IMG/VR virus record: IMGVR_UViG_3300035670_001468
Span: 1-20,399 of that record
DNA from: a virus
Reading direction: 5' to 3' (one strand)
Length of the DNA: 20,399 bases
The position numbers were made by a program, and so were the translations under genes. This document shows, in pieces, positions 1-20,399 of this stretch; the first letter of the stretch is position 1; each line of letters begins with the position of its first letter. The notes beneath the pieces are model-generated. The model made no database searches. It had not been told where the DNA came from and saw only the letters and a program-made list of their open reading frames with translations.

Positions 1-80
1 GATTAAGCGTCTAGCGCCTTTTTTGAGCATGTAAAATCAAATAGTTCAAGGAAACCAAAACCCTATAAATCCTATAGACA

Positions 81-260
81 ATGAGCGAATCTGAAACAAC
101 CCAACGCATCGCCGCGCTTGAAAAAGCCCTGCTCAAACTGTGGGAGGAATACGACGACCGGCGCTCGCAGTTTGGCAATGACTACCTCTGGGAGAAGTAC
201 GAAGACGCCGAAGCAATCGAAGAAATCGAAGCGTTTGTCGCCAAACTACAGGAGAGATAA
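81..260 (+). CDS. Small acidic hypothetical protein (59 aa)
   Basis: An ATG-started frame of 59 codons runs to TAA at 258-260, three bases before the next gene. The product is acidic, rich in Glu and Asp (EEYDD, EDAEAIEEIEAF) and looks mostly helical, with a heptad-like N-terminal half (RIAALEKALLKLWEEY). I do not recognise the family. Its place directly before the small terminase and the tight spacing suggest co-transcription with the packaging genes. The 3' end of this frame carries the AGGAG that serves as ribosome binding site for the next gene. It has no clear ribosome binding site of its own. It could be a small packaging or accessory protein; no function is claimed. Confidence 0.6.
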   Translation: MSESETTQRIAALEKALLKLWEEYDDRRSQFGNDYLWEKYEDAEAIEEIEAFVAKLQER

Positions 261-263
261 CGC

Positions 264-842
264 ATGCCAGGAGTGACCCGCAACACCGACGATGTTCGCC
301 TCTTGCGCCTTTGCGCGAAGGAGTATGACGTGACGATCAGAACCGTCTCGGCATGGCGGAAGGACAACGACGCCCGCTGGCTAGATTGGAAAAAGGCAAG
401 GCAGGGTGGCAGGCCGAGAAAGGAAGTGGAAGCGCCGGAGCCGTTGCCGCAGGTGGACGACGACGGACTAGGTGAAGGAATCGAAGCTGAGATTTTCCGC
501 GCCCGCGCTGAATGCAAACGTCTAGCTCACAAAGCTCATCAGCTTGAAGATGCGAACGACTTTGGCGATGCCGCGATTGTTCATCGCGTCCTAGATCAAA
601 AGCGTGATGGGCTGCGAAAGCTCAGCGCCGACAATCCCGACATTCTCGAAAAGGCAGGCGACCTTGTGCCGAAGGCAGTCATCTTCGCGTATGTAACGCG
701 AGTGAAGATGATGCTAGAAGCACTCCCTCGTCGTCTTATGGCTGTTGTGCCGGACGACATGCGCGACACGATTAAACCCGCGATGGACAAAGAAGTTGCC
801 GCGATTTGTGCGGCGGCGCAGGAAATTGACCTTAATAAATGA
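264..842 (+). CDS. Probable terminase small subunit
   Basis: The 192-residue product would recognise phage DNA and recruit the large terminase during packaging. Residues 9-35 look like a helix-turn-helix (LLRLCAKEYDVTIRTVSAW), as in Nu1-type small subunits; a basic linker (GGRPRKE, 48-54) follows, then long charged helices fit for oligomerisation. Length is in the family range (about 160-200 aa). The start is well supported: AGGAG lies at 250-254, about 9 bases before ATG, one of only two clear Shine-Dalgarno sites in the window. The gene lies upstream of a GpA-type large terminase, the usual place, though two small genes intervene. The call rests on the HTH and context; the family was not tested by search. 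Confidence 0.65.
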   Translation: MPGVTRNTDDVRLLRLCAKEYDVTIRTVSAWRKDNDARWLDWKKARQGGRPRKEVEAPEPLPQVDDDGLGEGIEAEIFRARAECKRLAHKAHQLEDANDFGDAAIVHRVLDQKRDGLRKLSADNPDILEKAGDLVPKAVIFAYVTRVKMMLEALPRRLMAVVPDDMRDTIKPAMDKEVAAICAAAQEIDLNK

Positions 843-901
843 ACGCAATAGGTGAGGCACGGGCGGGCAACGCCGCGTCGCCGAAGCCCCCGACTCAATA
901 A
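839..901 (+). CDS. Possible 20-codon ORF overlapping the terminase small subunit stop
   Basis: ATG at 839-841 overlaps the TGA of the upstream gene (840-842) in the ATGA arrangement typical of coupled translation, and a 20-codon frame runs to TAA at 899-901, just before the GTG of the next gene at 907. The peptide is Ala/Gly/Pro-rich with no recognisable motif. It may be a real leader-like peptide coupling two genes or chance; kept at low confidence because nothing beyond the overlap supports it. Confidence 0.2.
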   Translation: MNAIGEARAGNAASPKPPTQ

Positions 902-906
902 CTGCC

Positions 907-1233
907 GTGAAAACACCGAAATCAGAACGCCCCGCCCGTTGCTCTCGACCGACTTGTTCTCGGTCTTCTTTGGTTGAGCGTCTGGCGGAAACCCCAAAGA
1001 CCGACGCTCTCACCGACGAGATAAAGCGGAACAACTGGCAAGACTGGCACAACCTCGAAAAGATGGAGGAACACGCCAAGGCGCTCGAACGCAGCGAAAA
1101 CAAGCTGAAGCACCGCATCCGGCAACTTCTGAAACATCGCGGACATGTGGCGGCTGAAGCTGTCATGGACAAGATGGCTGCGGCAATTTCTTCGCTGAAC
1201 GACAAAAATCAGACACCGCCGCCGATGGCGTAG
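907..1233 (+). CDS. Hypothetical helical protein (108 aa, GTG start)
   Basis: A 108-residue product starting at GTG (GTGAAAACA). That start shares the AAAAC context with several other small genes here, which supports it. The N-terminal third is basic and Cys/Ser-rich; residues 29-100 are strongly charged and helical (NLEKMEEHAKALERSENKLKH), likely coiled coil. I do not recognise the family. It sits between the two terminase subunits and is followed by a hairpin terminator at 1243-1273. A packaging accessory role is possible but unproven. Confidence 0.6.
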   Translation: MKTPKSERPARCSRPTCSRSSLVERLAETPKTDALTDEIKRNNWQDWHNLEKMEEHAKALERSENKLKHRIRQLLKHRGHVAAEAVMDKMAAAISSLNDKNQTPPPMA

Positions 1234-1242
1234 CAAACACCA

Positions 1243-1273
1243 CAGATGACCGTCGGCGGTTGTCTGCATTTTT
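1243..1273 (+). terminator. Probable rho-independent terminator
   Basis: CAGATGACCG (1243-1252) pairs with CGGTTGTCTG (1257-1266), ten pairs of which two are G-T, around a four-base loop. It is followed by C, A and TTTTT (1269-1273). It lies 10 bases after the stop of the upstream gene and 16 bases before the next ATG, so it could separate the small-terminase unit from the next genes or attenuate expression. Confidence 0.55.
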
Positions 1274-1288
1274 CTTGTTCTCCTTCGT

Positions 1289-1660
1289 ATGAAAACGCTC
1301 AATCACAGACTCAAAAAGCACGATATTGGCCTCGTCGATTCACAATCTGGCAAAGTGTTGAAGACACAGAAAGCCGTCGATGTGTCCGATGAACTCAGCA
1401 TGGACGCGGACGCAGAACCGCTGTGGCTCTACTACACGACGACGGCAGAACGCGGCGAAATCGTGCAACTGCGCCAAGGAAGCATCTCTGTCCACTACTT
1501 CACAAATTGGATACAACGCGAAAAGGACGTGGACAGCGCACTATCTCACTGGGCTGCATGGACAAATGCCAGCAAAGAACGGCTGATAGAACTGTGCATC
1601 AAATACTCCCCGGCTCACGCCAAGAAGGAGAACACCAAGCTCGGCAACAATCGAGCCTAA
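1289..1660 (+). CDS. Hypothetical protein (123 aa)
   Basis: The ATGAAAACG start has the same AAAAC context as neighbouring accessory genes. The product is soluble and mixed alpha/beta, with no signal peptide or membrane segment. It has an aromatic centre (LWLYYTTT, SVHYFTNWIQRE) and a basic C-terminus. I do not recognise the family. It lies immediately upstream of the large terminase; 35 bases separate its stop from the terminase ATG. A second frame overlapping its 3' half is the 5' extension of the terminase frame and is not regarded as coding there. Confidence 0.6.
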   Translation: MKTLNHRLKKHDIGLVDSQSGKVLKTQKAVDVSDELSMDADAEPLWLYYTTTAERGEIVQLRQGSISVHYFTNWIQREKDVDSALSHWAAWTNASKERLIELCIKYSPAHAKKENTKLGNNRA

Positions 1661-1695
1661 GCGAGCACCGTTTGCCGCAGCGAAAAGTTCAAACT

Positions 1696-3414
1696 ATGAA
1701 ACCCGACTCCATCCGCGCACAGCTCATAGAACTCTGGCAACCTCGCACGCGCCGTGAGATTTTGGAATTTTGCCAGAATGAAATCTGGATGTCGGAGCGG
1801 TTCACGAATCGCCCAGGGCTTTATGATCCGACGTTTACAAGCTACCTGAAGCCGTGCCACGAATGGTTCGGAGATCCCGAAGTCCGCACAATCTCAGCGC
1901 CGAAAGGCGCCCAAATCGGATTCACGACGTTTCTAGCGAATGCTTTGATGTGGGCAATCTCAGAAGATCCCGGCCCCGCTTTGTTTCTCACGTCCACGTC
2001 GGACAACGCGCAAAGCTGGAGCGAGCGCGAATGGCTGCCGAGGTTGAACGACTGCAAACGCATCGCCGCTCTGATTCCAAAGAACCGGGACGCGATGAAG
2101 AAGATGGAGCAAGCGTTTCTTTCCATGACGGTAAAGCTTTCCGGCGCTCAATCTGAAAACAACCTCGCATCTCGCCCGATTCGTTACCTGCTGAATGACG
2201 AAGTGGACAAATGGCCGCACGGCTTCCTAGGCATTGCAGAGGCTCGCACGCTTAGCTATCGCGGCGTAGATAAGATCGTGCGCGGATCCACTTGCACGAC
2301 CGAGGAAGGGCCAATCTGGATGAGCTGGATCAACAGCACTCAGCACCTTTGGAATGTCGAATGTCCCGTCTGCAAAGCTCCGCAGGTTTTCGACTTTTTC
2401 AAGTCGGTCAAATGGTCAAGCGATCACAAAGACGCCAAAGGCAACTGGAACATCGAAGCCGTTCGCCAGTCGGCCTATGGTGTCTGCATTGTGAACGGGT
2501 GCGAGTTTTCAAGCTCACAGCGAAACGAAATGGTCAGGGCGGGCCAACCAGTCGCAACGAATCCTTTCGCGTCTCCGCAAGACAAAGGCATTCACCTTCC
2601 CTCGCTGCTTTCACCGTTCCTTTCGTTTGGAGACTTGGCCGCGCTTTGGCTACAGAAAAAGAACACGCTGGCGGGCAAGCAGGATTTCTACAACCAGTAT
2701 CTCGGCCTCCCATGGAGCCATGAAGAATACAGCGTGAGCGAAGAGAAAGTCAGAGCCTGCCGCGCCATCGGTGAAAACTACTATCTACTTGGCGAATGCC
2801 CGATTGATCCTGTTGACGTAACGCTAAGCGCAGACGTTGGCGAAAAAGCAACGCACTGGACGGTTGAGGCGACAGGGCATGACGGGCAGTGCTACGTCAT
2901 TGATTACGGAATGGTTCTAGCCGTGGAGGACTTGCTTTCGATCATCCGCAAGGACTACCCGATTAAAGGCAGCGAGAAGCGCGTTAGAATCACATCTGGC
3001 GTAGTTGACTCCGGTTATGCAACGGAGCGCGTCTATCGTGCCTGCGCGAACTCTGGCGGGCGATTGTGGCCTATTAAGGGATCAAGCGCCGAGTTTGGAA
3101 AGCCCGTTGATGCTGCGAGAATCCCGACATGGCCGACGTTGCTTCTCTATACCTACGTCGATTTCTTCCACAAAGTCGCGCTCTACATTGACGCCATCGC
3201 CCGCCGCTCGTCGCCGCTTTGGTGGATTCCCGCGAACGTAGGCAACGACTTCATCGAAGGCCACTGCGGGCAGGAATTGAAATCGAAGCAGACCGCCGCA
3301 CGCTCAATCAAATTCTGGAAGCCGGTCGCAAACGACCACTATGGCGACTGCTCGAAAGGACATCGCATCATCCGCGATGTCCGCTCGCAGTTTTACGGAT
3401 TCGGGAATACCTAA
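1696..3414 (+). CDS. Phage terminase large subunit, GpA family
   Basis: The 572-residue ATPase-nuclease translocates DNA into the prohead and cuts it. The N-terminal ATPase has a deviant Walker A (APKGAQIGFTT, 68-78, without the usual GK[ST]) and a clear Walker B (IRYLLNDEVD, 162-171), followed by a STCTTEEGPIW coupling segment (198-208). A zinc-ribbon-like set C223-C226 and C264-C269 follows, as in GpA relatives. The C-terminal nuclease offers acidic residues at D380 (SADVGEK), D438 (VVDSGYA) and D547/D551 (NDHYGDC). The frame is open upstream to 1423, but ATG at 1696 gives the expected N-terminus and avoids the upstream gene. Length matches the family (about 550-650). Confidence in the family is high. 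Confidence 0.93.
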   Translation: MKPDSIRAQLIELWQPRTRREILEFCQNEIWMSERFTNRPGLYDPTFTSYLKPCHEWFGDPEVRTISAPKGAQIGFTTFLANALMWAISEDPGPALFLTSTSDNAQSWSEREWLPRLNDCKRIAALIPKNRDAMKKMEQAFLSMTVKLSGAQSENNLASRPIRYLLNDEVDKWPHGFLGIAEARTLSYRGVDKIVRGSTCTTEEGPIWMSWINSTQHLWNVECPVCKAPQVFDFFKSVKWSSDHKDAKGNWNIEAVRQSAYGVCIVNGCEFSSSQRNEMVRAGQPVATNPFASPQDKGIHLPSLLSPFLSFGDLAALWLQKKNTLAGKQDFYNQYLGLPWSHEEYSVSEEKVRACRAIGENYYLLGECPIDPVDVTLSADVGEKATHWTVEATGHDGQCYVIDYGMVLAVEDLLSIIRKDYPIKGSEKRVRITSGVVDSGYATERVYRACANSGGRLWPIKGSSAEFGKPVDAARIPTWPTLLLYTYVDFFHKVALYIDAIARRSSPLWWIPANVGNDFIEGHCGQELKSKQTAARSIKFWKPVANDHYGDCSKGHRIIRDVRSQFYGFGNT

Positions 3415-3420
3415 CACACG

Positions 3421-3606
3421 ATGAAAACAAAACACGACAAAGACGAACTATTTGAACGGCTTGTGCTTATGGTAGATGTTTTCGCCTCTTGCATAGAGAC
3501 TGAAACGCTGCCAACTCACGGCAGCCCTTGTCACCGTATGGCAAGGAAAGCTGTAGATGAAAGCGGCATCGCGCCAAAGCGGAAAAGGCGCAAGCTCCCA
3601 AATTAA
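3421..3606 (+). CDS. Small hypothetical protein (61 aa)
   Basis: Six bases after the terminase stop, ATGAAAACA opens a 61-residue frame. The N-terminal half is helical and acidic/hydrophobic (DELFERLVLMVDVFASCI); the C-terminus is strongly basic (APKRKRRKLPN), possibly nucleic-acid binding. The family is not recognised. It is the first gene of the accessory island that separates the terminase from the connector gene. The start context matches its neighbours. Confidence 0.55.
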   Translation: MKTKHDKDELFERLVLMVDVFASCIETETLPTHGSPCHRMARKAVDESGIAPKRKRRKLPN

Positions 3607-3635
3607 GCGCCCACATCGGGCAAACTCAAAACACG

Positions 3636-3887
3636 TTGAAAACCAAAACGAAAAAGCCGGAGCTTGTGCCTGTAGTCACACAACGCCCGTGCGGGCCACC
3701 TGTTGAGCCTCTGACACCCCATCCGGCATTTACCCTGCCATGGATGCACCGCCTATGGGTGCATCTTTACACCGAGCACGCTTTGATCCTTACCCAGGAT
3801 GAGATTTCCCAGATCGTGCGAATTGTGCGTGAGGAGGATAAAAAAATGACTTCGCCATTTCAAAAATATGAAAACAAAAGATACTAA
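3636..3887 (+). CDS. Small hypothetical protein (83 aa, TTG start)
   Basis: The start proposed is TTG at 3636 (TTGAAAACC), chosen because the AAAAC context recurs at five other starts around it; no ATG lies near the frame's beginning. The protein has a basic N-terminus, a Pro-rich middle (residues 18-35), then a helical C-terminal half (LTQDEISQIVRIVREEDKK). No family is recognised. Its last 20 bases overlap the next gene, suggesting coupled translation. Coding status is likely but not certain. Confidence 0.45.
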   Translation: MKTKTKKPELVPVVTQRPCGPPVEPLTPHPAFTLPWMHRLWVHLYTEHALILTQDEISQIVRIVREEDKKMTSPFQKYENKRY

Positions 3888-4116
3888 TTGGTTAGTATGT
3901 GAGGAATGGCGCTGTCGATGGTGCGGCCCCGAATCTGAAGCTCTCCGCGCTCCCGATCCATTTAACGAAGGCGATACGCTCATTGCGTGCCCGAAGTGCC
4001 GCGAGCAAACGCTGCACACCTGCTGCGACGAGCAGGGATGCACAAAGCATGCGACTTGCGGAACGCCAACGCCAGACGGCTACCGCTGGACGTGCGGCAA
4101 TCACAAGCCAGCGTAA
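3868..4116 (+). CDS. Small zinc-ribbon-like protein (82 aa)
   Basis: The 82-residue product has nine cysteines in zinc-ribbon spacing: C16-x2-C19 with C41-x2-C44 (CPKC), then C53-x4-C58, C64 and C76-x2-H79. This suggests two zinc knuckles or one ribbon plus a second site, so nucleic-acid or protein binding is possible. The start is ATGAAAACA at 3868, inside the 3' end of the upstream gene. No exact family is recognised. It is part of the run of small accessory genes after the large terminase and is followed by a promoter at 4139-4167. Confidence 0.6.
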   Translation: MKTKDTNWLVCEEWRCRWCGPESEALRAPDPFNEGDTLIACPKCREQTLHTCCDEQGCTKHATCGTPTPDGYRWTCGNHKPA

Positions 4117-4138
4117 AACAAAAAAGTGCAAAATCCAC

Positions 4139-4167
4139 TTGATGTATCGGCGGAAGTGTGGAAATAT
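4139..4167 (+). promoter_or_regulatory. Sigma70-like promoter candidate
   Basis: TTGATG (4139-4144), a 17-base spacer, and AAATAT (4162-4167). An A-rich tract with AAAAAAGT (4119-4127 region) and AAAATCC lies upstream. The same layout occurs before the methyltransferase gene (7885-7913), including the upstream AAAAAAGT tract and CTTG, which supports both. Transcription would begin near 4174, about 23 bases before ATG 4197. Confidence 0.5.
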
Positions 4168-4190
4168 GGAGTCGCAACGCAACTCCACAC
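4156..4190 (+). repeat. Inverted repeat over the promoter -10 (operator or leader hairpin)
   Basis: GTGTGGA (4156-4162) is perfectly repeated in inverted form as TCCACAC (4184-4190). An alternative hairpin pairs GGAGT (4168-4172) with ACTCC (4182-4186). The left arm overlaps the spacer and first base of the -10 box, and the right arm lies in the predicted leader, so it could bind a regulator or fold in the mRNA. Confidence 0.35.
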
Positions 4191-4196
4191 GACACC

Positions 4197-4490
4197 ATGA
4201 AAAACATCAAATCAATCAAGACAGTTTCGGAATACCTTGCACTTGGCGGCATGGCAATCGGCATGCTGCTTGAGTCACCAGTGAAGGAAAGCGAAAAGGC
4301 GCTCGCGTTCAAAGCGGTCAAATTCAACGCATGCGGCAACCCTTACGATGGCATTGCATGGCTACCAAAGAGCCAGCTTGTCGAAGTGGAAAACGATTTC
4401 TACACGAACGAAGCGCCCGCCAAGATGCACATTTGCCCGACTTGGCTTTACAAGAAAAACTTCGCTGGTGGCGAAATTGAAGTGCTTTAA
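4197..4490 (+). CDS. Hypothetical protein (97 aa)
   Basis: ATG at 4197 (ATGAAAAAC) was chosen over an in-frame GTG at 4158 because 4158 would lie inside the promoter. The product has a short N-terminal helix with a hydrophobic run (YLALGGMAIGMLLES, residues 13-27) and a mixed, aromatic C-terminal part. It has no recognised domain. It has its own promoter, so it may be expressed separately from the structural genes, and the next gene starts two bases after its stop. Confidence 0.6.
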   Translation: MKNIKSIKTVSEYLALGGMAIGMLLESPVKESEKALAFKAVKFNACGNPYDGIAWLPKSQLVEVENDFYTNEAPAKMHICPTWLYKKNFAGGEIEVL

Positions 4491-4492
4491 GT

Positions 4493-4720
4493 ATGCCGCG
4501 AATCCATCAAGACTTTACCGCACAAACTATTAAATGGTTTGTGCGCGGCACTAAACTAGACGGCACTAAATGGGAGAGCGGGCATAAGCACGCAACCCGC
4601 GAAGCCGCTGAATCGGAAATCAGCGAATGGGGGCCAGAGATGGGAACAATGAAGATCATGAAGGAAGTAATAATCCCTTGCCATCCGCCGCAAGTGGTCA
4701 ATTATCCCGCCAGTAAATAG
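4493..4720 (+). CDS. Small hypothetical protein (75 aa)
   Basis: ATG at 4493 follows the upstream stop by two bases. The 75-residue product has an N-terminal strand-rich part (TAQTIKWFVRGTKLDGTKWES) followed by a helix with conserved-looking basic and acidic residues (HATREAAESEISEWG), a layout seen in small single-domain phage proteins. No family is recognised. Its last 40 bases contain the promoter candidate for the structured RNA region, and the stop codon directly abuts the first helix of that region. Confidence 0.55.
   Translation: MPRIHQDFTAQTIKWFVRGTKLDGTKWESGHKHATREAAESEISEWGPEMGTMKIMKEVIIPCHPPQVVNYPASK
4678..4706 (+). promoter_or_regulatory. Promoter candidate for the structured RNA region
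   Basis: TTGCCA (4678-4683), a 17-base spacer, then ATTATC (4701-4706). The preceding GAAGTAATAATCC resembles the AAGT..AAAATCC tract before the promoter at 4139. Transcription would start near 4713, just before the first helix at 4720. The -10 is a poor match, so this is tentative. Confidence 0.35.
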
Positions 4721-4761
4721 GTTTGCTCTGTGCTAGGAGCCATCCGACCCACAGGCAAACC
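4720..4761 (+). repeat. Inverted repeat, helix 1 of the structured region
   Basis: GGTTTGC (4720-4726), one unpaired T, CTGTG (4728-4732) pair perfectly with CACAGGCAAACC (4750-4761). The loop (4733-4749) carries CTAG, which could pair with the CTAG in the loop of the next hairpin (4778-4781); GTGCTAG at 4730-4736 and CTAGCAC at 4778-4784 are fully complementary. Confidence 0.7.
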
Positions 4762-4765
4762 CTCT

Positions 4766-4795
4766 GAGGCCGACTTTCTAGCACGAGTCGGCCTC
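4766..4795 (+). repeat. Inverted repeat, helix 2 of the structured region
   Basis: GAGGCCGACT (4766-4775) and AGTCGGCCTC (4786-4795) form ten Watson-Crick pairs around a ten-base loop. It is followed by TTTGCTTGCCGTTTT. It could act as a weak terminator for upstream genes, but the broken T-run and the many further helices favour a structural element. Confidence 0.7.
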
Positions 4796-4857
4796 TTTGC
4801 TTGCCGTTTTAGAGTCAATACTCGATCCTGAAAAAGTCGGTCACTTGGCGAAGGCAT

Positions 4858-4967
4858 GAGAGCAGAGTTCAGCGGAAAATTGCAGGTCACTCCGACACCA
4901 AAGGACGAACCGAATAGGCCGCACGCAAACCACGAAAGTTGAAGTTTGCCCGCTGAATTCTGCTCTC
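4858..4967 (+). repeat. 18-bp inverted repeat with internal GNRA hairpin
   Basis: GAGAGCAGAGTTCAGCGG (4858-4875) pairs with CCGCTGAATTCTGCTCTC (4950-4967): 17 Watson-Crick pairs plus one G-T at 4867/4958. The 74-base interior carries GCAAAC (4925-4930) pairing with GTTTGC (4944-4949) around an ACGAAAGT hairpin (GAAA loop, 4934-4937). The right arm is separated by one base from the next helix, as in a coaxial stack. Confidence 0.8.
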
Positions 4968-4968
4968 C

Positions 4969-5061
4969 GAAGGTTGAATTGAGCGCGTGGTGTAATGTGG
5001 CACACTCGGCGCATAGTCGAGGAGATGCAGGTTCAAATCCTGCCCGCTCAATTCAGCCTTC
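4969..5061 (+). repeat. 17-bp inverted repeat extending the tRNA-like acceptor stem
   Basis: GAAGGTTGAATTGAGCG (4969-4985) pairs with CGCTCAATTCAGCCTTC (5045-5061): 16 Watson-Crick pairs plus one G-T at 4974/5056. The inner six pairs are the acceptor stem of the tRNA-like element; the helix simply continues 11 pairs beyond the normal tRNA ends. Confidence 0.8.
4980..5051 (+). tRNA. tRNA-like element, anticodon CAT, atypical
   Basis: The element has an acceptor stem of six pairs (4980-4985 with 5045-5050) and one C-C mismatch (4986/5044). The D-arm contains TGGTGTAAT and GG, with a 3-4 bp stem. The anticodon stem is CTCGG (5005-5009) with TCGAG (5017-5021), and the seven-base loop has CAT at 5012-5014. 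A five-base variable region and a perfect T-arm follow: GCAGG, TTCAAAT, CCTGC (5027-5043). CAT would read as Met, or Ile if modified. Two faults are visible: position 33 is G instead of U, and no CCA is encoded. It may be a functional phage tRNA, a decayed one, or a tRNA mimic inside a larger RNA. Confidence 0.6.
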
Positions 5062-5126
5062 AAATCGGCGCACGGTGGACCGCAGAATCAGCCGTGCAAA
5101 AGTCGCTAGGTTCACGCCTAGGGCTG

Positions 5127-5182
5127 CGTTAAACTCGTTTGATCCGTCTTTACTGAGACAGCCGAACGGAGAGAGTTTAACG
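5127..5182 (+). repeat. Nested inverted repeat in the structured region
   Basis: CGTTAAACTC (5127-5136) is perfectly inverted as GAGTTTAACG (5173-5182). Inside it, TCCGT (5143-5147) pairs with ACGGA (5166-5170). This gives a long stem with an internal loop and an 18-base terminal loop. Confidence 0.7.
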
Positions 5183-5235
5183 GCTTGAAAACGTCAAAGC
5201 GATGATCCTGATTCCTGACGGAACAAATTACGCTT

Positions 5236-5261
5236 AGCAGTATCCCAGCAATGGGACTGCT
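5236..5261 (+). repeat. GNRA-capped hairpin near the 3' end of the structured region
   Basis: AGCAG (5236-5240) pairs with CTGCT (5257-5261) and TCCCA (5243-5247) with TGGGA (5252-5256), with a two-base TA bulge on the left strand and a GCAA tetraloop. GC at 5232-5233 and 5264-5265 can add two outer pairs. Only three T follow, so it is unlikely to be a simple terminator. Confidence 0.7.
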
Positions 5262-5318
5262 TTGCTCCGAAGCCTTCAAACCTTCTGGAACATCATTTAA
5301 TCAAACCAAACAAAAAAC

Positions 5319-5948
5319 ATGAACACGAAACTAAAAGCACTGTTTGCCAAAATCTTAGAAAAGGACGCCTTAATGGCTGAAATCATTGAATGGCATGAAG
5401 ACAATTTCAAGATTCCTTCATTGCATCAATTTTACGGGTGCGCTTCAACAGATTTCATCGCTCAATACCTCGGGGCCACTGGTGACAATGATTGGTTATA
5501 TGAAAAGATGTTCATCGGCAAAAGCCCGAAAGGAGAGCGCGAAAGGCAAAAGCATTTTTTAGCCATCGTTGATTCAATTATTGAGCAGGGCGAAATCATC
5601 CGCGAGGAAGATGGGCCATCTGAACAAGTCGCACACGCTCTCGCAATGGAGGCGGCGGCAGATATTTGGAAAAGCGTTCCAAAGTCTGAATGGGTTGAGC
5701 GTTTAGGATATGAAGAAGCGGCAAAAGGGCTGTTTGAATGCGGCGGCAATGTCAGTGAAGATCTTTTAACCCTCGATTGCATCGAATCGTCAATAACCGG
5801 AGAGTCGAACGAATACTTGGCAACCGTTCAATCTGGTAGCCTAGGCGAGCATATCACATGCAGAGGCGAAGGACCGATTGGGGCCGTGGTCCGATGCTTG
5901 GAGGTAATCACGCATCAAAAAAGGTATCGCGCACAAGCTCACGGGTAG
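5319..5948 (+). CDS. Hypothetical acidic protein (209 aa)
   Basis: The ATG at 5319 follows an A-rich, Shine-Dalgarno-free leader. The product is acidic, largely helical and cytoplasmic, with no membrane segment. It includes KMFIGKSPKGERERQKHFLAI (49 onward, continuing as a helix) and a central EEAAKGLFECGGNVSEDLL segment. I do not recognise the family. It is the last gene of the accessory island and lies between the structured RNA and the head genes; base usage looks somewhat more AT-rich than the structural genes, in keeping with an accessory gene. The following gap (5949-5970) holds only the TTGACA motif of the next gene. Confidence 0.65.
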   Translation: MNTKLKALFAKILEKDALMAEIIEWHEDNFKIPSLHQFYGCASTDFIAQYLGATGDNDWLYEKMFIGKSPKGERERQKHFLAIVDSIIEQGEIIREEDGPSEQVAHALAMEAAADIWKSVPKSEWVERLGYEEAAKGLFECGGNVSEDLLTLDCIESSITGESNEYLATVQSGSLGEHITCRGEGPIGAVVRCLEVITHQKRYRAQAHG

Positions 5949-5951
5949 CAT

Positions 5952-5957
5952 TTGACA
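5952..5957 (+). promoter_or_regulatory. TTGACA start-proximal motif, site 1
   Basis: TTGACA begins 19 bases before the GTG start at 5971. The other six placed sites lie 19-22 bases before starts, too near the gene to act as its -35 box. Confidence 0.5.
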
Positions 5958-5970
5958 CCTCTCCTACAGC

Positions 5971-6291
5971 GTGGCCGACATCCGCGCTCTACAAGACGAC
6001 TACCTTTTCCACGCCGAACTTCAATTTGGCGCGTCTGACTATGCCGCGCAGTTGGCATGGCTAAAAGAGCGTTACAACGAAGCCGCCGAAAACCGAGAAA
6101 GCGCGGAAGTCACATCGCAGAGCTTTGAAGGCGCGACTCACTCGATGCAGTTTCGCGGCAGCACGCCGGAAGAACGCAGGCAAGCGCTCAAGCTCGCGAT
6201 TCGCCAGCTGAATATCATCAGCGGCAACACGCGCACGGCTCCAGCATCGGGCCTCAAACTGGACTTTTCCACCCGCATCACCTCGACATGA
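5971..6291 (+). CDS. Probable head-tail connector, gpW-like
   Basis: GTG at 5971 (GTGGCCGAC, giving MADIRALQDD) is the start, supported by the TTGACA motif 19 bases upstream. The 106-residue product is helical at the N-terminus (ALQDDYLFHAELQF) with a short strand pair (THSMQFRGSTPEE) and a C-terminal helix (RRQALKLAIRQL). That is the helix/hairpin/helix outline of lambda gpW-type joining proteins, though longer than the 68-residue lambda protein. Its position directly before the portal gene, with an ATGA overlap (portal ATG 6288, this stop 6289-6291), is the canonical W-B arrangement. The function is inferred mainly from position. Confidence 0.6.
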   Translation: MADIRALQDDYLFHAELQFGASDYAAQLAWLKERYNEAAENRESAEVTSQSFEGATHSMQFRGSTPEERRQALKLAIRQLNIISGNTRTAPASGLKLDFSTRITST

Positions 6292-7862
6292 GTTCGCACC
6301 GATCAAGGCACCGCGCCAAGATGCGGGCATTACAAGAGGCAATCGTTAAATCGGCACCGCGTCCGCTTCATTCCGTGTCAGGCCTCGGCAAAGTCACCGA
6401 CGTCCTGAATCATTACAGCGGCACGGCTGGCGTAGAGGCGGCGAAATGGACGCCGAATCGCGGCACGATGGACTATGCGCCGCTTGATACGTCTCGCGTG
6501 CTCACAGGAGGCGCTCGGAAGACGGTCCTTCGTAAATGCCGCTGGCTTGCTATCAATGATGGCTATGCTCGCTTCCTGGTTAATGGCTTGGCTAACCTCA
6601 TCGGCTTTTATCAGCTGCAACCGGCCACGAAAGACAAGGCGTGGAATGCAATCGCAGAACGTCATTGGAAAAACAGAATCAAGACGCCATCCGTTTTCGA
6701 CCGCCTCGGCAAGTTCAATCATGCCCGTTGGCAGCTTGCTCTCAGTCGCGGCTCAATTCGTGACGGCGATATTTTGACGCTCAAGACCTACGCGCAAAGC
6801 GGAGCGGGTCAGATTCTGATTTACGGCGGACATCAGATCGACTCCGGCAATCGGCAAGACATCAGCAACCTACGCGATGGCATCTATCACGACAATCTCA
6901 TGGCGCATACGGGCTATAACCTCGTTGACCCGTCCGATATGTCGAAAAGCACCGTAGTTAGAGCGAGCGACGCCATGTATTACGGCGACTTTTCCGATGC
7001 GGCGGAGCTTCGTCCTATGCCGCGCTTTACTCACGCGGTAAACGACCTGCATGACGTTGCTGAAATCGACTTGGACGCAAAGTTAGGCATTAAGCGGCGG
7101 CAATTCATCGGGCTTTACAAGAAACGCGCCCACCAGAACATCAGCGGCAACCTCGGACTTGGCGTTTATCAATCGCCGCACACTGAAACCGGAGTAAACG
7201 TCACGAATACAAGCGCGGCCAGCGTAGAAACGACGCAAACGACGCTCATCAACGTGGAAGGCGTCACAGATCGCACCGGCATTGCCACGCTTGAAGCTGG
7301 CGAGGATTACGGAGTCATTTCGGCGGACAGCAATGGGCCGAATGATCGTGAAACAGTTAAGGGTCTGCTCACTAAAATGAGCCTCGGCCTCGGTTTGCCG
7401 CCCTCCGCAACGTTCGCCATGCTTGGCGCAGGCGGGCCGGAAGTCCGATTCCACATGGCGCTGCTTCAAAGGTGGATTCAGATCGAACTCTTGAACCTTT
7501 TGACCATCGTCCAGCAGCATTACTTCTGGATCATCGGAACAGACATCGCTCGCGGAGCTTTGCCGGAGCCAGACGACGAACAATGGTGGAATAACATCGC
7601 CATTCCGTGCGCAGACCTCACAATCGACCGGGGCCGCGAACTAAACGGCAAGATTGCCGCTCTGAAAGTCGGAGCTTTGACCCATGCGGACATTTTCGCT
7701 GAGGCCGGTAAAGATTGGGAGGATCAGCTCGAAATTCAGGCCGAAATCATCGCGCACGCATCTGGCCTCGCTGCGCAGAAGGGACTCGCTGGCGGCTTGA
7801 GTGACCTCATGCCCGACTGGAACCCTCGGCAACCTGCGATTACGCCTCTCACCAGGCCGTAA
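6288..7862 (+). CDS. Phage portal protein, lambda GpB family
   Basis: The 524-residue portal forms the dodecameric ring at the prohead vertex through which DNA enters. The N-terminal part shows the family pattern RKCRWLAINDGYARFLVNGL with NLIGF after it (82-107), and ALSRGSIRDGDIL (151-163) belongs to the clip/wing region. The C-terminus ends with the familiar KVGALTHADIFAEAGKDWEDQ. The length is typical (500-550). ATG overlaps the previous stop (ATGA), implying coupled translation. In lambda the next gene is the protease; here a methyltransferase-like gene with its own promoter and terminator has been placed in between. Confidence in the family is high. Confidence 0.93.
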   Translation: MSSHRSRHRAKMRALQEAIVKSAPRPLHSVSGLGKVTDVLNHYSGTAGVEAAKWTPNRGTMDYAPLDTSRVLTGGARKTVLRKCRWLAINDGYARFLVNGLANLIGFYQLQPATKDKAWNAIAERHWKNRIKTPSVFDRLGKFNHARWQLALSRGSIRDGDILTLKTYAQSGAGQILIYGGHQIDSGNRQDISNLRDGIYHDNLMAHTGYNLVDPSDMSKSTVVRASDAMYYGDFSDAAELRPMPRFTHAVNDLHDVAEIDLDAKLGIKRRQFIGLYKKRAHQNISGNLGLGVYQSPHTETGVNVTNTSAASVETTQTTLINVEGVTDRTGIATLEAGEDYGVISADSNGPNDRETVKGLLTKMSLGLGLPPSATFAMLGAGGPEVRFHMALLQRWIQIELLNLLTIVQQHYFWIIGTDIARGALPEPDDEQWWNNIAIPCADLTIDRGRELNGKIAALKVGALTHADIFAEAGKDWEDQLEIQAEIIAHASGLAAQKGLAGGLSDLMPDWNPRQPAITPLTRP

Positions 7863-7884
7863 AATAAAAAAGTTAAAAAGGCGC

Positions 7885-7913
7885 TTGCTGGACAAGTGGC
7901 AATCTGCAAAGAT
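7885..7913 (+). promoter_or_regulatory. Promoter candidate of the methyltransferase-like gene
   Basis: TTGCTG (7885-7890), a 17-base spacer, AAAGAT (7908-7913). Upstream lies AAAAAAGTTAAAAAGGCG, matching the tract before the promoter at 4139. Transcription would begin at about 7919-7920, on or next to the ATG, so the mRNA may be leaderless. Confidence 0.5.
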
Positions 7914-7919
7914 GCCGCG

Positions 7920-8471
7920 ATGAAAATTTTAATTGCATGTGAATACAGCGGCACAGTGAGGGACGCATTCCGCGCATTGGGGCATGACGCAATGTCTTGC
8001 GACCTGCTGCCGACAGACAAGCCGGGGCCGCATTATCAGGGCGATGTTTTCGACCTCGATTTGGCGAGTTTCGATTTGATGATTGCTCACCCGCCTTGCA
8101 CTCATCTTGCAGTAAGCGGCGCTAGGCATTTTGCGGCCAAACGGGCGGACGGCAGACAACAGCAAGCAATCGACTTTTTCATGCGGCTGGCAGATGCGCC
8201 AGTCCCCAGAATCGCCATCGAGAATCCGGTTTGCATTATGTCGAGCGTTTGGCGCAAGCCTGATCAGACAATTCAGCCATGGCAATTTGGGCATGGCGAA
8301 ACAAAGGCAACGTGCCTCTGGCTCAAAGGACTACCAAAGCTGCAACCCACAAACATCGTGGAAGGCCGCGAACAACGCATCCACAAAATGCCGCCAAGTC
8401 CTGACCGATGGAAGCTAAGGAGCACGACATACGCGGGAATTGCGCAAGCGATGGCATCACAATGGGGCTGA
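7920..8471 (+). CDS. Compact C5-cytosine methyltransferase-like protein
   Basis: The 183-residue product carries the core motifs of cytosine-C5 methyltransferases. A motif I-like cofactor loop IACEYSGTVRDAF sits at residues 5-17, then DVFD (42-45). The PPC catalytic loop is present (AHPPCTHLAVSG, Cys60), with ENP (101-103) and a motif X-like RSTTYAGIAQAMASQWG at the end. It lacks the large target-recognition domain of full enzymes (usually over 300 aa), so target specificity and even activity are uncertain. Similar compact proteins are common in phages. ATG at 7920 is preferred over in-frame GTG 7896, which lies inside the promoter. The gene is bracketed by its own promoter and terminator between portal and protease, as expected of a moron, perhaps to guard phage DNA against restriction. 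Confidence 0.75.
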   Translation: MKILIACEYSGTVRDAFRALGHDAMSCDLLPTDKPGPHYQGDVFDLDLASFDLMIAHPPCTHLAVSGARHFAAKRADGRQQQAIDFFMRLADAPVPRIAIENPVCIMSSVWRKPDQTIQPWQFGHGETKATCLWLKGLPKLQPTNIVEGREQRIHKMPPSPDRWKLRSTTYAGIAQAMASQWG

Positions 8472-8482
8472 TTCAAAAAACA

Positions 8483-8510
8483 GCCGCGCCCTAAAAAGCG
8501 CGGCTTTTTT
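8483..8510 (+). terminator. Rho-independent terminator after the methyltransferase-like gene
   Basis: GCCGCGC (8483-8489) and GCGCGGC (8498-8504) form seven GC-rich pairs around an eight-base loop, followed by TTTTTT (8505-8510). The stem is preceded by AAAAAA (8475-8480), so it may also work on the opposite strand. It starts 11 bases after the stop codon. Confidence 0.85.
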
Positions 8511-8518
8511 GTGCCTAT

Positions 8519-8524
8519 TTGACA
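8519..8524 (+). promoter_or_regulatory. TTGACA start-proximal motif, site 2
   Basis: TTGACA begins 19 bases before ATG 8538. The bases after it form a perfect hairpin, CATGCCT (8523-8529), AACA, AGGCATG (8534-8540), that includes the start codon. Confidence 0.5.
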
Positions 8525-8537
8525 TGCCTAACAAGGC

Positions 8538-9692
8538 ATGACCTCGCAGACATGGTTCTCTTTTCGCGCCTCCGCTGATTCGCTGACAATCGACATCACC
8601 GACGAGATCGGCTATTTCGGAGTAACGGCGCGAGACTTCGCAAATCAGCTCAAGGCGATTCCGAACGCGAAAACGATCACGCTGAACCTCGATTGCCCTG
8701 GAGGCGACTGTAACGACGGCTTCACGATCTACGATGCGCTTGTAAACTCCGGCGCTGAAATCACGGTCAATATCACCGGGCTAGCTGCAAGCATGGCAAG
8801 CGTCATCATGCTTGCCGGTAAGACGATCAACATTGCCGAAAATGGCCGCGTGATGATTCACCGAGTCACCGGCGGCGCGATGGGTAACGCCGATGAAATG
8901 GACGCTGCCACGAAGCTCATGCGCCAGTTTGAGGACCGCATCGTCGGGCTTTACACAAAGCGCACCGGCAAGGACGAGGACGAGATCCGCGACTTGATGA
9001 AAGCGCAGATGGGCACGTGGTTTTTCGGGCAAGAGGCGGTCGATGCCGGTTTTGCCGATGCCGTCGTGAGCACTAAGGCGCGAAACTTCAAAGCATCGTG
9101 GGCGCCATTGTTCACGATGCTACCCGCCGCGCTATTTGACAGCGCCGAAAAGGATATGGCTACCAACACCATCACTCCCACTGATCTTTTCAAGCCGATG
9201 TCCACCGCCGCCGAAACTGAGGCTGAAACCCAGGTCATCGAAACCCCCATTCCCCCAACGCCAGAAGCTGAGGTTGAGCCTGAAACGGCTCCCGAAGTCG
9301 AAGCGAAAGGAATCCTTGAGCGAATCACCGCAGCCTTTACCGGCTCGGAAAAACTCAAGGCTGAACTCGCCAAAGCAAGCGCCGCTCTCATTGATCGTGA
9401 GTCCGAGATCGCTGCATTGAAAGCCGAGGTTCAGACGCTAAAGCCGCAAGCCGATAAGCTAGCCGAGATCACGGCAAAGCTGGCCGACGCTGAAGCAAAA
9501 GCGAAATCAGTTGGCCTCGCTGCCGCTGAAATCGCCGCCGCGCATGGCCTGCGCTCCGAACAACTCGCAGAACTGCCCGCCCCATCGCAAGAGATGGACA
9601 AGGTCAAGACGCTAACCCGCGAAGAGTTCAACGCTCTTTCTCCGGCTAAGCGTTCCGAGTTCTCAATCAACGGAGGCAAGATCACAAACTAA
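8538..9692 (+). CDS. ClpP-like head maturation protease with C-terminal scaffold region
   Basis: The 384-residue protein has an N-terminal ClpP/S49-like serine protease (residues 1-180). The nucleophile is Ser85 in GLAASMAS, the general base His108 in VMIHRV, with the family signatures LDCPGGDCNDGF (51-62) and TWFFGQEAVDAGFADAV (160-176). The third catalytic residue is not obvious. Residues about 207-384 are a low-complexity Thr/Pro/Glu linker followed by a long Ala/Glu/Lys coiled coil (KLKAELAKASAAL), typical of a capsid scaffold. Protease plus scaffold in one frame matches lambda C/Nu3. It would cleave the scaffold and itself during prohead maturation. The start is supported by the TTGACA motif 19 bases upstream. 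Confidence 0.9.
   Translation: MTSQTWFSFRASADSLTIDITDEIGYFGVTARDFANQLKAIPNAKTITLNLDCPGGDCNDGFTIYDALVNSGAEITVNITGLAASMASVIMLAGKTINIAENGRVMIHRVTGGAMGNADEMDAATKLMRQFEDRIVGLYTKRTGKDEDEIRDLMKAQMGTWFFGQEAVDAGFADAVVSTKARNFKASWAPLFTMLPAALFDSAEKDMATNTITPTDLFKPMSTAAETEAETQVIETPIPPTPEAEVEPETAPEVEAKGILERITAAFTGSEKLKAELAKASAALIDRESEIAALKAEVQTLKPQADKLAEITAKLADAEAKAKSVGLAAAEIAAAHGLRSEQLAELPAPSQEMDKVKTLTREEFNALSPAKRSEFSINGGKITN
9136..9141 (+). promoter_or_regulatory. TTGACA start-proximal motif, site 3 (inside the protease gene)
   Basis: TTGACA begins 20 bases before the in-frame internal ATG at 9156. It is the only site that lies well inside a coding region, exactly where a scaffold start is expected. Confidence 0.45.
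9156..9692 (+). CDS. Probable internally initiated capsid scaffold protein
   Basis: ATG 9156 is in frame with the protease gene (codon 207) at the junction between the protease domain and the scaffold-like region. It would give a 178-residue protein starting MATNTITPTDLF, with a Pro/Glu-rich linker and then a coiled coil (about residues 70-130) and a basic C-terminus that could bind the coat protein. Lambda makes its scaffold Nu3 by the same nested in-frame arrangement inside gene C. The TTGACA motif 20 bases upstream, shared with six other starts, supports real initiation here. Expression itself is inferred. Confidence 0.6.
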   Translation: MATNTITPTDLFKPMSTAAETEAETQVIETPIPPTPEAEVEPETAPEVEAKGILERITAAFTGSEKLKAELAKASAALIDRESEIAALKAEVQTLKPQADKLAEITAKLADAEAKAKSVGLAAAEIAAAHGLRSEQLAELPAPSQEMDKVKTLTREEFNALSPAKRSEFSINGGKITN

Positions 9693-9699
9693 TCCGGCC

Positions 9700-9855
9700 A
9701 TGGCGAAGAACAAACAAGAACCACCAAAGCAAGAAGAGGCTAAGGCCGAACTGCCTTTAGTTCTCACCCTTTCACAAATCGCAAAACTCACAGACGAAGA
9801 AAAGGCCAAGTTTCGCCATTCAGGCGGAACCGCCATCGAAGATCCAATCTCCTAA
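9700..9855 (+). CDS. Small charged hypothetical protein (51 aa)
   Basis: The ATG at 9700 lies eight bases after the protease stop, and TAA at 9853-9855 is 12 bases before the capsid ATG. The 51-residue product is Lys/Glu-rich at the N-terminus (MAKNKQEPPKQEEAKAELP) with a short helix (LTLSQIAKLTDEEKAKF). The slot corresponds to the decoration protein gene of lambda (D), but it is far too short for that fold and I cannot assign a role. The tight fit between the two neighbours supports that it is coding. Confidence 0.55.
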   Translation: MAKNKQEPPKQEEAKAELPLVLTLSQIAKLTDEEKAKFRHSGGTAIEDPIS

Positions 9856-9867
9856 TTCCAAACTCAT

Positions 9868-11001
9868 ATGGCTAATACTCTTTCCAATCTTATCCCAGAC
9901 GTTTACACCGCTCTGGACATCGTGTCCCGCGAACTCGTCGGCGCTTTGCCCGGCGTTACCCGTGATGCCAACGCCGACCGCATCGCCTCTAACCAGACCA
10001 TCCGTGTTGCGCAGACTCCGACAAACACCACCTCGGCATACACTCCAGCCATGGCAGTGCCTTCCGCAGTCGATCAGACCATTGCCAATGCTTCCCTCAC
10101 CTTGTCGAAAAACAAGTATGCCGCGTTCAGTTGGACCGGCGAGGAAGTTTATGCGATGAATCAAGGCCCCGGCTTTCTCACCATCCGCCAGAACCAAATC
10201 GCCCAGGCTTTCCGCGCTCTGGTCAACGAAATGGAGAACGATGTGTGTGATGCACTGGCCCAGGGCGCTTCCCGCGCTTACGGCACCGCAGGCACCACGC
10301 CATTCGCTTCCACGCTTGCTGATCCCGCCCAGGTTCGCAAGATTCTGGACGACAACGGCGCTCCGCTCTCCGGCCGTTCTTTGGTCATCAACACCACCGC
10401 AGGCGCTGCACTTCGCACACTGGGTCAGTTGACCAAAGCGAACGAAGCTGGAACCGCCATGACGCTGCGTGACGGCGAACTGCTCAACCTTCACGGCTTC
10501 TCTGTCCGTGAGTCTGCGCAGATCAACAACGCAACGGCTGGCACCGGCTCCGGTTACCTTATCAACGAAGCCTCTGGCTACGCAGTCGGCGCAACCTCGC
10601 TGACTCTCGACACTGGCACCGGCACCATCCTCGCGGGTGATGTCATCACCATCGGCTCTCACAAGTATGTCGTGAAAACGGCGCTTGCTGCGAACGTCGT
10701 GGTGATTCAGGAGCCGGGCCTTGTGGCGGCAGTAGCCAACAATGCAGAAGTCACGGTCAACGCTACCAGCGCCCGTAACATCGCATTCAGCTCTGACGCA
10801 ATCGTTCTTGCCACCCGCCTGCCGATCTTCCCGTCCGAAGGCGACATGGCAATCGACAACGAGGTTGTCACCGATCCGCGCACCGGCATCAGCTTCGACC
10901 TCCGCGTCTATCCTGGCGACGGCATGGTGCTTTATCGCATCCACGCTCTCTGGGGCTGGCAGGTTCTCAAGTCCGCACACGCTGCCGTGCTTCTCGGTTA
11001 G
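9868..11001 (+). CDS. Major capsid protein, P22-coat-like
   Basis: The 377-residue product begins MANTLSNLIPDVYTALDIVS with RELVGALPGVTRD after it, the N-arm pattern of P22-type coat proteins. The HK97-fold core is interrupted at about residues 228-300 by a beta-rich insert (GATSLTLDTGTGTILAGD, then ITIGSHKYVV), reminiscent of the P22 coat I-domain. The core resumes at NIAFSSDAIVLATRLP (304-319). The protein is somewhat shorter than P22 gp5 (430). The coding strand has the strongest codon bias of the window (C/G at third positions), fitting high expression. It follows the protease/scaffold gene and ends in a strong terminator. The major capsid call is firm; the exact family is from recall. 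Confidence 0.88.
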   Translation: MANTLSNLIPDVYTALDIVSRELVGALPGVTRDANADRIASNQTIRVAQTPTNTTSAYTPAMAVPSAVDQTIANASLTLSKNKYAAFSWTGEEVYAMNQGPGFLTIRQNQIAQAFRALVNEMENDVCDALAQGASRAYGTAGTTPFASTLADPAQVRKILDDNGAPLSGRSLVINTTAGAALRTLGQLTKANEAGTAMTLRDGELLNLHGFSVRESAQINNATAGTGSGYLINEASGYAVGATSLTLDTGTGTILAGDVITIGSHKYVVKTALAANVVVIQEPGLVAAVANNAEVTVNATSARNIAFSSDAIVLATRLPIFPSEGDMAIDNEVVTDPRTGISFDLRVYPGDGMVLYRIHALWGWQVLKSAHAAVLLG

Positions 11002-11033
11002 TCCAAAGCCGGGAGCGTCCCGCGTGACTAATC

Positions 11034-11066
11034 GCCCGCCCTTGTGCAAACGAGGGCGGGCTTTTT
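11034..11066 (+). terminator. Strong rho-independent terminator after the capsid gene
   Basis: GCCCGCCCT (11034-11042) pairs with AGGGCGGGC (11053-11061); T-G, G-C and T-A pairs extend the stem to twelve pairs closed by a GCAA loop (11046-11049). TTTTT follows at 11062-11066. It lies 33 bases after the capsid stop and should separate the head genes from the downstream connector and tail genes. Confidence 0.88.
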
Positions 11067-11075
11067 CTTGCTTGT

Positions 11076-11081
11076 TTGACA
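11076..11081 (+). promoter_or_regulatory. TTGACA motif between two terminators
   Basis: This TTGACA has no credible start 19-22 bases downstream. It is followed after 17 bases by TTCATG, a poor -10, so it may be the -35 of a promoter restarting transcription after the capsid terminator. TGACAAC, AGT, GTTGTTCA (11085-11102) just after it is a near-palindrome that could be an operator. Confidence 0.3.
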
Positions 11082-11112
11082 CGCTGACAACAGTGTTGTT
11101 CATGTGGCATTG

Positions 11113-11153
11113 CCGCCGCCCGCGTGTCGTGTCGCGGGCGGCGGTTTCTTTTT
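11113..11153 (+). terminator. Second GC-rich hairpin with T-run, abutting the next start codon
   Basis: CCGCCGCCCGCG (11113-11124) and CGCGGGCGGCGG (11133-11144) form twelve GC pairs around an eight-base loop, followed by TTTCTTTTT (11145-11153). The next ATG is at 11157, three bases after the T-run. It has the form of an intrinsic terminator and could attenuate the tail operon. Confidence 0.75.
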
Positions 11154-11156
11154 ACC

Positions 11157-11495
11157 ATGAAGGCTCTACTCTCACAGTCCGCAAAACACGCGCTTGATTT
11201 ACTCATGCGAGCACATCCCGGCGTCGTCACAATTGCAGGCACGCAATACAAATGCGCCGCCGTTGTTTCTCGAGGCTCTGTTGAGGACGCCAAAGGAGGA
11301 TTCAAGCAGGTTAAGACCGCCGCTTTCCATCTGCCATACAGCGCGATTGACGAGGCAACGCTGATTGCGCTCGGTAAAAACAAACGGCTTACGATCACGC
11401 ACGACGCTGACTTATTCCGCATTTCATCGGATGGCGTCAAGCCAGATCCGCTAAAGACGCGATGGATCATCCGCGCTGAACAGGCCGTAAATTGA
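11157..11495 (+). CDS. Possible head-tail joining protein (112 aa)
   Basis: ATG 11157 was chosen over the upstream frame start at 11124, which lies inside the terminator stem. The 112-residue product has an N-terminal helix (LLSQSAKHALDLLMRAHPG) followed by a beta-rich body (VVTIAGTQYKCAAVVSRG, RLTITHDADLFRISS). This outline and its place right after the capsid gene resemble lambda FII-type head-tail joining proteins, but I see no diagnostic motif. No Shine-Dalgarno is present; the start follows a terminator-like hairpin directly. Confidence 0.5.
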   Translation: MKALLSQSAKHALDLLMRAHPGVVTIAGTQYKCAAVVSRGSVEDAKGGFKQVKTAAFHLPYSAIDEATLIALGKNKRLTITHDADLFRISSDGVKPDPLKTRWIIRAEQAVN

Positions 11496-11497
11496 CA
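11492..11497 (+). promoter_or_regulatory. TTGACA start-proximal motif, site 4
   Basis: TTGACA begins 20 bases before ATG 11512 and overlaps the TGA stop (11493-11495) of the upstream gene. Confidence 0.5.
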
Positions 11498-11511
11498 AAG
11501 GCTCTCAATAT

Positions 11512-12144
11512 ATGGCTACCGTTCGCTTTCCTGAAGACGTTTCAATCGCTGGCAATCTGCAAGTCGATGGCTTGCTATTGCCTGGCGTAACTCGCGGCAC
11601 GTTGATTCAAAACGACTTTCAAGAGTATGGAATCAATCCGGCTTTGATGCGTATTCACGATGCCTTTGCCTCGCCCATCTCCGCCGCTGCAAATGATGAC
11701 CTCGGCATTTCAACTGGCGGCACATACGGAACAGATGCGCCATATGTCACAGGCGGCGACCTGAAAGCACTCGGCGCAACGACTCGATACGCTCGCTTCC
11801 TTTTCGTTTTACCTCCCGAATACGTCGCTGGTCAATCCGTGCGAATCGTGGCGAATGCAGGCATGGTAACGACAGCCGCAAGCACAAGCTGCACGCTCGA
11901 CTTTGAAGCCTACAAACTCGATCTTGATGCAACTGTGGGCGGCTCCGATCTTGTCAGCACCGCCGCGCAAAGCATCAACTCTACGAGCTTCGCAATCAAG
12001 AATTTTGAAGTGACAAGCGCAGGGCTTTCCGCTGGCAATGTTCTCGACATTCGCGTTGCCGTTGCTTGTAATGATGCAGCCACAGGCACAGCAGTCATTC
12101 CTGCGATTGCGCATCTTGCGATGTCGCTCGACATCAAGGGGTAA
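11512..12144 (+). CDS. Virion structural protein candidate (210 aa)
   Basis: The product begins MATVRFPEDVSIAGNLQVDG, a beta-helix-like opening seen in phage fibre and decoration proteins. It continues as an all-beta, Ala/Thr/Ser-rich protein (residues 95-210) without charged helices, cysteine pairs or membrane segments. Such composition fits a surface protein with a jelly-roll domain: a head decoration or head fibre. It lies between two connector-like genes. I do not recognise an exact family. The stop TAA (12142-12144) lies four bases before the next ATG and the end of this gene carries that gene's AAGGGG ribosome binding site. Confidence 0.55.
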   Translation: MATVRFPEDVSIAGNLQVDGLLLPGVTRGTLIQNDFQEYGINPALMRIHDAFASPISAAANDDLGISTGGTYGTDAPYVTGGDLKALGATTRYARFLFVLPPEYVAGQSVRIVANAGMVTTAASTSCTLDFEAYKLDLDATVGGSDLVSTAAQSINSTSFAIKNFEVTSAGLSAGNVLDIRVAVACNDAATGTAVIPAIAHLAMSLDIKG

Positions 12145-12148
12145 GCCT

Positions 12149-12988
12149 ATGATTGCAGTCAAAGCAAAGGTTGACGTTGCAAAACTCAAAGCTGCCTTTG
12201 CGACATTTGCAGAAGCCGACAAGAAAAAGATTCTTGATAAAGTAGTCCGCACCGACGCAATGGGCTTCGTGCGCGACATCATCGCAATCACACCGCCCGG
12301 CAGCAACAATAAGCCTATTCGCTCAGGTGGAGACAATGGCGTGTCTGCAATCAAACAGGCGAAGATTAAAATTTACCGCGATCTTGTAGGAGGCAACAAT
12401 AGAGGCGGCATCTTTTTTGTTTTGAATGACGGGCTAACAGCTCAAATTCAAGCAGGTTTAGACGCTGGCCTTGGAAATGACGTCCGGTTATTTGTCACAA
12501 AAGACGGTAGGGTTTTCGGATGTGAACGCGCTTTATTTCGGCCTGACGCATCTATTGAAACAATGTTCACACATCATCAGCGATACTGGAAAAATGGCCG
12601 CATGACACAAGCTGGCGGAAGGACGCGAGACATTGGAAGGTGGAAGTTTGTCGATAAAATGGTCGTCAGTGTGACTGCATTTGAGGCATACAAGAAGTAT
12701 GTTTATGAAAAGATTGGCATTTTGATTGGAGGATGGCACGAAGCGGCGAAAAAGCTGAAGGTGCGGACTCCGCCGATTGTGAAAAAGCACGCATCTGGAA
12801 CCGCTGAAATCATACTTGGCGAAAGTAGCTACGTCGTCAAAATGACAAACCCGGCAAGATACGCTCTTGAGGCAGACGTTGGTAGGCGTGTTGAATGGGT
12901 TTTGAACTCCCGAAAGCGGGCCAATCGAATTGCAAAGCGCATTCAAGTCGAAATCACAGCGGCTCTAAAAAAACGAATCCCTAAATAA
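12149..12988 (+). CDS. Probable tail completion / head-tail joining protein (279 aa)
   Basis: ATG 12149 is preferred over the upstream ATG at 12038 (inside the previous gene) because it is preceded by AAGGGG at 12136-12141. The N-terminus (MIAVKAKVDVAKLKAAF), with helical AEADKKKILDKVVRTDAMGF and an AITPPGSN turn, is similar in layout to HK97 gp10 / lambda Z-type tail completion proteins. These share a helix pair and a strongly basic body; the C-terminus is basic (NSRKRANRIAKRIQVE). At 279 residues it is longer than most members. The role is inferred from layout and from its place before a U-like gene. Confidence 0.5.
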   Translation: MIAVKAKVDVAKLKAAFATFAEADKKKILDKVVRTDAMGFVRDIIAITPPGSNNKPIRSGGDNGVSAIKQAKIKIYRDLVGGNNRGGIFFVLNDGLTAQIQAGLDAGLGNDVRLFVTKDGRVFGCERALFRPDASIETMFTHHQRYWKNGRMTQAGGRTRDIGRWKFVDKMVVSVTAFEAYKKYVYEKIGILIGGWHEAAKKLKVRTPPIVKKHASGTAEIILGESSYVVKMTNPARYALEADVGRRVEWVLNSRKRANRIAKRIQVEITAALKKRIPK

Positions 12989-12990
12989 TC

Positions 12991-13434
12991 ATGCCCGACT
13001 ACACACCGCTCAACCACAAGCTAGAAGACGCCTTCGCCGCTTACATCACAAGCATTCTCACGGATCTCGTCATGGAGGGGCTGCAAGTCGTGTCTGCGCA
13101 TCAAAGCGCGGAAGAACTCGAAACTCCGCGCATCGTCTGCGAATGCGTGAGTATGTCCGCCCGCGATATCATCCTTCCCGGCTGGATGGATTGCGAAGTC
13201 GCCGTGCATTACATCACCCAGGACGGCAATTTGACGGCAGAACAGCACAAGACCAAGGCTGGCACGATCCTTTCGTGGTTGCTGGACATTGCGACGGTCA
13301 AAGCTGCGATTGATGCCCGCGATGATCTTTCGACACTGCTTTATCAGTTCGGCTCCGTTTCAATGGAAGCCAACGCAGACGAAGGCACGCGCACAAGCAT
13401 GATGTCCTTCACGTTGATAGCTGCGGGCGCTTAA
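12991..13434 (+). CDS. Probable tail terminator protein (gpU-like, 147 aa)
   Basis: The gene starts at ATG 12991, two bases after the previous stop (TAA 12986-12988). The 147-residue product has an N-terminal helix (LNHKLEDAFAAYITSIL), a strand (LQVVSAHQSAEELETPRIVC), a beta region (WMDCEVAVHYITQDG), a helix over residues 80-108 and final strands (MMSFTLIAAGA). The alpha/beta order and size fit tail terminator or minor tail proteins that cap the tail tube (lambda gpU, 131 aa), and synteny supports that. There are no diagnostic residues, so confidence is moderate. Confidence 0.5.
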   Translation: MPDYTPLNHKLEDAFAAYITSILTDLVMEGLQVVSAHQSAEELETPRIVCECVSMSARDIILPGWMDCEVAVHYITQDGNLTAEQHKTKAGTILSWLLDIATVKAAIDARDDLSTLLYQFGSVSMEANADEGTRTSMMSFTLIAAGA

Positions 13435-13435
13435 T

Positions 13436-13441
13436 TTGACA
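13436..13441 (+). promoter_or_regulatory. TTGACA start-proximal motif, site 5
   Basis: TTGACA begins 22 bases before ATG 13458, the widest spacing of the set. TATTAT follows after 12 bases, too close for a -10 box. Confidence 0.45.
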
Positions 13442-13457
13442 CCTTGGCAAGAGTATT

Positions 13458-13844
13458 ATGGCAGCAACAATCCTCGGCACCTCCAAGCCTGTTTTCGGCG
13501 TCACTGCGCAGACGGGCATGATCCTACGCACTCAGACGGACGCCTTCACGACTGAGAAGAAAATCATTGTGAATGAGGCAGGCGAAAAGGGCGGCATCGT
13601 TCTTTACGGCGACCAGCGACAAATCACGCTGGAGGCTCTCGTTCCTGCGACATCGGCATTTTCAACGCGCATGGCGGCAAGTGTGACGCTGGCAAACACT
13701 CCTGCGGATTTCTACCGATCCGCCGCCGCTTCCGGCTTTGGTGATGTCATCCTCACCGATGCCAGCCAGACCGGCAGCAATGAGAATGAGCACACCTATA
13801 GCCTAACGCTATGGTCCACGCCGTTCTTCGACTTCGCGGCCTAA
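13458..13844 (+). CDS. Probable major tail tube protein (128 aa)
   Basis: The 128-residue product is almost all beta, neutral, and Thr/Ala/Gly-rich: GVTAQTGMILRTQTDAFTTE (14-33), KKIIVNEAGEKGGIVLYGD, ITLEALVPATSAF, and a closing NENEHTYSLTLWSTPFF. Tail tube proteins have such a beta-sandwich, with internal loop and final strand, and the position between terminator-like and chaperone genes is that of lambda V. It is short compared with lambda gpV (246), which has an extra C-terminal domain. A TTGACA motif precedes it. The function is inferred from position and fold outline. Confidence 0.55.
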   Translation: MAATILGTSKPVFGVTAQTGMILRTQTDAFTTEKKIIVNEAGEKGGIVLYGDQRQITLEALVPATSAFSTRMAASVTLANTPADFYRSAAASGFGDVILTDASQTGSNENEHTYSLTLWSTPFFDFAA

Positions 13845-13869
13845 CCGTTAGCGCAAACCCTCCGAAGAT

Positions 13870-14292
13870 ATGCCCAAAGCTGAGTATTTAACGCAGGCAT
13901 CTCGCCCGCATTCGATCAATGACACGCGCCTTTTCGCGGCACTCGTCACTTTGGGTATTCAACCGGCAGAGGGGCCGCAAATCTACATCGGAGAGACGCT
14001 AGACGGCACGCCGAAACAAACTTGGTATCTTGAGCGTCAAAGCATCTGCGGGCGCTTCAAGACTGCTGAAATGATAGCGGCTTGGAATGACGCAAGGTGG
14101 CATGAGGCAAACCCTGAGCATCCGCTTGCCTATATCCGATGCGCGTTTCAAAACATGGTGTCGTGCATCGACCACATCAAGCAATCAATGCCGATGCAGG
14201 TCATTCGTGGTCGTGGCGGCAAGCTCGGCTTGATAGGGCCGCACGATACAAAGAAGGCAACCGATCACATTCTAAAGACTCTCAAGAGATGA
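13870..14292 (+). CDS. Hypothetical protein in the tail module (140 aa)
   Basis: ATG 13870 sits in CTCCGAAGATATGC, a 14-base string repeated exactly at the start of the tail chaperone gene (14428-14441), which supports both starts. The 140-residue product is soluble, with an N-terminal helical part (NDTRLFAALVTLGIQP), a Trp/Tyr strand region, and a basic C-terminal third (VIRGRGGKLGLIGPHDTKK). I do not recognise it. It could be a chaperone-like or regulatory protein; its stop overlaps the next ATG (ATGA). Confidence 0.55.
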   Translation: MPKAEYLTQASRPHSINDTRLFAALVTLGIQPAEGPQIYIGETLDGTPKQTWYLERQSICGRFKTAEMIAAWNDARWHEANPEHPLAYIRCAFQNMVSCIDHIKQSMPMQVIRGRGGKLGLIGPHDTKKATDHILKTLKR

Positions 14293-14474
14293 TTTATCCG
14301 CGCCTCCAATTCATTGCCGTCGTCGCTTGCCTGATTGCAGGCTTTCATAACCTCACAGGAGGGCTTGCCATGTGTGCAGCCTCGCTTGCCATTTTCGCCG
14401 CTCTAACACTGCGGCAGACAACCCACACTCCGAAGATATGCGCCAACTCTCAATCAACTCCTACGCGCTTCTAA
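14289..14474 (+). CDS. Small two-helix membrane protein (61 aa)
   Basis: ATG 14289 overlaps the upstream TGA (ATGA). Residues 7-21 (QFIAVVACLIAGFHN) and 25-41 (GLAMCAASLAIFAALTL) are hydrophobic and likely span the membrane; the tail is short, polar and basic. The last 37 bases overlap the next gene in another frame. Small membrane proteins of this shape include holins, but location inside the tail genes gives no support for that. It could be spurious; the overlap and two clean segments argue for coding. Confidence 0.4.
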   Translation: MIYPRLQFIAVVACLIAGFHNLTGGLAMCAASLAIFAALTLRQTTHTPKICANSQSTPTRF

Positions 14475-14788
14475 TGCGCCACTGCTGCCCTGGCATCGGG
14501 GCGGACCTAGTAACAGCACATGACCGCATCAAGGCCGCTGCAATGTGGCATTTCGTGCATACGGCAGGAATCGACCAGCTTGAGCGCATGACAGACGAGC
14601 AATTCCGCGATGCAGTCACAGCGCACGGCTACTCGTTACCTCCGCAAGAATTGCCCGCCATCTTTTCAGCCATGACCGCCGAACTCCGCGCCGTCAACGA
14701 CGCCTTTGTTGAGACCGAAAGCGAGGGCCTCCCTTTGGATCAGACGACAGCGACGAGCCAGACTTCCAATCAATCCTCGTCTGGCTAG
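14438..14788 (+). CDS. Tail assembly chaperone, short form (G-like)
   Basis: ATG 14438 lies within the repeated CTCCGAAGATATGC context and is preferred over the frame's earlier ATG at 14372, which overlaps the membrane protein gene. The 116-residue product is helical, with MRQLSINSYALLMRHCCPGI, MTDEQFRDAVTAHGYS and AELRAVNDAFVETESEG, and ends in a Ser/Thr-rich tail. Position just before the tape measure, length and the slippery heptamer near the 3' end match lambda gpG, which binds the tape measure during tail assembly. The family was not confirmed by search. Confidence 0.6.
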   Translation: MRQLSINSYALLMRHCCPGIGADLVTAHDRIKAAAMWHFVHTAGIDQLERMTDEQFRDAVTAHGYSLPPQELPAIFSAMTAELRAVNDAFVETESEGLPLDQTTATSQTSNQSSSG

Positions 14789-14985
14789 GCGTGAAGCACG
14801 GCCACGCGCCGCACGTTGTAGGATGGGAATGGCCGATGGTTATGCTCCTCAAATTTCTGCACGTTGATCTTCGCCAGCAAGGCGTGAAAACCTATAAAGC
14901 CTCCATGCGAAAGCCAATAACGGAAGCCGAAATGCAGCGCAATCTTGCCGCTTTCCGTGCCGAGCTGGACGAGTGGGAGCTTTGA
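14438..14985 (+). CDS. Tail assembly chaperone, frameshifted long form (GT-like)
   Basis: The -1 frame is open from 14713 to the TGA at 14983-14985, with no good start of its own except a GTG at 14791. A -1 slip on CCCTTTG (14731-14737) joins 100 residues of the short form to 82 residues beginning GSDDSDEPDFQSILVWLG, giving about 182 residues. The extension is a coherent helical protein (MVMLLKFLHVDLRQQ, EAEMQRNLAAFRAELDEW), as expected of a T domain that recruits tail tube subunits. The stop overlaps the TTGACA motif of the tape measure gene. The whole arrangement is the classical G/GT arrangement of long-tailed phages. Confidence 0.6.
14731..14737 (+). other. Candidate -1 programmed ribosomal frameshift site (CCCTTTG)
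   Basis: CCCTTTG fits XXXYYYZ and is read C-CCT-TTG in the short chaperone frame (codons at 14732 and 14735), so both tRNAs can re-pair as CCC-TTT one base back. It lies inside the 14713-14788 overlap of the two frames. Confidence 0.6.
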
Positions 14986-14987
14986 CA
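14982..14987 (+). promoter_or_regulatory. TTGACA start-proximal motif, site 6
   Basis: TTGACA begins 19 bases before ATG 15001 and overlaps the TGA stop of the frameshifted chaperone. Confidence 0.5.
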
Positions 14988-15000
14988 ATTACCCACCTAT

Positions 15001-16185
15001 ATGTCCGCAGTCTCAGTCACTATTGGAGCCGATACATCGCAGTTTGACGCGGCGGTAAAAGGCTTGCCGGAAAAGGTAAACCGGGCGAGTGCTGGAATGG
15101 CAAAGGCTGGCGGCGGCTTTCGCAATCTTGGCATGATGTCTCAGCAAGTGCAAGACATCGCAGTTCAGATGCAAATGGGAACGCGAATGAGCACAATCAT
15201 GGCTCAGCAAGGTTCGCAGATGCTTTCAGTATTTGGTCCGGGCGGCATGATCCTTGGTGGCATTGTCGCAGTCGGCGGTGCTTTGTTTACGATGCGCGAT
15301 GCGGCAAACAAAGCATTTGAGGACATGAAGAACGCAGCGAGAGATTTTAACGTCGAGCTAGAAAAAACGCTCGCTGTTGGATCTCTCGTAGATGTTGCGG
15401 ATGCAATGGGGGGGATTAGTAAACAAATGCGCGAGCTAAATGCAGCGCAGTCGGATTTAACTGGAGCGGCGCAAGGGTCATCTTTGCTTGATATTGCAAA
15501 GGGAGGGTGGATGAATATTAAAGCCGCTATTGGAGCGGGCCCAACTATTGAAGATCGGCAAGCTGAAATTGATCGGCAGCGTCTTGATTTAGCCCAAGGG
15601 CAAGAAGAAACAGCAAAGCGACTCCTGCAAATATCAAGCCAAGAAACCGAGGTGGCGATGCTAAAAGCAAGCGGTCAAAAAGAAGCCGCGATGCAAATGG
15701 AGCGACAGATTAAACACGGGCAAGAGCTGGCTCGCATTCAAGGCTTCGCTATATCACAAGATGCAAAGCGTAAACTAATTGGAGAGGCTGGAATGCGATT
15801 TGCCGCAGAAAACCAGAAGTCGCCAAGTGGCAACATATTATCCCGAACGCTCGACCTATTCTCAAGCAAATTCCAGATGGCCGCTGGTCCGGTAATGCAA
15901 GCCGTAAAGCAGCAGCTAACAGAGCGAGCAGGGCAACTCACAAAGAATGCTGGTGACTTGGGCCGTGCTGCATTTAGTCCGCTTCGTGGCGACCTTGATA
16001 TTAGCGCAGGGCGAGGATCAAACATCAACGCGCTACGATCATCGGCATCAGATCAAATACAACAGATGATGAAGCAAAGCGCACTCTTAAAGAGTCAGGC
16101 CGACAAAATAGACCAAAGCAATTCACTGCTTGCTGATATTGCAGCAAGCGTCAAAGCATTTAACCCTCAATTGTCCTACAACTAA
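15001..16185 (+). CDS. Tail tape measure protein (short)
   Basis: The N-terminus MSAVSVTIGADTSQFDAAVK, with an Ala/Gly-rich helix and MMSQQVQDIAVQMQMGTRMS then TIMAQQGSQMLSVFGPGGM (45-83), is the familiar tape measure pattern. It runs into a hydrophobic segment at 81-98 (GGMILGGIVAVGGALFTM), then long helices rich in Gln, Ala, Lys and Glu to the end. At 394 residues it is short for this family; by the usual rule of about 0.15 nm per residue it implies a tail near 60 nm. The middle and 3' half are more AT-rich and codon-relaxed than the capsid gene. The stop overlaps the next ATG (TAATG). Confidence 0.8.
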   Translation: MSAVSVTIGADTSQFDAAVKGLPEKVNRASAGMAKAGGGFRNLGMMSQQVQDIAVQMQMGTRMSTIMAQQGSQMLSVFGPGGMILGGIVAVGGALFTMRDAANKAFEDMKNAARDFNVELEKTLAVGSLVDVADAMGGISKQMRELNAAQSDLTGAAQGSSLLDIAKGGWMNIKAAIGAGPTIEDRQAEIDRQRLDLAQGQEETAKRLLQISSQETEVAMLKASGQKEAAMQMERQIKHGQELARIQGFAISQDAKRKLIGEAGMRFAAENQKSPSGNILSRTLDLFSSKFQMAAGPVMQAVKQQLTERAGQLTKNAGDLGRAAFSPLRGDLDISAGRGSNINALRSSASDQIQQMMKQSALLKSQADKIDQSNSLLADIAASVKAFNPQLSYN

Positions 16186-16967
16186 TGGCCGCCACACAAT
16201 TAGGCCTCATCAAAACGCAATCGCCAGAAGGCAACACCGCGATTACATCCGAAGGTGTTACGCACACGATCACTAAAACGATGCCGGTGGACGAAGCCTA
16301 TGACATCAACACGCACACGCAGGCGACGTTTCCAATCGAGATCATGGATTCGACTCTATATATACAGTCGATAAACATAGATCGCCAGCCAGGTCAAATA
16401 GCAGTGGTCACCTACAACTATAAGTCAACGGCGGGCGTCTTTCCTGTCGGTGGCGTTACAGGGCCGAGCGCAGTAGTCGGACCTCAGCCAAGCTCACGTA
16501 ATTTGCCGCGATACGAATACGACGCAGTGGTTGAGCCTATCAGTATTTTGCGGCTTTCTAAATTCGATAAATTAGACCGAGCGGACAGGCGCGTCCTAGA
16601 GGCAATGATTCAGTTGGGGCCGCTTGATGATGATGGAGTGCCGCGAAGGGATAGCTTGATATCTGATACCGGCTTAGCAAAAGAGGCGGCTGATTTGATC
16701 GAGGACGGCATAATCTCAAAATTTGCACCTTCTATCGTCCTCCGCATAACGCACACCGACAAGACGTGGGGCCAAGCGCCAGTCGGGGCCGCAAAACTTG
16801 GCGACCTCTCATCGCCTGACAGCTTGCTGGCAGGCTCAGGCTTGTTTGATTTCATTCTGACTGGCATTTCCGCATCTGGCAACGCAGATGGGATGGATAC
16901 ATTCACCGAAACGCATCAATCCGCGCCGTTTGCTGAAAACTGGGACCGCCGAATCTATGAATCCTGA
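16185..16967 (+). CDS. Tail tip / distal tail protein candidate (260 aa)
   Basis: ATG 16185 overlaps the tape measure TAA by one base. The 260-residue product has a beta-rich N-terminal half (TEGVTHTITK-like strands, YIQSINIDRQPGQIAVVTYN) and a helical middle (FDKLDRADRRVLEAMIQ, AKEAADLIEDGI) followed by strands (SIVLRITHTDKTWG). No exact family is recognised. Genes directly after the tape measure usually encode the distal tail or baseplate hub, so a tail-tip role is inferred. It overlaps the next gene by 11 bases. Confidence 0.5.
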   Translation: MAATQLGLIKTQSPEGNTAITSEGVTHTITKTMPVDEAYDINTHTQATFPIEIMDSTLYIQSINIDRQPGQIAVVTYNYKSTAGVFPVGGVTGPSAVVGPQPSSRNLPRYEYDAVVEPISILRLSKFDKLDRADRRVLEAMIQLGPLDDDGVPRRDSLISDTGLAKEAADLIEDGIISKFAPSIVLRITHTDKTWGQAPVGAAKLGDLSSPDSLLAGSGLFDFILTGISASGNADGMDTFTETHQSAPFAENWDRRIYES

Positions 16968-17523
16968 ATCATTGCCACAAGTTAAGCGCGGCGACTCTGT
17001 AAAAGCTGACCATCACAATTCGCTTGTGAAGGCCGTCCGACGAAGGACGCCCGTTTCGTCCCCGACGATTAAAATTGTTGAAACAAGCTCCGGCTTTTAC
17101 TGTGAGACAGTCCGCAATGGATCATCTAGCGCGGCTCAAACTAGACACCCGTTTTACGTTTCAAGCGCTGGAGCCGTAACGCCAGGAACCGTTAACGGAA
17201 GCATGGTAACGCTATCGGGTGAGCCGCTGGACGACACGGAAAATGTCATCAACATGGAAATCGACGGCCCTATCTGGCTGGCGATTACGTTTACCCTAAC
17301 ATGGACGAGCACAAGCCCTGCATATCTAGCGTCGGCAGTATTTTCTAGCGCAACAATAGGCCATAATGACGGGCTTCCAAGCAACACTGCAAGCATAAAG
17401 TATTATCAAATTGGCAATGTTTCAGGCGGAATTGCAACCATGACGATTCGCAACAACGTCACCGCCTTTTTGCTCGACAACGGCCCGGACGCTACCGCGC
17501 TTGGCACCTTGGCCGCCCCATAG
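16957..17523 (+). CDS. Tail-associated protein candidate (188 aa)
   Basis: ATG 16957 (MNPESLPQVKRGDSVKADHH) is chosen over upstream starts inside the previous gene; the 11-base overlap suggests coupled translation. The N-terminal part has the GDxxxADHxNxLVKAV pattern (residues 12-27), seen in small phage tail proteins as I recall; the rest is beta-rich, Thr/Ser/Ala-rich and neutral (VINMEIDGPIWLAITFTLTW). No family or catalytic motif is recognised. It is one of three unassigned genes between the tape measure and the fibre; a tail-tip or fibre-attachment role is inferred only from position. Confidence 0.5.
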   Translation: MNPESLPQVKRGDSVKADHHNSLVKAVRRRTPVSSPTIKIVETSSGFYCETVRNGSSSAAQTRHPFYVSSAGAVTPGTVNGSMVTLSGEPLDDTENVINMEIDGPIWLAITFTLTWTSTSPAYLASAVFSSATIGHNDGLPSNTASIKYYQIGNVSGGIATMTIRNNVTAFLLDNGPDATALGTLAAP

Positions 17524-17524
17524 C

Positions 17525-17962
17525 ATGAGCTGGAAACGATACAGCGGTTTTGATGTCGGAGACTCGCCAACGCCAACGCGAGGCATGGCCGCCGATGCTT
17601 TTACTGGGCAGCCTTTTATTGGCCTGTCGCGGCCCCGCACTCGCGCGCGTTATCGCAATCGTTACAATGGAGGCTCGTGGAGCGACTGGCAAAACATCTC
17701 CGACCCTGGCTCAGTTGTCCTTCCCGATGGCGTTTTTGCTGGAGAGACTGCCGAGTCGGAAATTGAAGTTTTTAGCGGCCAGCCTTGGCGTCTTACGATT
17801 CGTTATGTCGTGGAGGATGACGATAGCAACTTCGTTTCGGAAGCTATTGAAACAGAGGTTTTTGTTCCGGGAAACACTTACACGCTGGAAAATTCACATA
17901 GTGGCAGCGGCGGCAGAGTTGCGTACGATGTCATGGTCGATGTGCCAGGCCCTCCACTTTGA
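17525..17962 (+). CDS. Tail-associated protein candidate (145 aa)
   Basis: ATG 17525 follows the upstream stop by one base (TAGCATG) and is preferred over the earlier in-frame ATG at 17501, inside the previous gene. The 145-residue product is beta-rich, with RARYRNRYNGGSWSDWQNIS (40-59), an acidic strand region (SEIEVFSGQPWRLTIRYVVE) and a Gly/Ser-rich end. I do not recognise it. The short beta-sandwich-like layout, repeated aromatic residues and the adjacent fibre gene fit an attachment or chaperone role, but nothing decides this. Confidence 0.5.
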   Translation: MSWKRYSGFDVGDSPTPTRGMAADAFTGQPFIGLSRPRTRARYRNRYNGGSWSDWQNISDPGSVVLPDGVFAGETAESEIEVFSGQPWRLTIRYVVEDDDSNFVSEAIETEVFVPGNTYTLENSHSGSGGRVAYDVMVDVPGPPL

Positions 17963-17976
17963 TTCTGGTTAGTGAA

Positions 17977-17982
17977 TTGACA
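17977..17982 (+). promoter_or_regulatory. TTGACA start-proximal motif, site 7
   Basis: TTGACA begins 19 bases before GTG 17996. An ATG at 17994 is followed at once by TGA, so the spacing fits the GTG. Confidence 0.5.
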
Positions 17983-17995
17983 CGCGCCGTCAAAT

Positions 17996-20386
17996 GTGAC
18001 GCACACCGTATTCATTGACCTCGACTCTCACGTTGCTACGGCGAGCGCAACAGGAACAGCCGCGCCAGACGTGCCATTGAAGCATCTGACAAAGCAGACG
18101 CTAGCCTTTGCGTTTCACAGCAGCGGCACAGTCTCGGCAGTTACCGGATGGAGCACTGGGCGAGTCGTCATCAAAGCAACGCCGACAAGTGACGTCTTGC
18201 TGCTAGATACCACGCTGGCCGCTACAGGCTCAACAACCTCCACGCGATACAGCGCAGAGTGGGCAGCAGTCGATTGCGATAGCGCCGCGCTAAGGACTCT
18301 AATCGGCGCGAGTGTTGAACAGCTCGACGTATTCGCGGAGATCCAATGGACGGCAGACAGCGGAACTCATGCCGTCGCGTTTCCCATTCAGATCGTCCCG
18401 GCATTCAATCTTCCTGAAGATGACCCGCCTGACCCGACAGAAGCGGCATCCTGGACTTGGTTAAAGGCTCGACTTGCTGCCGGAAGCAACATTACGTTTA
18501 CGGATAACGACACCACGCAAGTCCGCACCATTGCATCATCTGGCGGCGGTGGAGGCGGTGGAGGCTCGACAAACTGGGGAGACATCGGCGGCACGTTGTC
18601 AGATCAAACCGACCTGCAAACGGCGCTCAATAACAAGCAGCCGCTCGCCGCCGCGCTAACGACTCTCAGCAGCGCAACGGCAGCAGGGCTTGCATTGATG
18701 GACGATGCCGATGCCGCCGCGCAACGCACGACGCTCGGCCTTGGCAACGTCAACAACACCAGCGATGCCAACAAACCGATCAGCACCGCCACGCAGACCG
18801 CGCTCGACGCCAAGGTCACCGGCCCCGCATCCGCGACTGACAACGCCATCGCTCGATTTGATGGCACCACTGGCAAGGTAGCGCAGAACTCCGGCATCAC
18901 GATTGCAGATGGCACATCCGGCACGCTAAGCGGCACAAATAGCGGAGACGTGACGCTGGCTGGCACGCCTGACTATCTCACATTGTCAGGGCAGGCCATC
19001 ACTCTTGGGCAGATTGATCTGACCACCGATGTCACCGGAGTCCTTCCCATCGCCAACATCGCCACAGGCACACCAGACGGCACGAAGTTTGTGCGTGACG
19101 ATGGCACGCTTGCCGTGCCTCCTGGGGGCGGTGGATCAGGCACCGTGACTAGTGTAGCTGTTTCAGGCAGCGACGGCATTGAGGTTGATTCAGGTTCGCC
19201 CATTACGGCATCTGGAACCATTGCGCTCGGCATCAATGCCAGCACGCTCTCGACTCACCTGGGCCTCGGCAACGCATCAACGCTCAATGTCGGCACAACA
19301 ACAGGCACCGTAGCCGCTGGCGATGATTCACGGTTCACCGATGCACGCACGCCGACAGCGCATGCAGCCTCGCACGTTACAGGCGGCAGCGACGCGATTC
19401 AGTCTGCTACCGCATCGCAGAACGGTTTGGCAACCGCTACGCAGATCACAAAACTCGACGGAATCGAAGCCCTCGCGGATGTCACCGATGCCGCAAACGT
19501 CGGGAGTAGCATCCATGGAGCAACAGCTAAGACAACGCCTGTTGATGCTGACACCGTGCCGCTGATTGATAGCGCAGCAAGTAACGTGCTCAAGAAGTTG
19601 AGCTGGGCCAATATCAAGGCCACGCTCAAGACTTACTTTGACGCGCTTTACATGCTCAAATCGATTTACGATCCGCAAAACGCCGGTCGAATTTCAGGGG
19701 CAGACGGCGCAGATGAGACGCTTTATGGCGGAGCATCTGGCGGCACCGGCGGCACTCTTTCGATGGATGGCGGCAGCGCATCCTCTTTCATGGAGACTGC
19801 GTTTGCGGCTGGCAACGCAGGCAGCATCAACACCAGTGGCGGAAGCGCAGATGGCGGGCAATTCGGAGGCTTTGGCGGTAGCATCAATACTAGCGGCGGC
19901 CCTGGAATAAGCGGCGGCAGCATTAACACCACCGCAGGAGGCAGCATCACAACTGGCAGCGGTGATATTAACCTCGGCAACACTAGTGGCACGCTTGATC
20001 CGCATGCGCTTAGTCCATTGCCCGCCGTCGCTGCCACAATTCAACTTGCCTGCTCTGACGAAGCAACGGCACTAACGACCGGCACGGCAAAGCTAACTTT
20101 CCGAATGCCGCACGCCATGACACTGACTGCCGTTCGTGCAAGCGTCGGCACAGCGCCAACTGGCAGCACTCTCGTTGTGGATATCAACGAAGGCGGGACT
20201 TCAATACTCGGCACTAAGCTATCAATCGACGCCACGGAAAAGACAAGCACGACCGCAGCAACCGCAGCGACGATTACAGATTCCGCGCTCGCAGATGACG
20301 CGGAAATCACTATCGACATCGACCAGATCGGCAGCACCATCGCGGGGGCCGGTTTGAAAATAACCCTCATTGGAACTCGCGCATGA
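17996..20386 (+). CDS. Tail fibre / receptor-binding protein (796 aa)
   Basis: GTG 17996 is the start; the overlapping ATG 17994 is closed by a stop, and the TTGACA motif is 19 bases upstream. Residues 1-140 form a beta-rich attachment domain (MTHTVFIDLDSHVATASATG). A Gly linker follows at 183-190. Typical fibre shaft modules come next: GDIGGTLSDQTDLQTALNNK (195-214), ATDNAIARFDGTTGKVAQNS (280-299), DARTPTAHAASHVTGGSDAI (449-468). A Gly-rich stretch at 568-665 holds three near copies of GGSINTSGG, then a C-terminal jelly-roll-like domain (683-796). It would trimerise and bind the host surface. The ATGA at the end overlaps the next gene's start. Confidence 0.85.
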   Translation: MTHTVFIDLDSHVATASATGTAAPDVPLKHLTKQTLAFAFHSSGTVSAVTGWSTGRVVIKATPTSDVLLLDTTLAATGSTTSTRYSAEWAAVDCDSAALRTLIGASVEQLDVFAEIQWTADSGTHAVAFPIQIVPAFNLPEDDPPDPTEAASWTWLKARLAAGSNITFTDNDTTQVRTIASSGGGGGGGGSTNWGDIGGTLSDQTDLQTALNNKQPLAAALTTLSSATAAGLALMDDADAAAQRTTLGLGNVNNTSDANKPISTATQTALDAKVTGPASATDNAIARFDGTTGKVAQNSGITIADGTSGTLSGTNSGDVTLAGTPDYLTLSGQAITLGQIDLTTDVTGVLPIANIATGTPDGTKFVRDDGTLAVPPGGGGSGTVTSVAVSGSDGIEVDSGSPITASGTIALGINASTLSTHLGLGNASTLNVGTTTGTVAAGDDSRFTDARTPTAHAASHVTGGSDAIQSATASQNGLATATQITKLDGIEALADVTDAANVGSSIHGATAKTTPVDADTVPLIDSAASNVLKKLSWANIKATLKTYFDALYMLKSIYDPQNAGRISGADGADETLYGGASGGTGGTLSMDGGSASSFMETAFAAGNAGSINTSGGSADGGQFGGFGGSINTSGGPGISGGSINTTAGGSITTGSGDINLGNTSGTLDPHALSPLPAVAATIQLACSDEATALTTGTAKLTFRMPHAMTLTAVRASVGTAPTGSTLVVDINEGGTSILGTKLSIDATEKTSTTAATAATITDSALADDAEITIDIDQIGSTIAGAGLKITLIGTRA

Positions 20387-20399
20387 TAAATCCATTTTG
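20383..20399 (+). CDS. Start of the next gene, cut by the window edge
   Basis: ATG 20383 overlaps the fibre stop in an ATGA arrangement, and the frame stays open through MINPF to the window end. Only five codons are visible, so no product can be named; a fibre chaperone or second fibre gene is the usual neighbour. Confidence 0.45.

Follow-up and report, generated by a model that had tools for sequence, protein, structure and literature searches.

GOLLD and ROOL are elaborate phage RNAs that sit together with tRNAs. Both form RNA nanocages (PMC12286853). The 3' region of GOLLD is universally conserved and some members hold a tRNA in a linker region, while ROOL is a phage or prophage RNA of about 600 nt that is often located near tRNAs, one ROOL of 659 nt having been described (PMC12286853). 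We compared these RNAs with a structured region in a viral DNA of 20,399 nucleotides (IMG/VR record IMGVR_UViG_3300035670_001468; this whole stretch is called the window). A sequence-only reading had interpreted the region as one RNA of about 600 nt that belongs to GOLLD or ROOL, is distantly related to them or represents a new class.

Full Rfam scans (at gathering cut-offs and at E ≤ 10) returned only tRNA as significant. Of the four families named in that reading, none was found by model searches: neither GOLLD nor ROOL matched the window at E ≤ 10, direct searches with lax filters included, and neither HEARO nor OLE was listed in the full Rfam scan of the window. The positive control for these searches was ROOL only, whose model detects a known carrier, the L. 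salivarius plasmid, at 132 bits. Like GOLLD (RF02032), of which some members carry a tRNA in the linker (PMC12286853), the window RNA is large and ornate and appears to have a tRNA built in, but it has no match to the 416-position GOLLD model, and its tRNA is fused via a continuous 17-bp acceptor stem, with a paralogous arm adjoining. It resembles ROOL (RF03087) as a phage RNA of about 600 nt, often near tRNAs (PMC12286853), but gives no match where the plasmid scores 132 bits. We have thus not filed it as a GOLLD or ROOL member, because the test with sequence-structure models failed despite the shared tRNA association. A true but very diverged member that the models missed is highly improbable: the similar size, the phage location and the tRNAs that sometimes lie in the GOLLD linker (PMC12286853) would fit, yet searches confined to small spaces gave no match at E ≤ 10, despite the universally conserved 3' region of GOLLD.

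Two structured blocks between terminase and portal

Between the ORF ending at 4720 and the ORF starting at 5319 (4721-5318), we found no convincing gene. Two small ORFs overlap this interval, an 80-aa TTG-start ORF on the + strand and a 62-aa ORF on the - strand, both without a supporting homologue, and the earlier claim of about 600 bases free of protein genes was borne out. The features discussed below are the following:

3415-5950, no strand assigned: accessory slot, from the terminase to the small gene before the portal (comparison with related phages)
4678-4705, +: promoter-like, sigma70-like site, TTGCCA-16-AATTAT (consensus scan)
4713-4800, +: leader RNA module with hairpins P2 and P4 (z, pair probabilities)
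4720-4732/4750-4761, +: hairpin P2 with inner GGA/TCC (pair probabilities)
4729-4738, +: strand complementary to the P4 loop, TGTGCTAGGA with TTCTAGCACG (10 bp including G-U)
4766-4776/4785-4795, +: terminator-like hairpin P4 (pair probabilities)
4850-5277, +: core RNA domain, closed by GAAGGC/GCCTTC at 4850-4855/5272-5277 (closing helix probability 0.96)
4858-4968, +: arm A, paralogue of arm B, with an 18-bp stem, a side arm and a T-arm-like hairpin at 4925-4930/4944-4949 (repeats, pair probabilities, A/B alignment)
4969-5061, +: arm B, a degenerate tRNA with a CAT anticodon and the acceptor extended to 17 bp (ARAGORN, Rfam, pair probability)
5021-5044, +: variable loop plus T arm (24 nt), matched exactly at G001 33818-33841 in a tRNA-like element of the sister phage
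5065-5270, +: remaining arms C to G (z -3.1; helix probabilities 0.34-0.98)
5070-5097, +: arm C
5101-5125, +: arm D
5127-5182, +: arm E
5212-5223, +: arm F
5236-5261, +: arm G, with a GCAA loop
5319-5948, +: 209-aa ORF without homologue

The inverted repeats of 18, 17, 12, 10 and 10 bp claimed for this region were all located, at 4858-4875/4950-4967 (18 nt, 94%), 4969-4985/5045-5061 (17 nt, 94%), 4766-4775/4786-4795 (10 nt, 100%) and 5127-5136/5173-5182 (10 nt, 100%), the "12-bp" repeat being a 7+5 bp hairpin at 4720-4761. Of two proposed GNRA loops, GCAA at 5248-5251 is secure and GAAA in arm A is weak. The longest stem with G-U pairs allowed is 18, and 17 was reached in 1 of 60 shuffles; the folding energies make a stronger case than stem length by itself. 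On the + strand, 4713-5318 folds with -232 kcal/mol versus -178 ± 7 in dinucleotide shuffles (z -8.3), and the core by itself has a z of about -7 to -8. When the contig was divided into 430-nt tiles, the tile over the core was the most extreme of 47, and the core at its exact bounds was even more extreme than this overlapping tile. No other part of the contig is as over-structured as the core and the leader. A lesser excess of structure is seen in tiles 3441-3870 and 10751-11180. The latter contains strong simple hairpins; between two head genes lie two very strong GC hairpins (11034-11061 and 11113-11144), perfect or nearly so and with T-rich tails, which are probably terminators around the gene junction.

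By segment, z is -7.4 for arm A, -7.1 for arm B and -6.2 to -6.8 for the leader, and the linker at 4800-4849 is not unusually structured (z -0.3). Pair probabilities resolve the leader hairpins at 4720-4761 and 4766-4795 and a closed, multi-armed core of 428 nt that comprises arms A and B plus five smaller hairpins. We therefore describe two blocks, with the unstructured linker between them, rather than one. The proposed single RNA of 600 nt corresponds to a real structured region, for which a small leader RNA that is terminated, plus a separate core, is the better reading. The sequence just upstream, 4667-4712, is promoter-like rather than RNA.

A putative leader RNA shared with a sister phage

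We compared the leader to that of the sister phage IMGVR_UViG_3300020044_008626, whose portal is 95% identical. A consensus scan gave identical promoter hexamers and spacing at 4678 and at position 3121 of the sister locus (L002), and the 43-nt block that encloses the promoter (4669-4711) is 93% identical to L002 3112-3154, which occupies the corresponding place in the gene order. The sister sequence that follows (L002 3155-3256, z -6.5) has the same architecture in a different sequence, with a first hairpin carrying an inner GGA/TCC, followed by a terminator-like one whose U tract is good; in the window, the leader hairpins have pair probabilities of 0.98-0.99 and the U tract of P4 is imperfect (TTTGCTT). 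The two leaders were compared by hand because MAFFT misregisters their P4 arms. In both phages, the first hairpin carries, at the same position of its 5' strand, a complement to the terminator loop, the sister counterpart being TGAGTGGA/TCCACTCA (8 bp). Loop shuffles, searched over the whole upstream segment, matched the observed pairing in 58-206 of 20,000 cases for the window and in 203-464 of 20,000 for L002 (each match p about 0.003-0.02), and chance is unlikely because both matches coincide in position. As promoter and fold are the same and the bases differ, the loop pairing covaries in this one relative. It competes with part of the first hairpin and may form a switch or a loop-loop contact. 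The sister leader appears to be an RNA of about 100 nt that stands on its own; beyond its terminator, L002 3257-3480 is weakly structured (z -2.1) and has no similarity to the core. A pattern search with the leader promoter matched the sister only, and the zero matches of a second, looser leader pattern carry no weight, as its gap range excluded the sister's own 10 nt.

These features raise the alternative that the whole stretch is a 5' untranslated region that controls the 5319 ORF via loop pairing and the terminator hairpin. The ORF lies on the same strand with about 40 nt from the core to its start codon, and the terminator-like hairpin has a competing pairing upstream, but the sister keeps the leader without a 5319-like gene after it, a 428-nt core with tRNA-like arms would be excessive for such a role and the ORF has no homologue. 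We consider cis control quite unlikely. The 5319 ORF had no match in Pfam, PHROG, NCBIfam (above cut-off), PADLOC, phage or IMG/VR searches, and its single-sequence structure model was unusable (pLDDT 42); it is possibly a cis target or unrelated cargo. No clear terminator was seen after the core towards this ORF.

The tRNA-like arms of the core

A tRNA-like element had been noticed in the region, and both ARAGORN and Rfam indeed call a tRNA at 4979-5052, within arm B. ARAGORN assigns it to Met (CAT). The Rfam tRNA model (RF00005) scores the arm at 34.1 bits, above its gathering score of 29 for the cloverleaf, and gives 45-71 bits for real tRNAs of a plasmid array. Arm B shares with tRNA the cloverleaf, a T arm of GCAGG-TTCAAAT-CCTGC and CAT in the anticodon position, but scores 34 bits only, and its acceptor stem is longer by 10 pairs, running unbroken to 17 bp (4969-4985/5045-5061, probability 1.00) without a free CCA end. 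Its anticodon loop, CGCATAG, has a G at position 33, so that the U33 of a working tRNA is missing along with the free acceptor end. A mature, charged tRNA does not look like this. There is also a weak resemblance to skipping-rope RNA (RF02924) over the outer stem and T-arm-like hairpin of arm B, but at 18.1 bits versus a cut-off of 36.7 (E 0.14-0.47), compatible with a shared tRNA-like shape or with chance.

Arm A, next to arm B, is its paralogue. Their local alignment score was reached by 1 of 300 and 0 of 200 shuffles, and the two stems align end to end without gaps over 18 pairs, among which 11 are unchanged, four show double compensatory changes, two are G-U changes and one is broken in B. 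This pattern suggests that pairing has been maintained, as judged from one duplication within one sequence. Strand-switch repair of DNA palindromes can also yield matched double changes without selection, but should have erased the G-U pairs still present in the stems. The proposal that pairing is kept at the RNA level thus gains support from the compensatory changes between the arms and from the compensation between the window and sister leaders.

The 24-nt block at 5021-5044 is held by only two IMG/VR contigs, the sister included (the window's own record possibly left out). The sister copy lies in a tRNA-like element near a helicase-like gene (named by eye). Common ancestry of the two copies is likely, although T arms are conserved in general. 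The sister element (L028:1433-1531, contig about 33750-33848) has TCA in the anticodon position, scores 36 bits with the Rfam tRNA model and has its D loop enlarged by about 30 nt, among them a GCAA-capped hairpin; it lies within a 105-aa ORF and is not called by ARAGORN. A 150-kb contig (IMGVR_UViG_3300022890_000014, L034:4578-4740) holds a pair of atypical tRNA-like genes, neither called by ARAGORN, one of which has the same 24-nt T-arm block. We rejected an att site at this block, as the shared 24-mer stops short of the tRNA 3' end. Arm E was likewise rejected as an integron attC, its GTTAAAC/GTTTAAC ends being in the wrong order for attC. Near the end of the core, 5265-5280 (CTCCGAAGCCTTCAAA) reads as if the left flank of arm B (4965-4972) had been joined to the right one (5055-5064), which may reflect an alternative pairing or how the core was built.

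An explanation in which the arms are debris of a decayed tRNA array, that is, tRNA genes acquired by the phage, duplicated and degenerating without present function, would account for arm B as a low-scoring tRNA without U33 and for arm A as its more diverged copy, and related phages carry other low-scoring tRNA-like elements (36 bits in the sister, 35 bits in L016). Decay should, however, break stems, yet 17 of the 18 aligned pairs still pair in both arms, both arms are 94% complementary over 17-18 nt, and the closing helix and the non-tRNA arms are over-structured too. We therefore regard debris as unlikely.

The accessory slot and a possible role of the core

The length and content of the slot vary among related phages. 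It measures about 690 bp in the sister, where the leader is present and the core is missing, about 60 nt in L005 and L006 (terminase 75% identical), which represent the empty site, and about 4.8 kb in L013 and L016, where it holds other cargo. In L016, a tRNA-like element with an undefined anticodon (2422-2494) is located in the slot directly before a Mom-like ORF (by eye). The core was found in one of the phages compared. This variation marks the slot as a hot spot for cargo and the core as accessory, in line with the claim that an accessory element interrupts the terminase-to-portal order. Within the slot, the noncoding segment 4110-4211 is 83% identical to L002 2791-2891, precedes different small genes in the two phages and looks like a shared promoter and 5' UTR (TTGATG-17-AAATAT, by eye). 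By portal, Akkermansia phage Moulinsart comes closest among named phages, and its 25% identity suggests a Verrucomicrobiota host.

Searches for homologues of the core were negative in distant blastn against phages and plasmids, where the plasmid matches and some phage matches are to the T arm only, and in IMG/VR with pseudo-translated patterns. Among 18 records of related phages, there was only the 24-nt T arm of the sister and chance-level 14-15-mers. Scans of genome contigs with portal and terminase profiles found no prophage. Structured tiles upstream of the same gene in L013 and L018 were rejected as relatives of the core, being simple repeat hairpins; at L013:6552-6642 and L018:4402-4490, repeated GACAATC-type inverted repeats fold into a highly stable hairpin ahead of the small gene that precedes the portal.

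It could be argued that the long palindromes act as DNA, as a recombination or integration hot spot or as the remnant of repeated palindrome-prone insertions. The slot does collect cargo, the stems are near-palindromic and 5265-5280 resembles the flanks of arm B joined together, but both long stems still contain G-U pairs, folding is stronger for the + strand (-249) than for the - strand (-240), the repeats do not bound cargo in other phages and no recombinase was recognized in the slot. A DNA element is thus improbable.

Taken together, the analysis supports an RNA in the terminase-portal accessory slot that is large, structured and probably noncoding and has a tRNA-like element embedded in it. 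We explain it best as a noncoding cassette of the accessory, moron-like kind in a tailed phage, with a core that acts as RNA, and assign this a probability of about one-half; that the RNA is a functional noncoding one has roughly even odds. In such a cassette, the promoter at 4678 would drive a short transcript, about 90 nt long and ending mostly at P4, and the imperfect U tract would allow some read-through into the core, which would fold into a stable RNA acting in trans. Its two tRNA-shaped arms with their acceptor ends sealed may offer tRNA-binding proteins or ribosomes a decoy or a scaffold. A decoy or scaffold rather than a decoding tRNA appears most likely because 17-18 bp stems replace the acceptor end and U33 is missing, although the decoy step taken alone is doubtful. 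A new class had also been proposed; such a class, drawn here from a single sequence, would arise from a tRNA gene that was duplicated, had its acceptor ends sealed into long stems and became a multi-armed mimic that, during infection, brings together or sequesters tRNA-binding factors, which we hold to be tentative and on balance unlikely.

The core is a compact form of 428 nt that can be made in vitro. If our reading is true, an unrelated phage RNA with a tRNA built in, duplicated and kept paired would be an independent case beside GOLLD and ROOL, and tRNA mimicry would be suggested as part of what such RNAs do.

Follow-up and report, generated by a model that had tools for sequence, protein, structure and literature searches.

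A putative phage tail assembly chaperone family with a conserved CCCTTTG heptamer at a probable -1 frameshift site

Programmed -1 ribosomal frameshifting is known from phage tail genes such as G/GT of lambda, whose slip word is GGGAAAG, and E/E' of phage P2, where the shift takes place at T_TTT_TTG. The P2 gene resembles the locus described here in its A-site UUG, which slips to UUU, and in its tail chaperone position. It differs in the P-site slip (Phe in P2, Pro CCU/CCC here) and belongs to a different protein family. For lambda, PMC5009743 describes two overlapping frames, an in-phase X_XXY_YYZ word near the end of the first frame and a -1 extension, all of which recur at our locus, and a chaperone that binds the tape measure protein. 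The same paper notes that long-tailed phages have widely conserved G-T frameshifting even where sequence similarity is low. Our locus departs from lambda in its heptamer, CCCTTTG, in having no detectable sequence relation to any named chaperone family, and in its candidate stimulators, which are lineage-specific hairpins.

In West Nile and Japanese encephalitis viruses the slippery site is C_CCU_UUU (PMC11507841, PMC3835772). There, too, the P-site tRNA steps from CCU to CCC, and UUU is the codon read after the shift. These papers give a first stem of 11 bp, a length also found in one of our relatives (L012). These viruses differ in using eukaryotic ribosomes, in their A-site codon (Phe UUU versus Leu UUG here) and in the genes, which are unrelated. 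For bacteria, PMC4066793 reports a test of all 64 X_XXZ_ZZN heptamers in E. coli, each combined with the IS3 pseudoknot in an artificial lacZ cassette, of which 61 gave a shift. CCCUUUG is one of the tested words and is absent from the three named as inactive; UUG belongs in E. coli to the UUN codons that shift less readily. Full-text literature searches gave no phage or bacterial use of CCCTTTG/CCCUUUG as a slip site among the matches listed.

The locus lies in a viral contig of 20,399 nucleotides (IMG/VR record IMGVR_UViG_3300035670_001468), the whole of which we refer to as the window (Table 1). Direct reading together with the ORF list confirmed the overlap between a short frame and an open -1 frame that the original prediction, made from the letters of the window, had described. 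The frame-0 ATG aligns with the start in relatives L003 and L004. Frame-0 codons at the heptamer are CCT at 14732 and TTG at 14735, giving the phase C_CCT_TTG; the double-slip phase claimed for CCCTTTG at 14731 is thus correct, as is the remark that this word is not the one used by lambda.

Table 1. Features of the chaperone-like locus and its neighbours in the window
Feature	Position	Strand	Details
Small gene, 128 aa, in the slot expected for the major tail (tube) protein	13458..13844	+	assigned by position only
Conserved 140-aa gene between tube-position gene and chaperone-like gene	13870..14292	+	ORF list and gene order of relatives
Frame 0, short product (G-like), 116 aa	14438..14788	+	ATG 14438, stop TAG 14786-14788; sequence and ORF list
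Open -1 frame	14713..14985	+	after TGA 14710-14712, to TGA 14983-14985
Shine-Dalgarno-like 8-mer AAGCGAGG	14719..14726	+	4 bases before heptamer; strongest predicted pairing in the gene; suggestive only
Proposed slip site C_CCT_TTG (tandem -1 slip onto CCC TTT)	14731..14737	+	base 14737 would be read twice
Part of -1 frame that would be used after the slip (T-like)	14737-14985	+	82 codons
Candidate hairpin AGCCAGAC / GTCTGGCT, 8 bp, 15-base loop	14756..14786	+	18 bases after heptamer
GTG, the one credible independent start in the early part of the -1 frame	14791..14793	+	2 bases past frame-0 stop
Tape measure gene, 394 aa, directly downstream	15001..16185	+	PHROG 1538 tape measure, E 3e-12

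Taken together with the evidence below, we consider it highly probable that the locus is a tail assembly chaperone gene of the lambda G/GT type that is expressed via programmed -1 ribosomal frameshifting. Most ribosomes would stay in frame 0 and make the 116-aa helical protein. In a minority, the two tRNAs, Pro on CCU and Leu on UUG, would move back by one base onto CCC UUU, and reading would resume at GGA in the -1 frame to give a predicted fused product of 182 aa, in which ...EGLPL is followed by GSDDSDEPDF... at the junction. The tryptic peptide predicted to span this junction is AVNDAFVETESEGLPLGSDDSDEPDFQSILVWLGVK, and its counterpart in the short form would be AVNDAFVETESEGLPLDQTTATSQTSNQSSSG. 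By analogy with lambda, the short form may coat the tape-measure protein, and the -1 extension may recruit tail-tube subunits.

As a plain word CCCTTTG is not rare: the window has two copies, where 2.58 would be expected. When only in-phase X_XXY_YYZ words whose Y is A or T are counted, 17 genes of the window hold 3 among 5007 in-phase sites. The chance of meeting such a word within the 26-codon overlap is about 3.4%, or 8.4% with any Y; a single sequence is therefore modest evidence, and it is conservation that gives the strength. The only two other words of this kind in the 17 genes are TTTTTTA at 5555 (+), inside a gene whose role is unassigned, and AAAAAAA at 12967 (+), close to the end of the gene at 12152-12988.

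With the frame-0 product alone as the query, one relative was recovered at first, and with the -1 frame alone none. Profile searches then yielded eight relative contigs among public viral contigs. The same eight were reached by three routes, a frame-0 profile, a -1 profile and a DNA pattern containing the heptamer, and a profile of the fused product found seven of them. Since the frame-0 and -1 profiles contain no heptamer, the search itself does not account for its conservation. Together with the window, these nine contigs hold eight distinct gene sequences, as L006 is the same as L005 within the gene and was excluded from the counts of distinct sequences; amino acid identity between the relatives and the window is 43-67%. 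The window, L003 and L004 form clade A, and L005, L007, L009, L012 and L015 clade B. The row set A5 omits L007 and A7 omits L009; the -1 end of L009 is incomplete in the family alignment, and the full end was read from L020. In one further alignment the upstream part of L009 is out of register and did not enter the counts, and in another the L005 and L007 rows end three residues early. Three family members used as tblastn queries retrieved no relative from 50,697 phage records, and a bacterial and archaeal genome collection yielded none either.

All eight distinct sequences have two overlapping frames, the second in the -1 register and reaching well past the first. Metagenomic contigs taken singly are generally error-prone, and one gene could in principle have been split into two frames by a sequencing or assembly error. 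The same split, however, falls at the same word in nine contigs, among relatives down to 43% amino acid identity with the window. On this sequence comparison we would regard an error as refuted for practical purposes, its remaining probability being negligible.

All eight distinct sequences, and with them all nine contigs, carry the heptamer CCCTTTG, each time in the same phase. Conservation among relatives had been suggested as a check on the original prediction, with relatives that lack the heptamer and keep separate starts named as evidence against it; the opposite was found. The position of stops further narrows the region in which the frames can be exchanged. In L003 and L004 there is a -1 stop upstream, so that the -1 frame opens just 12 bases before the heptamer, and in L005/L006, L007, L009, L012 and L015 a frame-0 TAG lies 10 bases after the first base of the heptamer, one codon past it. 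If one mechanism is common to all, the switch would be confined to about 22 bases, and the invariant block inside this bracket is CCCTTTGG. Codon usage at the site was examined as well. Among 47 invariant amino acid columns with degenerate codons, 10 use a single codon in all eight sequences. Every one of these codons ends in C except CCT and TTG; in the window genes both are minority codons (CCT 21% of Pro, TTG 16.5% of Leu). By change-point analysis, substitutions follow the frame-0 codon phase upstream of the site and the -1 phase downstream, with the best offset at -12 and intervals of -20 to +41 (window-L003) and -20 to +24 (window-L004). The interval includes the heptamer and does not pin the switch there.

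A real change of frame could also occur by another route, namely a +2 slip, a shift associated with a stop codon or transcriptional slippage. A +2 and a -1 shift reach the same frame, and frame 0 of clade B ends close to the site. Yet the sole invariant block at the site is an exact in-phase X_XXY_YYZ word, and no long A or T run is present on which the polymerase could slip. A stop-driven shift would put the switch elsewhere in the window, L003 and L004, where the frame-0 stop is 55-61 bases away. We therefore consider these routes very improbable, and favor a tandem -1 slip on the heptamer.

The stretch between the heptamer and the candidate GTG start bears on whether the -1 frame could be a gene of its own. 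The original prediction had pointed out that a GTG start would leave out a coherent -1 stretch. This holds, but the stretch does not begin at DFQSILVWLG as had been stated; it starts earlier and comprises 18 codons, GSDDSDEPDFQSILVWLG. Within it the -1 peptide DDSDEPD is nearly invariant. Over the 18 codons, -1 amino acid identity was above that obtained by random placement of an equal number of changes in five of six pairs (fractions 0.001-0.015), the sixth pair, window-L012, giving 0.067. Only the -1 frame explains the conservation of this stretch, because frame 0 of clade B stops before it. L012 carries GTC in place of GTG, and its -1 frame has no ATG, GTG or TTG anywhere; its -1 part is therefore not made by separate initiation at a standard start.

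These observations have to be weighed against a separate gene that is re-initiated at GTG 14791 by translational coupling after the frame-0 stop. The placement of the GTG would suit such a gene: in the window it follows the frame-0 stop at a distance of 2 bases, and in L003 and L004 the two overlap as GTGA. The codon is retained in seven of the eight sequences. This retention is explained without a start function, as the valine belongs to a conserved G/A-V-x-H/C-G-H motif. In the five clade-B sequences, moreover, the frame-0 stop precedes the codon at the GTG position by 50 bases, L012 has no standard start at all, and the conserved DDSDEPD upstream of the GTG would go untranslated. A separate gene is thus very unlikely, and the comparison supports translation of the -1 frame from the heptamer and not from the GTG. 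In clade A, coupled re-initiation could be a minor rival or an addition that yields an extra short product.

Frameshifting stimulators were sought on both sides of the proposed slip site. PMC5009743 quotes spacings of 5-9 bases and PMC4066793 used 4-10 bases, and clade B agrees with both: its hairpin starts 7 bases after the heptamer and has 8 bp in L005, L007 and L009 and 11 bp in L012 and L015. The z values of the first 50 bases were -2.3 (L005), -2.3 (L007), -2.5 (L009), -4.8 (L012) and -3.2 (L015). All cells of clade-B stem 1 pair across four distinct rows, and 3 of its 8 pairs have changed on both sides. This covariation represents one change between two subclades instead of many independent events, and we take it as supportive, not conclusive. 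A 6-bp pseudoknot between the loop GCCAGA and a downstream TCTGGC is possible in clade B. The pairing is invariant there and broken in L003 and L004, and because it never varies in clade B it provides no evidence for a pseudoknot.

The window branch looks different. A single downstream structure common to all eight sequences was rejected, as clade-B stem 1 pairs in 66% of cells (seven distinct rows) and is broken in all three clade-A rows. Within the first 50 bases of the window, L003 and L004, no convincing structure was seen at the usual spacing of 4-10 bases (z -1.6, -1.8 and +1.2). The candidate hairpin of the window (-12.7 kcal/mol, z -1.6) is weakly supported, with its pairing broken in L003 and L004; L003 has a related hairpin with one mismatch (z -1.8), and L004 has none (z +1.2). 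Upstream of the heptamer, each of the eight sequences has an 8-mer whose Shine-Dalgarno pairing, the strongest there, ranks within the top 0.2-1.5% of its gene. As its spacing varies from 3 to 22 bases, we make no claim for an internal Shine-Dalgarno stimulator. We tentatively raise the idea, which we think could well be wrong, that CCCUUUG stayed fixed while the stimulating RNA was replaced: one branch would use an 8-11 bp hairpin at 7 bases, possibly together with a 6-bp pseudoknot, and the window's branch another structure or none at all.

The assignment to the chaperone class is based on anatomy and position. Neither half had a significant match in PHROGs or Pfam. The frame-0 product is predicted to be all-helical with five helices (pLDDT 77), and its model had no significant match in BFVD, PDB or VIA-align, the best Z being 3.4, which is below a meaningful level for helical proteins. 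The -1 model is itself weak (pLDDT 60) and matched nothing significantly in BFVD. Since G-T frameshifting is conserved despite low similarity, as PMC5009743 states, missing homology is no argument against the class. What supports the GT-type chaperone claim of the original prediction is the place of the gene directly upstream of the tape measure gene, not homology to a named family. The next gene matches tape-measure PHROGs in all five relatives scanned (L003, L007, L016, L017 and L020), and in L004 and L005 a tape-measure gene follows by ORF order only. From this context we infer a chaperone function.

The frameshift could also be real and its product not a G/GT-type chaperone but some other protein, a minor tail component or a morphogenesis factor. 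The lack of a homology or fold match to a known chaperone would fit with this, and a second conserved unassigned gene (13870-14292) shares the interval. On the other hand, the usual anatomy of the class (PMC5009743) is just this: a small helical protein that also has a longer -1 version, encoded right before the tape measure gene. We consider a different tail protein unlikely. Accepting the chaperone reading, the sequences would represent a family not described before, whose members are frameshifted tail chaperones of the kind already known from lambda G/GT but use a less usual heptamer.

Further observations were made on the surrounding genes. The tape-measure protein is short (394 aa in the window, 383-496 aa in relatives), which would predict a short tail. 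A gene of 126-128 aa occupies the tube position in the window and several relatives, with no PHROG or Pfam match, and the product of 13870-14292 had no PHROG match and just one sub-threshold, chance-level hit in Pfam. The gap before the chaperone gene is filled by a hydrophobic frame of 61 codons (14289-14474, +; MIYPRLQFIAVVACLIAGFHNLTGGLAMCAASLAIFAAL...) that overlaps the chaperone start; it gave nothing above the cut-off in Pfam and is possibly a small membrane protein. In L003 the interval between the upstream tail genes and the chaperone gene (3209-4667) holds two unrelated genes: one is 2OG-Fe oxygenase-like (Pfam Tet_JBP, E 1.6e-7, below its cut-off) and one is an FkbM-type methyltransferase (E 7.9e-11). 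Short repeat runs resembling CTTTTGCCTCCTGCCTC are present in the spacers flanking the L003 chaperone gene (4985-5000 and 5560-5690), and in L016 a matrixin-like metallopeptidase (4525-4995; Pfam Peptidase_M10, E 1.7e-8) directly precedes the chaperone gene. The terminase of the window (1747-3414) is nearest to that of Akkermansia phage Moulinsart (29% over 97%) and the major head protein (9868-11001) to those of Rhizobium phages (about 49%); because the two are nearest to different phages, ancestry appears mosaic. When phage Moulinsart was inspected for a similar chaperone gene, the two annotated genes before its tape measure proved not to overlap.

The locus extends the phage tail chaperones that use -1 frameshifting by a family that matches neither Pfam nor PHROGs. 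The phenomenon as such was to be expected and is no surprise. Under automatic annotation the gene would be split, or its second half lost. The locus also supplies a natural CCCUUUG slip site that is backed by conservation. If the stimulating RNA was indeed replaced around a fixed heptamer, these sites would be natural variants of the means by which a slip word of Pro and Leu codons reaches sufficient efficiency in bacteria. The two branches, which share one heptamer and differ in their downstream structures, would allow the contribution of the stimulator to be measured directly.
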